Shown: piece after piece, positions 1-64,000 of the stretch
Layout: the number at the start of each line of letters is the position of its first letter
Position numbering within the stretch: position 1 is the stretch's first letter
DNA from: Niabella ginsenosidivorans
Lineage (GTDB): Bacteria; Bacteroidota; Bacteroidia; Chitinophagales; Chitinophagaceae
Reading direction: 5' to 3'
Length of the DNA: 64,000 nt
Assembly: GCF_001654455.1 (NCBI RefSeq)
Contig: NZ_CP015772.1
Location: forward strand, 1,736,001-1,800,000
Translations under genes and position numbers: made by a program
Notes under the pieces: model-generated
Database searches by the model: none
What the model was told of the DNA's origin: nothing
The model's input: only the letters and a program-made list of their open reading frames with translations

Positions 1-316
1 AAAGATATTCCGCAATGGTGGTACTGGCACCTACCCGCAGCTTTCCTTTATGATGTTGGGTAAAAGAACTGAGCTCCAGCTCCATTTTACGATAAAGGGC
101 AAACAGTTCTTCGGTATGCTGCAATAACAGCTCGCCGGCCGGCGTGAGCGCTATTTTTGAACCGCTGCGCTCAAACAGCTTTGTTTTAAAATGGCGCTCC
201 GTTTCCCGGATATGCTTGGTCACTGCGGGTTGAGAAATGAACAGCTCTTCCGAAGCCCTTGTAAAATTTAGCCGCTTTGCAACAGCACGAAATACCTGTA
301 GCCTGAAGTCAAACAT
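1..316 (-). CDS. LysR-family transcriptional regulator, N-terminal part
   Basis: The reverse strand reads from an ATG at 316 off the left window edge. The first 105 residues start MFDFRLQVFRAVAKRLNFTR and continue with a winged helix-turn-helix (ASEELFISQPAVTKHIRETE), the classic LysR DNA-binding domain. The start of the effector-binding domain follows (KGKLRVGASTTIAEYL). The ligand-binding domain lies outside the window, so the effector is unknown. It is divergent from the flavin oxidase at 472, with about 155 bp between them; LysR regulators often control such a neighbour, but that link is inference. Confidence 0.9.
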   Translation of the reverse strand, partial: MFDFRLQVFRAVAKRLNFTRASEELFISQPAVTKHIRETERHFKTKLFERSGSKIALTPAGELLLQHTEELFALYRKMELELSSFTQHHKGKLRVGASTTIAEYL

Positions 317-471
317 ATAATAACGGTGTGCTCAAAGATAAGAAATGCCGGTGGATGTGATTAAGGCCTGTCAGGAGCAGTTGTGTGCCTTTGCAGAACC
401 AGAAGCAGGAATCCTGGAATATGGCCGAAACAGCGCGGGCGTAAAAGAGAAAAAGCGTATCTTGTATTTCT

Positions 472-1893
472 ATGAGCAATAAATACCACAGGAAACTGTT
501 TTTAAAGCTAACGGCGTTTGCCAATGCGGCATTGCTGTTAAAACCATTGGAAACCCTGGCACAGTACAAAACCGGCAAGGCTGCTATTGCTGAAAATGTG
601 ATCTTCTATAAGAAAGGAACAGCGCAATATGAACTGCTCCGGAAGGGATTTAATAAACGCATTAATAAATATCCGGAAGTAATAGCGCTTGCAAAGAATA
701 CTGCCGGTGTAGCAGAGGCTATACGTTATGCTGCCCGAAACCATTTACCGGTTGCCATAAAAAGCGGCGGGCACTGCATGGAGGGCTTTTCCTGTAATGA
801 CGGAGGAATGGTGATCAACCTTTCAGCGATGAAAGCTACCAGTTGGATGAATGACGGGCGGCTCCTGGTACAACCGGGCTGCACACTGGCGCAGTTATAT
901 GATAGTGTTTTATCAAAAAAGCGGTACATTCCCGGTGGTTCCTGTGGCAGTGTGGGGATAGGGGGGCTAACATTGGGCGGAGGATATGGTTTGCTTTCAA
1001 GAAAGTATGGACTTACCTGCGACAGTCTTGAGGAGGTAACAATGGTAGATGGCAAAGGCAATATAGTTAACTCTAATACCGATCCGGAACTGCTGTGGGC
1101 CTGCAGGGGTGGCGGTAATGGTAATTTTGGGGTTATCACTGAAATGAAATTCAAGACCTACGCGGCGCCTGTTACTATGCAAAGTTTCCGCTTCAGAGCC
1201 TTTAAAACGGACCCGGCCCGGATGAAAAATATTACAGAGCAATGGTTCCTGATCACGCAAAGTTTACCCGTATCCTGTTTTTCTGCTCTGGTGCTGAGCG
1301 CAAAAACGGTATACATACTTTTAACCAATATAGCCGGACATAGTGCTGATGTAGAGAAAGCAGTACAACAGCTGACCCAACTGACTGATAGAAAAACGGC
1401 CACCCGGCCCACGCCCCTGGCGCAGGCTTTAAAAGTTTTTTACGCGGAAAGCCAGCCGGTATTGTTCAAAAATGCTTCCGCCGGTCTGTACAAAAGTTTT
1501 GATGATATAAGCGGTTGTATTGATGCGGTGCTGGGTATAACAAGAAGCACGCCGGGCATGATCTACCAGATCAATACACTGGGCGGCAATATACAGAACG
1601 CTGAAGCAGAAAAAGCCTCCGCTTTCCCGCACAGGGCCTACAGCTATTTTTCCGAGCTGCAGACGTATTGGGAAACGGCGTCCCAGGGCAACAGGCTGCT
1701 GCAACGGTTTGAGGCGGTACAGGCACTTTTTTCAGGCAATAATATCCGTACCCAATACAGGAACTACCCCGATATTCATTTTAAAGACTGGGCACATTTG
1801 TATTATGGCAGTAATTATGAAAGGCTGCAAAAGGTAAAGGCAAAGTATGACCCTGATAACCTGATACGGCATGAGCAAAGTGTGCAGTTATAA
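472..1893 (+). CDS. Secreted FAD-linked oxidase, berberine-bridge (BBE) type
   Basis: A 473-residue flavoprotein. An N-terminal hydrophobic export-like segment is followed by an FAD-binding PCMH domain (about residues 65-240) and a C-terminal BBE motif (HFKDWAHLYYGSNYERL). His101 in SGGH and Cys158 in GGSCGSVG align with the two residues that bind FAD covalently in BBE-like enzymes, so bicovalent flavin is predicted. Family members oxidise sugars or other alcohols with O2 and release H2O2; the substrate cannot be read from sequence. The gene is divergent from a LysR regulator and followed by a weak hairpin at 1904-1921. No clear ribosome binding site is visible, as is common in this phylum. 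Confidence 0.88.
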   Translation: MSNKYHRKLFLKLTAFANAALLLKPLETLAQYKTGKAAIAENVIFYKKGTAQYELLRKGFNKRINKYPEVIALAKNTAGVAEAIRYAARNHLPVAIKSGGHCMEGFSCNDGGMVINLSAMKATSWMNDGRLLVQPGCTLAQLYDSVLSKKRYIPGGSCGSVGIGGLTLGGGYGLLSRKYGLTCDSLEEVTMVDGKGNIVNSNTDPELLWACRGGGNGNFGVITEMKFKTYAAPVTMQSFRFRAFKTDPARMKNITEQWFLITQSLPVSCFSALVLSAKTVYILLTNIAGHSADVEKAVQQLTQLTDRKTATRPTPLAQALKVFYAESQPVLFKNASAGLYKSFDDISGCIDAVLGITRSTPGMIYQINTLGGNIQNAEAEKASAFPHRAYSYFSELQTYWETASQGNRLLQRFEAVQALFSGNNIRTQYRNYPDIHFKDWAHLYYGSNYERLQKVKAKYDPDNLIRHEQSVQL

Positions 1894-1903
1894 TAAAAGA
1901 AAG

Positions 1904-1933
1904 CACCGCAATTTTGTGGTGTATTGTATTTTA
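1904..1933 (+). terminator. Weak hairpin terminator after the FAD oxidase
   Basis: A 7-bp imperfect stem (CACCGCA at 1904-1910, TGTGGTG at 1915-1921, one G-T pair) is followed by a T-rich tail, just downstream of the oxidase stop codon. Its strength is uncertain. Confidence 0.4.
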
Positions 1934-1957
1934 GCAGGTTAAAAGCGTTCAAAGATC

Positions 1958-3130
1958 ATGCTCAGAAGATTTAATTTAAAACCATTCAGGGAATATTTTA
2001 GTTCCAGCTCTGTTGGAGGCATTGTGCTGATCAGTTGTGTGACAGTTTCTCTGCTTATTGCTAACCTGCCCTTGGGAATTCCTTTTGAAAATTTCCTGAA
2101 CAGCACGGTAGGGTGGAAGAATGAATGGGTTGATCTTGAATTTACCCTTTTGCACTGGATCAATGATGGCCTGATGGCAGTATTTTTTTTGCTGGTAGGG
2201 CTGGAGATAAAAAGAGAGATACTGGAAGGAGAATTGTCTTCTCCCCAAAAAGCATCGTTGCCTATTATTGCCGCTTTTGGCGGTGCCCTGCTTCCGGCGG
2301 TGATCTTTTATTTACTGAACCGGAATGAACCAACCGCCGCAGGATGGGGCATACCCATGGCTACGGATATCGCCTTTGCACTGGCGGCGCTTTCCCTGTT
2401 AGGAAAGCGGGTGCCTGCAAGCCTGAAGGTTTTTTTAGCGGCGCTGGCTATTGTGGACGACCTGATCGCGATAGGGGTCATTGCATTGTTTTATTCATCA
2501 GATATTCACTGGAATTATCTGTTGCTGGCCGGCGGGGTTCTATTATTACTTCTTCTCTTTAACCGGCTGCGCCTGAAAAATATAGGGTTCTATATTGTTC
2601 CGGGACTTTTTATCTGGTACTTTATCCATCATTCCGGTATTCATGCCACCATTGCCGGGGTGCTGGTTGCCCTGACGCTGCCCTTGAGAGCAGGGACAGA
2701 AGCATCGCCCCTTGAAAGACTGGAGCATTTTTTAACAAAGCCTGTTAATTTTTTTATTGTACCGTTATTTGCCCTTGCCAATACCAACATCCGCTTTGAG
2801 CCGGCAATGATGAATGGATTGCTGGAGCCGTTGGGGATAGGTATTATATCAGGATTGTTTGCAGGGAAAACTTTGGGCATCTTTATTTCTACCAGGCTGG
2901 CTGTCCGTTTAAAAATAGGGAAGCTACCCCGCAATGCCGGCTGGAAACATATCATTGGCCTGGGAATGCTGGCAGGCATAGGTTTCACCATGTCGGTTTT
3001 TATCAGCTTATTGTCGTTTGATGATCCTGTACTGATTGCGGAAGCAAAGCTGGCGATCCTGATCGCATCAGTTCTGGCCGCACTGGCGGGGTGCTTATTT
3101 ATGGCAACGCTTCAGCAAAAAACGAAATAA
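1958..3130 (+). CDS. nhaA: Na+/H+ antiporter NhaA
   Basis: A 390-residue inner-membrane antiporter of normal family length with about 12 hydrophobic segments. The hallmark MATDIAFALAALSLLGKRVP places the first conserved Asp at residue 137, and AIVDDLIAIG carries the paired aspartates at 167-168, equivalent to D163/D164 of E. coli NhaA, which bind Na+ and protons. The protein should export Na+ or Li+ in exchange for protons and support pH and salt homeostasis. The bestrophin-like gene follows about 60 bp downstream on the same strand, so the two may be co-transcribed. Confidence 0.96.
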   Translation: MLRRFNLKPFREYFSSSSVGGIVLISCVTVSLLIANLPLGIPFENFLNSTVGWKNEWVDLEFTLLHWINDGLMAVFFLLVGLEIKREILEGELSSPQKASLPIIAAFGGALLPAVIFYLLNRNEPTAAGWGIPMATDIAFALAALSLLGKRVPASLKVFLAALAIVDDLIAIGVIALFYSSDIHWNYLLLAGGVLLLLLLFNRLRLKNIGFYIVPGLFIWYFIHHSGIHATIAGVLVALTLPLRAGTEASPLERLEHFLTKPVNFFIVPLFALANTNIRFEPAMMNGLLEPLGIGIISGLFAGKTLGIFISTRLAVRLKIGKLPRNAGWKHIIGLGMLAGIGFTMSVFISLLSFDDPVLIAEAKLAILIASVLAALAGCLFMATLQQKTK

Positions 3131-3189
3131 CCGGTCAACCGGCTATCAGGGCTCATTATATTTGCGGTAACAAGAAATTGGTAAAGCGA

Positions 3190-4068
3190 ATGACGATCTA
3201 CAATTCCAAAGAGTGGTTTAAGGCTGTTTTTTATTTTCATAAATCAGACAGCTTCAGAAAGCTGCTGCCGTATTTGTTACTTATGGCGCTTATATCCTGG
3301 GGCATAGCGTATTTTGAACTGGAATACCTGAAGCTTTCTGAAAAAAGCTGGCTGAAGAATATTAACATGGTGCATAATTTACTGGGGTTTGCGCTTTCTC
3401 TGTTGCTGGTGTTCCGTACCAATACAGCCTATGACCGCTGGTGGGAAGCCCGCCGTCAGTGGGGAGCCTTGACCAATGTCTGCCGTTCAATGGCTATAAA
3501 GCTGGATGCATATCTTTCAAAAACGGATAAAGGAAGCCGGCATTTCTTTCGTAAATCGATTCCTCTTTATTCACAGGTACTTTCGGGCTTTCTGCGGTCT
3601 GACTATACCACATTTATGCTGGACAGCGCAGCCCATCCGGAGCTGGACCTGGAACAAAAGCACGGCCCGAATCAGGTGGCATCGATGATCTTCCGTTATG
3701 TGAACGGGCTTTATACAGACGGGAAGATCACAGGAGATCAGCTTATCGTTATCAATAATGAAATCCAGTCGCTGACGGATATATGCGGTGCCTGTGAGCG
3801 GATTAAAAATACCCCCATCCCTTATTCCTACAGCTCCTTTATTAAAAAATTTATTGTATTGTACGTGGTTACGCTGCCTGTAGGATTTGTTTTTTCTATG
3901 GGCTATTTTGTGATAGCCGCAGTTCCTTTTGTTTTTTATGTGCTGGCTTCATTGGAGCTGATCGCCGAATCTATTGAAAACCCGTTCGGGACGGATGCAG
4001 ACGATCTTCCATTAGAGCAAATGGCAGGTAACATGAAAAAGCATGTACAGGAACTGTTGTATGCCTGA
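3190..4068 (+). CDS. Bestrophin-family (UPF0187/YneE-like) membrane channel protein
   Basis: I place the start at the ATG at 3190 (MTIYNSKEWFKAVFYFHKSD) because the open frame upstream overlaps the 3' end of nhaA and does not resemble the family; this gives 292 residues. The region FALSLLLVFRTNTAYDRWWE is the signature of bacterial bestrophin homologues, followed by a long helical cytoplasmic part and further membrane segments near residues 215-260. Bacterial members form pentameric ion channels; the ion carried is not predictable here. Position behind nhaA fits ion homeostasis. Confidence 0.88.
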   Translation: MTIYNSKEWFKAVFYFHKSDSFRKLLPYLLLMALISWGIAYFELEYLKLSEKSWLKNINMVHNLLGFALSLLLVFRTNTAYDRWWEARRQWGALTNVCRSMAIKLDAYLSKTDKGSRHFFRKSIPLYSQVLSGFLRSDYTTFMLDSAAHPELDLEQKHGPNQVASMIFRYVNGLYTDGKITGDQLIVINNEIQSLTDICGACERIKNTPIPYSYSSFIKKFIVLYVVTLPVGFVFSMGYFVIAAVPFVFYVLASLELIAESIENPFGTDADDLPLEQMAGNMKKHVQELLYA

Positions 4069-4298
4069 TGTTTGATGGTTACCGGATGCCCGCTGCCGGT
4101 TACCCGGTTCAGAGTGCTGGTTTCCCGGTCCTGATCCCGATCCGATAGTTATCAGGACTCTCGGGCCTGATAACTGGCCTTTGAACTGATAACTGATTTA
4201 TGGTTCATCTGATGCTGAATGCCGGATTCCTGATGCCGGATGATGCGTGTCTCATTTTCTCGTTTCTCACTTCTGAAAACTGATAGCTGACTACTGTT
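4069..4298. repeat. Degenerate short-word repeat tract between convergent genes
   Basis: This 230-bp gap is built from decayed copies of words such as GATAACTG, CTGATGCCGGAT and GAAAACTGATAGCTGA, plus an imperfect inverted repeat (GATCCCGATCCGATAG ... TATCAGGACTCTCGGG). There is no credible reading frame. A similar tract lies at 6549-6778, on the other side of the cytochrome gene. Such degenerate satellite-like tracts occur in intergenic regions of this group; their function is unknown. Confidence 0.5.
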
Positions 4299-6539
4299 TT
4301 ATAACAACCCTAACTGTTGCCAGAGCTGTAGGAAGCGCTGGTCGCCCGGATAATATTTTTTGAGCGTTTGGGCATAGGGTCTTGCCGCTGGGGGATTATT
4401 CTGCTGAAGGAACAGCACACAGAGTGCATAGTTGATGTCTGCATCTGCAGGTGCCAACTCTAATGCTTTCAGGTATTGCTGCGCTGCGGCCTGGTATTGC
4501 TGTTTTTGCTGTAACAGGATACCATAATTATAATATACACGCGGGTTAACGGTTTTAAGAGCGATGGCTTTCTGTAAACTCTTTTCTACATTTCCCGGTT
4601 GCTGTAATTCGTTATATAATAACGCAAGATTGAAATAGATACGGTCATTTTTTGGGTCAATTTTGATAGCGTCCTGCAATACCTGCAAGGCGGCCTGGTT
4701 ATTGCCTTTAAGATTATAGACGGTTGAAAGATTCAGGCGGGCATAATTCATCTGATCATCTTTCTGCAGGGCTTTCAGATAAAAGGATGCGGCCTTATCA
4801 TAGTTTTTCAGTTTCAGGTAATAATCCGCTGCCATAACATTACCGGAAGCAAAATCGGTCTGGTATAAAACATTATTATTGAGCTCAGCCAGTGCGTTGG
4901 TATATGCGGCGCCGAGACCTGCCATCAGATCGCCATCATTGGTGCTTAACACAAGGTTGGCTGCTGCAATACGTACCGCGCGTACCTTATCTGTAAGCAG
5001 CGGCCGGATGGCTTCTCCCCATACAGAAGGATCAAAATTATTAAGGCCAGTAACAGCACGGTACCGGATCAGCGCGTCTTTGTCCCGGAACGCTTTTACC
5101 AGCTCATTTCCATTGTTGCTGCCGGGCAGGCTGGAAAGATAGTGCAGGGTAGCTGCCTGAATAACAGACGGAGTTGCCGTATCCCTGATGAGCCTGATCA
5201 GATGCGCCTGGCTGCCTGCATCCAGTCTGCTGCCGGGGATCAGGTCTTCTGCAAAGTGATATTTACGTGTTGGCCCGAACCATTTTACAACGGCCGCTGC
5301 TGCCCATTGGGCAGATCGGTTGGTATGGCAATTGTTACAGGCGTTGGGAGTACCGTAGGTCACAGAAAGATCGGGACGTGGTACACGGAAGGTATGATCA
5401 TTGCGCCAGTCATTGCCCATGTAGAACTTTCCGGGCATGTGGCAGTTCTTGCATTGTGCCCCTTCCGTATTCACTGCATGAAATGTGTGCGTGGGTGCAT
5501 CGTACTTTTTATCATGGCATTGCAGGCAAACACCATTGCCGGCTATCAGCAGCTTACCGGTATGCGGGTTATGGCAGTTAGTACATTTTACCCCCCGGTT
5601 ATACATTTTGCTTTGCAGGAATGAAGTATAGGTATAATCTTCATCGTTGGCCTGCCCGTCTGCATAGAAATGATCCGTGGTCGGGATCTCGGGAATATAA
5701 TCATCCAGGATCTCATTACTGTTCTTCAGGTCTGCGCTGATATTGCTTTTACGGGCGTGACAGGGAAAGCAGGTTTGTATCTGCGATAGCTGGTTGCTGT
5801 TTTTCGGAGCCCTGAGATAAGAACCCGCAACGTGGGCACCGTTTTTGTAATCGCTGCTGTTGATATAATCAATATGTGTTTTTGCCGGGCCGTGGCAGGC
5901 TTCGCAGCTGACGGTTAATGCACTGTAGGTGGTGTTATAGGTATCGGTTTCAGTGGAATAGTTCTTTTTCAGATCCGTACTGTGGCATTCTGCGCACATG
6001 GTGTTCCAGTTCTGGCCGTTGCCGGTCCAGTGCAGCCAGTCCGTTGCGGCAATTTTTTGCCCTGCATACTGATGGAACCATTTTTTATCTTTACTGTTCC
6101 AGGACTGCCGTGTAGCCTGCATTCTTCCCCGGTCAAATGCTACTAGGTACTGTTGCAGGGGGTAGTAGCCGAATGTATACAGGATCTCATAGTCGTGGTT
6201 TTTTCCATCAGGGCCTTCGGTATTGATAAAAAATTTTCCATCCTTTTTAAAGAATTTTGATGTAACGCCGTCTGCTGTATAGGTTGCATTATTAAAATCG
6301 CCCAGTACGGTGGAATCATTGGCCGGCTGCATTGCTTTATAATGATCCGATAACAGCCACTGGTCATGTTCTGTTTTATGGCAGCTGACGCAGGCCTGGT
6401 CGCCCACGTAAGTATTGGCAGCTGTTTGTATGCTTTTCGGGCCGGGATGTGAGCAACGCACAATCACCAGGCTTCCCAGGAAGAAGCAACTGATTATGAG
6501 AACAGCAATAAGGGTCTTTTTGTGATGCGTCCAGCTCAT
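4299..6539 (-). CDS. Octaheme c-type cytochrome with HEAT/TPR repeats
   Basis: A 746-residue exported protein with an N-terminal signal anchor (residues 8-28). Eight CxxCH haem-binding motifs (CVSCH, CAECH, CEACH, CFPCH, CTNCH, CLQCH, CKNCH, CNNCH) fall between about residues 50 and 405. A HEAT-like stretch (about 440-540) and several TPR units (about 560-740) follow. The haem part resembles cytochrome c554-type multihaem proteins and should act outside the cytoplasmic membrane in electron transfer; the repeats suggest protein partners. A TTG three codons upstream (6548) is an alternative start, but ATG at 6539 is preferred. No dedicated redox partner lies next to it, so the electron donor and acceptor are unknown. 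Confidence 0.88.
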   Translation of the reverse strand: MSWTHHKKTLIAVLIISCFFLGSLVIVRCSHPGPKSIQTAANTYVGDQACVSCHKTEHDQWLLSDHYKAMQPANDSTVLGDFNNATYTADGVTSKFFKKDGKFFINTEGPDGKNHDYEILYTFGYYPLQQYLVAFDRGRMQATRQSWNSKDKKWFHQYAGQKIAATDWLHWTGNGQNWNTMCAECHSTDLKKNYSTETDTYNTTYSALTVSCEACHGPAKTHIDYINSSDYKNGAHVAGSYLRAPKNSNQLSQIQTCFPCHARKSNISADLKNSNEILDDYIPEIPTTDHFYADGQANDEDYTYTSFLQSKMYNRGVKCTNCHNPHTGKLLIAGNGVCLQCHDKKYDAPTHTFHAVNTEGAQCKNCHMPGKFYMGNDWRNDHTFRVPRPDLSVTYGTPNACNNCHTNRSAQWAAAAVVKWFGPTRKYHFAEDLIPGSRLDAGSQAHLIRLIRDTATPSVIQAATLHYLSSLPGSNNGNELVKAFRDKDALIRYRAVTGLNNFDPSVWGEAIRPLLTDKVRAVRIAAANLVLSTNDGDLMAGLGAAYTNALAELNNNVLYQTDFASGNVMAADYYLKLKNYDKAASFYLKALQKDDQMNYARLNLSTVYNLKGNNQAALQVLQDAIKIDPKNDRIYFNLALLYNELQQPGNVEKSLQKAIALKTVNPRVYYNYGILLQQKQQYQAAAQQYLKALELAPADADINYALCVLFLQQNNPPAARPYAQTLKKYYPGDQRFLQLWQQLGLL

Positions 6540-6548
6540 GAGGAACAA

Positions 6549-6778
6549 ATATAAGCAGCAGCCGTTGAAAAATCTATTGTTTCAGGGGAGAATGGGCCGG
6601 GGGCAGGAGGAGTGGTGAACAGCTCATGGTTTATAGGGTATCGTTCATAGCTGATGGCTGAGTGCTGATAACTGAAAACTGCTGGTGTATGGTCGATCGC
6701 CTATGTCCCATAGCCGATGGTACATTTTGGTTCCGGATGTTCGATCCTTGGTTTTCGATTCTGAAAACTCACTACTCA
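6549..6778. repeat. Degenerate short-word repeat tract
   Basis: This intergenic tract again consists of decayed words: CATAGCTGATGGCTGAG, TGATAACTGAAAACTG and CTGAAAACTCACTACTCATC. It matches the style of the tract at 4069-4298. I see no convincing gene in it. Confidence 0.45.
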
Positions 6779-7462
6779 TCACTCATTTCCCCTGGCTTTA
6801 ACCCGTTCTTCATTGACGAGCAGGTGCGCCAGCCTTGTTGGCTCCGGTATGCGATGCTTACGGACGCAGCGTTTTATAATGTCCAGGCTTTGCAACATGC
6901 TAACATGGTAGCCGGGTGATACAAAAACAGGTTTGCAATTGGCCTTGCTTCTTAACACATTGCCTATTTGCTCCTCTTTATGCATGAGGGGTGTAGCGGC
7001 AAATTGCTGGTTGGCCGGCTCCTGGTAGCTGCCCGTAAGGCGGCTTTTGCCACAGCCAATGGTGGGCTGACCGGCGATAATGCCAAAATGTGTGGCGATG
7101 CCCATTCTTCTCGGATGCGCAATGCCCTGGCCATCCAGTACCAGTATATCCGGCTTTTGGGCCAGTTGCTGCCAGGCTTTTAAGAGTGCGGGCACCTCGC
7201 GGAACGCCAGCAACCCGGATACATAGGGGAATTTTACGGTAAAGGTGACTACCACATAGGTTTGTACCAGCAGCTCAGGATATTTTAATACAACGATGCC
7301 GGCATAAACCGTTTCTTCAAACTTATTAAAGGAAATATCAGCGCCGCCGATCAGCCGGATGGGGCCTGTAAACGGGTCAAGGGTCACCTTCTCTCGGAGT
7401 TGTTTTTGAATAGCAACTGCTTCAGAAGGGGTGAGGGTGTTGTAAAATTCAGGATCGGTCAT
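6779..7462 (-). CDS. nfi: Endonuclease V (deoxyinosine 3'-endonuclease)
   Basis: A 227-residue protein of normal family length. It has the endonuclease V motifs in order: GGADISF (metal-binding Asp), LLAFREVP (Glu), LVLDGQGIAHPRRMGIATHFG (Asp and the His/Arg region), GCGKSRL (catalytic Lys), and a C-terminal SPGYHVSM ... RIPEPTRLAH. Endonuclease V cleaves the second phosphodiester 3' to hypoxanthine in DNA (and in RNA in some organisms), starting repair of deaminated adenine. The next gene on the strand, the kinase at 7481, ends 18 bp upstream, so co-transcription is possible. Confidence 0.95.
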   Translation of the reverse strand: MTDPEFYNTLTPSEAVAIQKQLREKVTLDPFTGPIRLIGGADISFNKFEETVYAGIVVLKYPELLVQTYVVVTFTVKFPYVSGLLAFREVPALLKAWQQLAQKPDILVLDGQGIAHPRRMGIATHFGIIAGQPTIGCGKSRLTGSYQEPANQQFAATPLMHKEEQIGNVLRSKANCKPVFVSPGYHVSMLQSLDIIKRCVRKHRIPEPTRLAHLLVNEERVKARGNE

Positions 7463-7480
7463 GCCTAAAGATACAGTATA

Positions 7481-8314
7481 TTACCTGTTTAACGCTGTTA
7501 AAGCCATCCGGTTAATGGTAAATGGCACGTCCGGGTCTTCTGCCACGCTTAGCATCCATATGCCTGAAAGGGCTGACCATGCTGCGATCCATTGCAGCAT
7601 TCTTTTGGCAGGAATGCCTGTTGCTGTGCAAACTACTTTTAATTGCAGTTGCAGCCTGCCCGGCGCCAGGGCAATTTCTTTAGCCGGGTTGCAAAAAAGA
7701 TTGGCATACTCAAAACCTTCATCGCCATACAATCTTTTAGGGTCTATTGCCAGCCAGCCCCGTTTATCAGAATAGAGAATGTTTTCATGATGCAGATCTC
7801 CATGCAAAACGGTTTTGGTGGTTGTTGTTTCTAAAAGCTCCCGGGCAATTGCGGCACTGGTCATAAACCGGTTGCTGTATTTTTCATGCGCATGCAGCAA
7901 TTCATAAAACCAGTCGTTCAGATCAATCAGCTCCGGAAGCGGCTTACTGCGGGTTTGATGTAATTTCTTTGCCGTTGCACAGATCACTCCTGTGGCTTCG
8001 TCATCCCTGCCATTGGCAGCTATTTGTTTTAATGAAAGGTGCCCAGTAATACGTTCAAGCAATAAAGCCTCCCTGGTATATTGAAACACTTTAGCAGCGC
8101 CATATCCATCCCACCATTGCATCAATAGTCCACCGAACTGCTCTTCTTCCTCCAGCGATATTTTTAGCATTGCCTTTTGATGCCTGTAAATAACAGGCTG
8201 CAGGAGGCTGGCATATGAGAAAAAATAAGCGCCATCCGGCTCCAATTGCCATTGTTGCAGGTATTGCTTTTTGAGTTCAAGCGATTGGGTTTCTTTTTCT
8301 TTGTTCCAGAACAT
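7481..8314 (-). CDS. Aminoglycoside/hydroxyurea-type phosphotransferase (APH(6)-like)
   Basis: A 277-residue kinase-fold protein. The catalytic loop VLHGDLHHENILY and the metal-binding AIDPKRLYGDEGFEYANLF match the APH_6_hur family, which includes streptomycin 6-phosphotransferases and hydroxyurea kinases. The N-terminal part (DGYGAAKVFQYTREALLLER) fits the nucleotide-binding lobe. Many chromosomal members have no proven resistance role, so a drug phenotype should not be assumed. It lies directly upstream of endonuclease V on the same strand. Confidence 0.88.
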   Translation of the reverse strand: MFWNKEKETQSLELKKQYLQQWQLEPDGAYFFSYASLLQPVIYRHQKAMLKISLEEEEQFGGLLMQWWDGYGAAKVFQYTREALLLERITGHLSLKQIAANGRDDEATGVICATAKKLHQTRSKPLPELIDLNDWFYELLHAHEKYSNRFMTSAAIARELLETTTTKTVLHGDLHHENILYSDKRGWLAIDPKRLYGDEGFEYANLFCNPAKEIALAPGRLQLQLKVVCTATGIPAKRMLQWIAAWSALSGIWMLSVAEDPDVPFTINRMALTALNR

Positions 8315-8511
8315 ACAATTTGATCCTGTTGCAACTTACCACTTTTTTGTTGTTATTGTAAACGATGCAGAAAGCGGCCTCCCGACTTGTTTTGGATAAG
8401 ATGAAATGCCTGGGGTTAGTAGCCAAAAAGACGATAGTGAAAACAACTTACCTGTTTGGTATTGGTGCCCCGGATTACTCTTTTCTGTCTGCAATATCCA
8501 GCATCCTGATA

Positions 8512-10239
8512 CTATGTATTGCCGGATACCGGCAACACTACCGTAAATTCTGTGCCTACTCCAAATTCACTGTTAACGCTGATGGTACCGCCCTGTGCTT
8601 CGATCAGCTCTTTGCTGATGGAAAGGCCCAGTCCGGTACCTTCTTTTTTGGAACCGGGTATGCGAAAGTACCTGTCAAATATCTTATCCAGATAAAAAGG
8701 GGCAATGCCCTGTCCGAAATCCTTTACAGAAAATACCACCCGCTGTCCGTACGTGGTAATTGAAACGGCAATAATACTGTTATCGTGGCTATACCTGAGG
8801 GCATTGGAAATAAGATTGCTGAAGATCCAGGTTGTTTTATCGGCATCTACATGCAGCAGGGGTAGCTGCTCCGGTATCTTTGTCTGGATCCGGATATTTT
8901 TAGCTGTAGCCGCGGTTTCATTCATCTGGATAGCCTTCCGCATCAGCTCATCCGGGCGGCTCAATACCGGTTGCAATTGCAGCTTGCCACTTTCCAGTTG
9001 CGTTACGTTCAATAACTCACTTGTTATCTTTAGCAGGCGCTCTGCATCATCCTGTATGCTTTCCACCAGCTCTTTTTGCTCATTATTCAGTGTTCCGACC
9101 CCCGGGTTCTCCAGTAGCTGAGAGCTCATTTTAATGGAGGATATCGGCGTTTTTAATTCATGGGAAACAGTTGCTATGAAGTTAGTTTTTGCATAATCCA
9201 GTTCTTTAAACGGGGTGATGTTTTTCAGGAAAATAACATCGCCCAGGTGCTGTGGCTTTTTGTCTCCAACAGGAACGGCATTGATCGGGATGATCGCTTT
9301 GTCAAAATAGCTTTCTTTGTTATCTGCATATATCTTTAAAGGTTCATTTGTACCAGAAGGCTCAAAGAAGTCCCTGATGAGCATGCGGATGAGATCGTTT
9401 TTGATTGCAAGATCCTGCACCTGTTTGCCAATCACCTCTTCCGGCCGGGTATTGGTAATCTTGTAGGCCTCTTCGTTCATGAAAAGCACCTTTTTATTTT
9501 CGTCCAGGCCAATCACAGGCTCATGAATATTCTCAATCAGTGTTTCTACCCGCTGTTTTTCCGTCATTAACCTTGCAAGATTGCTGTTATTGTATTGTTC
9601 CAGTTTTTGTGCCATTGTGTTAAAGGCATTGGCCATATCGCCAAATTCATCCGGCCGGTTAAAGGTTACCCGTTTGGAGTAATTTTCGGCTGCAATGCTC
9701 TGGATGCTTTTTGTAAGCTCATCTATCGGACCTGCAATTGAAGCCGGCAGGTTCAGCAGTAACGTAAAGGATATAATGAAGCATAATGTGCCTGCTACTG
9801 CGATCCATACAATGGCCTTTTCCGCAGTTTCTGTGGCAATTTTGCTTTTCCGCTGAATGGCCTCCATGTTCACCAGCATAATATCGGCCAGGTCCTTTCT
9901 GATCTTTGTCAACATGGCCGTTGTTGTATTACCGGCTGTAATAGAGTTAAAATCCTGCTGCAGGTGATCTGTGGCCAGCCGCTCAGTGGGCTCTGTAATG
10001 TTTTTTTGCTGCATTTTGAGGTTGCTCTCAAATTTGGCACGTGCCTGGGGCAGACGTACGTCTTCATCCAGGGCCAGCAACATTTCGCGGGAGTAAGCAA
10101 CAGAGTTATAGTTGGAAACCAGTATGTTCTTGGTGTCCGATGAAAGTCTGTTTACATACACGCTGGATAAAATAGCCAGAAATGCGATCAGTATAAAGAG
10201 GGCTCCCAAACCCAGTATCAATTTTGTTTTAATGCGCAT
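8512..10239 (-). CDS. Membrane sensor histidine kinase (HAMP-PAS-HisKA-HATPase) of the kdp locus
   Basis: A 575-residue kinase. TM1 is at about residues 7-29, a periplasmic stretch follows, then TM2 at about 143-166, HAMP (to about 220), a PAS domain (about 232-340), HisKA with FIATVSHELKTPISSIKM (phospho-accepting His) and a HATPase with N box NLISNALRYSHDN and G box GTGLGLSISKEL. It is the last gene of the kdp run, 36 bp after the KdpD sensor half. It probably supplies the kinase half of a split KdpD, with the sigma-54 activator at 18191 as likely partner (inference from position). An inverted repeat (TTGCCGG-ATA-CCGGCAA, 8519-8535) sits in its last codons. Confidence 0.92.
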   Translation of the reverse strand: MRIKTKLILGLGALFILIAFLAILSSVYVNRLSSDTKNILVSNYNSVAYSREMLLALDEDVRLPQARAKFESNLKMQQKNITEPTERLATDHLQQDFNSITAGNTTTAMLTKIRKDLADIMLVNMEAIQRKSKIATETAEKAIVWIAVAGTLCFIISFTLLLNLPASIAGPIDELTKSIQSIAAENYSKRVTFNRPDEFGDMANAFNTMAQKLEQYNNSNLARLMTEKQRVETLIENIHEPVIGLDENKKVLFMNEEAYKITNTRPEEVIGKQVQDLAIKNDLIRMLIRDFFEPSGTNEPLKIYADNKESYFDKAIIPINAVPVGDKKPQHLGDVIFLKNITPFKELDYAKTNFIATVSHELKTPISSIKMSSQLLENPGVGTLNNEQKELVESIQDDAERLLKITSELLNVTQLESGKLQLQPVLSRPDELMRKAIQMNETAATAKNIRIQTKIPEQLPLLHVDADKTTWIFSNLISNALRYSHDNSIIAVSITTYGQRVVFSVKDFGQGIAPFYLDKIFDRYFRIPGSKKEGTGLGLSISKELIEAQGGTISVNSEFGVGTEFTVVLPVSGNT

Positions 10240-10275
10240 TTGCTTTTGTTTTAATAGCTGCAGATTCGCACCCGC

Positions 10276-11385
10276 TTAACTAAGTATGACCAGATCAATA
10301 TGACTATTGCTCAATTTTTTTAAAAGATTATTAAACACATTGGTGGCGCCAATGATCTGGAACAGGCTTAAATGGGGTTTGCCGATGCAGATGGTGGTTA
10401 TTTTCCGCTCTTCTGCCTGCTCCACAATGGCGGCAGATATCCGATCCTCCTTTATTTTGATGATTTCCGCGCCCAGCTCTGTTGCCAGCTGGAAATTATT
10501 GATAAGATACCGCTGCTTGTTTAACTGGATCTTATCGGCGCTTTCTGCAGATGTTTCTACATACAGCACATACCATTTGCTGTGATAATAGTTGGCCAGG
10601 CGCGCGGTTTTACGGATGACGGTCTTTGCCGTAGCCTCGTTGCTGCTGATGCAGGCAAGGAACCGTTCCTGCTGAACAGGCAACTTTACGATCTCGGTTT
10701 CAACCTTGCGCTCTACGGCAGAGGCAACTTCCTTTAACGCCAGTTCCCTTAGCTGAAGGATGTTCTCATGCCTGAAGAAATTGCTGATTGCCGATTGGAT
10801 CTTATCGGCCTTATAAATTTTCCCTTCTTTTAAACGGGTGATCAGCTCGTCAGATGGCAGATCAATATTTACCACATCATCGGCTTCCTTAATAAGGCTG
10901 TCCGGGATGCGCTCTGTTACATTTACACCGGTTATTGCAAGAACGTCCTCGTGCAGACTTTCAATATGCTGGATGTTTACCGCTGATATTACGTTAATAC
11001 CGGCATCAAGGAGATCGCGTACATCCTGCCAGCGCTTTGCATTGCGGCTGCCCTCAATATTGGTATGGGCCAGCTCATCTACCAGCACAATTTCGGGCCG
11101 CAGGTTTATGATGGCGTCAGTGTCCATTTCTTCCAGCTCCTTTCCTTTATAAAACAGCCGCCGCCGGGGAACTTCGGGGATCCCCTTTACCAGCGCTTTT
11201 GTTTCTTCCCTGTTATGGGTTTCAATATACCCGATGCGTACATCAATGCCGTTTCTCAAAAGCGTATGCGCCTCCTGCAACATCCGGTATGTTTTTCCCA
11301 CGCCGGCGCTCATGCCTATATAGAGCTTGAACCGGCCCCGTTTGCTTTTCCGGATGAGCTGTAAAAAATCTTCTGCTGAGTCCAT
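10276..11385 (-). CDS. kdpD: KdpD sensor protein, N-terminal half only (KdpD domain + USP domain)
   Basis: A 369-residue soluble protein. It carries the KdpD domain (about residues 15-225) with Walker A GMSAGVGKT, the DELAHTN motif and VNIQHIESLHEDV, then a universal-stress-protein-like domain (about 245-365). The four-helix membrane part and the histidine kinase core of enterobacterial KdpD are absent; a separate membrane kinase gene follows 36 bp downstream. In other bacteria this half binds ATP, and its USP domain can bind c-di-AMP, tuning the response to K+ limitation. Which ligand is bound here is unknown. It is 12 bp from the upstream porin gene, so co-transcription is likely. Confidence 0.93.
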   Translation of the reverse strand: MDSAEDFLQLIRKSKRGRFKLYIGMSAGVGKTYRMLQEAHTLLRNGIDVRIGYIETHNREETKALVKGIPEVPRRRLFYKGKELEEMDTDAIINLRPEIVLVDELAHTNIEGSRNAKRWQDVRDLLDAGINVISAVNIQHIESLHEDVLAITGVNVTERIPDSLIKEADDVVNIDLPSDELITRLKEGKIYKADKIQSAISNFFRHENILQLRELALKEVASAVERKVETEIVKLPVQQERFLACISSNEATAKTVIRKTARLANYYHSKWYVLYVETSAESADKIQLNKQRYLINNFQLATELGAEIIKIKEDRISAAIVEQAEERKITTICIGKPHLSLFQIIGATNVFNNLLKKLSNSHIDLVILS

Positions 11386-11397
11386 AATGCTATGCTG

Positions 11398-12474
11398 TTA
11401 AAAAGAAAACGCAAGTGAACTGGTTATAAGAAATTTATTATATGTTGGTTGATTGTTTTGCAAAAATAGCTTGTCTTTACTGTTAAAGGCCCTTGCTTCT
11501 ACCCGCCAGAGAAAATTGCCGGTAATTCTTCTGTCCACATTCAGGGAATATCCCCAGGTTTTAAACCCGTTGGCTGTTGCTACAGGGATGATAACGCCCC
11601 GGGGATCCTGGTAATACTCGCCACGCAAGGCTATGTTCCAGTTGTTAAGCGTATAGGCAGCTATAGCAACGGCACTGTACCAGGTGTTATAACGGTCACT
11701 GTTTTTAAACTGCTGTTCAGCTCCTGCATCCAATCCCAAAGTTAATGCGAAATGCTTTGAAAGCTGCAGTTGCCCGTACAAATCGTGGAAATAACGCATC
11801 TGGCGAATGCTGTCCGGCTTGTCATTGCCAATAAAGGAGCTGCTGTTGATTGTTATACTGGCATTGGGTTTAAAAATGACCTGATGACCAAAGGCAATGG
11901 AATTGTTCCCATCAGGACGTTCAATGCGCTGCCACCCGTTTAAAGCTAAGGCTGCTATGTACCATTTACCATTATCAGTAGTATAGGATAAACGTGCACC
12001 GGTTTCAAAATAAGGAGAGTTTTCCGCGGCAATACTGCGGGTTAGGGTCGGACCATCTTTTCCTATGGCGCTTTCCCATCCAATATGAGAGGGTAGGATA
12101 CCCGCATCTATCCACAGATTTTTATTTTTTACAATCTTTACACCTGCATCCGCTTCATAAATATTTTTAAGCGCGCCTTTTTCATTGGTCATATTATCGT
12201 TTGTATATGTTCCGGCCATCAGGGCGATGTTTCCCCGCACCCGCTCCCTGTTATAACTTGCTTTGATCATTGCCAGGTTTACATTAAATGTATTATGGCG
12301 GTTGTAATTGTACAGGAACGGCGCAATAATATGATTGGCTGGTTTGTTAAAATCGTAGGCATAATATACATCTGCATAACCGCTGATTGACAGGGAGTGT
12401 TGTGCAGTGCTGTCATTTTGTGCCCATAGAGCTCTTGTTGACAGTAATGCTACTGTCAGAAAAATGTATCGCAT
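11398..12474 (-). CDS. Outer-membrane beta-barrel porin of the kdp operon
   Basis: A 358-residue protein with a signal peptide (MRYIFLTVALLSTRALWAQ) and alternating polar/aromatic beta strands ending in the aromatic FLITSSLAFSF, typical of an outer-membrane barrel. It lies between kdpC (39 bp upstream) and the KdpD half (12 bp downstream). Porin-like proteins are found next to kdp genes in other Bacteroidota as well (recalled, not checked). The natural inference is that it lets K+ cross the outer membrane under limitation, but its selectivity is not readable from sequence. Confidence 0.85.
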   Translation of the reverse strand: MRYIFLTVALLSTRALWAQNDSTAQHSLSISGYADVYYAYDFNKPANHIIAPFLYNYNRHNTFNVNLAMIKASYNRERVRGNIALMAGTYTNDNMTNEKGALKNIYEADAGVKIVKNKNLWIDAGILPSHIGWESAIGKDGPTLTRSIAAENSPYFETGARLSYTTDNGKWYIAALALNGWQRIERPDGNNSIAFGHQVIFKPNASITINSSSFIGNDKPDSIRQMRYFHDLYGQLQLSKHFALTLGLDAGAEQQFKNSDRYNTWYSAVAIAAYTLNNWNIALRGEYYQDPRGVIIPVATANGFKTWGYSLNVDRRITGNFLWRVEARAFNSKDKLFLQNNQPTYNKFLITSSLAFSF

Positions 12475-12513
12475 AATTGTAAGGGCTAATTTTTTTTGAT
12501 GAAAAGCTGTTTT

Positions 12514-13077
12514 TTACTTTATGTTATCCAGTGCAATATTTAATTTTAGAACATTGACTTTAGCCGGCCCGAATAATCCCAAAAGAGGTTTTTGAATATG
12601 GGCCTGTACCAGCATTTGAACCCGGCTTTCCGGCAGGTTGCGTGCCCTTGCTACACGAGGCACTTGTATGAAAGCAGCTGCCGGCGACAGATCGGGATCT
12701 AAACCACTGCCCGAACTGGTTACCAGTTCTGCAGGTATAGCCGTTTTCTCAACTCCCGGGTTATGCGCCAGGAACGTATCTGTTTTTGCCTGAACCTCTT
12801 TGAGGTAATGCGGGTTAGAAGGCCCTTTGTTACTACCGGCGCTGCCGGCAGCATTATAATTGACTGCGGAGGGGCGGCTCCAGAAATAGTTGTCAGCTGT
12901 GAATTTCTGTCCAATATTGGCGTACCCAACTACTTTTCCGTTCACACTTAATTTTTCACCATCGCCACCGCCTGGTGTTAACCTGCCGACTCCTGCAATC
13001 AGCAATGGATACAAAACAGCACATAGTATAATAAAGATCAGGGTTAACATTAAAGAGGGAAAAATATATTTTTTCAT
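12514..13077 (-). CDS. kdpC: Potassium-transporting ATPase subunit C
   Basis: I place the start at ATG 13077 (MKKYIFPSLMLTLIFIILCA), giving 187 residues as in the family; a longer open frame to 13125 would overlap kdpB. One membrane anchor is followed by the periplasmic domain with YPLLIAGVGRL, YFWSRPSAVNYNAAGSAGSN and ELVTSSGSGLDPDLSPAAA, all KdpC signatures. KdpC stabilises the KdpFABC complex and aids K+ delivery to KdpA. kdpB ends 19 bp upstream. Confidence 0.96.
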   Translation of the reverse strand: MKKYIFPSLMLTLIFIILCAVLYPLLIAGVGRLTPGGGDGEKLSVNGKVVGYANIGQKFTADNYFWSRPSAVNYNAAGSAGSNKGPSNPHYLKEVQAKTDTFLAHNPGVEKTAIPAELVTSSGSGLDPDLSPAAAFIQVPRVARARNLPESRVQMLVQAHIQKPLLGLFGPAKVNVLKLNIALDNIK

Positions 13078-13096
13078 TTTTTGCGTTATTTTTTTA

Positions 13097-15139
13097 CTAC
13101 ATAAAAAGTGCGAGCACCATATCAATTAATTTTATCCCGATAAAGGGCACTATAACACCACCTAATCCATAGATCAGCAGATTCCTGCGCAGCAACGCAC
13201 TTGCCCCGATCGGCTTGTAGGCCACTCCTTTTAAAGCGAGCGGGATGAGGATCGGTATAATAATAGCGTTAAAGATAACCGCAGAAAGGATGGCACTCTG
13301 CGGACTGGTAAGATGCATGATATTTAAAGCCTGTAAAGTAGGCATGGAAGCGATGAATAAAGCCGGCACAATTGCAAAATATTTAGCTACGTCATTGGCA
13401 ATAGAAAAAGTAGTCAGTGTGCCTCTTGTCATTAATAACTGCTTACCGATTTCTACAATTTCAATAAGCTTGGTAGGGTCATTATCTAAATCAACCATAT
13501 TACCGGCTTCTTTTGCGGCTTGTGTACCACTATTCATTGCAACGCCCACATCTGCATGGGCCAGCGCAGGGGCATCATTGGTGCCATCGCCCATCATCGC
13601 TACCAGTTTACCACCTTCCTGCTCTTTTTTAATATAATCCATTTTGTCTTCAGGCCTGGCCTCTGCTATAAAGTCATCTACACCTGCTTTATCGGCAATA
13701 TATTTGGCAGTTAAGGGATTATCGCCCGTAACCATCACTGTTTTTACACCCATTCTGCGTAAACGCTGAAAGCGTTCCCGGATGCCGGGTTTAATAATAT
13801 CCTGCAATTCAATTACGCCAATTACTCTGTCGTTTTCTGCAACTACCAGCGGTGTGCCTCCGTTATTTGAAATTTCTTTTACTTTCTCAGCTATTTCTTC
13901 AGGGAAATCATAACCTGCTTTATCGCTCATTTTTTTTATAGCATCCACTGCACCTTTGCGGATGCGTACAGTGTCATAATTGATGCCCGAGCTTCTTGTT
14001 TCAGCTGTAAAAGGAACAAATTGCGGTCTTTCAATTTTTAAAGTAGCGGTATCAATTGCCGCAAGTTCCACAATCGATTTGCCTTCCGGTGTTTCATCGG
14101 CTAAAGAGCTGAGTACCGCGCATCTTATAAAATGCTTTTCTTCCACATCATTAGCGGGGAAAAAATGGGTCGCCTTTCGGTTACCAATGGTAATTGTACC
14201 TGTTTTATCAAGTAGTAAGGTATCAAGATCACCTGCTGTTTCAACGGCTTTACCGCTTTTAGTAATTACGTTGGCCTTTAACGCCCTATCCATTCCTGCA
14301 ATACCTATAGCGCTTAACAAACCTCCAATTGTAGTAGGTATAAGACACACGTATAGTGAAACAAATGCTGCAATAGTAATGGGCGTATTGGCATAATCGG
14401 CGAAGGGCTTCAGCGTAACGCAAACGATGAGAAAAATTAATGTAAAACAGGCCAGCAAAATTGTAAGCGCAATTTCATTAGGCGTTTTTTGACGGCTGGC
14501 ACCTTCTACCAATGCAATCATTTTATCCAAAAAGCTTTCTCCGGGATCGGTGGTTACCTTAACTTTTATATGATCGCTCAACACCTTGGTGCCGCCTGTT
14601 ACGGAACTTTTGTCACCGCCTGCTTCACGGATTACCGGGGCTGATTCGCCCGTGATCGCACTTTCATCAATAGTGGCGAGCCCTTCAATGATCTCCCCGT
14701 CAATAGGAATAATGTCTCCCGTTTCACATATAAAAAGATCACCTTTCTGAAGTTGTGAAGAGGGAACGGTTTTTACCTCGTTTACATACATTTCTCCTAC
14801 AAGGAAAACTTTTTTTGCCGGGGTATCTTCTCTTGTTTTCCGCAAGCTATTTGCCTGGGCTCTGCCCCTTGCTTCTGCTATAGCTTCGGCAAAGTTGGCA
14901 AATAATACTGTTATAAATAAAATAACAAAAATGGTAATATTATACGCCAAGCTGCCCTGCGATTGCTCCCCGGCCATGATCCAGCAACATACGCCCAGCA
15001 TAATAATAGTACCAATGTAAACGGTGAACATGACCGGGTTTTTCATCATAACGCCCGGCTTTAGTTTTATAAAAGATTGCTTTATGGCTTCCTTAATTAA
15101 AGAAGCGTTTAATAATTTATTTTGTGATTCTTGTTTCAT
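13097..15139 (-). CDS. kdpB: Potassium-transporting P-type ATPase subunit B
   Basis: A 680-residue catalytic subunit of KdpFABC. It has the TGES motif (about residue 164), the phosphorylation motif DKTGTIT with Asp311, the KGAVDAI nucleotide-binding region, and [10 protein letters not shown] and [24 protein letters not shown] hinge motifs. ATP hydrolysis here powers K+ movement through KdpA. Length and motifs are complete, with no sign of decay. kdpA ends 57 bp upstream. Confidence 0.97.
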
Positions 15140-15196
15140 TGCCTGATATAAATTGTTTAAATGTTCAATGAATATTACAATAATTTATAAACGTGT

Positions 15197-16915
15197 TTAT
15201 TGTAAAAGCTTTAAATATTCTGCTATCGGCCCAACCACTAAAGGGGGGAAATAAGACAGCGCGGTGATGATGAGAATAACAGCGAACGTCATGATGCCAA
15301 AGGTTGCAGAGTCTGCTTTCAATGTGCCTGCTGATTCGGGAATATATTTTTTATTGGCCAGTAACCCGGCAATGGCAACAGGCCCGATAATGGGTAAATA
15401 CCTTCCCAGTATCATGGCAATGCCTGCTGTAATGTTCCAGAAAGCATTATTATCAGCCAATCCTTCAAAACCACTGCCATTATTAGCATTGGCCGAAGTA
15501 AACTGATACAACATCTCGCTGAATCCATGATAGCCGGGATTATTAAGCCAGTTAGCGGGCTTCACCGCCCATCCTATATCAGGATGGTGAACAAAATAAT
15601 AGGCTGCTAATGCTGTGCCCCCTTTAATAATAAAGGCAGAGAGTAATGTAACCAGGGCAGCTATCTTTACTTCACGGGCTTCCACTTTATGCCCCATAAA
15701 TTCAGGCGTTCGCCCTACCATCAATCCTGATATAAATACTGCAATGATGATATAGATATAATAGTTCAGTAACCCTACACCACACCCCCCGTAAAACGCG
15801 TTGACCAGCATACCCAATAGTTGCATTAAACCGGAAAGCGCCATGGAGCTATCATGCATGGAATTGACAGAACCTGTGGAAATAACAGTCGTTAATATGC
15901 TCCAGTAACCTGAAGCCGCCGGGCCAAACCGCACTTCCTTACCTTCCATTGCACCGGTAGGTTGCAGAATACCCATACGGGCTATTTCAGGATTACCATG
16001 AATTTCCGTGCTTATGGTGGGGACCAATAAGCAGAGCATGCCAACCGTCATAACGCCAAAAATGACATAAGCCAGTTTTTTCCTTTTTAAATAAAATCCT
16101 AACGCAAATATCATTGCCATAGGTATCAGCACCTGCGCGATTATCTCCAGCATATTTGTGAAATAATTCGGGTTTTCCAGAGGGTGGGCTGAATTGGCCC
16201 CAAACCAACCGCCACCATTTGTACCGAGATGTTTGATGGCAATCATACCGGCAGCGGGTCCGCGGGATACCTGTGTTGTGTCACCCTGCAGGGTAGTAAT
16301 GGTGTCTTTCCCTGCATAACTGGCAGGGGTGCCGTTGAAAGCCAGCAATACTGCAATGAGGATACAAACCGGCAATAAGATGCGGGTAATGGTCTTTGTA
16401 AAAATTACCCAGAAATTGCCAAGATCGTTGGTGGTTTTTTCTTTCAGGCCTTTAAAAACAGCAATCAGGCAGGCTATTCCTGTGGCAGCGCTTACAAATT
16501 GTAAGAAGGTAATCACAAATAACTGCGTTAAATAGGTTACGCCTGTTTCGCCTGAATAGTCTTGCAAATTACAATTTACTAAAAAGCTGATAGCCGTATT
16601 AAAACTCAGGTCGGGCGTCATATCAGGGTTCCCATCCGGATTTAGAGGCAGGTGAGACTGGTAACGAAACATAAAAAAAGCGTAAACCAGCCATAACAGA
16701 TTAATGCTCAGCATAGCCTTTAGGAATTCTTGCCAATTCATCCCCTGTGCGGCGTTCACCCTGCTGATGCGAAAAATAAAACGCTCCAGCGGGTTCATAA
16801 AATCAGTAAGTGTTTTTTCCCCGTTAAATACTTTAGCTATATACTTTCCAAATGGATATGCTAATAATACGGTTATAAGAAAACAGGCAATAACACCTGA
16901 TAATTCAGTATTCAT
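15197..16915 (-). CDS. kdpA: Potassium-transporting ATPase subunit A
   Basis: A 572-residue polytopic K+ channel-like subunit starting MNTELSGVIACFLITVLLAY. It carries the KdpA selectivity-loop signatures NCNLQDYSGE, HLGTNGGGWFGANSAHPLEN, STGSVNSMHDSS and the final TSANANNGSGF. A TTG two codons upstream is a less likely start. It lies 20 bp after kdpF. Together with KdpB, KdpC and KdpF it forms the high-affinity K+ pump used when external K+ is scarce. Confidence 0.97.
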   Translation of the reverse strand: MNTELSGVIACFLITVLLAYPFGKYIAKVFNGEKTLTDFMNPLERFIFRISRVNAAQGMNWQEFLKAMLSINLLWLVYAFFMFRYQSHLPLNPDGNPDMTPDLSFNTAISFLVNCNLQDYSGETGVTYLTQLFVITFLQFVSAATGIACLIAVFKGLKEKTTNDLGNFWVIFTKTITRILLPVCILIAVLLAFNGTPASYAGKDTITTLQGDTTQVSRGPAAGMIAIKHLGTNGGGWFGANSAHPLENPNYFTNMLEIIAQVLIPMAMIFALGFYLKRKKLAYVIFGVMTVGMLCLLVPTISTEIHGNPEIARMGILQPTGAMEGKEVRFGPAASGYWSILTTVISTGSVNSMHDSSMALSGLMQLLGMLVNAFYGGCGVGLLNYYIYIIIAVFISGLMVGRTPEFMGHKVEAREVKIAALVTLLSAFIIKGGTALAAYYFVHHPDIGWAVKPANWLNNPGYHGFSEMLYQFTSANANNGSGFEGLADNNAFWNITAGIAMILGRYLPIIGPVAIAGLLANKKYIPESAGTLKADSATFGIMTFAVILIITALSYFPPLVVGPIAEYLKLLQ

Positions 16916-16935
16916 GTACAATTCAATTTTTGTGG

Positions 16936-17016
16936 TTAAAATTTTTCTGGCTTCAACAGCACATATAAGAGGTATATAAATACCAGGATCGAGACTATTA
17001 ATAATGCATTAATCAT
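16936..17016 (-). CDS. kdpF: Potassium-transporting ATPase subunit F (26 residues)
   Basis: A 26-codon frame directly upstream of kdpA. It starts MINALLIVSILVFIYLLY and ends LLKPEKF. A single hydrophobic helix followed by a short LKPE(K/R)F tail is the KdpF signature, and the position (before kdpA, 20 bp apart) is the expected one. KdpF is a small helix that stabilises the KdpFABC complex. It is too short for most ORF callers, so it is easily missed. Confidence 0.9.
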   Translation of the reverse strand: MINALLIVSILVFIYLLYVLLKPEKF

Positions 17017-17020
17017 TGTT

Positions 17021-17101
17021 TCATATTTTTTCAAAAAAGTCAATAGATTTAAAGAACAGGTAAAAGCAGGTCAGACCCGCCAGCAATAGAATGATTGTCA
17101 T
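17021..17101 (-). CDS. Candidate 26-residue single-helix membrane peptide upstream of kdpF
   Basis: An ATG-to-TGA frame of 26 codons ends 4 bp before the kdpF start. It begins MTIILLLAGLTCFYLFF and ends KSIDFFEKI: one hydrophobic helix plus a short charged tail. Its length and layout mirror KdpF. It overlaps the 3' end of the GNAT gene in another frame. It could be an additional small subunit or regulator of the Kdp pump, a translational leader for kdpF, or chance; the tight spacing and membrane-peptide composition favour a real gene. Confidence 0.55.
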   Translation of the reverse strand: MTIILLLAGLTCFYLFFKSIDFFEKI

Positions 17102-17633
17102 ATAGATTTATTTTTTGTTTTTTATGTTGAGGATCAAATAGCAGGGCCGTGCACAAGCAATTTTTATACCCTGTCGATTGCAGCGTATTATAATGAGCGC
17201 AGCTTTTACAATTTTCCCGGAATAAGATGCCCAGTGTAATTTCAGCACAGGTAACCGGATTGAGTCCTAAGCTGGCGTTTATTTTCATTGTTGCGAGGCC
17301 GGTAGTGATACCAAATATTTTGGCATTAGGGAATTTTTTCCTTGTTAGCCTGAATAGATTCTTTTTCAGTTTCGTGGCAACGCCTCTTCTTCTCCAGTGA
17401 GGCGATACAATAAGGCCACAATGCGATACCAATTGATCGTCTTCCCAGCCTGATTGCGTAGCAGCAATTACGGCTTTCCCTTCCCGGATTTCCTGATTGA
17501 TCAATTCCGGTGAACGTTTAGCAATTCCGGTTCCCCTCGCTTTTGCGGACGCTTCCATTTCGTTTACGATTGTCCTGGCATATTGCTGATCCTGGGGAAC
17601 AGCTACACGGATAAGGATATCATTTATTTTCAA
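17049..17633 (-). CDS. GNAT-family N-acetyltransferase with Cys-rich C-terminal region
   Basis: A 194-residue protein. The acetyl-CoA binding core is HCGLIVSPHWRRRGVATKLK (motif A, RRRGVA), followed by KIFGITTGLATMKINASLGL. A Cys-containing segment (ENCKSCAHYNTL ... NCLCTALLFDP) resembles GNAT proteins encoded near arginine biosynthesis genes in Bacteroidota (recalled, not checked). The only plausible start is TTG at 17633, since the next ATG would remove the first strand. It lies 30 bp after the small hypothetical gene and overlaps the 26-residue peptide gene before kdpF, so it appears to be part of the kdp transcription unit. The acceptor substrate is unknown. Confidence 0.8.
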   Translation of the reverse strand: MKINDILIRVAVPQDQQYARTIVNEMEASAKARGTGIAKRSPELINQEIREGKAVIAATQSGWEDDQLVSHCGLIVSPHWRRRGVATKLKKNLFRLTRKKFPNAKIFGITTGLATMKINASLGLNPVTCAEITLGILFRENCKSCAHYNTLQSTGYKNCLCTALLFDPQHKKQKINLYDNHSIAGGSDLLLPVL

Positions 17634-17663
17634 CTTATAAAATTTAGAGATTAATAAATTGGT

Positions 17664-18023
17664 TTATAATCCTGAAGTAGACATTTGCTGAACATACACG
17701 GAATAAAGCGTTACGGGTATTTTGGTCTGAATCACTTTCCATTCCCTGTCATTGCATTTGGCTTGCCAACTCGAAAAAGAGAATACAAAAACATTTTCAA
17801 TGGCGCTTTTTACAAAGCGGTTCCCTTTACCATAAATAGTGCCTACTAAACGCATGCATTGTATAACCTTAGGTAAATTATGTAGAGAAAGCATTTTTTT
17901 AGAATAGCCGGCTAATACGTTCATGATCTGAACCGCATCCCCAAAAGCGGAGATCTTTTTTATTTCCGGGCAAATACCAGGTATTTTATCTTCAATCATT
18001 GCCGGAATTTCATATTGATTCAT
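17664..18023 (-). CDS. Small hypothetical protein, first gene after the kdp sigma-54 promoter
   Basis: A 119-residue soluble protein starting MNQYEIPAMIEDKIPGICPE. I do not recognise the family with certainty; it may belong to the poorly described DUF7674 group. The start is set at ATG 18023 because a candidate sigma-54 promoter (18040-18057) covers the longer version. ATG 17999 is an alternative that would leave a more usual leader. It carries FGDAVQIMNVLAGYSKKM and a basic stretch GKGNRFVKSAIENVFV. The GNAT gene follows after 30 bp. Confidence 0.6.
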   Translation of the reverse strand: MNQYEIPAMIEDKIPGICPEIKKISAFGDAVQIMNVLAGYSKKMLSLHNLPKVIQCMRLVGTIYGKGNRFVKSAIENVFVFSFSSWQAKCNDREWKVIQTKIPVTLYSVYVQQMSTSGL

Positions 18024-18039
18024 AATGGTTGTTTTTATT

Positions 18040-18057
18040 ATGCAGCTGTATTGCCAA
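18040..18057 (-). promoter_or_regulatory. Candidate sigma-54 (-24/-12) promoter for the kdp operon
   Basis: On the reverse strand the sequence TTGGCAATACAGCTGCA places GG (18055-18054) and GC (18043-18042) exactly 10 nt apart, as needed for sigma-54. The -24 half is a full TTGGCA; the -12 half is CTGCA against consensus TTGCA. It lies downstream of the gene for an NtrC-type sigma-54 activator and its terminator, and before the first gene of the kdp run. The predicted start point is near 18030, leaving a very short leader if ATG 18023 is used. Confidence 0.6.
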
Positions 18058-18139
18058 ATACATTCCAATTGTGAGCCGGCATGCCTTATAACGCTATTAA
18101 TCAGTTAAATATGAATAGCTCATTCAGTGCCGGTGCATT

Positions 18140-18164
18140 AAAAAAGCCTATCAAAATGATAGGC
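18140..18164 (-). terminator. Rho-independent terminator of the sigma-54 activator gene
   Basis: A perfect 7-bp stem (GCCTATC / GATAGGC, arms 18146-18152 and 18158-18164) with a 5-nt loop is followed on the reverse strand by six T residues. It sits 27 bp after the activator stop codon and separates that gene from the kdp operon. Confidence 0.85.
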
Positions 18165-18190
18165 CTGTTATCAAAATGAGTGGTTTTTGA

Positions 18191-19534
18191 TCAGAGCTGG
18201 TATTCTTCTATTTTCCTGTATAAGGTGGCAATTCCTATTTCAAGCAGGCGGGCGGCTTCTGCTTTGTTTCCCCCGGTAAATTGTAATATCCGTTGTATAT
18301 GGCTTTTTTCCATAGCTGCCATGGAGCAGGGGTTGATGTTTGCTTTGCCGGCTGCTGCGGCATATTGCTGTATTTCAAACGGCAGGTCTTCAACGTGAAG
18401 CTCATCGCCCTGCATTACTATTACGCCGCGTTCAATTACATTCTTCAGTTCACGGATGTTTCCCGGCCAGTTGTGGTGCTTTAACAGCTCCAGAGCTTCT
18501 TTTGAGATGGATGCGTTTTTCCTGTTTGTCTTTTGTGCAAAAGCTGTTAAATAGGACCGGGCCAATAGGGGCACATCCTCTTTCCGTTCCCTTAAAGAAG
18601 GAAGTTTTATTTCAAAGATCGAAATCCTGTAATAAAGATCTTCCCTGAAACTTCCTGCTTTAATGGCCTCCTGCAGGTCGCGGTTGGTTGCGGCTATCAG
18701 CCGTATATTGATCTGGGTAGGCCTGTTTTCGCCAATTTTTATGAATTCACCGGCTTCCAGCACCCGTAATAATTTTGCCTGCAGGTCTACCGGCATTTCA
18801 CCGATCTCATCAAGAAACAATGTTCCGTTATGAGCTTCTTCCAGCAGCCCGGTCTGGTCTTTTGTTGCACCGGTAAAGGATCCTGCCCTATGGCCAAATA
18901 ATTCACCTTCCAGCAGGTCGCGGCTAAAGGCCGCACAGTTGATCGCCACAAAATTCTTATGCCTCCGTTTACTTCCTTCATGAACAGCCCGGGCAAATAC
19001 TTCCTTTCCTGTTCCTGTTTCGCCGGTCATTAAAACAGTGGTATCCGTAAAGGCCACCTTTCTTGCCAGCGTAATGGCCTGTTGTATGGCAGCGGATTTG
19101 CCGATAATGTTGTCAAAGGAATATTTATTACCCAATTGTTTTTCCAGGTGCTTTACCCTTTTTGTAAGGGCCACTTTTTCAATAGCCCGGTTCAGCAGCG
19201 GAATGATCTTATTGTTGTCATCTCCCTTTGTAATATAATCAAAGGCTCCGTTCTTTATAGCCTGTACACCATCCGCAATATTCCCGTATGCGGTCAGAAG
19301 AATGATCTCTGTTTCCGGTCGCTCCGATTTTATTTTTTTTACCAGATCCACACCGTTGCCATCCGGCAGCTTTACATCGCAAAGCACTACGTCAATGTCT
19401 GTTTTCTCGAGGTGTTTTAAGCCGGATCTGCAATCACCCGCCTGCAATACTTCAAATCCTTCCAGGGTAATAATACGGGAAAGTAACAGCCTTAGCTTTT
19501 CTTCATCATCAATGATCAGCACTTTATTTTTCAT
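18191..19534 (-). CDS. Sigma-54-dependent response regulator (NtrC family), likely kdp activator
   Basis: A 447-residue protein starting MKNKVLIIDDEEKLRLLLSR at ATG 19534; an upstream in-frame extension is not family-like. The receiver domain (1-120) has phospho-acceptor Asp in LCDVKLPDGNG. The AAA+ domain (about 140-375) has Walker A GETGTGKE, the sigma-54 contact loop as GSFTGA (Ser in place of the usual Ala) and Walker B GTLFLDEIGEM. A Fis-type HTH (GGNKAEAARLLEIGIATLYRKI) closes the protein. It is upstream of the kdp genes on the same strand, but a strong terminator and a sigma-54 promoter lie between. It probably takes the KdpE role here; that is inference from context. Confidence 0.93.
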   Translation of the reverse strand: MKNKVLIIDDEEKLRLLLSRIITLEGFEVLQAGDCRSGLKHLEKTDIDVVLCDVKLPDGNGVDLVKKIKSERPETEIILLTAYGNIADGVQAIKNGAFDYITKGDDNNKIIPLLNRAIEKVALTKRVKHLEKQLGNKYSFDNIIGKSAAIQQAITLARKVAFTDTTVLMTGETGTGKEVFARAVHEGSKRRHKNFVAINCAAFSRDLLEGELFGHRAGSFTGATKDQTGLLEEAHNGTLFLDEIGEMPVDLQAKLLRVLEAGEFIKIGENRPTQINIRLIAATNRDLQEAIKAGSFREDLYYRISIFEIKLPSLRERKEDVPLLARSYLTAFAQKTNRKNASISKEALELLKHHNWPGNIRELKNVIERGVIVMQGDELHVEDLPFEIQQYAAAAGKANINPCSMAAMEKSHIQRILQFTGGNKAEAARLLEIGIATLYRKIEEYQL

Positions 19535-19627
19535 CTTCAGAAATGATAGCAAATGTACTACAATAAGGCACATTCCTCATTACCGGTTGCAGGTTGCCGT
19601 ATTTGAGTTTGCGTGGTGGGCCAAGTT

Positions 19628-19643
19628 TGGCAGATTCCTGCCA
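19628..19643. promoter_or_regulatory. TGGCAG-N4-CTGCCA inverted repeat between divergent regulators
   Basis: A perfect palindrome with 6-bp arms and a 4-bp spacer lies between the sigma-54 activator gene (94 bp away) and the lacI-type gene (75 bp away). It is a plausible regulator-binding site; the protein is unknown. GG-to-GC spacing is 9, not 10, on both strands, so it is not a proper sigma-54 promoter. Confidence 0.4.
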
Positions 19644-19717
19644 CATTCCTGCTGCTCTTTCTGTAAAAAGTAATAGGTTTGTGCACATGATTGTAAAAAA
19701 ATGTATATATTAGAATT

Positions 19718-20737
19718 GTGAGTGATCCAATACCTACCATAAAAGAAATAGCAAAACGGCTGAATGTTTCCGTGTCTACCGTTTCAAGGGCGTTGAGTGA
19801 TCACCCCCGGATCAGCGAAAAAACAAAAGAAGCGGTAAAGGAACTAGCCAAGGCATTGCATTATGAACCCAACTCTAAAGCCATTTTTTTTAAGCAGAAG
19901 AAAAGTTATGTTATCGGGGTGATTGTTCCTTTGATCTATGAAGATTTCTTTTCAAAAGGGATAAGCGGCATTGAATCCGTAGCCATGAATAACGGCTATA
20001 CCATCCTGTTTGGTCAAAGCTACGATAGTCTGGAGAAGGAGCGGGTGGTGGTGGATGCCATGAAGAGCCAGCGGGTGGACGGGCTGATCATTTCTTTATC
20101 AAAAGAGACCAGCAGGAATGACCATTTAAAGGCCCTGGATACCTATAATATACCTGTTGTATACTTCGACAGAGTACCGTCCCTGCCCGATGTGAATAAG
20201 GTGTACAGCAATCTTTTTGAAGGTACGGTGAGCATGATCGAATGGCTGTTTAAACAGGGCAGGAAGCGGATCGCATTCATCAACGGCCCAAGTGCTTTAA
20301 TAGCATCAAAGGAACGGTTAGACGGTTATATTGAAGGTGTATCCCGCAGGAAGTTAAAAGTGGACATGCAGATGGTGGAGCAGACCGACTTTTCTGAAGA
20401 AGGTACGCATAAAGCAATAGCAAGGCTGCTTTCTTTGAAAAAACCACCGGATGCTATTATCAGCTTTAATGATTATGTGCATATGGACGCAGTAAAATTT
20501 GCGGTGAAGCAACAGGTAAAAATCAATGAAGAAATCCTTTTTGCCAGCTATGCCAATATCTCGGTCAATAAACATACGGCATACCCTCCGGTTGTTTCAG
20601 TAGACCAGTTCCCTTACAAACAGGGAGAAGAGGCTATGAAAATGATGATGGAGCTGCTGCGGCACAAACAGGAAGGCACAAATGCCGCGCCCGGATTTTA
20701 TAATAAGGAAATGCGGGCCCTTTTGGTTTTTAATTAG
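19718..20737 (+). CDS. LacI-family transcriptional regulator
   Basis: A 339-residue protein with a GTG start. The N-terminal HTH (TIKEIAKRLNVSVSTVSRAL, residues 7-26) and hinge region HPRISEKTKEAVKELAKALHYEPN are LacI hallmarks, followed by a periplasmic-binding-protein-like effector domain (about 60-335). It lies upstream of a NahK-like kinase, and palindromes of LacI type occur at 20831 and 26005 near that kinase and the SusC gene. It therefore may control sugar uptake and phosphorylation here. The inducer is unknown. Confidence 0.94.
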   Translation: MSDPIPTIKEIAKRLNVSVSTVSRALSDHPRISEKTKEAVKELAKALHYEPNSKAIFFKQKKSYVIGVIVPLIYEDFFSKGISGIESVAMNNGYTILFGQSYDSLEKERVVVDAMKSQRVDGLIISLSKETSRNDHLKALDTYNIPVVYFDRVPSLPDVNKVYSNLFEGTVSMIEWLFKQGRKRIAFINGPSALIASKERLDGYIEGVSRRKLKVDMQMVEQTDFSEEGTHKAIARLLSLKKPPDAIISFNDYVHMDAVKFAVKQQVKINEEILFASYANISVNKHTAYPPVVSVDQFPYKQGEEAMKMMMELLRHKQEGTNAAPGFYNKEMRALLVFN

Positions 20738-20830
20738 AATAATTTCCAAAGCAGATGCACCTGAAGACCGCTTCCCTGCGTTTCAAGTAACGACCGCTGC
20801 TGTATGATCACTGTATTCCTTTTTCCCGTT

Positions 20831-20840
20831 AAACCGGTTT
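20831..20840. promoter_or_regulatory. Possible LacI-type operator AAACCGGTTT
   Basis: A 10-bp palindrome with a CG centre lies in the 217-bp gap between the lacI-type gene and the sugar kinase. LacI-family operators typically have a central CG flanked by A/T-rich arms. Short enough to occur by chance. Confidence 0.35.
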
Positions 20841-20954
20841 GTGGCTGACCACTTTGCGGACCTTGCATAAGCCTGTTATGGACAATCGTTTGCACGTTTT
20901 TTTGTGTATTTTCATAAACATTATTTTATACATTTAGCCTTTTGAAACCGAAAT

Positions 20955-21986
20955 ATGGATAAAATACTTGCCGGATTTGGAATAAAGAAATCTGAGTGTT
21001 CTATAAAACCTTTTGGAAGCGGTCTTATCAATCATACCTGGATCCTTAGTAATGCCGATGGCGATTTTATTTTACAAAAAGTAAATGAGCATGTATTTAA
21101 AAAACCGGAAGATATTGCCTGGAATATTGAATTTATTAATGCTTATTTAAAAGAACAGGCACCTTCTTATTTTTTTGTAGCTCCCATTAAAACGGTTAAT
21201 GGCCGGTCAATATTGTTTATTGAAGGAGCGGGGTATTATCGTCTGTTTCCTTTTGTAAAAGGAAGCTGTTCTTTTAATGTGGTGGGCAATCCTGACCAGG
21301 CTTATGAGGCTGCAAGGCAGTTTGGCCTGTTTACAAAAGTTTTGTCAGGGATTGATGTAGCGCAGCTGAGGATCACGCTTCCGTCTTTCCATGATTTATC
21401 CTTGCGTTACCGGCAGTTCCTGGAAGCATTGGAATACGGGAATACCAAACGTATAAAGGAGGCCGCACTGCTGATTGCCGAATTAAAAAGTCATGCAACT
21501 ATTGCAGACCGGTTTGAAGTCCTGAAAAAGGATCCTGCGTTTAAGCAACGGGTGACACACCACGATACCAAGATCAGCAATGTGCTTTTTGATAAAGACA
21601 ATAAAGGGCTTTGTGTTATTGACCTGGATACTGTAATGCCCGGCTATTTTATCAGTGATGTCGGGGATATGATGCGTACGTATCTGTGCCCCGTAAGCGA
21701 GGAAGAAAGCGATTTCAGTAAAATAGAGGTTCGCGACGATTATTATCAGGCGATCATGAAAGGATATTTGGAGGAAATGAACGGGGAGCTGACTGCTGCC
21801 GAAAAAGGATGTTTTTTTTATTCAGGGCTGTTTATGATCTATATGCAGGCCCTGCGGTTCCTGACGGATCATTTGAATGATGACCAGTATTACGGCGCAA
21901 AATATGCGGGGCATAATTTTGTAAGAGCGCAGAACCAGGCCACTTTATTAAAAAGACTGCTGGAAAAAGAAAAAGTATTGTCCTGA
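20955..21986 (+). CDS. Sugar phosphotransferase resembling N-acetylhexosamine 1-kinase (NahK)
   Basis: A 343-residue kinase of the phosphotransferase enzyme (APH) family. The N lobe has FGSGLINHTWIL; the catalytic loop is THHDTKISNVLF (Asp204) and the metal-binding motif is VIDLDTVMPGYFISDVGDM. The combination HxDTKxxNV ... IDLDTVMPG closely matches bifidobacterial NahK and related Bacteroidota kinases that phosphorylate GlcNAc/GalNAc at C1. The exact sugar is inferred, not proven. It follows a LacI regulator on the same strand. Confidence 0.85.
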   Translation: MDKILAGFGIKKSECSIKPFGSGLINHTWILSNADGDFILQKVNEHVFKKPEDIAWNIEFINAYLKEQAPSYFFVAPIKTVNGRSILFIEGAGYYRLFPFVKGSCSFNVVGNPDQAYEAARQFGLFTKVLSGIDVAQLRITLPSFHDLSLRYRQFLEALEYGNTKRIKEAALLIAELKSHATIADRFEVLKKDPAFKQRVTHHDTKISNVLFDKDNKGLCVIDLDTVMPGYFISDVGDMMRTYLCPVSEEESDFSKIEVRDDYYQAIMKGYLEEMNGELTAAEKGCFFYSGLFMIYMQALRFLTDHLNDDQYYGAKYAGHNFVRAQNQATLLKRLLEKEKVLS

Positions 21987-21996
21987 TCGCTATTTC

Positions 21997-22029
21997 TTTG
22001 AAATTTTCAGAAAAATTATCTTACATTTG
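21997..22029 (+). promoter_or_regulatory. Bacteroidota-type promoter of tRNA-Pro
   Basis: TTTG at 21997-22000 and TACATTTG at 22022-22029 match the -33 (TTTG) and -7 (TAnnTTTG) elements of the primary Bacteroidota sigma factor, 21 bp apart. The tRNA begins about 80 bp downstream. Confidence 0.65.
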
Positions 22030-22111
22030 CACCCGCTTCATTTGTAAGGCAGGTAGTGCGTGGTGCTCAGGGGGCCAGTGGTACAGGTTCTGAAAATGTA
22101 AAAAATAAGTT

Positions 22112-22186
<75 letters not shown>

Positions 22187-22208
22187 AATTTGGATTTCAT
22201 ATCCAGTT

Positions 22209-22246
22209 AAAGCCTTACAAATCAAGATATTTGTAAGGCTTTTTTA
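22209..22246 (+). terminator. Rho-independent terminator after tRNA-Pro
   Basis: A 12-bp perfect stem (AGCCTTACAAAT at 22211-22222, ATTTGTAAGGCT at 22229-22240) with a 6-nt loop is followed by a T run. Confidence 0.9.
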
Positions 22247-22482
22247 ATTTCCGCTTGTCAAATAATTTCAAAAACAGCAAAATTCAGGTGAGTAAATCAG
22301 TGAGTATTTACAGGCATGGATTTTGCACTCGCCAAATTGTTGGTAACTAATTGTATTTTAAATATTTATGTTGTATTTTATGACACATTTTGAGAGGATG
22401 CGAAAAGAATTGGAACCTGCGGCGCATTGATTCAAGTGAAGAATGATTTCAATTCATTTCAAAACCTTTTAAAAATGATTGT

Positions 22483-22629
22483 ATGGAAACGCAAACATTT
22501 AGTGTGAGTTTTTTAATTCGAAAATGCAAAGCTGACAAAACACGGGCTGACATTTATGCACGCATTACTGTTGACGGAGACGAAAAGGAATTGTCTACGA
22601 AGGAACAGATTGATACACTGTCCTTGTAA
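22483..22629 (+). pseudogene. N-terminal remnant of a tyrosine integrase
   Basis: The 48-codon frame METQTFSVSFLIRKCKADKT followed by RADIYARITVDGDEKELSTK matches the arm-binding N-terminus of Bacteroidota tyrosine recombinases (pattern: FLIRKxK...ADIYARITVDG...E.S). The remaining roughly 350 residues, including the catalytic domain, are missing. It ends at a TAA that is in frame with the truncated protease just downstream, so a deletion appears to have joined the two. It lies 300 bp from the tRNA-Pro 3' end. Confidence 0.75.
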
Positions 22630-22650
22630 GCAGGGAGGGTTTCAGATAAT

Positions 22651-23535
22651 ATGGTATTGATTGGAACAGAATTAGCAACAGGAACGTCTGTAACAGATGT
22701 TTCTGACTTTAAAGATGATTGGTACCGATCCGTTTTTGCACATAATTCTTTAAATAGTATTGTCAGGTTAAATATTCACGAATATGTCCATACCCAGCAA
22801 AAAATAAATAATAGTATTCAGTTATTGAACCAGGTAATCAAAGAAGGTTCTTGCGATTTTATTACTGAGCTGGTTTTAGGAAGACCATTGCAAACAAATT
22901 ATATTTCATTTGGGAATTTGCATTCAGACAAAATAAAAAAGAAATTTAAACAGGAAATGTTTTTAAATCTTGAATTTGAGGGCAATTGGCTATATAATGG
23001 TATTCAAAGAGGAGACAGTTCAGATTTAGGGTACTATATTGGCTATGAAATATGCAAGTCGTACTACAATAATTCAAGCGATAAAACAAAAGCGATAAAA
23101 GATATCATTGAACTAAACTATAGTGATGACAAGGCCATTGAGGAGTTTCTTATCAAATCCAAATTTTACAAAGAAAAAATCAATAGGAAAAAATTATTAA
23201 AAGAATATAAAAAAGAACTGCCGCGAATTGTAAAAATCGGTCCTTTCAAAAATGGTGCGCATAACGTGGATCCCAAAATACGTGAGTTTCGGATTACCTT
23301 TTCCAAGGAAATGATTCCGGAAAATTATTCCATTGACTACTCCGAAAAAGGAAAAGATTATTTTTCTATAAAAAAAGTAATCGGTTTTGAGAATAATGAT
23401 AAAACCTTTGTTCTGCGCATTGAACTGCAACCTGGCAAGGAATATGAATTTATAATAACAAACAAGAGCTTCAAATCAAAAGACGGGTATAAGCTGAAAG
23501 AAGAAAAATATCCCGTGAAATTCAGGACGAAATAA
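22651..23535 (+). pseudogene. N-terminally truncated zinc-protease-like protein with Ig-like C-terminus
   Basis: A 294-residue frame. NIHEYVHTQQ gives an HExxH zinc motif, followed by KEGSCDFITELVLG (third ligand region), LGYYIGYEICKSYY and a C-terminal beta-sandwich with SKEMIPENY like SbsA Ig-like domains. Similarity to DUF2268-type proteins is from memory. It lacks a signal peptide and the N-terminal third. Homology-like sequence (AGRVSDN) continues upstream of the ATG right up to the TAA that ends the integrase remnant, in the same frame, so the present ATG is not an original start. Base composition is AT-richer than the neighbours. Confidence 0.65.
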
Positions 23536-23757
23536 AATTTATTCGGGAGCTTATCTTTTAAAGCTGCCTTTGATGTGCTGGGAAGCCCTGCAAAGCTTAC
23601 ACATGTTCCGACCGGGATTGTGAAAAGCGTTTTGCAGGTAATGCACCGGCTGACCAGCAGCAGGGTGTATGGCCCGTTTGAATTTGTTACGACTATACTT
23701 TCCAATGACATGGTGGCGCCCGCTTTTGGTCAGGATACCTTAGGCGATTATTTTTAA
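23536..23757 (+). pseudogene. C-terminal remnant of an NAD(P)-binding SDR (NmrA-like) protein
   Basis: The frame after the protease stop reads SLSFKAAFDVLGSPAKLTHV, then PTGIVKSVLQVMHRL and PFEFVTTILSNDMVAPAFGQ, ending TLGDYF. This matches the C-terminal part of extended or atypical SDR proteins that follow the pattern FxVLGxPxKITH...MVAPxxGxxTLxxYF. The Rossmann fold and start are missing. It shares the frame of the two preceding fragments. Confidence 0.6.
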
Positions 23758-24104
23758 ACAGCTGGTAAAAAGATAATGTTTCATAACACATAGTCTCTAA
23801 ATTAAAGAGATTGTAAATTTTGATTGGCAGGACTATAATCGTTTCGGATAGAAAAGATTTAAAAAATGAAAGATGCGCCAGGCCGGTACTGTGCTAATAA
23901 GCAGGTTCCGGGCTGATAAGCCTGAAACACTCTGTTAGGTCTTGTTGTTACACTTGCATTCTTTATTTTTTGCCAGGGATGAGAAATATATTACAGGGCA
24001 CGTTATTACAATCCGCAACATATAAAAGTAAAAGCCGGCGTTTTAAAAACTGAGGCCCGTTACCGCCGCTTATAGACTTCAAATACATAAAATAATTGAT
24101 CTGT
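23758..24104. other. Intergenic gap, nothing recognised
   Basis: About 350 bp after the SDR remnant. I see no gene, RNA or strong hairpin; it lies within the scar region after tRNA-Pro and may be further decayed sequence. Confidence 0.4.
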
Positions 24105-24290
24105 TTAAGCTTCGTCTTTTGTGTTTTTTACTAAGCTTATACCTGAGAAAAAAAAGATTAATCCAATAACACCTATAACAATAAGTGATGTATAACTGGT
24201 GCTTTTGTTAATTAATTCATAGCCCGTATAAATCAGACTGATAACGCCTAAAATGGTAAGTACCGCTCCAAAGACACGTTTTACATTCAT
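24105..24290 (-). CDS. Small two-helix membrane protein
   Basis: A 61-residue protein starting MNVKRVFGAVLTILGVISLI. Two hydrophobic helices (about 6-27 and 34-53) are separated by a short polar loop (NKSTSYTS), with a charged tail KNTKDEA. It resembles small conserved inner-membrane proteins of this family, but I cannot assign a function. It stands alone on the minus strand. Confidence 0.65.
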   Translation of the reverse strand: MNVKRVFGAVLTILGVISLIYTGYELINKSTSYTSLIVIGVIGLIFFFSGISLVKNTKDEA

Positions 24291-24559
24291 AACCTTAGTT
24301 TTTTAGTATATCTACGCAATATCTGTGCCTTTTCCTTCTTTGATTAATCAGCAGAGGACAGGTGAGTTAAATATGTGTCCGGTTTTGCTGCAGAACGCGA
24401 GTAGCATCAAAGGGCCTGGGGGTCATAAAAATTTATAATTCAAGAATTGTGTAGTTTAATTGTTTTAGTATGATTATCAGGTAATTGTGTCTGTTTTTTT
24501 AAAGAAAACTATTATTTGAAAATGCCGATTATTTTAAATATCCGGAAAATGACCGGTAG

Positions 24560-24838
24560 GTTTTGATAATCCCCGGAGGTTTGAAGGAGCCGTTTGTAAA
24601 GAAAAAAACGGATGACCTGTATAATAACTCTGATTCCAAAAGGGATATCAGAATTAACTGGGAACTAACCGGACTGGGCAGCGACAGAAAATGGTATTAT
24701 TTATAAGCCGATACAGTAAACTATATCCTGCACCTTTGGAATAGGAACAAGTATAAGCAGGAGCTGCAGCAGACACTGCATTATGAGGCAACTGCCATGC
24801 GGATCGTATTATGGGGTACCAATGAATTCCGGGATTGA
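24560..24838 (+). pseudogene. Possible decayed coding fragment (unrecognised)
   Basis: One forward frame stays open for 92 codons except for one TAA at 24704-24706. It encodes protein-like sequence (DIRINWELTGLGSDRKWYYL before the stop, KQELQQTLHYEATAMRIVLW after it). I cannot assign a family. The rest of the gap 24291-24852 shows nothing convincing. Confidence 0.3.
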
Positions 24839-24852
24839 AGCTCCACAATCAA

Positions 24853-25785
24853 CTATTTCCACCCGTAAGGAACATACTCATTTTCTATGCTGCCGTCATC
24901 GTATAGGTTTACCATAGCGTACCCGTTCTTTGTTTGATACCTGGGCTCCGGTTTCCACCAGTTACCACTTACAGCACCATTGCAAACATAGGTTACTCCA
25001 TTGTATACTATTTGCTCACACAGGTGAATATGGCCGCTCAGGCATAGCTTTACGTTGGGATGCTGGTCAAACAAGGAAATAATACGTGGAGCATCCGTAT
25101 GCATAGAGGCTAATCCCAGTTCATAACCGTTTCCCTTATTTTTATTATCAACTACAACACTTGCTGCGGAAACAATGGGCGCGTGTGAGGCAATGATTAC
25201 AGGAGTATTGACCGGCGTATCTGCCAGATCCTGCTGGAGCCATACAAATTGTTCTTCATCTAAGGCGCAGGTGTACCAGCTGCCATCCGGTTTGGGCATA
25301 ATGCTGTTCAGGACAATAAAATGCCAGCCTGCCTTATCAAAGCTGCGGTAGGGTTTTGAAAGGTTCATTTTATCCAATGCATATTTCACGCCATATAAAG
25401 GATCGGTCTTTTCTCCGAAACCCCAGCAATCATGGTTGCCGATACAATACTCAATGGGCAGGGAATTATCGTTTTTAAAAGTATCATTCCAAAGCTTCCA
25501 TTGTGTTTCCACTCTTTCCCTTGGCTGTTTGAGGGCGTCAAAGATACAATCCCCGGTATTCAGGATAAAAGATGCCGGGTCTTTCTGTAATTGTACGTGA
25601 TGCAGGCAGGCTGCCAGTCCGGCGGGAGCATTCCGTTCCGGTTCTATGTGCACATCGGTTAAATGAGCAAAACGCAAAACTCTTTTTTTAGCCTTATTTT
25701 CCGTTGTGGCAAAAGAGCGGATGCCGGGAGTGGCGCTTAGTAAAAAACCAATGCCTGCTTGTTTTAGTAAGGTTCGTCTGTTCAT
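24853..25785 (-). CDS. Exported metallophosphoesterase
   Basis: A 310-residue calcineurin-like phosphoesterase. The N-terminus MNRRTLLKQAGIGFLLSATP resembles a Tat-type signal (RR plus hydrophobic core), so it should act in the periplasm. Metal-binding motifs are in order: LTDVHIEPE, NTGDC, IGNHDCWG, ASHAP and CLSGHIHLCEQ. The substrate (phosphodiester or phosphomonoester) is not predictable. It is divergent from the SusC gene at 26038 with 252 bp between, so it could belong to that locus. Confidence 0.9.
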   Translation of the reverse strand: MNRRTLLKQAGIGFLLSATPGIRSFATTENKAKKRVLRFAHLTDVHIEPERNAPAGLAACLHHVQLQKDPASFILNTGDCIFDALKQPRERVETQWKLWNDTFKNDNSLPIEYCIGNHDCWGFGEKTDPLYGVKYALDKMNLSKPYRSFDKAGWHFIVLNSIMPKPDGSWYTCALDEEQFVWLQQDLADTPVNTPVIIASHAPIVSAASVVVDNKNKGNGYELGLASMHTDAPRIISLFDQHPNVKLCLSGHIHLCEQIVYNGVTYVCNGAVSGNWWKPEPRYQTKNGYAMVNLYDDGSIENEYVPYGWK

Positions 25786-26004
25786 GATATACTGTTTTTT
25801 CGGCGGGATATGAATGCAAACCTATTTACTCAGGCCATTTAATATTCACTAAAATAAATTCTTAATGATTATTTAATCCGGGGTGGAAAGCCTGTTGCAG
25901 TTTGGTGCAGAAGAAAAATAGAATCGTCTTTTACATTTTTAATCATAAGTTAATAGCATGTTTATTTTAACTTAATAACAGGGGCTCAACTTTGCACTTC
26001 TTTT

Positions 26005-26017
26005 GTAAACCGTTTAC
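26005..26017. promoter_or_regulatory. LacI-type operator upstream of SusC
   Basis: GTAAAC-C-GTTTAC is a perfect 13-bp palindrome 20 bp before the SusC start. A CAACTTTG element just upstream resembles a -7 box, so a bound repressor would block transcription. The LacI-family protein encoded at 19718 is the obvious candidate, but unproven. Confidence 0.5.
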
Positions 26018-26037
26018 TGCAATAGTAAAGCCTTAAT

Positions 26038-29000
26038 ATGATCTGTATTTCAATCTCTCAAAAAAGGATTTTTGTTTTTTTAATGACGCTCCTGATCGCT
26101 TCTTTCATAAACGCGCAGCAAACAGGACTGATCAAAGGAAGGGTAGCCGGGAGGGATAGCGGTTTACATGGAGCAACTGTTTCATTGGTGCATACCGGAT
26201 ACGTTACCACTACAGATAGTGCGGGATATTACGCAATTAAGGTACCGCCTGGTAATTACACCATCAAAGTATCCTATGCAGGATATAATGATTTGGAAAA
26301 ACAAAATATCCGGATAAACAGCCGGGGCCAGGCAGTAGCGGATTTTATCTTAACAGAAAACGCAGATCTTGCTGAAGTGGTAGTGAGCTATGGCAGGCAA
26401 AAGAACAGGGAAGTGACGGGTGCCATAGGAACGGTGGATGCAGACCACCTGCAGGATATGCCCGTAACACAGTTTGCACAGCAATTACAGGGAAAGGTAG
26501 CGGGTGTTCAGGTAAATCAGTACAGCGGGCAACCTGGTCGTGGTATTGGCTTTGTGATAAGGGGAGCGGCTTCCTTTTATTCCAGTAATCAGCCCTTATT
26601 TGTTATAGACGGGCTGCCCATCACCGGAAGTATTAACAACATCAATCCTGCTGAAATAGAAAGTTACTCTTTTCTGAAAGACGCATCGGCTACGGCACTT
26701 TATGGATCACGGGCAGCAAATGGTGTAGTACTGATCACTACAAAACATGCCAGAAAAGGGGAGACGTCTATTCAGTTTTCAGCAAATTATGGTGTTCAAA
26801 AGATCCCTGTGAACAGAATTCCCCGGATGATGAATGCCAGGGAATTTGCCACTTTTATGAAAGAACGTGGAGAGGATGCACTGAAATACGAGCCGGGCTA
26901 TAAGATCTCAAATGATTATAAGGCTGCTTATGATAATCCGGAACAGTATGGCGAAGGTACCAACTGGTTTAAATTACTAACACACAGTGCGCCCATTCAG
27001 AGTTATGATTTAAGCCTTATGAGCTCCAGGGAAAAGTCTTCTTCCTCTGTGATACTGGGATATCAGGAACAGCAGGGAGTAATTATCAATAACGGAACAA
27101 AGTTGTTCTCGGCAAGATTAAATCAGGATTTCCGGTTTATGGATGATAAGCTGAAGATCGGGCTCAATATGGCACCAAGCTACCGGGTTGATCATAATAA
27201 CCGGTTTTCAACCGATGGGGTAGGAGGGCTTTTTGAGCGTTTCTTTGAAGCGAGCCCTTTAATTGCACCTTATGACTCAAATGGAAATTATGTACGCAAT
27301 GTAACATCCCCGGGAATGGTAAGCTATATCAATCCATTAGCGATTTATAACCTTACCAACGATGATTATTATACCACAAGGATTCTTGGCAACCTGTCTG
27401 TTGATTACGAATTTTTGCCTAACTTAAGATACAAAGGAAATATTGGGGGAGACAAAGGTGCTGAGACCCGAAAGTATTTTCAGTCGGGCTTTGTAACCGG
27501 CACCCAGGGCCAAACCACAGGAACCAGTGCGGCTGTAGACAACTACTCCTGGACATGGGAAAATAATCTGGAATACAGTAAGTCCTTTCACAACAGGCAC
27601 AATCTAAACGTATTGGCCGGGTATTCTGCCCAAAGGTTTAACAGTTATAGTAATACGCTCACCGGCCTTGATTTTGTTTCGGACGATATCCCTTATCTGA
27701 ATGCCGCCAGCACCATAACAGGAAGCAGTAGTGCCGGCTCTTATTCCCTTATTTCTATGATTGGCAGGGTCAATTATAATTATATGTCCAGGTACCTGCT
27801 CTCGCTTGCGGTTAGAAATGACGGATCTTCCAGGTTTGGCTCAAACCGGAAATGGGGCAATTTCCCTTCGGTTTCGGCCGGCTGGGTAATCAGTGATGAG
27901 CGGTTTCTGAAAGATAATCGCGTTATTAACTTTTTAAAGCTGCGTGCAAGCTATGGCATTACCGGGAACAATTTCTTTGGTAATTATGATCCTCAGGCCA
28001 CTATCGGAACCTATTATTACAACTTTAATAATGTAATTACCCAGGGGCAAACCATTAACCGGCTGCCCAATGAAGACCTGCGATGGGAACGCAATAAACA
28101 GTTTGATATAGGACTGGACCTGAGCTTATTCAACAGCAGAGTAAATCTTACCTATGATTTTTACCGGAAAACAACAGATGGCCTGATTCAGCAGAGAGAT
28201 ATTCCCACTTCGTCCGGTTTTTCACAGATCATCTATAATGTTGGCGCGCTCAGGATGTGGGGGCATGAAATCGGTATCAGTACAAAAAATCTTGTTGGCG
28301 CCGTTCAATGGAATACCAACCTGAATCTGTCTTTTGATCGCAATCTGATTATTAACCTCGTTGACCCGGGCTATATCCGCAGGAATAATACGGTTACTTC
28401 CGATTACTACCGGCAGCAGGAGGGGCACCATCTTGGAGAATTTTATGGGTTTGTGTTTGAGGGCCTCTATAAAGATGCTGAAGACCTGGCCAGCTCGGCT
28501 AAATACTTAAGTACCCCGGCCAATCCTAATGGCAGCTCCGATATTGGCACCATTAAAGTTAAAGACATTAATGGAGATGGTGTGATCGATGATGTGAATG
28601 ACCGCACATTTATTGGTGACCCTACTCCGACCTTTACAGGCGGAATGGTAAACCGTCTTACATATAAGAATTTCGATTTTAATATTGATATGACGTTTTC
28701 TTACGGCGGAAAGATCCTGAATGCGGCTAAGTGGGCTTACCAAACGAATATGGATGGATCCAGGGTAATGCTTGCCGCTGCGGCAGACCGATGGAGGTCT
28801 ATTGAGAACCCGGGATCAGGAGTGTATCCGAGAACAAAGACCGGTACTACCGCAATAGGACGTTCTGTTAACACGCAATGGATTGAGGATGGTTCATATC
28901 TGACCGCAAAAAATATTTCGCTGGGGTACACGGTGAATTTAAAAAACAGTGTCTTAAGAACAGTAAGAATATATGCTTCTGTACAACAGGCGTTCGTGGT

Positions 29001-29133
29001 CACCGGTTATAGCGGTATGAACCCCGAAGTGAATGTAGGCGGTTCTGATCAGACGGCAGGGGTAGGTATTGACGAAAATGCCTATCCTATTCCCAGAACT
29101 TTTTCGATCGGTTTTACAACCTGTTTCAGATAA
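26038..29133 (+). CDS. SusC/RagA-family TonB-dependent outer-membrane receptor
   Basis: A 1031-residue protein with a signal peptide (to about residue 27, FINAQQ), an N-terminal carboxypeptidase-regulatory-like domain (GLIKGRVAGRDSGLHGATVS), a plug domain (VTQFAQQLQGKVAGVQVNQY ... FVIDGLPI) with the SusC signature KDASATALYGSRAANGVVLI, then a 22-strand barrel. It imports oligomeric nutrients with energy from TonB. It is followed after 14 bp by its SusD partner. No glycoside hydrolase gene is adjacent, so the substrate is unclear. The LacI-like site upstream suggests sugar control. Confidence 0.96.
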   Translation: MICISISQKRIFVFLMTLLIASFINAQQTGLIKGRVAGRDSGLHGATVSLVHTGYVTTTDSAGYYAIKVPPGNYTIKVSYAGYNDLEKQNIRINSRGQAVADFILTENADLAEVVVSYGRQKNREVTGAIGTVDADHLQDMPVTQFAQQLQGKVAGVQVNQYSGQPGRGIGFVIRGAASFYSSNQPLFVIDGLPITGSINNINPAEIESYSFLKDASATALYGSRAANGVVLITTKHARKGETSIQFSANYGVQKIPVNRIPRMMNAREFATFMKERGEDALKYEPGYKISNDYKAAYDNPEQYGEGTNWFKLLTHSAPIQSYDLSLMSSREKSSSSVILGYQEQQGVIINNGTKLFSARLNQDFRFMDDKLKIGLNMAPSYRVDHNNRFSTDGVGGLFERFFEASPLIAPYDSNGNYVRNVTSPGMVSYINPLAIYNLTNDDYYTTRILGNLSVDYEFLPNLRYKGNIGGDKGAETRKYFQSGFVTGTQGQTTGTSAAVDNYSWTWENNLEYSKSFHNRHNLNVLAGYSAQRFNSYSNTLTGLDFVSDDIPYLNAASTITGSSSAGSYSLISMIGRVNYNYMSRYLLSLAVRNDGSSRFGSNRKWGNFPSVSAGWVISDERFLKDNRVINFLKLRASYGITGNNFFGNYDPQATIGTYYYNFNNVITQGQTINRLPNEDLRWERNKQFDIGLDLSLFNSRVNLTYDFYRKTTDGLIQQRDIPTSSGFSQIIYNVGALRMWGHEIGISTKNLVGAVQWNTNLNLSFDRNLIINLVDPGYIRRNNTVTSDYYRQQEGHHLGEFYGFVFEGLYKDAEDLASSAKYLSTPANPNGSSDIGTIKVKDINGDGVIDDVNDRTFIGDPTPTFTGGMVNRLTYKNFDFNIDMTFSYGGKILNAAKWAYQTNMDGSRVMLAAAADRWRSIENPGSGVYPRTKTGTTAIGRSVNTQWIEDGSYLTAKNISLGYTVNLKNSVLRTVRIYASVQQAFVVTGYSGMNPEVNVGGSDQTAGVGIDENAYPIPRTFSIGFTTCFR

Positions 29134-29147
29134 TTAATAATTGTACA

Positions 29148-30698
29148 ATGAAAGATAAACGGATAATCGTTTTATTGGCAGGTATGGCACTGATTGCCTC
29201 CTCCTGCAATAAGAACTTTTTGGATTTAAAACCGGAGGATGCTTACACCGCTGATAATTTTTATAAAACAGAGCAGCAGTTTCAGTCAGCGATAGTAGCT
29301 GCCTATGCTCCCTTACGTGATGTGCTGGTCAATGATTATTTTACTTCTGAAATGCATTCAGATAACACAGTCTATCAACCGGCTCCCGGAAACCGGGGTA
29401 CTGCAATTGTACAGCGGGAAAATATTTCCGATTTCTTAAACACTTCTACGAATGCCTATGCAAATGCCACCTGGCAGCATAGCTATACTGGTATTTCCAG
29501 AGTAAATATTGTGATAGAGCGATTGAAAGCTTCAGATCTCAATCAGGACACCAGGAAAAATATTGATGGGCAGGCCAAATTCTTAAGAGCGCTGAACTAT
29601 TTTAAACTGGTGCGCTTATATGGTGGCGTTCCACTTTTTTTACAGGAAGTAAAAGTGGCAGAAGATGCTTTCAAGCCAAGAGCGGCAGTTGATGAGGTGT
29701 ATGCTCAGATTATTTCGGATGCAAAAGAGGCCATTGACGAGTTGAATCCCGTGGATAAATTTCCGCAAACCGGTAAGGCGACCAGGGGTGCTGCGGCTAT
29801 GCTGCTGGCTGAAGTTTATGCGGTGCAAAAGAAGTGGGCAGCAGCAGAACCCCTTTTAAAAAGCCTGGCTTCAATGGGATATGACTTATTGCCGGAATAT
29901 GAAAAAGTGTTTGATCCGGCCAATAAAGGCCATAAGGAGTCGATATTTGAAATACAATTTCTGGGAGGTAGTGATAAGGGAACTACTCCCAACCCTTTAT
30001 CGTTTCATTTTTTGCCCAGAAGTAATAATACCATTTTAGCAACGGGTATTGCAATTAACAATACAGGCACAGGAGGCTGGAACACACCCAGCACCGATCT
30101 GATCAATGATTTTGAGCCCGGAGATAAGCGCCTGGATGCCTCTATTGGCATTGCTGAGGGTACTTATGATGCCAGCTATTATTTAACCTATTCCGCAATC
30201 AAAAGCATTGTGAACTACATGGCGCCCGAAGGAAAAGTAGGCGTTCCTTTTATTAAAAAATATCTTCATCCACCTCTTCCTGCCGTTACGGGGTCCAGTG
30301 ATAATTTTCCCGTTTTCCGGTATAGCGGAGCTTTATTATTGCTGGCGGAGGCTCTGAATGAACAGGGAAAAACCGCAGAAGCGCTGCTCCCCCTGAACAG
30401 AGTAAGAGAAAGGGCGGGACTAATGCCGGTCACCAGTACTAACCAGGAAGTGATCAGAACAGCTATTTATCATGAAAGAAGAATAGAACTCGCCTTTGAA
30501 AATTACAGGTGGACCGATCTTTTAAGAACCGGGAAAGCGCTGGATGTGATCAACCAATTTGGAAAGAAAATAAAAGCAGAGCAGACATTTCTTGCCCCGG
30601 ATGCTTATGTCATTGATGCGCATCATTTATTATTTCCTATTCCTGAAACGGAAGTGGGGCTTAATCCCGGCATACAACAAAATCCGGGGTACTTTTAG
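29148..30698 (+). CDS. SusD/RagB-family nutrient-binding lipoprotein
   Basis: A 516-residue lipoprotein with lipobox ASSC (mature Cys about residue 20). SusD signatures include FLDLKPEDAYTADNFYKTEQ, the TPR-like FLRALNYFKLVRLYGGVPLF, LLLAEALNEQGKTAEAL and the C-terminal ERRIELAFENYRWTDLLRTG ... LFPIPETEVGLNPGIQQNPG. It sits on the cell surface as the lid of the SusC transporter encoded 14 bp upstream. Confidence 0.96.
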   Translation: MKDKRIIVLLAGMALIASSCNKNFLDLKPEDAYTADNFYKTEQQFQSAIVAAYAPLRDVLVNDYFTSEMHSDNTVYQPAPGNRGTAIVQRENISDFLNTSTNAYANATWQHSYTGISRVNIVIERLKASDLNQDTRKNIDGQAKFLRALNYFKLVRLYGGVPLFLQEVKVAEDAFKPRAAVDEVYAQIISDAKEAIDELNPVDKFPQTGKATRGAAAMLLAEVYAVQKKWAAAEPLLKSLASMGYDLLPEYEKVFDPANKGHKESIFEIQFLGGSDKGTTPNPLSFHFLPRSNNTILATGIAINNTGTGGWNTPSTDLINDFEPGDKRLDASIGIAEGTYDASYYLTYSAIKSIVNYMAPEGKVGVPFIKKYLHPPLPAVTGSSDNFPVFRYSGALLLLAEALNEQGKTAEALLPLNRVRERAGLMPVTSTNQEVIRTAIYHERRIELAFENYRWTDLLRTGKALDVINQFGKKIKAEQTFLAPDAYVIDAHHLLFPIPETEVGLNPGIQQNPGYF

Positions 30699-31129
30699 GT
30701 GCCCAGAATATATGCACCGTTTTGCCTTTTCCTGCAAAAAAAGTAGTGAGGCCTTGTATTCCCATTCATATGATCCTCATAAAGCCAATGTCATCAAAGG
30801 CGATGCTTCTTCATAGGAAGGAAGCGGTTTTAAAATAGGATAACAGCGTCTGCGCCGGAAATGCTACAAAAATGATTGAACAATTGAAGCCTGGCAAAGA
30901 CAGCGAGGGCCAATCCTGATTGGTAGTGTAATTTTCTGATTCCGGTTTCCAAAGTTTAGGCTCATATTCAGGTATGAGCGGGTAAATAGTGCCGTACTCA
31001 AAAAATGATACAGATATTTGCAAAGAGACAGAGTTGTATATACAGTAGACTTCTGTAAGGACAGTTGTCAGCAAATTTAACATTTGGGTAATTTGGCAAT
31101 AAGATCTTTGTATTGCAATTAAGTAAAAA
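30699..31129. other. Intergenic gap after SusD
   Basis: About 430 bp without a credible gene on either strand. Short open frames here have no recognisable family features. TTTG-rich sequence near 31080-31120 could hold the promoter of the small zinc-ribbon gene. Confidence 0.4.
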
Positions 31130-31312
31130 GTGAAAAATTCATCAGTTTCTATAAAAGGAAAGCGCAGGCACATTTGCCCGCATTGTAAAAAGGGACAGCT
31201 GGATGAACGGGTGCATCGCCCGAAATTGGTAAAAACCCTTTTATTTTTTCTGCCATTGAAACGGTATGTTTGCTACCGGTGCAAACGAAAGTCGTATGTA
31301 TGGGAGCCATAA
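31130..31312 (+). CDS. Small zinc-ribbon-like protein
   Basis: A 60-residue basic protein with a GTG start. Two CxxC knuckles, ICPHCKKG and VCYRCKRK, are about 32 residues apart and separated by VKTLLFFLPLKRY, a pattern I recall from short conserved proteins of Chitinophagaceae. Zinc binding is likely; the function is unknown. Confidence 0.6.
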   Translation: MKNSSVSIKGKRRHICPHCKKGQLDERVHRPKLVKTLLFFLPLKRYVCYRCKRKSYVWEP

Positions 31313-31584
31313 TAGCTGCCTGCGCCGGTATTAATTGTTCCAACGCTGTTTCAGAAATATATCATTTTTGCATTCAAACACGGCAGGGATCTTACAGCGC
31401 AGAAAAAGGCGACGGATGTGATGTACCGTTTTTGGGAAAAGAGAACAGTGATAAAGGGCGGAGAAAGGGCCTGGTCAGGTGCAGCCGGATAACGGTGATT
31501 GGAGCTGAAACAAGAAGTCTTTCTCAGACCAGCACTGCTGAATATAGAATACCGGATAGATTAACTGCGGTTACATTATTAAAA

Positions 31585-31830
31585 TTAACGCTGCCGTAAG
31601 CTTTTTAATACATCACTGATCTTTTCTATAAGCTCCTTATCAATACTGTTCCTGGCATCGGGCTGCCGGGCAATGGCCCTGAAGTTTAACTCGTCATCCT
31701 GTTCAAAAATCAATTCCTGGCCTTTTACATTTACATAAAACTTATAATCATAGGCAAAAGTCACTAATCTTCCGTTAAGCAGTAAGTTTTCATTTTTATA
31801 TGTTACAGGTAATTCAAAATAATGCTCCAT
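31585..31830 (-). CDS. Conserved-looking small hypothetical protein
   Basis: An 81-residue acidic protein starting MEHYFELPVTYKNENLLLNG, with alternating beta strands (RLVTFAYDYKFYVNVKGQEL) and a C-terminal helix (DKELIEKISDVLKSLRQR). No family assignment. The composition is typical of a real small cytosolic protein. It is the gene before the universal stress protein on this strand, about 100 bp away. Confidence 0.6.
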   Translation of the reverse strand: MEHYFELPVTYKNENLLLNGRLVTFAYDYKFYVNVKGQELIFEQDDELNFRAIARQPDARNSIDKELIEKISDVLKSLRQR

Positions 31831-31932
31831 TCTCTTCTTAAATCTTCAGCTGCAAATTTACGAAAAGCTTCTGGTATTGGCTCATTTTTATGAGGATGCC
31901 GGATGTTTTATGCTGAAGCGGATACCGGAGCT

Positions 31933-32760
31933 TCATCGGAATGCTCCTTTTAATTTTGAAGAAAAGAACATGACCGGCACCGGAGGCTCTTTAATGAAGG
32001 CTTTTGTGATGCTTTTATGAAAAATACCGTGCTTTTGAACAAACATAATTAAGAGGTCAGGAGCATTTTTTATTATATATTCCTTTATGCCATCCACTAT
32101 ATTGTCATTTGCTAAGAAATGATATTTCAAATTAAAGTTATCCAATTGCTCCTGAATTTCAACGGTCATGGGCACTTCTTTAGCGGATCCGGCTGAACCG
32201 GAGGAAACATATACAATGTCTGTTTGGGGATGAAAGGGCTTTAGCCAGCTCCTTAAAAATGGCCATTGCAGACTATCGCTGCCGGTCAGATCAACAGCGA
32301 GGCCTACTTTTTTGAATCCGTTCATGGTTGCCAATGGGGGAATAACAATTACGGGAAATGAACTGTATTTGGCAATAGTGACTGAATAAGTGCCTAATAC
32401 GAGCCGTTCAAGGACAGTAACAAATTGTGATGCAATAAAAACAGCAAAAGGCGCTTCCCGGTCGCATAGGGCGTCCAGCTCCCGGATCACCGATCCCACT
32501 TTGTATACGGCTTCTATTTCAATTTCGTTATTGACCCTTTTTTTTGTTTTCAGGAGTAATTCAGACAATAGCTTGTCTGTTTCTTCTATAGTTGCCCCGC
32601 AGGCATCCAGGGGCAGCTGTGCGTCAGACATTGCCGGCACAATGTTTACCACGTTAAAGATAATGAGCCGAGCCTTTACTGCTTTTGCCACGTCTGCGGC
32701 GAAGTCTACCGCGTGATTTGAAACTTCTGAAAAATTGGTTGCTGCGATAATGGTTTTCAT
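31933..32760 (-). CDS. Universal stress protein (tandem USP)
   Basis: A 275-residue protein. The first USP domain begins MKTIIAATNFSEVSNHAVDF and ends near FPVIVIPPLA; a more diverged second half (VGLAVDLTGSDSL ... PDLLIMFVQKHGIFHKSITK) follows. Tandem USPs of this type are common in Bacteroidota stress clusters. Ligand binding (ATP or other) cannot be settled because the second half lacks a clear glycine loop. Two more USP genes lie at 34932 and 35889. Confidence 0.88.
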   Translation of the reverse strand: MKTIIAATNFSEVSNHAVDFAADVAKAVKARLIIFNVVNIVPAMSDAQLPLDACGATIEETDKLLSELLLKTKKRVNNEIEIEAVYKVGSVIRELDALCDREAPFAVFIASQFVTVLERLVLGTYSVTIAKYSSFPVIVIPPLATMNGFKKVGLAVDLTGSDSLQWPFLRSWLKPFHPQTDIVYVSSGSAGSAKEVPMTVEIQEQLDNFNLKYHFLANDNIVDGIKEYIIKNAPDLLIMFVQKHGIFHKSITKAFIKEPPVPVMFFSSKLKGAFR

Positions 32761-32974
32761 TATTAAACTATTTAAACCGAAGATATCTTTGAATTGCTCC
32801 TGCTAAAGGTAGGGCTGCTGACAGCCTTATTGAATGATCAGGCACAGTATGCCCATTGATAGTTGTCATTTTAAGAAATCACCGCTTTTATTGATGCCGG
32901 TGAAGTTTTACCAATAACAGTATTTAATGGTAACCAACATGGAAGGGCAATAATTCCTGACTGTAAATGCCGGG

Positions 32975-34331
32975 TTACTTTACCAGGTGGTAACTGTCTG
33001 CAAAATAATGAACGGTTTTGCCTGCCATTACATCAGCTGTCATATACAGTATAAAAACCGGAACAGGTTCCGGCAACAGTTTAATGACCGGTTGTTGTCC
33101 TTTAATACCCGCATTTAAAAAAGCTTCGTCAAGTGGTTCTTCCAGCAGCTTATTGGCTAGCGCAACCGGTTTTTGGATGCGCACACAGCCATGGCTTAAA
33201 TATCTTCTGGAGAAATTGAATGCCAGTTTCAGATTGGTGTCGTGCAGGTATACGCTGTAAGGGCTGTTAAGGTTAAATTTCATAATGCCCAGCGCATTAT
33301 CGCATCCGGTAGACTGCCGGAAACGATAGGGGAAGTTCTGTCTGGTGAATTTTTTCCAGTTGATCCTGTATGGATCAGGAACCTGTCCCTTGCTGTTAAC
33401 TACCTGTATTTTCATAAGGCCCAATACTGCGGGATTATTTTTGTAAACGGAAGGATTTCATTTACCGCAATGCTCCGGGGCACATTCCAGTAAGGGTAAA
33501 GAATGATCTGATCACAGTAGACTGTAAAACGGGGCGTCCGGGTGGAAGATTTACCAGCTACTACCCGCATATTCAACTGAAGGGAATCCGCATCATAATA
33601 ATTCAGCTCGGCAGCTGCAATATTTACAACGATGAACTTTTTAAACCTGAAGTGGTGCATTCACCGGTAATTATTGAGGGTTTCAGATAGTTGCCGCGAT
33701 TTGTAGCGATTGCCGGAATCGAACTGTTTGGCCAGGGCCTCTTTTAGAAGCGTGTATTGAGGCGTTGCCGGTTCCATTTGGCTAACGATCTCTTCCGGGA
33801 GATCAGCAGTCTGCGCTTTTGCCAGTGTACAGATCAGGTATTGCTGATCCGGATAAGAAATTTTCCGGAGATTGCGTCGCTGCTGATCTCCCGGCCTGCG
33901 GGGTCACCCTGGTACAGGTCTTTCAGATATGCCAAAGCAGCATCCGTGAACATATGGTCCTCTGTCCGTGACCAGTTTTCCGGTCTTTTGGCAGATCTGA
34001 CCCCGGTATCCGGAAGCAGTTTTAAATAATTGTGTTTATCAAGGCCCTGGAATGTGCATTGCGCTGTTATTATTTGTATCAATCGGGTGCGGAGGGCGCT
34101 ATGTACGGTATCCGTCCCCACTCAGAAATTACTGTCCTTCCTTATTTGGTAGAACGCTGCTGCCAAAGGCTGGTTTACGGGTTGCCGCTGTGCGTGTACA
34201 TCAGCGATGCCTGTTGCGGGAAACAGTAAAGCGATGACAAATGTTATTGCTGCTGCTCTTTTGTCCGGGATCAGCGCCAGGTATTTCAGGAAGTACTTTG
34301 GCATACCGGAATTTTCCATAAAACTGCGCAC
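32975..34331 (-). pseudogene. Decayed L,D-transpeptidase (YcbB/LdtD-like)
   Basis: Reading the reverse strand from 34331, pieces of one family align in order. They are a signal peptide region (ITFVIALLFPATGIADVHAQ), an N-terminal helical domain (LDKHNYLKLLPDTG ... AALAYLKDLYQGD), a linker (EEIVSQMEPATPQYTLLKEA) and the YkuD catalytic domain with KFIVVNIAAAELNYYDADSL and SHGCVRIQKPVA. The chain is broken by in-frame TGA codons at 34122-34124 and 33661-33663 and by frameshifts near 33850 and 33420. The catalytic SHGCVR motif survives. The intact family member cross-links peptidoglycan in the periplasm. Confidence 0.85.
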
Positions 34332-34931
34332 ATCAGCCGGTAAAAAAAATGACAGGGATCACTATAGCTTTTGATGTGTATTAAACGGACTGACGATTAT
34401 AATTGGTTTCAGGGGATCATACATTTTGAACCGGTCCGGGATTGCTCCAGGCTTTGACAATTGCTGGTCAGTGAACGGGATCATATGATCTGATGTGTGT
34501 CAGGGTGCCTGCTGATGCTTATCATTGCAATACCTTATGCGGATGCGTATCTTGGAAATCAGAATACAGGAAATAGGAAAGCATTAGTCTATTTGCAGTC
34601 AGCAACGATAAAGGCGTTGCATTCATGGTCATTGAATCCGATCATTCGGATGTCAAGTAAATAAAGTGTCGTCATACTGTTGCTATGGCTATCGGTAAAC
34701 GTATAATGCCGCCCCGTCCTCCGGTTGGCAGGGAAGTATTTCTGGGTAATCGGCTGGTCTTAATAATCGACAGACTCATCTGCTCCTTCCGCTTTCAGCG
34801 GAATACGGCCTGGATGATGTACAGTACTTCTCGTTAACAACTTGTCGAATTACGAACCATGATTTACATCTTTCGGCAGGCTCAGGAAAGTATTCCTTTT
34901 TTAAAATCTAACTGATATTAATGATTAAGAT
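34332..34931. other. 600-bp gap with a possible decayed fragment
   Basis: On the reverse strand between 34845 and 34589 one frame is open apart from one TAA and gives protein-like sequence (ITQKYFPANRRTGRHYTFTD, LLDIRMIGFNDHECNAFIV). I recognise no family. The rest holds only small inverted repeats (GATCATATGATC near 34480; ATCCGA-TCAT-TCGGAT near 34640). Confidence 0.3.
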
Positions 34932-35747
34932 ATGAAAAAAATACTTTTAGTCTGCGATCCTGATCATTATCCCCATGGCCCACTGGAGTTCGTGAAAGGG
35001 ATAAGGGAGCATGAGCCTGTTTTTGTAAAAGGAGTTTTCTTTGGTGCTGTTAACGCGGCTGACCTGAATGCTGAAAAAGATGCTCCTGAAGTTTATGAAG
35101 TGTTATTGAAAAAAAGGAAAGAAACAGAGGGGAAAAATGTTGAGCGGTTTATTAATCAGTGTAAAAACGGCGGGATCAGGTATCGGTCCATCGAAAAAGA
35201 CTGTTTCTCCCGGAATGAAGATTTCTGGATGAAAGAGACGAGGTATGCTGATCTTATGATCATTAGTCTGCAGTTATTAAGCTCCGGCGCCGGTTCTTCT
35301 TCGCCCGGTGTTCATGCAGAGCAGTTGCTGCGGTGGTCAGACTGTCCGGTACTGATCGTTCCTGAAGCCGTTTACCACCCGGAGCGCATCATCGCGGCAT
35401 ATGATGGCACGGATGAGAGCATGCATGCGATTATCCAGTTCTGTAAAACGCTGCCATTGTTTCAGTCGTTGCCGGCGGAATTTGTCTATATAAAAAATGA
35501 GAATAATGACAGGATTCCCAACCAGGAGCTGTTGCAGGAGTACATAAATGCACACTTTGAAAATGCCGCTGTCTTAAAGCTCCACTGGGAGCCTGGCAGG
35601 CTTCTTACCAGATGGATGGAGTGCCACCGGAATCCTTTGCTGATCACCGGCGCCTTTGGCAGATCTGCATTATCCAACCTGTTGCATAAAAGTTTTGCAG
35701 AGCTGATCGTAAGCAAAACCGGTTGTTTTGTTTTTATTGCCCGCTAA
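34932..35747 (+). CDS. Universal stress protein family protein
   Basis: A 271-residue protein starting MKKILLVCDPDHYPHGPLEF. Two USP-like halves: the first ends in CPVLIVPEAV, the second starts RIIAAYDGTDESMHAI and ends GAFGRSALSNLLHKSFAELI, which resembles the G-x-x-GR glycine loop of nucleotide-binding USPs. It is followed by a paralogue 140 bp downstream on the same strand, likely the same transcription unit. Confidence 0.87.
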   Translation: MKKILLVCDPDHYPHGPLEFVKGIREHEPVFVKGVFFGAVNAADLNAEKDAPEVYEVLLKKRKETEGKNVERFINQCKNGGIRYRSIEKDCFSRNEDFWMKETRYADLMIISLQLLSSGAGSSSPGVHAEQLLRWSDCPVLIVPEAVYHPERIIAAYDGTDESMHAIIQFCKTLPLFQSLPAEFVYIKNENNDRIPNQELLQEYINAHFENAAVLKLHWEPGRLLTRWMECHRNPLLITGAFGRSALSNLLHKSFAELIVSKTGCFVFIAR

Positions 35748-35888
35748 TCCTGCTTTTGACAGGCTGTTATCACAGACCGCCGTAATTAGAATCAATCCGC
35801 GCATTGATCCTGCTCATCGGAAAACGGTCCTTTACAGCAGTAAATTTGATTGGATATTGATTGACAAACAGTCATAAAAACCATAGGC

Positions 35889-36725
35889 ATGAAGAATATA
35901 CTGTTTATAACAAATGCTGTTTCCATGAATTGGAAGGTACTGGATTTTGCCTGTTTCATAGCAGGGGCAGCTCATTCCTCACTAAAAGGTATTTTTGTTG
36001 AAGTAGCAACAGTATCAAAAACCTATATCCTGGAAAGTGATGATGAACCTCCTTGCGGGGATATTTTAGGTGGATCGGATATAATGGGATTTGAGACCCG
36101 GCAGGGGCGAAAAGATACGAATATCCAGCGCTTTAAAGAATACTGCGAAAAGAAGAATATTCCCTGTTCTACCCTTTGTGTGGAAGGAGAGCCGATGAAA
36201 GCCGTTTTAGTGGAGAGCCGGTTTGCAGATCTGATCATTGCAGGTGCAGCAACATCTGCAGAGGAGAACCGGAATCAATTCCCTGCCGAATTTATGAAGC
36301 GGTTATTGCAAAAGGCGGAATGCCCTCTGATAATTGCTCCTGATCATTTAAATGATATTGATGAAATTATTTTTGCTTACGATGGTTCCGCTTCTTCTGT
36401 ATTTGCCACCCGGCAATTTGCGCAATTGATGCCTTTTTTTGAAGATAAAAAAATTTTTGTGGTCCAGGTGGGCAATGCGTCGGGTATCAAATATAAGCGC
36501 CAGATCAGTGACCTGTTACGGGGTTATTATTCACAAATAGGCTATAAAGTAATAGATGGCAGCGACCCCTCTTATGAACTTTTTGAGTTTCTGAGGCATC
36601 GGGATAATTGTATGGTCGTAATGGGCGCCTATGGCAGGGCGTATTTTTCCCGGCTGTTTAAAAATAGTACAGCAGATCCGCTGATCCTGTTGCTGAAAGT
36701 GCCGATTTTTATTACGCATTGCTAA
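35889..36725 (+). CDS. Universal stress protein family protein
   Basis: A 278-residue paralogue of the preceding gene. The N-terminal half begins MKNILFITNAVSMNWKVLDF; the second half has DEIIFAYDGSASSVFATRQF and the loop GAYGRAYFSRLFKNS. The domain layout is the same as in the upstream gene, suggesting tandem duplication. The small hypothetical gene at 36822 and the Hsp20 gene follow on the same strand. Confidence 0.87.
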   Translation: MKNILFITNAVSMNWKVLDFACFIAGAAHSSLKGIFVEVATVSKTYILESDDEPPCGDILGGSDIMGFETRQGRKDTNIQRFKEYCEKKNIPCSTLCVEGEPMKAVLVESRFADLIIAGAATSAEENRNQFPAEFMKRLLQKAECPLIIAPDHLNDIDEIIFAYDGSASSVFATRQFAQLMPFFEDKKIFVVQVGNASGIKYKRQISDLLRGYYSQIGYKVIDGSDPSYELFEFLRHRDNCMVVMGAYGRAYFSRLFKNSTADPLILLLKVPIFITHC

Positions 36726-36821
36726 GCCAGCAGTGGGCTTTCCGAACAGAGGTCAAAGAACCATGGATACTGTTGCCGGGAAGCAGCTGACAGCCTGTTT
36801 TAACTATAAAACATATATAAA

Positions 36822-37232
36822 ATGGAAATAAACTTTGGCGGGCAATCCTCTGTAAAAGATGTTCAGGAAATTTTTCATGGCCAATATCCTTATTTAAAAC
36901 TTGAGCTGTACAGGTATCCTCATTCACGGGGTATGGCTTCGGCAATCGGGGGTAAAATAGATGCATCCGTATTGCTGAAAGCGCTTTCTCCTTTAAAAGG
37001 CCTGGTATCCTTTAATACAGACCCCTCTCAAACCGTGGCAGGTTTTGAAGCAGAATTTTTCCGTAAAACGGGTATCGGCGCACAGGTGGTGCGACGGTCA
37101 GGAAAACTTTGGCTTCAGACAACGGATACTGATGATCTGACACTACAGCAACAAAATGAAACAGGACGTGAAAGTACTTATTACAAGGAGGACAACGGAC
37201 CGGAGGATTTTGGATTACTGGACGAGGATTAG
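36822..37232 (+). CDS. Hypothetical protein of the stress island
   Basis: A 136-residue soluble protein starting MEINFGGQSSVKDVQEIFHG. Predicted alpha/beta content, ending in a polar acidic tail (EDNGPEDFGLLDED). The segment GKLWLQTTDTDDLTLQQQNE is the most conserved-looking part. I recall similar proteins next to USP genes in Bacteroidota but know no function. A long inverted repeat follows its stop at 37265. Confidence 0.65.
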   Translation: MEINFGGQSSVKDVQEIFHGQYPYLKLELYRYPHSRGMASAIGGKIDASVLLKALSPLKGLVSFNTDPSQTVAGFEAEFFRKTGIGAQVVRRSGKLWLQTTDTDDLTLQQQNETGRESTYYKEDNGPEDFGLLDED

Positions 37233-37264
37233 TGCAGCAGATACGGTATGGCAGTGCTGACACG

Positions 37265-37302
37265 TCCGGGCTTTGCTGAATAGATTACTGTCAAAGCCCG
37301 GA
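37265..37302 (+). terminator. Inverted repeat after the hypothetical gene (possible terminator)
   Basis: Eleven-bp perfect arms (TCCGGGCTTTG at 37265-37275, CAAAGCCCGGA at 37292-37302) with a 16-nt loop lie 33 bp after the stop codon. No U tract follows, so it may be a Rho-dependent or RNA-stability element instead. Confidence 0.5.
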
Positions 37303-37422
37303 ATCCTTAAGATATTGAATTCAACGGTATCAGTACATACGTCGAATCAGATGGGTGCCGGCCGTTCCGGGATTTTAAAGAATCAGTAAAAAGATCTGCT
37401 TATAAATTTAAAAAAATAGGTT

Positions 37423-37863
37423 ATGTATAATCAGCCATTATTCAATTTAAGAGAAATTTTTCCAGGTGCCGCAAGCGACTTTTTTTTTCCCTGGAGCGAA
37501 TGGTTAGGCAGGAATAATATCTTTAACTATGATACTGTTCCGGCCCTGAATGTTTCGGATGACAAAGAGCGCTACAAGATTACGGTTGCGGCCCCGGGCC
37601 TTGAGAAAGGCGATTTTGATATTGCCGTGGAGGATGATGTGCTTACGATCAGTGCTGCATCCGAAAAAGAAAAAGAGGAAGAAAAGAAAAAATACCGTCG
37701 CAGGGAGTATAGCTATTCCGGTTTTTGCCGTACGCTTACACTTCCTTCAGATGTTGATACTGACGCTATTGAAGCAACATATGAAAACGGGATATTGACA
37801 TTAGGTCTATATATAAGAGCTGCAATTTGCATCGCCCTCTCTTTTCAGGTACGCCTTCATTAA
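37423..37863 (+). CDS. Hsp20/alpha-crystallin small heat-shock protein with replaced C-terminus
   Basis: A 146-residue protein. The alpha-crystallin domain (about residues 40-125) is intact: VPALNVSDDKERYKITVAAP, VEDDVLTISAASEKEKEEEK, EYSYSGFCRTLTLPSDVDTD and ATYENGILTL. After that the usual lysine-rich tail with the I-x-I motif is absent; instead the frame runs through LYIRAAICIALSFQVRLH. The last four bases overlap the stop region of the convergent receiver-Crp gene. The tail is needed in relatives for oligomer assembly, so activity may be altered. Probably a deletion or frameshift at about 37800. Confidence 0.85.
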   Translation: MYNQPLFNLREIFPGAASDFFFPWSEWLGRNNIFNYDTVPALNVSDDKERYKITVAAPGLEKGDFDIAVEDDVLTISAASEKEKEEEKKKYRRREYSYSGFCRTLTLPSDVDTDAIEATYENGILTLGLYIRAAICIALSFQVRLH

Positions 37864-38918
37864 TTGAACATTTGCTCCAGTTTATTATAGTTCAGGATTT
37901 TAATTTTACTCCCTTCAAGGCTGATCAGTTTCTCGTCTTTCAGCTCGCTCAGCATGCGGATCAGCGACTCTTTGGCAACACCGGCGATAGCCGCGAGGTT
38001 TTCGCGCGACAGGTCGATCTGGAAAGCAGCATCATCCTGCGGGTTGTATTTATTATGTAGGGTTACCAATGTGTCGGCCACTTTTTTGCGTAATGAATTA
38101 TAGGCCGTGGCAAGCAACTGTTCTGCTTTTTCGTCGATATTGCTGGCCAGGATGCCCATAAATTTTTTCATAACAACGGGATTGCTTCCCAGTAGTTCCT
38201 CAAATTCTGAACGTGGTATCAGTGCTAATTCCACATCGTCCAGCGCTTCAGCCGTTTCCCGGTAGGTTTTCCCTTCCATCAGGGGCAGATAACCTAGAAA
38301 ATCACCTGCTGCATACAAACCTACGATAAGCTCTTTTCCGTCATCGTTTCGTTTAAAAGTCTTTACTTTTCCCTTCTGTATATAAAATAACCGGGATGGA
38401 TGGTTCCCTTCAGTGTATATAATCTGTTTTTTCTTATAACGGTTGATTGTTCTGTCTTTTCTCAGTTCTTCCAGATAATCCTTTCCATAGGTGACGCTGA
38501 TCAGTTGGTTAACTCCATCCAGACTGCCGGGGAAGAACTTTTTGATCCGTTCTGCTTTTTTCAGGCGCACTTCTATAGCGTTCAATAACTCGGTACTGTC
38601 GAAAGGCTTGGTGATATAGTCATCTGCTCCCAGTTCCATCCCTTTTCTTATCTCCGTTCTTTCAGACTTTGCTGTGAGGAAGATAAAAGGAGTGGACTGT
38701 AGGTCCTTATTCCGTTGAACCATGTGCAGTACACCGTACCCGTCTAAAACCGGCATCATAATATCACAAAGGATCAGATCTGGCCGGTTCTTAATAGCCG
38801 CATCAACTCCTTCCTTACCATTTTCGGCGGTAATTACTTCATATCCTGCGAGCTCCAGGATCTCTGCCATATTCTCCCTTATATCAGGGTTATCTTCTAT
38901 GATTAATATTTTGGCCAT
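37860..38918 (-). CDS. Response regulator with receiver + Crp/Fnr domains
   Basis: A 352-residue fusion. The receiver domain (1-120) has Asp52 in LILCDIMMPVLDGYG and TAKSERTEIRKGMELGADDY. A cyclic-nucleotide-binding-like beta-barrel (about 155-265) has SRLFYIQKGKVKTFKRNDDG and GLYAAGDFLGYLPL. A Crp-type winged HTH (about 290-345) has SRENLAAIAGVAKESLIRML. It could combine phosphorylation with a small-molecule signal. No kinase is adjacent; the PAS kinase at 41605 is the nearest candidate. No Fe-S cysteines are seen, so it is not a classical Fnr. Confidence 0.92.
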   Translation of the reverse strand: MAKILIIEDNPDIRENMAEILELAGYEVITAENGKEGVDAAIKNRPDLILCDIMMPVLDGYGVLHMVQRNKDLQSTPFIFLTAKSERTEIRKGMELGADDYITKPFDSTELLNAIEVRLKKAERIKKFFPGSLDGVNQLISVTYGKDYLEELRKDRTINRYKKKQIIYTEGNHPSRLFYIQKGKVKTFKRNDDGKELIVGLYAAGDFLGYLPLMEGKTYRETAEALDDVELALIPRSEFEELLGSNPVVMKKFMGILASNIDEKAEQLLATAYNSLRKKVADTLVTLHNKYNPQDDAAFQIDLSRENLAAIAGVAKESLIRMLSELKDEKLISLEGSKIKILNYNKLEQMFN

Positions 38919-39436
38919 TGTTCAGAAAATTTTTAACAGGGTTTCGGTCTCCTGTATTTTGACCCATTGCCCGGATATTCATATTCAGTTCTTTTGGAAA
39001 GCACAACTGTCAGATCCGCGGTCCTTAAGGTTCAGTAACCATTTATTCGGTATCAATTAAGTCTTTTTTATTTAGAGGAAAATCAATAAAGAAGCAGATG
39101 AAATAATAGCATGAGTTGCTACTATAACAATCATTACCTCCCAGAGAATTCCCAGGTTATGTGTCCATTAAATTTTATCAGCCTGTAAAATAAACAGGTA
39201 ATACAAATATAGCATTATTATGCTGCGACTGATGAAGAGAATATCGATTTTATGCAGGACGGGTCAGCAATGATGCTCTTGTAATAAAGGCTGGTTAGCT
39301 GGTTAAAGCCTGTCTGTTAACCGGTTTGCAGGCCGGCTGTTTACCGGTAAACAGGAGCCGGTAGTTATAAACACCGGGGGTAGCGAATAACAATTCATGC
39401 CACCGGTGCCACAACCCAAAAGTATTTTATTATGCA
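38919..39436. promoter_or_regulatory. Long gap with paired 18-bp palindromes
   Basis: This 518-bp gap upstream of the receiver-Crp gene holds two related 18-mers: CTGTTAACCGGTTTGCAG (39314-39331, imperfect palindrome) and CTGTTTACCGGTAAACAG (39337-39354, perfect palindrome). Both share CTGTTxACCGGTxxxCAG and their centres are 23 bp apart, about two helical turns. This looks like a tandem operator. I see no gene in the gap. Confidence 0.5.
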
Positions 39437-40012
39437 TTATATAAATGCAGGGCGCCCCGGCCTGTATGCCTTGTTTTTTAAGTTAACAAGAAGATTCAAA
39501 AGCCCAACGAGCAGCATTAATACAGCGGTCCATTGGATGGTGTGCCAGGTCTTCATAAAAGGATTGGTTAAAAGGAGCACCCCAATGGTAATTGCGCAGG
39601 CCCCTTGTGCGCTTAAAAAATACCAGTCATTTATCTTTTCTTTTTCAAACAGTGCGTAAAGGGCTTTTAAAATGCCCCAGGCTATTGCCCAGATACCGGT
39701 AAAAAAGGCAAAGAGAAAAAAGGTAAATAACAGATTAAATGCCAGCAAGGTTCCGAAAAAGCAATTCAGCATTTCTTCTGCCAGGATCCAGTTTGCCGAT
39801 TTTGAGGAGCTCTTTTCTGCGGAGAACAGTGCTAAAAGGTGTATCCCGCTCAAAAGGATCCCAATACCGGAAAGTTTGATCAATTGGAGATAGCTATTCC
39901 ACGGGAATAGCAGGGTACAGACACTTAGTCCGATTAAAAGGGCACTTGCAATTTGTGTAATCATCCATAAATGAAAATTGATAGTGGGTTTATTGATCTT
40001 ATAGGGTTGCAT
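39437..40012 (-). CDS. HdeD-like (DUF308) membrane protein
   Basis: A 191-residue protein with six hydrophobic helices in pairs and short polar loops (first helix MITQIASALLIGLSVCTLLF). The arrangement matches DUF308/HdeD-type proteins, linked to acid or general stress in enterobacteria. Function here is unproven. It lies in the stress island, transcribed towards the receiver-Crp gene. Confidence 0.7.
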   Translation of the reverse strand: MQPYKINKPTINFHLWMITQIASALLIGLSVCTLLFPWNSYLQLIKLSGIGILLSGIHLLALFSAEKSSSKSANWILAEEMLNCFFGTLLAFNLLFTFFLFAFFTGIWAIAWGILKALYALFEKEKINDWYFLSAQGACAITIGVLLLTNPFMKTWHTIQWTAVLMLLVGLLNLLVNLKNKAYRPGRPAFI

Positions 40013-40510
40013 CTGTAGTTTTTGACTAAATTATGATGAAGGAGGGCCCCGCTCCAATGAGGGCGGATACGGGCAGGGGTGATTGACATCACTTATAGTT
40101 GAAGTCTATGGGTGTAGCATTGAGATGATCTCAATGCAGCATCAATCAACAGCGCGCAGTAAACTGGTTTGCGCCTGATCAGGCAACCGTTTGATGCCGC
40201 TCATTTTTATTTATGGCAACCGGCGTTAACTTTGCTGATGATCATCTTTAACTCCGTAACAAATGACAGATAAAAAAGAATCAATATTATTTTACCGGCA
40301 CCGGATCAGCAAAAACACCGGAGCAGGCAGGTGGTACGGTTTGCTATGTTCCATCAGCAGATCACGGATACTCCTGCCCGCGGTCTCGCCGGCTTTTTCG
40401 TCAGACGGAGGCGGCCTGCGATTGTATTACTGGAATAAGCAACCACTAACAAAAGCCCCTGTCTTATTGTATCCGGATAAATATTCAGCGTTATGATACT
40501 GCCCTATACG
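40013..40510. promoter_or_regulatory. Gap with a 21-bp perfect palindrome
   Basis: The gap between the HdeD-like gene and the alcohol dehydrogenase holds a perfect palindrome at 40117-40137 (GCATTGAGAT-G-ATCTCAATGC). The inner TTGA-N7-TCAA resembles a Crp/Fnr site, but Fnr sites have 6 bp between the half-sites. A weak open frame at 40263-40496 (77 codons) has no recognisable features and is not called. Confidence 0.5.
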
Positions 40511-41503
40511 ATGCAGGCAATGGTCTTTCATGGAAAAGGACAGCCCCTGGTATCGGAAACGTTGCCTGTGCCCGTACCAGAGAACGGGCAGGTGCTGGTG
40601 AAGGTGATCGCCTGCGGCGTATGCCGTACTGATCTGCATATTATTGACGGAGAACTTACGGAGCCGAAGCTGCCGTTAATACCCGGTCATGAGATCATAG
40701 GTACTGTTGTGCGCACAGGCCCGGGAGTGCAACAACTGAAAGAAGGCGTTATAGTAGGCATCCCCTGGCTGGGCCATACCTGTGGTGCCTGCAAATATTG
40801 TCTTAGCCACCGTGAGAACCTTTGTGAACAGGCAGAATTTACCGGTTATACCCGGGACGGTGGATATGCCACCTACACCCTTGCCTGGGAACAGTTTTGT
40901 TTTCCGTTGGCGGATGAATATGCCGGGCCTTCAGGCGCGCCCCTGATGTGCGCGGGTCTGATCGGCTACCGTTCTTACCGCATGCTCCCGGCCGAAGTGA
41001 AAAAGATCGGCATTTATGGTTTTGGTGCGGCTGCACATATTCTTACGCAGGTAGCTTTATTTGAAGATAAAGAGATCTATGCCTTTACCCGCAGGGGGGA
41101 TGTAAAGTCTCAGGATTTTGCCCGCCGTTTAGGCGCAGTATGGGCAGGCGATTCCTTACAGGACTTGCCACGGCAATTAGATGCCGCCATTATTTTTGCT
41201 TCCGATGGCGCTTTAATTCCAAACGCATTAGCCAATGTAGACAAAGGCGCTACGGTAGTATGCGGCGGGATTCATATGTCTGATATTCCTGCATTTCCCT
41301 ATAGCTTATTATGGGAAGAGCGCAAGATTTGCTCCGTGGCCAACCTTACCCGCGCCGACGGTGATCAGTTCCTGGCACTGGCGCCCCGCATTCCTGTTCA
41401 TACTACTGTAAATTTGTTTGAGTTGCACCGGGCCAATGAAGCACTGAATGCCCTGCGCAACGGTCAGGTAAACGGAGCAGCCGTGTTGGTGATGCCTGCT
41501 TAA
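40511..41503 (+). CDS. Zinc-dependent alcohol dehydrogenase (MDR family)
   Basis: A 330-residue protein starting MQAMVFHGKGQPLV; ATG 40493 is an alternative start. The catalytic zinc region is CGVCRTDLHIIDG and GHEIIG; the structural zinc site has four cysteines (CGACKYCLSHRENLC). The cofactor-binding region has GIYGFGAAAHILTQVA. It oxidises alcohols or reduces aldehydes with NAD(P); the substrate is unknown. Similar enzymes lie in stress or microaerobic gene clusters of this phylum. Confidence 0.93.
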   Translation: MQAMVFHGKGQPLVSETLPVPVPENGQVLVKVIACGVCRTDLHIIDGELTEPKLPLIPGHEIIGTVVRTGPGVQQLKEGVIVGIPWLGHTCGACKYCLSHRENLCEQAEFTGYTRDGGYATYTLAWEQFCFPLADEYAGPSGAPLMCAGLIGYRSYRMLPAEVKKIGIYGFGAAAHILTQVALFEDKEIYAFTRRGDVKSQDFARRLGAVWAGDSLQDLPRQLDAAIIFASDGALIPNALANVDKGATVVCGGIHMSDIPAFPYSLLWEERKICSVANLTRADGDQFLALAPRIPVHTTVNLFELHRANEALNALRNGQVNGAAVLVMPA

Positions 41504-41604
41504 GCTTCCTGGCAGGCACGCGCAGTTTTTTATGATATCATAGATTGAGGAACAATAAAGAGCGCCCTGAATGTTAGTATATTTGTGCTGATAAGGTTTA
41601 TCGC

Positions 41605-43218
41605 ATGAATAAAGCTACAGGAATAGGGTTTGATGCATTGTTTACAAATGCCACGATGGGCATTATGGTAGCAAATGAACGGGGAATAATCGTACTGACC
41701 AACCCTTTTCTGCTGAAACAATTCGGCTACAGGGAGGAAGAACTGCTTGGGCAAAGGATCGAAAAGCTGATCCCGCAGCGCTTTCACCAGCGACATGTCC
41801 GCCACGTGGAGCACTTCAACGAACATCCTAAAAACCGGCCTATGGGGATGGGAATGGACCTGTATGCCGCAAGAAAGGATGGGAGTGAATTTCCTGTGGA
41901 AGTGAGCCTGGGTAATTATGAAACAGATAATGGCAAATATGTTATTGCTTTTTTGAGCGATATTTCCAAGCGTAAGGAGGCCGAGCTGGCATTACAGCAA
42001 CTGAATGAGGAGCTGGAACAAAAAATTGAAGAGCGCACCCGTACACTCACCAGTACGGTAAAGCAACTGGCTGCCCTTATTGCAGAAACAGAAGCCAAAG
42101 ACGCAGAACTGAACCGGATCAACATATTTCTCAACAATATCTGGGACCACGCTGAGGCGATTATTTATGTTACAGACAGGGACGGAACAATCAAGATGTT
42201 TAATCCTGCAGCGGAAAGACAATTAGGTTATAGGGCTGAAGAGGTGATTGGTAAAGAAGATCCTACCCGGTTCCTTGATGATACTGAAATAACGCTTTCA
42301 GATCTGCTTGGAGCGATGAGTATTGTTCAGCCTAATGAAAGAGAGCTGTTCTACACCCGCAGGAACGGGAGCCGTTTCCCGGTTTCTCAGACCTTCACAG
42401 CCATGCGCAACGTGCAGGGTGAGGTCGAAGGATACCTGGGCATTGCCATGGATATATCCAAACGCAAAAAGGCAGAGACGGATCTTCGCATAGCGCTGGA
42501 AAAGGAAAAAGAGCTGGGCGAGCTGAAGTCCCGCTTTGTTTCCATGGCTTCGCATGAATTCCGAACGCCGCTTAGTACCATTCTTTCGTCCGCCTATCTG
42601 GTGTCCAAGTATAAAGAAAAGGAAGATCACCCCAAAAGGGAAAAACATGTGCAACGCATCATTTCTTCCGTGAACATGCTTACTGATATCCTGAATGATT
42701 TTCTTTCCGTGGGAAAGATTGAAGAAGGGAAAATACAGATGCGCTGCAGACCCTTCGACATTGTGCAACATTTGCAACAGATCATCAGCGAGCTGAGCGG
42801 GCTGCTGAAAAAGGGACAGCAGGTACACTATGAGCATGATGACAGCTGCCTGGTAGAACTGGACCCCTCCCTGATGAAGCATATTATTATGAACCTGTTA
42901 ACGAACGCCATCAAGTTTTCACCTGAAGATACCACTATTGAATTGCGCAGTAAGCTGACAAAAGGATCTTTGATATTAACTGTGGCTGACAAGGGGATTG
43001 GTATTCCCGAAGAAGATCAGCAACATTTATTCGAACGATTTTTCCGCGGATCAAATGCTGCTAATATCCAGGGCACCGGCCTGGGCCTTCATATTGTAAG
43101 CAAGTATGCCGAATTGATGGGCGGTACCATTTCCTGTAAAAGCCGGCTTGATGCCGGTACTGTGTTTGAGCTCGGTTTTACGCTTAAGAAAGCTCCCGGT
43201 AATAATGAAGATAACTAA
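41605..43218 (+). CDS. Soluble PAS-PAS sensor histidine kinase
   Basis: A 537-residue cytosolic kinase without membrane segments. PAS 1 spans about residues 5-125 (MGIMVANERGIIVLTNPFLL), a coiled coil follows (LNEELEQKIEERTRTLTST), then PAS 2 at about 170-295. HisKA has FVSMASHEFRTPLSTILSSA (phospho-accepting His) and HATPase has NLLTNAIKFSPED and FRGSNAANIQGTGLGLHIVS. No haem or flavin ligand is evident. The partner regulator is not adjacent; the receiver-Crp protein at 37860 is a candidate. Confidence 0.93.
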   Translation: MNKATGIGFDALFTNATMGIMVANERGIIVLTNPFLLKQFGYREEELLGQRIEKLIPQRFHQRHVRHVEHFNEHPKNRPMGMGMDLYAARKDGSEFPVEVSLGNYETDNGKYVIAFLSDISKRKEAELALQQLNEELEQKIEERTRTLTSTVKQLAALIAETEAKDAELNRINIFLNNIWDHAEAIIYVTDRDGTIKMFNPAAERQLGYRAEEVIGKEDPTRFLDDTEITLSDLLGAMSIVQPNERELFYTRRNGSRFPVSQTFTAMRNVQGEVEGYLGIAMDISKRKKAETDLRIALEKEKELGELKSRFVSMASHEFRTPLSTILSSAYLVSKYKEKEDHPKREKHVQRIISSVNMLTDILNDFLSVGKIEEGKIQMRCRPFDIVQHLQQIISELSGLLKKGQQVHYEHDDSCLVELDPSLMKHIIMNLLTNAIKFSPEDTTIELRSKLTKGSLILTVADKGIGIPEEDQQHLFERFFRGSNAANIQGTGLGLHIVSKYAELMGGTISCKSRLDAGTVFELGFTLKKAPGNNEDN

Positions 43219-43331
43219 CTGAATGCAATCGTAAGATTGGGGGAGCCGTACCTGATTGCCAGGGTGTTTAGCGGAAATTCTATAGATTGGCTTTTGAGAA
43301 GGAGGGGCTGGTAGCCATCCTATTGCTGCAG

Positions 43332-43712
43332 CTACACATCTTTAATCCGGGATAGTAAACTTATAAAAGATATTTTCATCTGTTGGAACTCATAGACCAG
43401 CCGGTGTATATCCCTTTCCAGCACAGCACATTGAAATTTGCCTGAATTGGTAATTTTTCCCCGATCCGACACTTTTTGTAATAAGATACTGATCTCATGC
43501 CTTAACAGATCTATGACCTGATCTTTTTCTACAAAACGTTGCTGGAAGCACTCTGCCTGTTCTATGAACTTCAGATCTACCTGCCCGCTGATGGTTTCCG
43601 AAAGCCGGTTCTTTAGAAGAATATTTTCTACCTTAAGTTCATTTAAGGCAACCAGCCATTCAGCGCTTTGTTTTACATAGTAGGATCCATCTGACTGATA
43701 CTCTTTTTTCAT
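43332..43712 (-). CDS. Helical hypothetical protein (paralogue of the gene at 48042)
   Basis: A 126-residue all-helical protein with coiled-coil features. WLVALNELKVENILLKNRL and ECFQQRFVEKDQVIDLLRHE match the protein encoded at 48042 (WLRTLDFYKEEIGILNNRL, EHFQNAFILPCDYIEEQEHA), so the two are paralogues. Function unknown. It lies in the stress island between the PAS kinase and the BON protein. Confidence 0.6.
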   Translation of the reverse strand: MKKEYQSDGSYYVKQSAEWLVALNELKVENILLKNRLSETISGQVDLKFIEQAECFQQRFVEKDQVIDLLRHEISILLQKVSDRGKITNSGKFQCAVLERDIHRLVYEFQQMKISFISLLSRIKDV

Positions 43713-43911
43713 GTTCCGGTAATGATCAAAAATAATCCCGGCCGCCTGATTTCATCGTAACAACTATTATATACAAACATGACAAAAATCATTGTTTATA
43801 TGATAAGGGGTAATTAAAATACGGGCATTTATGATCTGCTTCCCTTTTATGTCAGTTGAATCCTGTGCCTTTCTTAAAGGGCATGCCCGCAGTCAAAAGA
43901 CATATAGTTAT

Positions 43912-44562
43912 TTACACTACTTCTATTTCATCTTTAACATCGGTAACCCCGGGTGAGGCCCACGCAGCTCTTTGGATAATATTTTTTTCATGCCAGGATC
44001 CGGCCTGCCCCTTCAGTATGACTTTATTACCGGAGGTCTGGATATCTATATTAGCTGCCTGGATATCTGCGTTCCGTTCCAGGGCCCGCTTGATGTCGTC
44101 TTTTAAAATGGCTTTGTTAACCACCGGCTTTACCGCAATCAGGTCGGAAATCCCTTTAACACCCTGTAGCAGATCAATGGCATCGTACGCCGCTTTTTTC
44201 TGGTATTGCCATTCCACTGCTCCTTCGAGGGTTACCCATCCGTTTTCTACCTTAACCCTGATCTTATCCTTTGGAACAAGGGTATGATAACGAAATGCTG
44301 CGATGATAGCCGCAGCCACCTCGGTATCGTTGCTGTTATCTTCAGGCCATCTATCCACATTGATGTCGATAGCCACTGCTTTTACACCTTTTACCCTTTT
44401 AGCAACCAGCTCCGCCTGGGTTTTCTTTGCAAAGCTGTCCACATTGCCGGAGAGTGTTACTACTCCATTATGCACAGCTACTCCTATTTCTGTGGCATTC
44501 AATACCGGCTCCCATTGTAATTCAGCCAGTACGTCTTCCCGGATCTTTTTGTCTGATTTCAT
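43912..44562 (-). CDS. Triple BON-domain protein (OsmY-like)
   Basis: A 216-residue protein starting MKSDKKIREDVLAELQWEPV at ATG 44562; the longer frame upstream is not family-like. Three BON repeats have the pattern [D/R]xxVxNGxVTLxGxVxS: about residues 5-70 (VHNGVVTLSGNVDS), 80-145 (VENGWVTLEGAVEW) and 150-215 (SGNKVILKGQAGS). BON proteins bind membranes or support envelope integrity under osmotic stress. There is no signal peptide from this start, so it may be cytosolic. Confidence 0.88.
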   Translation of the reverse strand: MKSDKKIREDVLAELQWEPVLNATEIGVAVHNGVVTLSGNVDSFAKKTQAELVAKRVKGVKAVAIDINVDRWPEDNSNDTEVAAAIIAAFRYHTLVPKDKIRVKVENGWVTLEGAVEWQYQKKAAYDAIDLLQGVKGISDLIAVKPVVNKAILKDDIKRALERNADIQAANIDIQTSGNKVILKGQAGSWHEKNIIQRAAWASPGVTDVKDEIEVV

Positions 44563-44667
44563 AAAGCGCTGTTTAATTGTCTGAAAACAGGTGCATGTTA
44601 AGAACACCATTGTAGAATAAAGATAGATTTGTGTGCAGGGTTTTACAATGATTCCGGTCAACCGGGA

Positions 44668-47061
44668 TCATGATGCTGATGATCCTGCCGGCAGCCGTTG
44701 TTCTGCCTGCACCATATTTTTGATACCCTGCAACAATGCATCGGGATTAAAGGAAATGCTGTCAATTCCCTCCGTTACAAGGAACGCTGCAAAATCCGGA
44801 TCGTCGCTGGGTGCCTGACCGCACAGCCCTATCTTTTTATTGAATTGCCTGGCCTGGCGGATCATATCCGAAATCATCTTCATCGCTGCCGGGTTCTTTT
44901 CCGAAAAGAGCGGCGCAACAATACCGGAGTCCCGGTCAATGCCCAGCGTCAACTGCGTCAGGTCATTGGAGCCAATGGAAAAGCCATCAAAGAGCTGCGC
45001 AAACCTGGCTGCCAATAATATATTTGAGGGTATTTCCGCCATCATGTAGATCTCCAGGCCATTTTCCTGTTGTACCAGGCCATTTTCGCGCATAGCAGCA
45101 ATCACCTGTTTTCCTTCCTCCGGGGTTCTGCAGAAGGGGATCATCAGCTTTACGTTGGTGAATCCCATTTCGTCTCTTACCTTTTTCATAGCAAGGCATT
45201 CCAGCCTGAATCCCTCTTTGTACAGGGGATGATAGTACCGCGAAGCTCCACGGAAGCCCAGCATGGGGTTTTCTTCCTGTGGTTCAAACGGGCCGCCTCC
45301 TAAAAGATGTGCATATTCGTTGGTCTTAAAGTCGCTCATTCTTACAATTACGTCTTTAGGATAAAAGGCAGCGGCTATCTTCCCTACTGCTAGTGCCAGT
45401 TTGTCAATAAAGTACTGCTGCTTATCGCTGTATCCTGTTGTTAAATGAGCAATCTGCTCTTTCACCAGCACGTCTTCAAGTATAGCAAACTTTACCAGTG
45501 CCATAGGATGAATACAGATGGCATTATTGATAATGAATTCCATACGCAGCAGCCCGACTCCCCTGTTCGGATAGAAGGACCATTGAAAAACATTGCCGGG
45601 GTCGCCGATGATGAGCATCGGCGCTGTTTTACCGGGAAGTTGTATACTGCTTAGGTCTGTTTGTTCTTCGGTCCATTGTGCAGTTCCTTCATAAACACGC
45701 CCTTCCCTGCCTTCCGCACAGCTGATGGTGATCTGCATGCCTTCCCGGATCTTTTGTGTGGCGTTGCCGCAACCTACCACTGCGGGGGTGCCCATTTCTC
45801 TTGCGATGATGGAGGCATAACTGGTACGGCCACCTTTATCTGTAATAATGCCCTGTACCTTTTTCAGAAAGGGGGCCCAATCGGGACTGGTAAGCCCGGT
45901 AACCAGGATGTCGCCGGGTTGCAGTTTTGCCGCATCGGCAGGGTTGGCCAATACTCTTGCTCTTCCGGAAACGATCTTGCTGCCTACGGCCATGCCGCTG
46001 GTGATCAGCGGGTAACTGCCTTTTAGCCTGTAAATATGTTGCACCGGCCACTGCCGGCGGCTGTGTACCGTCTCCGGCCGGGCCTGTAAGATGAACAATT
46101 CCTGGGTGGTGCCGTCTTTGGCCCATTCAAGGTCCATCGGTTTTTCGTAGTGTTCCTCTACGATCACCGCCCAGCGTGCCAGTTGCATCACTTCTTTATC
46201 CTCCAGCACAAACAGGGCCCTCATACCTTCCGGTGTATCCATATTTATGGTACCGGTGCCCTCCTTTACTTCTGCATACCGCATCCATTTTTCCTTGGAA
46301 CCCAGGTTCTTTTCCACTATGGCGTATTTATTTTGCTTTAATGTTGGTTTAAACACCAGGAATTCATCCGGGGTAACGGTGCCCTGTACCATGTTTTCTC
46401 CCAGTCCCCATACGCCGGCTATATGTACTGTATTGCGGAACCCTGTCTCGGGCTCCAGTGTAAAACAAACACCGGAACAGCCTTTATCGGCGCGTATCAT
46501 TTTTTGTATTCCCGCAGACAGGGCAATTTTGTCATGTGGAAAGCTGTTCTCATTACGGTATTTGATCGCCCGGTCTGTATACAGGGATGCAAAGCATTCC
46601 TGCACTGCCTGTAATAAGGATTGCTCGTCACGTATATTCAGGAAAGACTCATGCAGCCCGGCGAAGCTGGCCTCAGGCAGGTCTTCTGCAGTGGCGCTGC
46701 TTCTTACAGCCACAGCCGCTATTTCAGGGCCGTTTAGTTTCCGGTAGGCAATACAAAGCTCTTCCCGGAGGCTTTGCGGGAGCTGCGCCGAGATCAATAA
46801 CCCGCGACAGGCCTTGCCTATTTCAGCAAGGTTATCATAGGTCGTTGTATTCAATGTTGCCAATATCCGTTTAAGAGGATACCCCAGTTTATTTTCCCGG
46901 ATGAAGATATGGAAGGCTTCGGCGGTAGTAGCAAAACCGTCGGGTACGTTTATACCTGCAGAAGAAAGCCGGCCCTTCAGTTCTCCCAAAGAAGCATTCT
47001 TGCCACCAACCAAAGCAATATCCGCTATGCCTGTTTCAGAAAAAAACTTAATAAAATGCAT
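44668..47061 (-). CDS. ppsA: Phosphoenolpyruvate synthase homologue with His-to-Tyr change
   Basis: A 797-residue protein starting MHFIKFFSETG. It contains an ATP-grasp domain (ALVGGKNASLGEL, AVRSSATAEDLPEASFAG), a swivelling domain, and a C-terminal TIM barrel (GVGLLRMEFIINNAICIHPM, GLCGQAPSDDPDFAAFLVTE), the layout of PpsA. In the swivelling domain the family's GGRT-[CS]-H-A signature reads GGRTSYASIIAREMG. Tyr415 (TAT, 45817-45819) replaces the histidine that carries the phosphate. One transition (CAT to TAT) explains this. Without that histidine normal PEP synthesis is not expected. Other motifs look intact, so it may be recently lost, altered in function, or a sequencing error. Confidence 0.9.
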   Translation of the reverse strand: MHFIKFFSETGIADIALVGGKNASLGELKGRLSSAGINVPDGFATTAEAFHIFIRENKLGYPLKRILATLNTTTYDNLAEIGKACRGLLISAQLPQSLREELCIAYRKLNGPEIAAVAVRSSATAEDLPEASFAGLHESFLNIRDEQSLLQAVQECFASLYTDRAIKYRNENSFPHDKIALSAGIQKMIRADKGCSGVCFTLEPETGFRNTVHIAGVWGLGENMVQGTVTPDEFLVFKPTLKQNKYAIVEKNLGSKEKWMRYAEVKEGTGTINMDTPEGMRALFVLEDKEVMQLARWAVIVEEHYEKPMDLEWAKDGTTQELFILQARPETVHSRRQWPVQHIYRLKGSYPLITSGMAVGSKIVSGRARVLANPADAAKLQPGDILVTGLTSPDWAPFLKKVQGIITDKGGRTSYASIIAREMGTPAVVGCGNATQKIREGMQITISCAEGREGRVYEGTAQWTEEQTDLSSIQLPGKTAPMLIIGDPGNVFQWSFYPNRGVGLLRMEFIINNAICIHPMALVKFAILEDVLVKEQIAHLTTGYSDKQQYFIDKLALAVGKIAAAFYPKDVIVRMSDFKTNEYAHLLGGGPFEPQEENPMLGFRGASRYYHPLYKEGFRLECLAMKKVRDEMGFTNVKLMIPFCRTPEEGKQVIAAMRENGLVQQENGLEIYMMAEIPSNILLAARFAQLFDGFSIGSNDLTQLTLGIDRDSGIVAPLFSEKNPAAMKMISDMIRQARQFNKKIGLCGQAPSDDPDFAAFLVTEGIDSISFNPDALLQGIKNMVQAEQRLPAGSSAS

Positions 47062-47255
47062 CGTACAATAATTTATACAAAAATGCCGCGGGGCTGAAGG
47101 CGCCCCTATGACGGGTATCATCTCAGGATCTGACATCCATCAAATACCGGTCGGTGATCAGCATTGGTACGGAAAATGATCCGCGTCATTTTATATATGT
47201 TATGCCCGGTTTTATTTTGTAAAAAACTTTAAGTTTATAATTAAAAAGTATAGGT

Positions 47256-48008
47256 ATGAAACAACTTGAAAATAAAGTGGCTATTGTCACCGGCGGCGGT
47301 TCCGGTATCGGCGCTGCTACGGCCCGCCTTTTTGCAGCAGAGGGAGCCAAAGTAATTGTATCTGATATTCATGAAGATGCCTGTTTAAAGGTGGTGCAGC
47401 AAATAACCGAAGCCGGGGGCCAGGCTTATGCTGTGCGGGCAGATGTGAGCGACCCCCGGCAATGTGAATCCCTGGTCGCCGCCACCCTGGCACAATATCA
47501 TCAGCTGGATATAGCTTTCAACAATGCGGGGATCGGCGGAGAAAGTAATCCTGTAGCAGATATGAGCATTGATGGCTGGAACAAAGTGATCAGCGTTAAT
47601 TTAAGCAGCGTGTTTTATTGCATGAAATATGAAATACCGGCGCTGCTGGCCAATGGAGGAAGTATTGTAAATATGGCTTCCATTTTAGGAGCCGTAGGCT
47701 TTGCCGGTTCTGCGGGCTATGTGGCAGCAAAACACGGAGTGATCGGCCTTACCCAGACATCAGCTATTGAGTATGCAGCCAAAGGTATTCGAATTAACGC
47801 AGTAGGTCCGGGCTTTATTGATACCCCTTTATTAAGTTCGGCCGGTATGGATACGGAAATGAAACAGCAACTGATAGCACTGCATCCGGTTGGCCGGTTG
47901 GGCAAAGCGGAGGAGGTTGCAGCGCTGGTGCTGTGGCTGAGCACAGAGAAAGCTTCTTTTATACAGGGTGCGTATTATCCCATAGACGGGGCCTATTTAT
48001 GCCGGTAA
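47256..48008 (+). CDS. Short-chain dehydrogenase/reductase (classical SDR)
   Basis: A 250-residue protein with TGGGSGIGAAT (NAD(P) binding), NNAGIGGES, a catalytic Ser region (MASILGAVGFAG) and YVAAKHG (Tyr-x-x-x-Lys), ending SFIQGAYYPIDGAYLCR. An Asp after the second beta strand (VSDIHED) suggests NAD preference. Close to glucose 1-dehydrogenase-like SDRs, but the substrate is not assigned. It is divergent from the PEP-synthase homologue. Confidence 0.93.
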   Translation: MKQLENKVAIVTGGGSGIGAATARLFAAEGAKVIVSDIHEDACLKVVQQITEAGGQAYAVRADVSDPRQCESLVAATLAQYHQLDIAFNNAGIGGESNPVADMSIDGWNKVISVNLSSVFYCMKYEIPALLANGGSIVNMASILGAVGFAGSAGYVAAKHGVIGLTQTSAIEYAAKGIRINAVGPGFIDTPLLSSAGMDTEMKQQLIALHPVGRLGKAEEVAALVLWLSTEKASFIQGAYYPIDGAYLCR

Positions 48009-48041
48009 GGCATTTATTATCCAGATGCTCACCTTTTGTAT

Positions 48042-48386
48042 ATGAACAACAAAACAAATATCCGCCATTGGGAAAGCGCTCATAATGACTGGTTGCGCAC
48101 TCTGGATTTTTATAAAGAAGAGATCGGTATTCTGAATAACCGGCTGAAAGAAATTGCAGGAAAAAATACCGGTAAAGAAGTTGGGATGCAGGTGGAGCAT
48201 TTTCAGAATGCATTTATCCTGCCTTGCGATTATATCGAAGAGCAGGAACATGCGATCCATTTGAACCTGGCTGAGATTGCCGGAAAATCACCACGCAGCA
48301 GGGATTTATATCCAATCAGGTGCTGCTACAGACCGTTCAGGATCGCGGGCACGCGATTGCGCCGGTTTAATGTTTCAAAGGTATAA
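48042..48386 (+). CDS. Truncated or frameshifted paralogue of the helical protein at 43332
   Basis: About 114 residues starting MNNKTNIRHWESAHNDWLRT. The first 75 residues are homologous to the protein at 43332 (WLRTLDFYKEEIGILNNRL). After EIAGKSP the sequence becomes arginine-rich and unlike the paralogue (RCCYRPFRIAGTRLRRFN), and the end overlaps the last bases of comA. This suggests a frameshift and loss of the C-terminal half. It may be a pseudogene. Confidence 0.5.
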   Translation: MNNKTNIRHWESAHNDWLRTLDFYKEEIGILNNRLKEIAGKNTGKEVGMQVEHFQNAFILPCDYIEEQEHAIHLNLAEIAGKSPRSRDLYPIRCCYRPFRIAGTRLRRFNVSKV

Positions 48387-49137
48387 ATTGCTTGAACGTA
48401 TCGCCACGTAACCCAATCCTTAATGTTTCCAATGGGATAACATCATCCGGGGCTATATTGCCCAGGTTTACATTAGGGCCAAGCAAACTTATGAACCAGG
48501 CCTGCTGCGATTTATTCGGCGCTTCCCAAAGTATTTTGTCGTTAGGAATATTTTTTAATATTTTGTTGACCAGGGCAGAGTGGGCATTACCATTAGGGCG
48601 ATAGATACCAACGGTACCGCTTTCTCTCGATTCGGCAATTACCTTCCATGCCCCGCATTCTATTTCTTTACTCATCATCGAAATCCACAGGTTGGGACGG
48701 ATGATTAAACCCGCTTCTTTGGAGCCGACTTCTGACAGTACGGTAAATTCCTTTGACAGTTCTTTTATATAATGGCATTTTTTCTCATGAGGCATTTGCA
48801 GTGAGCCATCAGACACTTCAACATATTCCATTTTGAGGTTGCTTACAAGACGGCGATAATCATCAAACATATCCCGTACAATAAAAGCTTCAAAAAGAGT
48901 TCCTCCAAAATAGGTTTTTATTCCGGCCTCGTGGTATAGGTCCAGTTTCTTATTCAGTTCTTTGGTTAAAAGGGAGGTGCCGAAACCCAGTTTAACAATA
49001 TCCGTATATTCATCGCTGACACTTACCAGGTCCTCGGCCTGGCGCAGGCTAAGCCCCTTGTCCATTACCATTGTTATGCCACTTTCCCGTGGCTTATCAC
49101 TTCTTTCCGGCAATCCGGGTAGTTCAAAGTTCCGCAT
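48367..49137 (-). CDS. comA: Phosphosulfolactate synthase
   Basis: A 256-residue TIM-barrel protein. Motifs include RESGITMVMDKGLSLRQAED, VKLGFGTSLL, YFGGTLFEAFIV, YVEVSDGSLQMPHEKK, SEVGSKEAG and ILWEAPNKSQQAWFI, all typical of ComA. It adds sulfite to PEP to make phosphosulfolactate, the first step of coenzyme M and of sulfolactate-type compounds. In Bacteroidota, which lack coenzyme M, it is thought to feed sulfonate-containing products such as sulfonolipid precursors; that part is uncertain. Confidence 0.88.
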   Translation of the reverse strand: MRNFELPGLPERSDKPRESGITMVMDKGLSLRQAEDLVSVSDEYTDIVKLGFGTSLLTKELNKKLDLYHEAGIKTYFGGTLFEAFIVRDMFDDYRRLVSNLKMEYVEVSDGSLQMPHEKKCHYIKELSKEFTVLSEVGSKEAGLIIRPNLWISMMSKEIECGAWKVIAESRESGTVGIYRPNGNAHSALVNKILKNIPNDKILWEAPNKSQQAWFISLLGPNVNLGNIAPDDVIPLETLRIGLRGDTFKQFIPLKH

Positions 49138-49423
49138 TTGTTCTCTGTGAATTTAAGCTGAAATACAGGAGAGGTGAAAGCATATAACAATAGCTTTCGC
49201 CATAAAACGATAGGGATGTGTGTAGAAACCTGCCATGAAGCCGGCTTATTATCTTTGATGTCAGATCTCGTCATCGGGGGCAATATTACGTTTTTATTAG
49301 GGTCTTACAAATTTTTATGCCGGTCCTGGCAGGTTGAGAATGCCGTTAAGCACCGTTATGGGGAGTCTTTTAAAAACAGGTGATCAATGCTGGCCCGTTT
49401 TGATCGTCCTGGAGAGGAGGAGG

Positions 49424-51034
49424 TTAATGCGGGAAGCTGTCGATAAATTTAATTTCCATTATTTTCTGCTCAAAATCACTGGCTGGAACCAGCGCCCGTG
49501 ACTTGATCCGCATTTTATAAGTATATACTGTGCTGACGCTGTAACCCAGTATCTGGGCGATGGTTGCATGTTCCTTTATCCCCAGGCGCATTAAAGCAAA
49601 TATCCTGAGCGTAGCATTGAGCGTTTCCCCTGACTTTGGCCAGATCTGATCTTCCTTTTTTAAAAGCGCATTAAAGGAGGTGATAAAATTGGGGAACAGC
49701 GTTAGAAAAACCGTATCCAGCATATGGTATAAATGCTCTTTTTCTTTTTCGACATGAATGTTGTTTAAAAACAGGTTGACGTCCTTATATTTTCCCAGCT
49801 TGATATTGTGCAGGGTCTTGTGCTTTATATTCCCCAGCGTTTCTATATAGGAGGAGCAGGTTTTAAAAAATAACCCGATGAGCTCTTCCTTTATTTTAGA
49901 AGACTCCCATAGCTTTTGATTGACGTTCTCCAGTTCGCTGTTTTTTTCTTTTATTTCCAGTTCGCTGGCTTTGATCCGTAATAGTTGTTTGCGGTAAATG
50001 ACCAGCAGAAAGAACAGGACAACCGCAACGATCAAAAAGGTCAGGAAACCTATGAGCAGTTTATCTTTCTGGTGTTGTTTTTCATCGATCAGCTTAGCCG
50101 CGATCACCGGTAATATGGATTCGATCTGTACCGCGCGGTTCCTGGCGCCGTAAAAATGGGCATTACGGGCAGCTTCCTGCATAAAGAGATAAGCATCATT
50201 GGTCCTGTTGAGTTTAAACAGTTCCTGCCCCAGCAGGAATATGGCCAGTGTTTCTTTGGTAGAGGAACGGATATCATTGATGGCAGCAAGGGCAAGGAAA
50301 AGGATCCGGTCCTCGCCCGTATAGGCAAAGCTGATCCTGGTAGCAACCATCGCTATACTATGTTCAGGCAGTTGATGCCGGATAATGGTATTATAGAAAA
50401 AATCAGGTGTCTTTTTTTTTTGTTTTATCGAGTCCGGAAGAAAGGCCAGGTTAATGGTTCGCTCAAAATCATTGGGAGGAGTAACGATCTCGGCTTTCTT
50501 AAAATCTTCCTTCGATTGCCTGTAATAGCCCTGTGAAAAATGAGCGTCACCATCATAATCGCCGATACCTGCATTCAGTCTGGCCCGCAGGAACAGGTAA
50601 TCCGTTTTGAGCGCGTTAGGCAACCCGCTGGTATCAATTTGCCCGGTAATATCAAAAGCTTCCTTATAAAACCCGGAATGCAGTAATATACTGCCCAGCA
50701 GGATCTTACTGTGGATCAGGCTGTCCTTTTTCTGAAATCGCTCCGAAAGATCGATCATCTTTTTAACATAAACAAAGGCAGAATCAAACTTAAAGGAACG
50801 GTATTCTTCAAAGATCTCTGAAGAAAGATTGAACTGCGTGTTAAACTGGGTACTATCGGTATGAAGCAACGCCCCCCGCAGCATAGCGATCCGCTTTTCT
50901 TTGGCCTGATCATAATGGTCTTCCCTGGTCAGTTCAGATTTCAATACTCTTAGCAAGCTGTCTGACCGGATATTTTGAGCAAATCCATTGCAGCTTCCCA
51001 GTAAAAAAAATAAAGCAAAAACTATTTTATTCAT
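49424..51034 (-). CDS. DUF6377-type membrane regulator of the PUL
   Basis: A 536-residue protein with a signal peptide (MNKIVFALFFLLGSCNGFAQ), a periplasmic TPR-like helical region (about 25-320), one membrane helix (about 328-350; LLIGFLTFLIVAVVLFFLLV), a cytosolic coiled coil (KASELEIKEKNSELENVNQK) and a C-terminal helical HTH region (MRLGIKEHATIAQILGYSVS). This is the layout of DUF6377/SusR-like regulators. It should sense a sugar signal in the periplasm and act on DNA from the membrane. It is divergent from the SusC gene at 51454. Confidence 0.82.
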   Translation of the reverse strand: MNKIVFALFFLLGSCNGFAQNIRSDSLLRVLKSELTREDHYDQAKEKRIAMLRGALLHTDSTQFNTQFNLSSEIFEEYRSFKFDSAFVYVKKMIDLSERFQKKDSLIHSKILLGSILLHSGFYKEAFDITGQIDTSGLPNALKTDYLFLRARLNAGIGDYDGDAHFSQGYYRQSKEDFKKAEIVTPPNDFERTINLAFLPDSIKQKKKTPDFFYNTIIRHQLPEHSIAMVATRISFAYTGEDRILFLALAAINDIRSSTKETLAIFLLGQELFKLNRTNDAYLFMQEAARNAHFYGARNRAVQIESILPVIAAKLIDEKQHQKDKLLIGFLTFLIVAVVLFFLLVIYRKQLLRIKASELEIKEKNSELENVNQKLWESSKIKEELIGLFFKTCSSYIETLGNIKHKTLHNIKLGKYKDVNLFLNNIHVEKEKEHLYHMLDTVFLTLFPNFITSFNALLKKEDQIWPKSGETLNATLRIFALMRLGIKEHATIAQILGYSVSTVYTYKMRIKSRALVPASDFEQKIMEIKFIDSFPH

Positions 51035-51453
51035 ATAAATAACACACCTTATTAGACAAAATGCGATTCCTTTTTTTTGATATTGTTTTCCACTCCGCTC
51101 AAACCCGGCAGCTGCTGTTTTCCAATTCCAGTAAGAAGAGAATGAAACAGCAGATCCGGTGTTTGTCAGCCGTTAAAAGTAGGGCTTTGTTCTGAAATCC
51201 GGAAAAAGCGGACCTGTCAACCCTTAGATTTTTTGGCATAAATAAAAATATAATTATTTGATCATCAGTTATTTGCTTTTTTTAGAAGTTGGATTTTTTT
51301 ACCAGGTCGGGCTTTGCAGGGTATTCCGCTCAATTAGTGATTTACTTTGCCCCGCCAGTTAAAACGCCTGTGACCGGCGTTAGCAGTGCCCATCCTCGGC
51401 TGCAGCGATGAACGATAAAATTTCCACGTTTTATGATCCACAACCAGATTGTT
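51035..51453. other. Divergent promoter region of the PUL
   Basis: About 420 bp between the membrane regulator and SusC. It should hold both promoters; TTACTTTG near 51340 resembles a -7 element. No strong palindrome was seen and no gene is evident. Confidence 0.4.
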
Positions 51454-54400
51454 ATGTCAAGAAAAATTCTACGATTATTAAGTTGTATTGCCCTGATCCT
51501 TGCCCAGGCTTATCCTGCCTTTGCACAAAACAGGGTGATCACCGGTAAAGTGATTGATTCCACTACTTCAGATCCTTTGCCCGGGGTGACCATTGCGGTG
51601 GAAGGAGGCCGCTCAGGAACTGTTACAGACGCAGATGGCTCGTTCCGGTTGACGGTGCCCCAGTCCGGCCGTATGCTGACCTTTTCTTCCATTAGTTATA
51701 CTACCCAAACGGTTCCTGTAACGGATCAGAATACCTTGCTTGTGAAGCTGGTTCCGTCAGGACAGGAACTTCAGGACGTGGAAGTTGTCAGCGTGGGTTA
51801 TGGCACATTGGATAAAAGGGAAGTATCGAGCGCTATAACACATGTAACAGCCAGGGAGCTGAAAACCGTTGCGGGAAACAATCCCTTAATGTCTTTACAA
51901 GGTAAAGTGGCAGGGTTAACCATCTCCAATACGGCAACGGCCGATCCCAACTCTTCTCCAAGTATCCAGTTGCGCGGGGTATCGTCCCGCAGCGCAGGAC
52001 TGGGGCCGTTATATGTCATAAACGGGGTGCCGGGTGGAAATATTGATAACATTAACCAGAATGATATTGAATCGATCGATGTGCTGAAAGGCGGCGCAGC
52101 GTCGGCTATTTATGGCACCCGCGGCAGTAACGGCGTTGTGATTATCACTACCAAGAAAGGAACAGGCGACTCAAAAATGATATATGACGGCTATGTCAGT
52201 TTTGATTACCTTACCAATACCCCCGATGTGCTTAGCGCCAGCGATTTTCGTAAATACCGGGTCAATGCCACACCGGCCCGGGGCATTGACTATGGCGGTA
52301 ATACCGACTGGATGAAGGCCGTTACCCGCTCACCAACCTACGGGCAAAAACATACCCTGCAGCTTTCAGGCGGAACTGCCAGGAATAATTATTTTGCCTC
52401 CGCTGACTACCGGAATGCCAACGGTATTGACCTGCGGGCCTACAAAAAAGAATATGGCGGCCGCCTGAACCTGAATCATACTTCAAAAAGCAATGTTTAT
52501 ACGGTTACCTTAAACGTTGCACCCAGGTATATGCATACCAGCAACTCTGACCAGGGAAATTTTAACAACGCTATTACGCTGAATCCTACCTTGCCTGTTA
52601 ATGACAGCGCAGGTGGCTACCGGTATATCAATACCGGTTTTTTCTCCAACAACCCGGTTGAAAATGCCCGGCTGATCAAAAGCGAGGCAGAGATAAAGGA
52701 GTTGGATATGAATGCCTCCCTGAAGGTGAATATTCTTAAAAATCTGTACTCCACAGTAACCATATCTGATATCCGGTCTTCCTACAAGAACCTGAATTTC
52801 CGCCCGTCTACTTTAACAACCATCGTTCATGCCGGGCAAACGACCAAGACCAATTATGCCTCCCAGGAGCAGGTAGATTACGACCAGCAGAACATTGAGT
52901 GGACATTTAATTACGCGCTCAACATCAGGAAAAATCATTTTAAGGCATTGGGCGGGTATTCTTACAGCTACTTCAACCATCAGCAGTTCAGCGCCAATAA
53001 CTATGATTTCCCGTTTGACGTATTCCTGTGGAACAATCTTGGCTCCGGCACCTGGAATGGTGGCGACAAAGGCAACGGGCAGGGTGCTGTGGCCTCTACC
53101 CAGGATGATTCCCGCCTGGCAGCATTCTATGGCAGGATCAACTATGATTTTGACAATAAATATATTCTTACTGCAAGCCTCCGGCACGAAGGTTCATCAA
53201 AATTTGGAGCAGATAACAAATGGGGCAATTTTCCTGCTTTATCCGCCGCATGGCGCATCTCCGATGAGGACTTCCTGAAAAACAAAGTCAGCTGGCTGAA
53301 CGACCTGAAGCTGAGAGCCGATTATGGTGTAACCGGCAACCAGGATTTCGGCAACTACCTGTCGCTGCTTTTATATGGTGGTTACGGATATTTTCCTTTT
53401 GATGGCATCACTTACCAGGTGTATGGCCCTGCACAGAATATTAACCCGAATCTGGGTTGGGAAAAAGCCATCAACTTTAATGCCGGAATTGATTTTGAGA
53501 TCCTCAACAGCCGTATATCGGGCTCGCTGAACTACTATGTACGTACCAACAAAGACCTGCTGGGCTATTATAATGTGCCGCTCCCGCCCAATCCCCAGTC
53601 GCAAACGTTTACCAATGTAGGTACTATGAAGAACTCCGGATTCGAGGTGCAGTTGAGCGCGGCCGCTGTAAAGCACGAAGCCTTCAGCTATAACATCTCC
53701 TTTACAACCGCTTATAATGATAATAAATTTGTTTCCTTCTCTAATAAAATTTACCAGGGTGCTCCTTTCCAGGATATGGCAGGGTTACCGGCGCCCGGCA
53801 GCCCCGGCACCATTCAGCGGTTACAGGAAGGCCACCGCATTGGCGATTTTTATATGTTAAAATCGGCGGGGGTAGATGAAACGGGCGCGCTGCTGGTATA
53901 TAAAAAGGACGGAACAGTAGTGCCAGCCAACGAGGCCAATGCAGACGACAAGCAGTTTGTAGGCAATGGCCTGCCCAAATTTACCGGTTCGCTGGGCAAT
54001 CTGCTCCGTTATAAGAACTGGGATCTGAACATCTTCCTGCGGGGGAACTTTGGCTATAAGCTGTTTAACATGCAGGCTTTTTACATAGGTACCCCGGCCA
54101 CGCAAACCGATGCCAATACCTTAAGATCAGCCTATGATTCCAAAAGCAAATATTCAAAACTGACCAATTCATCTACCGCATCGCTTGCCTCAGACTATTT
54201 CCTGGAATCAGGTTCTTTTGTTAAGGTGGACAACATAACACTGGGCTATAGCCGCCCGGTCAGTTCTAAATACCTGCAGGCCATCAGGATTTATGCCGCA
54301 GTAAGCAACCTGCATACCTTTACCCGCTTCACTGGCGGAGACCCGGACCTTTACCCGGTGAACGGCTTAACACCCGGCGTTCAGGGAAATCCGAGTACGG

Positions 54401-54465
54401 GGTATAGTCTGAACTTTTACCCGGCAACGCTACAGCTGTTGGCGGGCTTACAAGTAACATTTTAA
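51454..54465 (+). CDS. SusC/RagA-family TonB-dependent receptor of the PUL
   Basis: A 1003-residue protein starting MSRKILRLLSCIALILAQAY; ATG 51433 is an alternative. Signal peptide to FAQ, carboxypeptidase-regulatory-like domain (VITGKVIDSTTSDPLPGVTI), plug domain (LMSLQGKVAGLTIS ... SIDVLKGGAASAIYGTRGSN) and barrel ending LQLLAGLQVTF. It imports glycans through the outer membrane with TonB energy. SusD follows after 20 bp, then two glycosidases. Confidence 0.96.
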   Translation: MSRKILRLLSCIALILAQAYPAFAQNRVITGKVIDSTTSDPLPGVTIAVEGGRSGTVTDADGSFRLTVPQSGRMLTFSSISYTTQTVPVTDQNTLLVKLVPSGQELQDVEVVSVGYGTLDKREVSSAITHVTARELKTVAGNNPLMSLQGKVAGLTISNTATADPNSSPSIQLRGVSSRSAGLGPLYVINGVPGGNIDNINQNDIESIDVLKGGAASAIYGTRGSNGVVIITTKKGTGDSKMIYDGYVSFDYLTNTPDVLSASDFRKYRVNATPARGIDYGGNTDWMKAVTRSPTYGQKHTLQLSGGTARNNYFASADYRNANGIDLRAYKKEYGGRLNLNHTSKSNVYTVTLNVAPRYMHTSNSDQGNFNNAITLNPTLPVNDSAGGYRYINTGFFSNNPVENARLIKSEAEIKELDMNASLKVNILKNLYSTVTISDIRSSYKNLNFRPSTLTTIVHAGQTTKTNYASQEQVDYDQQNIEWTFNYALNIRKNHFKALGGYSYSYFNHQQFSANNYDFPFDVFLWNNLGSGTWNGGDKGNGQGAVASTQDDSRLAAFYGRINYDFDNKYILTASLRHEGSSKFGADNKWGNFPALSAAWRISDEDFLKNKVSWLNDLKLRADYGVTGNQDFGNYLSLLLYGGYGYFPFDGITYQVYGPAQNINPNLGWEKAINFNAGIDFEILNSRISGSLNYYVRTNKDLLGYYNVPLPPNPQSQTFTNVGTMKNSGFEVQLSAAAVKHEAFSYNISFTTAYNDNKFVSFSNKIYQGAPFQDMAGLPAPGSPGTIQRLQEGHRIGDFYMLKSAGVDETGALLVYKKDGTVVPANEANADDKQFVGNGLPKFTGSLGNLLRYKNWDLNIFLRGNFGYKLFNMQAFYIGTPATQTDANTLRSAYDSKSKYSKLTNSSTASLASDYFLESGSFVKVDNITLGYSRPVSSKYLQAIRIYAAVSNLHTFTRFTGGDPDLYPVNGLTPGVQGNPSTGYSLNFYPATLQLLAGLQVTF

Positions 54466-54485
54466 AATAATTAACCGGTACAGCC

Positions 54486-56225
54486 ATGAAAAAGAGTTCT
54501 GTAAAATATATAATCAATACCGCTTTGATCTCCCTGTTGATAGTTAGCGGTTGTACAAAACTGGATGAGCATGTTTATGATAAGGTGGATGTGTCACAAT
54601 TCCTTACCCGCCGCGATGATGTGATCAGGGATTTTTTACGGCCATTTGAACATGCCTACTGGAGCATCCAGGGAAATGACATTTATGCTGTAGGAGAAAA
54701 CAGCACGGATGAGATAGGTACTTTTAACCGCCAGGGCGACTGGCAGGATGGAGGCTATTACCAGCGTATGCATTATCATACCTGGACCACGCAGGATGGT
54801 TTTACCAGCGGTGCCTGGACAGCCTTTTACCAGGGCATTGTGCTGGCAACCAATTCGCTGCAGGATATGGAAGGAATTACTGATCCGGATAAACTGAACG
54901 TAACAGCTACCGAACTGGCCGACTTTAAAGCAGAGCTCAGAACGCTGAGGGCCTGGTTCTATTTAAGGGCATTTGATTTTTACCGCAATATTGAAATTGT
55001 ACCTGATGTAAAGCACACCACCACCGGTAATCCGCAGTCTCCCCCGGAAGAAACCTTCAAATACATAGAATCAGAACTGAAAGCAGCAATCCCGGATCTG
55101 CCCAAACGTGAAGCACTGGGCGATGACGGCATTGGCCGCTGGACGCAGGCAGGGGCCGCGGCATTGCTGGTACGCCTGTACCTCAATGCCAAAGTGTACA
55201 TCAACCAGGACCGGTTTAGTGATTGTGCCACGGTATGCCAGGACATTATAAATGGTAAATATGGCAATTATCAGCTGGATACCCGCTGGGATGCGCCGTT
55301 TGATTATACCAACAGTACGGTGAATTCGGAAACCATCTATGGTTTTCCCAGCAGCCTGGCACGCACGCACTGGCAATATGATGGCGGCATGTACTTTTGG
55401 GCAATGACCTATGATGCGGCGCCATTGTATTGCGGCTTTACAGACTTCGGCCAGGCGAACCCCAGATTTGCGCTGCAGCCGGGCAGGGATGTGGACAGTG
55501 TTGAATACAGTTTTCAACTGGGCAAGCCTTTTGTTAAGTTCCAGCACTACCCGGATGACTACAGGCTGAAGCTTTACAAAAACCTGGGCAACAGTAAACG
55601 GGAAGGCATGTTCCTGTATGGCTACCTGCCTTACCAGCATGTGGTGAACGGTAAAACGGTCACTGATACTGTTCGTGGCAATAAGGGCTCCTATCCACTG
55701 TTCATCCGGGATCAGGTAGGGTGGTTTCTTGATGCAAAACCCGGGCAGCGGATTGCTGATAAAGAATCCAATATGAATCATGCTGATCATAACTCCGGTG
55801 TCTTTTTCCTCAAATACCCTTTATACCCAACGCCGGATCCGAACCGCATCACATCGGCTTATGCCGAGATCCGTTTGTCAGAGATCTATTATTCCCTGGC
55901 GGAATGTAAATACAGGGCAGGGGATAAAGCAGGTGCGGCAACGTTATTGAATGCCGTGCGTGCACGGAACTATCCTGCCGGCTCCCCCAGCCTCTATAAA
56001 GCCGGTGGCAGCCAGCTCAACGACCAGGAAATGCTGGATGAATGGGGCCGCGAGTTTTTAGGGGAGAACCGCCGCCGTACGGATCTGATCCGCTGGGGGC
56101 TGTTTAACAGCGGTACCTGGTGGGATAAAAAGCCCGATGCTGATAATCATACAGCCATATTCCCGATAGGCCGTGATATTATGGGCGCGAACCCGCAGTT
56201 TGTACAAAACCCTGGGTATAATTGA
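54486..56225 (+). CDS. SusD/RagB-family lipoprotein of the PUL
   Basis: A 579-residue lipoprotein with lipobox VSGC (mature Cys at about residue 22). SusD signatures include RTLRAWFYLRAFDFYRNIEI, AEIRLSEIYYSLAECKYRAG and the C-terminal EFLGENRRRTDLIRWGLFNS ... AIFPIGRDIMGANPQFVQNP. It binds glycan at the surface together with SusC, encoded immediately upstream. GH31 starts 83 bp downstream. Confidence 0.95.
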   Translation: MKKSSVKYIINTALISLLIVSGCTKLDEHVYDKVDVSQFLTRRDDVIRDFLRPFEHAYWSIQGNDIYAVGENSTDEIGTFNRQGDWQDGGYYQRMHYHTWTTQDGFTSGAWTAFYQGIVLATNSLQDMEGITDPDKLNVTATELADFKAELRTLRAWFYLRAFDFYRNIEIVPDVKHTTTGNPQSPPEETFKYIESELKAAIPDLPKREALGDDGIGRWTQAGAAALLVRLYLNAKVYINQDRFSDCATVCQDIINGKYGNYQLDTRWDAPFDYTNSTVNSETIYGFPSSLARTHWQYDGGMYFWAMTYDAAPLYCGFTDFGQANPRFALQPGRDVDSVEYSFQLGKPFVKFQHYPDDYRLKLYKNLGNSKREGMFLYGYLPYQHVVNGKTVTDTVRGNKGSYPLFIRDQVGWFLDAKPGQRIADKESNMNHADHNSGVFFLKYPLYPTPDPNRITSAYAEIRLSEIYYSLAECKYRAGDKAGAATLLNAVRARNYPAGSPSLYKAGGSQLNDQEMLDEWGREFLGENRRRTDLIRWGLFNSGTWWDKKPDADNHTAIFPIGRDIMGANPQFVQNPGYN

Positions 56226-56307
56226 TAACAACACCTGTCGCTTCAAAATCATCTGCACGGGCGGCAGGTCTGATATTCCCTGGACATTTATTAATTGCCA
56301 GTATTCC

Positions 56308-58485
56308 ATGAACCTGTTGCTAAAATGTTTCTTGCTGATCATTGCTGTGCTCTCCCGGCCGGCATCCTATGCACAGCAGGTCCCGGTTCAACGGTCGGGT
56401 CTTGTTGGCAATTCCATCGCAGTATTCATCCCCACAGGGTTTGATTCCTCCCAAACGCCATCATTAATGCTGCAAGGTCATCCTTCTATACGGGGTGCGG
56501 TACCGGCCAGATGGAGCATCATCCCTGAATTTTTCCTAACGGGCGGCAGGGCCGGCGCGCGTGTCCGTTTAAAAGGCGACATCAGTCTGTATGGCGGGGG
56601 CGAAGTGACCGGTCCGTTGTTACGAAACGGCCAGACCATCAAACTCTGGAACACAGATAACGGCGCTTACGGCACAGACAGCGGCAGGCGGCTTTACCAA
56701 ACCCACCCCTGGGTGCTGGGTGTGCGGGAAGACGGCACTGCCTTCGGAATACTTTTTGACAGTCCCTGGAAAGCAGAGCTGACCACCAGTCCGGATAAGG
56801 TCGAATTCAATACGGAGGGAGCCCTGTTCCGTGTTTTTGTGATCGACCGGAGATCACCGCAGCAGGTGCTCGAAGGGCTGGCAGAACTGACCGGCACCAT
56901 TGAAATGCCGCCGCGGTGGGCTTTAGGTTACCACCAGTGCAGGTTCTCGTATGCGCCGGAACGGCGCGTAAAGGAAATTGCCGATACTTTCCGGCAAAAA
57001 AAGATCCCCTGCGATGCCATCTGGATGGATATTGATTATATGGAAGGTTACCGGGTATTCACCTTCAACAAAACAGGTTTTCCGGACCCGAAACGGCTAA
57101 ATGATTACCTGCACGCAAAAGGATTTCATTCCGTCTTTATGATCGATCCGGGTGTTAAGGCAGACAGCACCTACTTTGTTTACCAATCAGGCACGGCAAA
57201 GGATGTTTGGGTGAAAGACACTGCCGGAAAGGAATACCACGGGAAAGTGTGGCCGGGAGATTGTACTTTTCCGGATTTTACCATGCCCCGCACCCGGCAG
57301 TGGTGGGCTGGCCTCTACAGGGGCTTCCTTGCAAACGGTATGGATGGCATCTGGAATGATATGAACGAACCCGCCGTTAATGATAACGAACTACCCCCAA
57401 ACCTGCGGTTGGGCACTATGCCTTATAACACTCCTCACCGTGGTGGAGGCAGCCTGCCGGCAGGGCCGCACCTCTTATACCATAATGCTTACGGCAGACT
57501 GATGGTGCAGGCGACCCGGCAGGGTGTGATGGCCGCCCGGCCTGGCAAGCGGCCTTTTATTCTGACACGTGCTAATTTGCTGGGCGGGCAGCGCTATGCT
57601 GCTACATGGACGGGCGATAACCTGGCAGACGAAAAATTCATGAAGGTTTCCGTGCCCATGTCGCTTACGCTTGGCTTATCCGGCCAGCCTTTCAGTGGCC
57701 CGGATATTGGCGGTTTTCTGGGCAATACTACGCCCGGGCTGTGGGCCAGATGGCTGGGCTTTGGCGTTTTCCTGCCTTTTGCAAGGGGGCATGCCTGTGC
57801 CGGAACCAATAATAAAGAGCCCTGGGCATTTGGGGCAGATATTGAAAAAACATCGAAGATCGCCATTGAGCGGCGGTATCGCTTACTGCCCTATCTCTAT
57901 ACCCTGTTTTACAAGGCGCATAAAACAGGCTTGCCATTAATGTGCCCCGTATTCTTTGATGATCCGAAGAACCTGAGACTAAGGGCAGAGGATCAGGTTT
58001 TTCTGCTTGGAAAAGATTTGCTGGTGGTGCCTTCATTTGCCAGGGACCCCGAGCTGCCAGAAGGTATCTGGGCGCCTTTAAGCCTCGTCAACGGGGATCA
58101 GTCAGATTCCTCTCAGGCGAAACTGTTCATTAAAGGCGGCAGTATTATTCCTGCAGGGAAAATTATCCAGCATACCGGCGAACGGTCAATAGACGAGCTG
58201 ACGTTATTTATATGTCCTGACAGCAAAGGCCGGGCCAGTGGTGTGCTCTACTGGGATGCCGGTGAGGGTTGGGGTTTTAAGAATGGGGATTATTGTCTGC
58301 TCAGGTTTCAGGCAACGGAAAAAAGGGGCTGTATTCAAATTCATCTGGCTTCCCGGCAGGGGCGTTACAACATTAACAAGGACATCCGCCAGGTAAAAGC
58401 AGTAGTTGTTAAAAAAGGGCGCACCTGTTCAGGGCTGATAAATTTAGAAAACGGCCTGTTAAGAACAGATTGTTCACCGGAATAA
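56308..58485 (+). CDS. GH31 alpha-glucosidase-like glycoside hydrolase
   Basis: A 725-residue secreted enzyme starting MNLLLKCFLLIIAVLSRPAS; the open frame upstream overlaps SusD and is not signal-like. N-terminal beta-sandwich, then the GH31 barrel with the nucleophile in GMDGIWNDMNEPAVN and acid/base in YAATWTGDNLADE. AIWMDIDYMEGYRVFTF and FLPFARGHACAGTNN are family signatures. It removes alpha-linked sugars; alpha-glucosidase, alpha-xylosidase and related activities share the fold, so the precise substrate is open. Third gene of the PUL. Confidence 0.93.
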   Translation: MNLLLKCFLLIIAVLSRPASYAQQVPVQRSGLVGNSIAVFIPTGFDSSQTPSLMLQGHPSIRGAVPARWSIIPEFFLTGGRAGARVRLKGDISLYGGGEVTGPLLRNGQTIKLWNTDNGAYGTDSGRRLYQTHPWVLGVREDGTAFGILFDSPWKAELTTSPDKVEFNTEGALFRVFVIDRRSPQQVLEGLAELTGTIEMPPRWALGYHQCRFSYAPERRVKEIADTFRQKKIPCDAIWMDIDYMEGYRVFTFNKTGFPDPKRLNDYLHAKGFHSVFMIDPGVKADSTYFVYQSGTAKDVWVKDTAGKEYHGKVWPGDCTFPDFTMPRTRQWWAGLYRGFLANGMDGIWNDMNEPAVNDNELPPNLRLGTMPYNTPHRGGGSLPAGPHLLYHNAYGRLMVQATRQGVMAARPGKRPFILTRANLLGGQRYAATWTGDNLADEKFMKVSVPMSLTLGLSGQPFSGPDIGGFLGNTTPGLWARWLGFGVFLPFARGHACAGTNNKEPWAFGADIEKTSKIAIERRYRLLPYLYTLFYKAHKTGLPLMCPVFFDDPKNLRLRAEDQVFLLGKDLLVVPSFARDPELPEGIWAPLSLVNGDQSDSSQAKLFIKGGSIIPAGKIIQHTGERSIDELTLFICPDSKGRASGVLYWDAGEGWGFKNGDYCLLRFQATEKRGCIQIHLASRQGRYNINKDIRQVKAVVVKKGRTCSGLINLENGLLRTDCSPE

Positions 58486-58933
58486 TGGTTCATCGTTCGG
58501 CAGTCTCACTGCAAAAGGCTGTTAATGACAAGTATATTATTGTTTTGAAAGCCAATAATATACAAGACCGTCATATCGTAGCGCAGCGTAGTGGAGAAAT
58601 CTCTACAGAGTTATAGACCCCCGGTTTCTCCCGCGATAGCGGGATGCGCCCGGGATAACGATTGAAAAACTTGTCATCCGAATGAACTTAAATGCAATGT
58701 TTTTAAGAGTGCCGCCGGGTGACCGTGTTCTTTTAATGTTCAAATGATATTAAAAGAATGTGTCATTTTAAAGAACTTAACCGCTCTATTATTGAAACTG
58801 CTGACAGTACTTTTTGATCAGCCCAATGATTTCTATTGATGCCTTCAGCCCTGAAAACGGATCGCCTGTATCATTCAGGATTTTTTAGTATTTTTAATTG
58901 TCATTTCGTCAATTATTATTAAATGTTTGTCAT
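58486..58933. other. Gap between GH31 and GH51 holding a repeat element
   Basis: About 450 bp. The first part holds a repeat at 58566-58660 (listed separately); the rest is AT-rich with no gene recognised and presumably carries the GH51 promoter. Confidence 0.4.
58566..58660. repeat. REP/MITE-like palindromic repeat
   Basis: The stretch GCGCAGCGTAGTGGAGAAAT with CTCTACAGAGTTATAGA, followed by a second arm GGTTTCTCCCGCGATAGCGG, resembles a family of short palindromic repeats found in Bacteroidota intergenic regions (GAAGCGGAGCGCAGTGGAG-type). The element is diverged and its second arm is mostly replaced; a small hairpin TCCCGC-GATA-GCGGGA lies at 58629-58644. Confidence 0.5.
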
Positions 58934-60478
58934 ATGAAAAAAGGGCTTTTCCTGTTTTTATCCGGTATGCTTTTTTTAATGAGCTTTGGTCAGCAACAGG
59001 CTGTGCTGACCATTGATGCTGCTGCTCCCAAAACAACGATCAGCCGGCATATTTATGGCCAGTTCTCAGAGCACCTGGGGCACTGCATTTATGACGGGTA
59101 CTGGGTGGATGAAAAAATGAATGTTCCTAAAAAAGACCGTATACGGCTGGATGTGGTGGCCGCTTTGAAGAAGATCCATATTCCCAACCTCCGGTGGCCC
59201 GGTGGCTGCTTTGCAGATGAATATCACTGGCGCGACGGGATTGGTGAAAGAAGCAGGCGCCCGAAAATGATCAATACGCATTGGGGCGGAGTTACAGAAG
59301 ACAACAGTTTTGGCACTCATGAGTTCCTGGAACTATGCGAACTGCTGGACGCGGAGCCTTATATTGCAGGGAACATGGGCAGCGGCACCGTTGAGGAAAT
59401 GTCGCGCTGGGTGGAATACCTGAATGCAGACGGAGATAGCCCGATGACCCGGCTGCGTAAGGCCAATGGCCGGGACCAGCCCTGGAAAGTGCCGTTCTGG
59501 GGAGTAGGCAATGAAAGCTGGGGCTGTGGCGGCAACATGACGCCGGAATACTATGCCAGTGAATTTCGCAGGTATGCCACTTTTGCAAGGAACTATCCCG
59601 GTGCTCCTCTAAAGAAAATTGCCAGCGGCGCCAATGCAGATGATTATAACTGGACGGAGGTTTGCATGAAAAATATTCCGCAGCACATGATGTGGGGATT
59701 GAGCTTACATTATTATACGGTACCAACGGGTAACTGGGGCAGGAAAGGTTCAGCAACTTCCTTTAATGAAACTGAATATTTTAAGACCATGCAGCGTTGC
59801 CTGCATATGGAAGAGCTGGTGGCCAAACATTCCGCTATTATGGATCGGTATGATCCTGAAAAGAAGGTTGCGCTGGTGGTGGATGAATGGGGCATATGGA
59901 CAGATCCGGAGCCTGGTACGAATCCGGGCTTTCTGTACCAGCAGAATAGCTTAAGAGATGCATTGATCGCGGGCACTACATTGAATATTTTTAATAACCA
60001 TGCTGACCGGGTACGGATGGCGAACCTTGCCCAAACAGTAAATGTGCTGCAGGCACTGATCCTTACAAAGGGCACGGAAATGCTGCTGACGCCTACCTAT
60101 TATGTGTTTGATCTTTTTAAGGAGCATATGGATGCAAAACTGCTGCCCATTCAGCTTGCTGCGCCCGGTTATAATAAGGACGGCGCAACCATACCGGCAG
60201 TGAATGCATCGGCCTCTGTTGATTCCAACGGGAGGGTACATATTACATTGGTAAATCTTGATGCAGACAATGCCATTACCGTGCAAACAACACTAAAGGG
60301 AAAGCCATTCAAAACGGTTAGCGGACGTATACTGACTTCCGGGAAGTTTACGGATATCAACACCTTTGAAAATAAAAATTTAGTAAAACCGGTCGCTTTT
60401 AACGGCTTTAAGCAAACGGGGGCTGTCCTGTCTGTTCAGCTTCCCAGGTTAAGCATTGTGAGCCTGACGCTGGAATAA
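58934..60478 (+). CDS. GH51 alpha-L-arabinofuranosidase
   Basis: A 514-residue secreted enzyme starting [20 protein letters not shown] at ATG 58934. The GH51 barrel has [33 protein letters not shown], the acid/base Glu in [20 protein letters not shown] and the nucleophile Glu in VDEWGIW. A C-terminal beta-sandwich (about 400-514) ends the protein. It releases arabinofuranose from arabinan, arabinoxylan or similar glycans. Last gene of the PUL on this strand; a terminator follows. Confidence 0.95.
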
Positions 60479-60488
60479 AAGAATAAAG

Positions 60489-60522
60489 AAAAGCCCCCGG
60501 TAGTACAGCGGGGGCTTTATTC
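60489..60522. terminator. Shared bidirectional terminator of GH51 and NagB
   Basis: An 8-bp perfect stem (AAGCCCCC / GGGGGCTT, arms 60491-60498 and 60510-60517) with an 11-nt loop lies between the converging stop codons. T-rich sequence follows on both strands. Confidence 0.85.
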
Positions 60523-60543
60523 ATAACTAAATATATTCGCCTG

Positions 60544-62475
60544 CTAATAATGCCAGCGTACAAAGGCTTCCATTGCCGCATAGTGGGTCAGCCCCAGATC
60601 TGCATAGATGGCTGCGGTATTGGCATTCCGTTCTTCGGCTCTTTGCCAGAACTCACGGTTATCTGATCCCTGGAAAGGCACCATATCTTTTTGCGACTGG
60701 TGAATGAAAATACCAAAACGTTTTTTTAACACCTGCTCCGGGCTCATGGGGATGGCCATTTCAATTTCCTCAATATTCCATTCCTGCCAGGCGCCTTTAT
60801 ACAGCCACAGCCAGCAGTCCTTTACCCATTCATCGCCAGCAGCCTTGATCCGTTGCAACGCTGTTAATACAGCGTTGAAGCAAACAAGGTGCGTACCATG
60901 CGGGTCTGCAAAATCTCCTGCGCAAAACACCTGGTGCGGTTTGATCCTGCGCAGCAGCTCCATGGTAATCTTAATGTCTTTTTCCCCAAGGGGTTTCTTT
61001 TCGATGGTGCCGGTTTCGTAAAACGGCAGGTTCATGAAATGGATATTGCTATCCGGAATGCCCACATAACGGCAGGTAGCGCTGGCTTCGCCGCGGCGGA
61101 TCAGCCCTTTGATCTCTCGGATGGTGGGGGTGTCTACCTGGTTGGGCTTTTTGCCTGCAACATATTTGCGTGTTTGGGCCAGTATTTTTTCCGGCTTGTC
61201 TGAACCGATTTTTGCAATCTCGTTAAAACCCACGGCAAAATCAAGAAAGCGGGTTACAAACTCGTCAGTAACCGCAATATTCCCGGAGGTCTGATAGCCT
61301 ACATGCACATCATGGCCCTGGTCGTGCAGGCGCTGGAACGTGCCGCCCATGCTGATGATATCATCATCCGGGTGAGGAGAGAAGATCAGCACGCGCTTGG
61401 GATAAGGCTCAGAGCGTTCCGGGTGCGCCGGAATCACCGCGTTGGGTTTGCCGCCGGGCCACCCTGTAATGCTGTCGCGCAGCATATAATATACTTCCAG
61501 GTTAATTTCGTAAGCATTGCCTTTTTCAACCAGCAGGTCACTCAGTCCATATTCATTGTAATCTTCATTGGTAAGGGAAAGCACCGGTTTTTTCAGTCCC
61601 AACGCCATGTTTACGACCGCCTTTTTGATCAGTTTTGGTGTCCATTCCACATCTCCTGTCAGCCAGGGAGATTTCAGCCGGGTTAATTCAGATGCAGCCA
61701 GTTCGTCAACAACAAATTGCACATCAGGATGGCTTTGCAATAACGATGCAGGAACCAACTCTGTTTCATCATCTTCCACAGCGGCTTTTACCGCTTTTGC
61801 CTTGGCCACGCCCCAGGCCATTAAAATGATCTTTCTGGATTTTAAAATGGTACTGATGCCCATGGTAATGGCCATCCTGGGCACATCGGAAATAGTGGCA
61901 AATTCAAAGGAATTAGCCAAACGCGTGGAATGATCCAGATTGATCAGTCTTGTTCTGGAATGGACTGCTGAACCGGGCTCGTTAAAGCCGATATGACCGT
62001 TATTACCGATGCCAAGGATCTGGAGGTCAATGCCGCCTTCCTTTTCGATCTCTTTTTCGTATTCCGCACAGGCGGCCTTAACGGCTTCTTTGCTCACCTC
62101 TCCGCTGGGTATGTGAATGTTCTTCGGATGGATGTCTACATGCGCAAAAAGATGGGTGTGCATAAAGCGATAGTAGCTTTGGATTGCATCACGGCTGATG
62201 GGATAATATTCATCCAGATTGAAAGTAACCACATTTTTAAAGCTGAGCTTTTCCTCTTTATGCATGCGCACCAGCTCTGCATATACGGTTTTAGGGCTGG
62301 ACCCTGTTGCAAGCCCCAGCACGCATTTCTGTTTTGCTTTTTGTTTGGCACGGATCAGCTCTGCGATCTGTCTGGCAATGGCAATAGAACCATCATTGGA
62401 ATTTTCGTAAATCTTTACATCTATCTTTTCTAATGAATCCAGGTAATTTTGCTGAGCAGTTTGAGATTTAGGCAT
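60544..62475 (-). CDS. nagB: Glucosamine-6-phosphate deaminase fused to an LmbE/PIG-L-like domain
   Basis: A 643-residue fusion typical of Bacteroidota NagB. The N-terminal NagB domain (about 18-280) has LGLATGSSPKTVYAEL, FNLDEYYPI, GIGNNGHIGFNEPGS and a catalytic Asp/His region. The C-terminal LmbE-like domain (about 370-620) has ILIFSPHPDDDIISMGGTFQ and DFADPHGTHLVCFNAV, the zinc-binding AHPDD/H-type motif. NagB converts GlcN-6-P to fructose-6-P and ammonia; the role of the second domain is unclear. The next gene upstream, GH20, would release GlcNAc. Confidence 0.94.
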   Translation of the reverse strand: MPKSQTAQQNYLDSLEKIDVKIYENSNDGSIAIARQIAELIRAKQKAKQKCVLGLATGSSPKTVYAELVRMHKEEKLSFKNVVTFNLDEYYPISRDAIQSYYRFMHTHLFAHVDIHPKNIHIPSGEVSKEAVKAACAEYEKEIEKEGGIDLQILGIGNNGHIGFNEPGSAVHSRTRLINLDHSTRLANSFEFATISDVPRMAITMGISTILKSRKIILMAWGVAKAKAVKAAVEDDETELVPASLLQSHPDVQFVVDELAASELTRLKSPWLTGDVEWTPKLIKKAVVNMALGLKKPVLSLTNEDYNEYGLSDLLVEKGNAYEINLEVYYMLRDSITGWPGGKPNAVIPAHPERSEPYPKRVLIFSPHPDDDIISMGGTFQRLHDQGHDVHVGYQTSGNIAVTDEFVTRFLDFAVGFNEIAKIGSDKPEKILAQTRKYVAGKKPNQVDTPTIREIKGLIRRGEASATCRYVGIPDSNIHFMNLPFYETGTIEKKPLGEKDIKITMELLRRIKPHQVFCAGDFADPHGTHLVCFNAVLTALQRIKAAGDEWVKDCWLWLYKGAWQEWNIEEIEMAIPMSPEQVLKKRFGIFIHQSQKDMVPFQGSDNREFWQRAEERNANTAAIYADLGLTHYAAMEAFVRWHY

Positions 62476-62505
62476 TTTATTCTGTTTTATAATTATATGG
62501 ATGCT

Positions 62506-64000
62506 TTATTTTTTGCCGTAATAATTAGCGTTCCAAAGGTCGTAACGTTTCTTCTGAGTTTCCAGGCGTTTATTGAAATCGTCAAAGTTCCGTTCCGGCT
62601 TGGGCGTCCATAATGCTTCAGCCAGGGCCGACATCCGGGGGAAGATCATATATTCTACTTTTTTAGGATTGCCGATATACTCCGTCCATAAATTTGCCTG
62701 TCCCCCCCAGATCAGTTTCTTTTCATCATCATTCAGGGAAGGAGGTATAATTTCCCAGTTATATACCTTTTCAACAGGCAGATGGCTCTTATTATGAGTA
62801 ATTGTTACCGAGTCTTCATTTGGGGCCTGCTGGTAATCAAAGTAAACATAATTATTGGGGGTCATAATTACCTGGTGCTTTTGTTGTGCTGCTTCAATGC
62901 CCCCCTTTTCACCCCGCCAGCTCATCACAGTGGCGTTAGGTGCAAGGCCACCTTCAAGGATCTCATCCCAGCCAATGATATTTTTCCCTTTTGAGTTAAT
63001 GAACTTTTCCATCCGGTGAACGAAATAGCTTTGCAGCTCATGTTCGTCTTTCAGGTTATTGTCCTTTATTCTTTTCTGGCAAACGGGGCATCTTTTCCAG
63101 TTCTCCTTAGGGCATTCATCGCCCCCGATGTGTACATATTTGGAAGGGAACAGGGGCAACACCTCGCTCAATACGTCTTCCAGGAACCGGAAAGTGCTTT
63201 CTTTTCCTGCGCAAAATACATCCGGGAAGACTCCCCAGGTTTGCTGTACCTGCTTGCCGGTTTGAGGTCCGCTCCAGGTAGTACCTTTGGGCGCTTTTGT
63301 TGACTCGTCCGGAAAACAGCTCAGATAAGGATACGCGGCAATAGCAGCAGAGGCGTGGCCGGGCATTTCAATTTCCGGAATAACCGTAATATATCTTTTG
63401 GCGGCATATGCAACAATTTCCTTTACCTGCTCCTGGGTGTAAAATCCGCCATATTTCAGATTGTCATTTCCGGAACCGGGAAAATTGCCAATGATGGTAC
63501 CGTTGCGCCAGGCCCCGACAGCAGTCAGTTTCGGGTATTTTTTTATTTCGATTCTCCAACCCTGGTCATCCGTAAGATGCCAGTGGAAATAGTTCATTTT
63601 ATGTAAGGCAATATAGTCAATATATTTCTTTACAAATTCCACAGGAAAGAAATGACGGCACACATCCAGCATCATTCCCCTGTAGGCCATCGCCGGCGCA
63701 TCTGTAATGGAAACAGCAGGAACAGCAAGAGCGGCGGAGCGTTCCACAGGTAATAATTGTATTAAAGACTGAATGCCGTAAAAAGTACCAGCTTCCGAAT
63801 TTCCGGTTATGCTTATAGCATTGGGAGCTGATTCAAGGCTGTAACCCTCTCCGGAAGCCGGTTGGGTAGCCAGGATAATCCCTTTGGTTCCTTTGGCAAC
63901 TACGGGTAAAGTAAAACCATAATAGGATTTAAGGTAGCTGTTCAGCAGCGCTGCTACGTTTTTATCGGATTTGGCAACAGCAACGATAGGAGTGGAGGGA
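62506..64000 (-). CDS. GH20 beta-N-acetylhexosaminidase, 3' part
   Basis: The reverse frame is open from the right window edge to the TAA at 62506, about 498 residues; the start lies outside. The N-terminal GH20b-like domain has AVAKSDKNVAALLNSYLKSY and GTFYGIQSLIQLLP. The catalytic barrel has GMMLDVCRHFFPVEFVKKYI, YIDYIALHKMNYFHWHLTDD, VIPEIEMPGHASAAIAAYPY and HIGGDECPKENW (catalytic Asp-Glu pair). It releases terminal GlcNAc or GalNAc. It is 30 bp upstream of nagB, so both are likely one operon for amino-sugar use. Confidence 0.93.
   Translation of the reverse strand, partial: PSTPIVAVAKSDKNVAALLNSYLKSYYGFTLPVVAKGTKGIILATQPASGEGYSLESAPNAISITGNSEAGTFYGIQSLIQLLPVERSAALAVPAVSITDAPAMAYRGMMLDVCRHFFPVEFVKKYIDYIALHKMNYFHWHLTDDQGWRIEIKKYPKLTAVGAWRNGTIIGNFPGSGNDNLKYGGFYTQEQVKEIVAYAAKRYITVIPEIEMPGHASAAIAAYPYLSCFPDESTKAPKGTTWSGPQTGKQVQQTWGVFPDVFCAGKESTFRFLEDVLSEVLPLFPSKYVHIGGDECPKENWKRCPVCQKRIKDNNLKDEHELQSYFVHRMEKFINSKGKNIIGWDEILEGGLAPNATVMSWRGEKGGIEAAQQKHQVIMTPNNYVYFDYQQAPNEDSVTITHNKSHLPVEKVYNWEIIPPSLNDDEKKLIWGGQANLWTEYIGNPKKVEYMIFPRMSALAEALWTPKPERNFDDFNKRLETQKKRYDLWNANYYGKK

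Follow-up and report, generated by a model that had tools for sequence, protein, structure and literature searches.

In this work, we describe a conserved small protein gene, here named S, which gene finders overlook and which is kept by selection beside the Kdp potassium pump in many bacteria. Its conservation, its coding constraint and its linkage to kdp are shown, as is the occurrence of similar peptides in other phyla. By a modest margin, we favor the reading that S is a second small accessory subunit of the pump, beside KdpF; its translation, membrane insertion, topology, association and effect are inferred. If S is a real pump part, the four-subunit E. coli model of KdpFABC, the textbook K+ pump, is incomplete for many bacteria. 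With such a protein, which E. coli K-12 lacks, the stabilisation and shut-off of the pump would become open to direct test outside E. coli, and coding sequence may lie in the 5' leaders mapped upstream of kdpF.

The S gene and its locus

The window, i.e. the whole analysed stretch of 64,000 nucleotides from Niabella ginsenosidivorans, is part of a 5.63 Mb single-contig genome. Its minus strand carries, in the order of transcription, a response regulator, a DUF7674 protein, a GNAT-family protein, S, kdpF, kdpA, kdpB and kdpC:

18191-19573, minus strand: response regulator, sigma-54-dependent (NtrC)-like; by eye from the translation, no profile scan
17664-18068, minus strand: upstream DUF7674 protein gene; PF24722, E=3.3e-20
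17049-17633, minus strand: GNAT-family gene; PF00583, 20.9 bits (cut-off 20.7)
17021-17101, minus strand: S, predicted single-pass membrane peptide of 26 residues directly 5' of kdpF; supported by family alignment, kdpA co-occurrence and pN/pS
16936-17016, minus strand: kdpF, 26 residues, ending LLKPEKF; PF09604, E=4.7e-9, and TIGR02115, E=3e-8
15197-16915, minus strand: kdpA; PF03814, E=2.3e-220, and TIGR00680, 569.5 bits (cut-off 387.7)
13097-15139, minus strand: kdpB, P-type ATPase subunit; from position and DKTGT motif, no profile scan
12514-13125, minus strand: kdpC; from position and sequence, no profile scan, the real start being probably an internal ATG

S is a frame of 26 residues, MTIILLLAGLTCFYLFFKSIDFFEKI, which starts with the ATG at 17101 and ends SIDFFEKI. 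Its stop is followed after 4 bp by the ATG of kdpF, whose stop lies 20 bp before the kdpA ATG (16915), and it shares 53 bases with the 3' end of the GNAT frame, in a different reading frame. The initial annotation had described a kdpF of 26 residues, ending LLKPEKF and 20 bp from kdpA, and a second frame of the same length at 17021-17101, 4 bp before kdpF and overlapping the GNAT gene: the former description held, the latter held to the base. The range it reported started at 16936, which is the end of kdpF; S proper is 17021-17101.

Searched against Pfam and NCBIfam, the S peptide of the window gave no match at E<=10; kdpF and kdpA do match. Ten further S peptides, scanned against the same collections, gave no KdpF match at E<=10 and none of any kind above cut-off. 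Among solved structures, the sole match of the S family alignment was a weak one, to an NADH dehydrogenase chain (E=0.18); kdpF used as query matched nothing, so that this search is blind to any relation between S and the solved KdpF.

Other features of the locus may be recorded here. The kdp cluster adjoins, by eye, an NtrC-like response regulator (18191-19573) and not an OmpR-type KdpE, and KdpD is apparently split, again by eye, within 8512-11385: a HAMP-type histidine kinase at 8512-10239 stands apart from a KdpD N-terminal/USP-like protein at 10276-11385.

Co-occurrence with kdpA and distribution in Bacteroidota

S is a gene of the Kdp operon, found with kdpA and not without it. A profile from an alignment of 63 S peptides was searched, at a threshold of E<=1e-4, in 147 Chitinophagaceae whole genomes, kdpA being found in 80. 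S was detected in 71 genomes, all of them (71/71) among the 80 kdpA-positive ones (hypergeometric P=2e-32), and in 0 of the 67 kdpA-negative ones, where the best match had E=0.006. The profile itself includes sequences from some of these genomes: positive matches are thus partly by construction, while absence elsewhere and position are not. In 70 of the 71 genomes S lies on the contig and strand of kdpA and upstream of it, within 500 bp in 65 cases and at 636-1372 bp in the other five; in the last genome (G005, locus L239) it is on a different contig from kdpA, behind a response-regulator gene.

Nine kdpA-positive genomes have no S match at E<=1e-4 (G014, G021, G061, G074, G075, G090, G113, G120 and G137). 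A diverged S candidate is in place in G014 and G113 (loci L053 and L054), and in G074, G120 and G137 kdpA was found only as a fragment without its beginning.

A survey of Bacteroidota loci required an S profile score of at least 11 bits within 700 nt upstream of kdpA, the best antisense decoy reaching 10.3 bits. S was found in 72 of 79 named Bacteroidota loci (the set holds 80, one without the KdpA start) and in 63 of 71 Chitinophagaceae loci, both sets having fed the profile. At the same score threshold it was also found in 3 of 3 Bacteroidales plasmid loci and in 34 of 60 loci from other Bacteroidota families, gathered later than the seeds, yet including at least two (L204 and L230) identical to seed loci; of the other 26, five score 6-11 bits and 21 lower. 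Wherever both genes were found in a Bacteroidota locus, S precedes kdpF (162 of 162), at a median gap of 5 nt, not exceeding 20 nt in 142 loci and replaced by a 4-nt overlap in six. The sequence of S is kept despite genes lying between it and kdpF in two genomes (G062 and G099; loci L242 and L240).

In several loci of one lineage with 2-3 Mb genomes (f17; L188, L192, L196, L198, L202, L226 and L231), a small hydrophobic frame of the MNVYHHLYFGILIFLILAGAAGLIG type precedes kdpF; it is recognised by neither S profile.

Coding constraint, length and predicted topology

Selection on the frame was evaluated in 164 loci with S recognised by profile at 20 bits, corresponding to 158 distinct S sequences, by comparing pairs of 70-97% DNA identity, each locus being used once. 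Six locus pairs in the set have identical upstream sequence, the window and L001 among them; since a few genomes occur twice, the compared pairs are not all independent. The pN/pS of S is 0.234 (bootstrap 95% 0.205-0.265) over 51 pairs, while the frames shifted by +1 and +2 over the same DNA give 1.16 and 1.78; for kdpF the value is 0.191, over 86 pairs. Differences within S number 210, 103 and 438 at codon positions 1, 2 and 3, respectively. The S frame is under purifying selection, as a translated protein gene would be: the constraint is shown, while translation is inferred in the absence of expression data.

The length of S is 26-28 codons in 153 of 164 loci, a figure which partly reflects the start rule adopted (where there is one, the ATG of the longest frame not above 28 codons); independently of this rule, the stop-to-stop open frame does not exceed 31 codons in 56 of 165 loci. 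The peptide ends FEKI in the window and mostly [DE][KRN][IL] elsewhere, and Phe is found at -4 in all 124 seed sequences. Conservation at this end is partly by construction, the seed pattern having fixed the type of the last five residues and required a hydrophobic residue at -4 and an acidic residue at -3; what is informative is just that the hydrophobic residue is Phe. S features one hydrophobic stretch with positive residues on one side: averaged over 124 seeds, a peptide has 1.72 Lys or Arg among its last 10 residues and 0.02 among its first 8. As nearly all positive charge is C-terminal, an N-out, C-in orientation is expected by the positive-inside rule. That S is a single-pass membrane protein with its N-terminus outside is thus inferred from sequence alone, no topology predictor or localisation data having been used.

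These data bear on the possibility that the S frame is open merely by chance, within the end of the GNAT gene. Its small size and, in the window, its overlap with a second gene would allow this. The explanation is opposed by the conservation of S, the selection acting on it and its co-occurrence with kdpA, and also by the GNAT proteins themselves: among the relatives found at five other loci, the alignment stops at residue 170-171 of 194 in four and at 186 in the fifth, so that the tail overlapping S (residues 178-194, approximately) is mostly not common to them. A chance origin is all but excluded, being refuted by protein conservation across Bacteroidota, by kdpA linkage and by pN/pS. The initial annotation had suggested searching for the SIDFFEKI-type tail directly upstream of kdpF in other Bacteroidota and comparing synonymous with non-synonymous changes, and held that either absence of the frame or lack of protein-level conservation in related kdp operons would refute it. 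Both were tested and its reading survived: the frame is present in most Bacteroidota kdp loci examined and is tightly linked to kdpA, similar peptides occur in other phyla, and a pN/pS of 0.23 indicates purifying selection in the S frame.

Similar peptides outside Bacteroidota

The sample outside Bacteroidota comprises 26 plasmid records with kdpA, located via KdpA because a direct tblastn of one 27-residue S peptide against plasmids found nothing; being plasmid-borne and only a few lineages deep, it does not allow a true frequency to be derived. A similar peptide lies beside kdpF in 17 of these loci, from Actinomycetota, Pseudomonadota, Deinococcota and Bacillota, such as MMDILLLGAAILFFALCLAYTRACDRL in Rhizobium, MADLAFVVTTIAVFALVALVAKGVTKL in Streptomyces and MDILLPLLLVVFFALCAAYLRGMDNL in Deinococcus radiodurans. 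The gene order is reversed in Allomeiothermus (L155), where S follows kdpF. The 17 peptides were chosen by eye, and subsequently tested with leave-one-clade-out profiles against all stop-to-stop frames of 18 residues or more on both strands of each upstream window, 13-30 per window: the chosen peptide ranked first in 16 of 17 loci and scored at least 10 bits in 14, the others (L158, L166 and L169) reaching only 0.7-2.9 bits.

No S was recognised in the other 9 of the 26 plasmid loci (L156, L165, L167, L170, L172, L234, L243, L244 and L245). The last three Proteobacteria loci among them, L243 (Ideonella), L244 (Duffyella) and L245 (Cupriavidus), served as a prospective test, in which 0 of 3 had S by profile; they speak against universality of S. 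The kdp locus of E. coli K-12 also has no S. As this locus and nine of the 26 plasmid loci show no recognised S, Kdp can work without it.

The Bacteroidota and the non-Bacteroidota S profiles align over 26 columns, with HHalign scores of 17.2-17.8 and a probability of 29-38%, the best of 60 column shuffles reaching 10.9. The non-Bacteroidota profile, which contains no Bacteroidota row, ranks 165 Bacteroidota S above 5224 other window frames with an AUC of 0.93, and above 199 KdpF peptides with an AUC of 0.73; its median score on Bacteroidota S is only 3 bits, and 17 of 165 exceed the best decoy (9.1 bits). Most peptides of both forms are 26-27 residues long, carry Phe at -14 and end in an acidic, a basic and an aliphatic residue. 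The two forms are likely to be homologous, with the caution that the inference rests on short hydrophobic sequence, that the link is weak in absolute terms, and that it does not exceed the link between either form and Bacteroidota KdpF (HHalign 16.1-19.3).

Relationship to KdpF

S may be an ancient duplicate of KdpF, doing a similar job at a second site. The two peptides are equal in length, each with a single hydrophobic helix, and in Bacteroidota both show Phe at -14 and a Glu-Lys-hydrophobic end. Bacteroidota KdpF scores 18.5 with Bacteroidota S in HHalign (16.2 in the reverse direction) and 19.3 with non-Bacteroidota S (16.1 in reverse), values which match the level of S to S and which, according to the pair and the direction, either none or 1 of 60 column shuffles attains. 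The S profile gives up to 12.4 bits on KdpF, where the best decoy has 10.3. A possible intermediate is found in Deinococcus QL22 (L170), with two tandem KdpF-like peptides upstream of kdpA (22.0 and 20.0 bits with the KdpF profile).

On the other side, no S scanned matches the KdpF models PF09604 or TIGR02115, and the KdpF profile gives at most 8.6 bits on S (best decoy 6.0). KdpF from other phyla scores only 11.0-12.9 with the S profiles, levels reached by 3 and 0 of 60 shuffles; the aligned stretches of S and KdpF, of 18-25 columns, are not anchored at a common end, and membrane helices are alike through composition. Profile comparison cannot separate an S that is a paralogue of KdpF from one that forms a separate family. 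Paralogy was given more weight because of the added profile-comparison control and remains a serious possibility, even if the balance tips slightly against it. Its standing overlaps with that of the pump-accessory reading, since descent from KdpF is compatible with the accessory-helix mechanism and differs as to family only.

Upstream sites and leaders

Sigma-54-like sites were searched within 400 nt upstream of S with a consensus, at a score of at least 10 of 12, simple base shuffles serving as control. Such sites occur in 54 of 164 loci, where 10 are expected by shuffling; of the 59 sites, 35 are no more than 100 nt away from S. At a score of at least 11, the only one also counted between S and the kdpF start, 16 loci have a site upstream of S and none in that interval. 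It follows that S probably heads the kdp transcript in some species, no promoter having been located in the window. The -7 motif of Bacteroidota promoters is TAnnTTTG; it shows no enrichment, rather a depletion. Relatives of the response regulator of the window were found by tblastn in 126 of 245 loci, many of the stretches being too short to contain the gene.

Long leaders before kdpF have been mapped elsewhere: a 120-bp 5' UTR precedes the 87-bp kdpF of M. smegmatis (PMC5401905), and about 100 nt precede kdpF in Caulobacter (PMC8552747). Both are long enough for S, and it is possible that they contain it; their sequences were not inspected. No S is recognised in Tsukamurella, of the same order as Mycobacterium; one is in Rhodococcus.

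S might thus be a cis-acting leader, whose translation opens kdpF or couples the ribosome to it, the peptide itself being inert. The median gap of 5 nt and the 4-nt overlaps in 6 of 162 loci are as expected for translational coupling, and the published leaders are in line with this explanation. Against it are the pN/pS of S, the Phe at -4 in every seed, and the recurrence of S residue patterns across phyla. A leader role alone is unlikely because the sequence is kept with intervening genes (L242, L240) or on another contig (L239). We regard this alternative as very improbable: it is largely excluded by the pN/pS of 0.23 together with the retention of S where genes intervene.

Other small proteins near kdp

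Further small frames were observed around these operons. In 22 loci from about 20 genomes (L113, L119, L098, L023, L007, L065 and L199 among them), a third kind of small membrane ORF codes for some 30-40 residues and lies before S or between kdpF and kdpA; a profile built on 7 seeds recognised the 15 other loci (17.5-39.5 bits, best decoy 8.7). A fourth, of the KPWHLL type, lies upstream of S in 8 loci from 7 genomes (L119, L125, L031, L114, L014, L045/L123 and L133; 3 seeds, best decoy 9.9 bits). Proteins that by eye resemble DUF7674 recur near kdp in relatives, with two candidates in L240 (724-1083 and 1380-1763), only the window copy having been scanned. Between S and kdpF, L242 encodes a protein with a signal-like start (736-1305), and one similar by eye is encoded just downstream of S, away from kdpA, in L239 (1711-2289); their lengths are 189-192 residues.

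Literature and existing annotation

In the open-access literature searched, no paper naming a second small Kdp protein was found. KdpFABC is described as made of four subunits, with KdpF a single helix (PMC8385062, PMC6255902); the kdp passages of PMC10903887, PMC9650054, PMC11364881 and PMC7903761 mention only KdpF, and no further small gene appears in the bearing passages of PMC5716572, on D. radiodurans kdp, and PMC4686210. The main text of a paper on the S. meliloti small proteome (PMC10117765) does not contain "kdp".

S is annotated in 2 of 15 annotated S-bearing plasmid loci; the PLSDB gene table is incomplete, kdpF also missing from some. One annotated copy is WP_212667346.1, "potassium ABC transporter ATPase", of Mycetohabitans endofungorum; the other is the tail of a longer hypothetical protein of Arthrobacter. 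The initial annotation had called the frame new: this holds insofar as no match above cut-off in Pfam or NCBIfam and no description in the literature searched were found, and must be qualified, one RefSeq record already holding S as a protein under an uninformative name.

Proposed function

S is most simply read as an accessory helix of the pump, given that it is linked to kdp and shows a KdpF-like constraint. According to this reading, S would be translated, from just 5' of kdpF, as a single-pass inner-membrane protein of about 26-27 residues, its helix oriented N-out, with the K/D/E/K tail on the cytoplasmic side. The helix would pack against the membrane part of KdpA/KdpB, and may stabilise the Kdp complex or adjust how active it is, in a way comparable to KdpF. 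The initial annotation had proposed a second small subunit or a regulator of the K+ pump; the proposal is supported, the choice between subunit and regulator not being shown.

The main mechanistic rival is that S is a membrane regulator of the KdpD sensor and its regulatory system, and not of the pump; small membrane proteins can act in this way, MgrB acting on PhoQ. In favor of such a role, S lies behind an NtrC-like regulator and away from kdpA in G005, and a regulator gene ends shortly upstream in other loci (e.g. L053 and L128). Against it, S is linked to kdpFA, 65 of 70 copies lying within 500 bp upstream of kdpA, and S-like peptides occur where the fetched stretch has no regulator relative (L157, L160, L161, L162 and L236). 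KdpD was not surveyed, and we consider a sensor regulator unlikely.

The accessory-subunit reading admits a bolder form: many bacteria would build their Kdp pump from five kinds of subunit, S being ancestral and lost in E. coli, the source of the Kdp structures in the literature searched, and S would also correspond, in bacteria, to the small helices that regulate P-type ATPases of animals. Other P-type ATPases are acted on by small regulators, sarcolipin being an example. Taken jointly, these claims are tentative, and we would not at present quite subscribe to them.

Comparison with known systems

S resembles CydX, AcrZ and MgrB, and the sarcolipin/FXYD regulators of P-type ATPases, in being a single helix that acts, in the case of S by inference, on a larger membrane complex; no sequence relation to any of them is claimed. 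WP_212667346.1 (34 aa) is the same peptide: it lies directly before kdpF, has the sequence MDLIYLAGIVLFLGLCMALAAGCDKL... and scores 23.3 bits with a profile untrained on its group, differing in a short C-terminal extension and in a name without recorded function. The closest comparison is KdpF (PF09604 / TIGR02115), with which S shares a length of about 26 residues, one hydrophobic helix, a charged C-terminal tail, a neighbouring position in the operon, a similar strength of selection (pN/pS 0.19 for KdpF, 0.23 for S) and a possible distant profile similarity. In contrast with KdpF, S has no KdpF model match and ends FEKI/CDRL-like, where KdpF ends PEKF; and while the KdpF gene adjoins kdpA, S precedes kdpF in nearly every locus.
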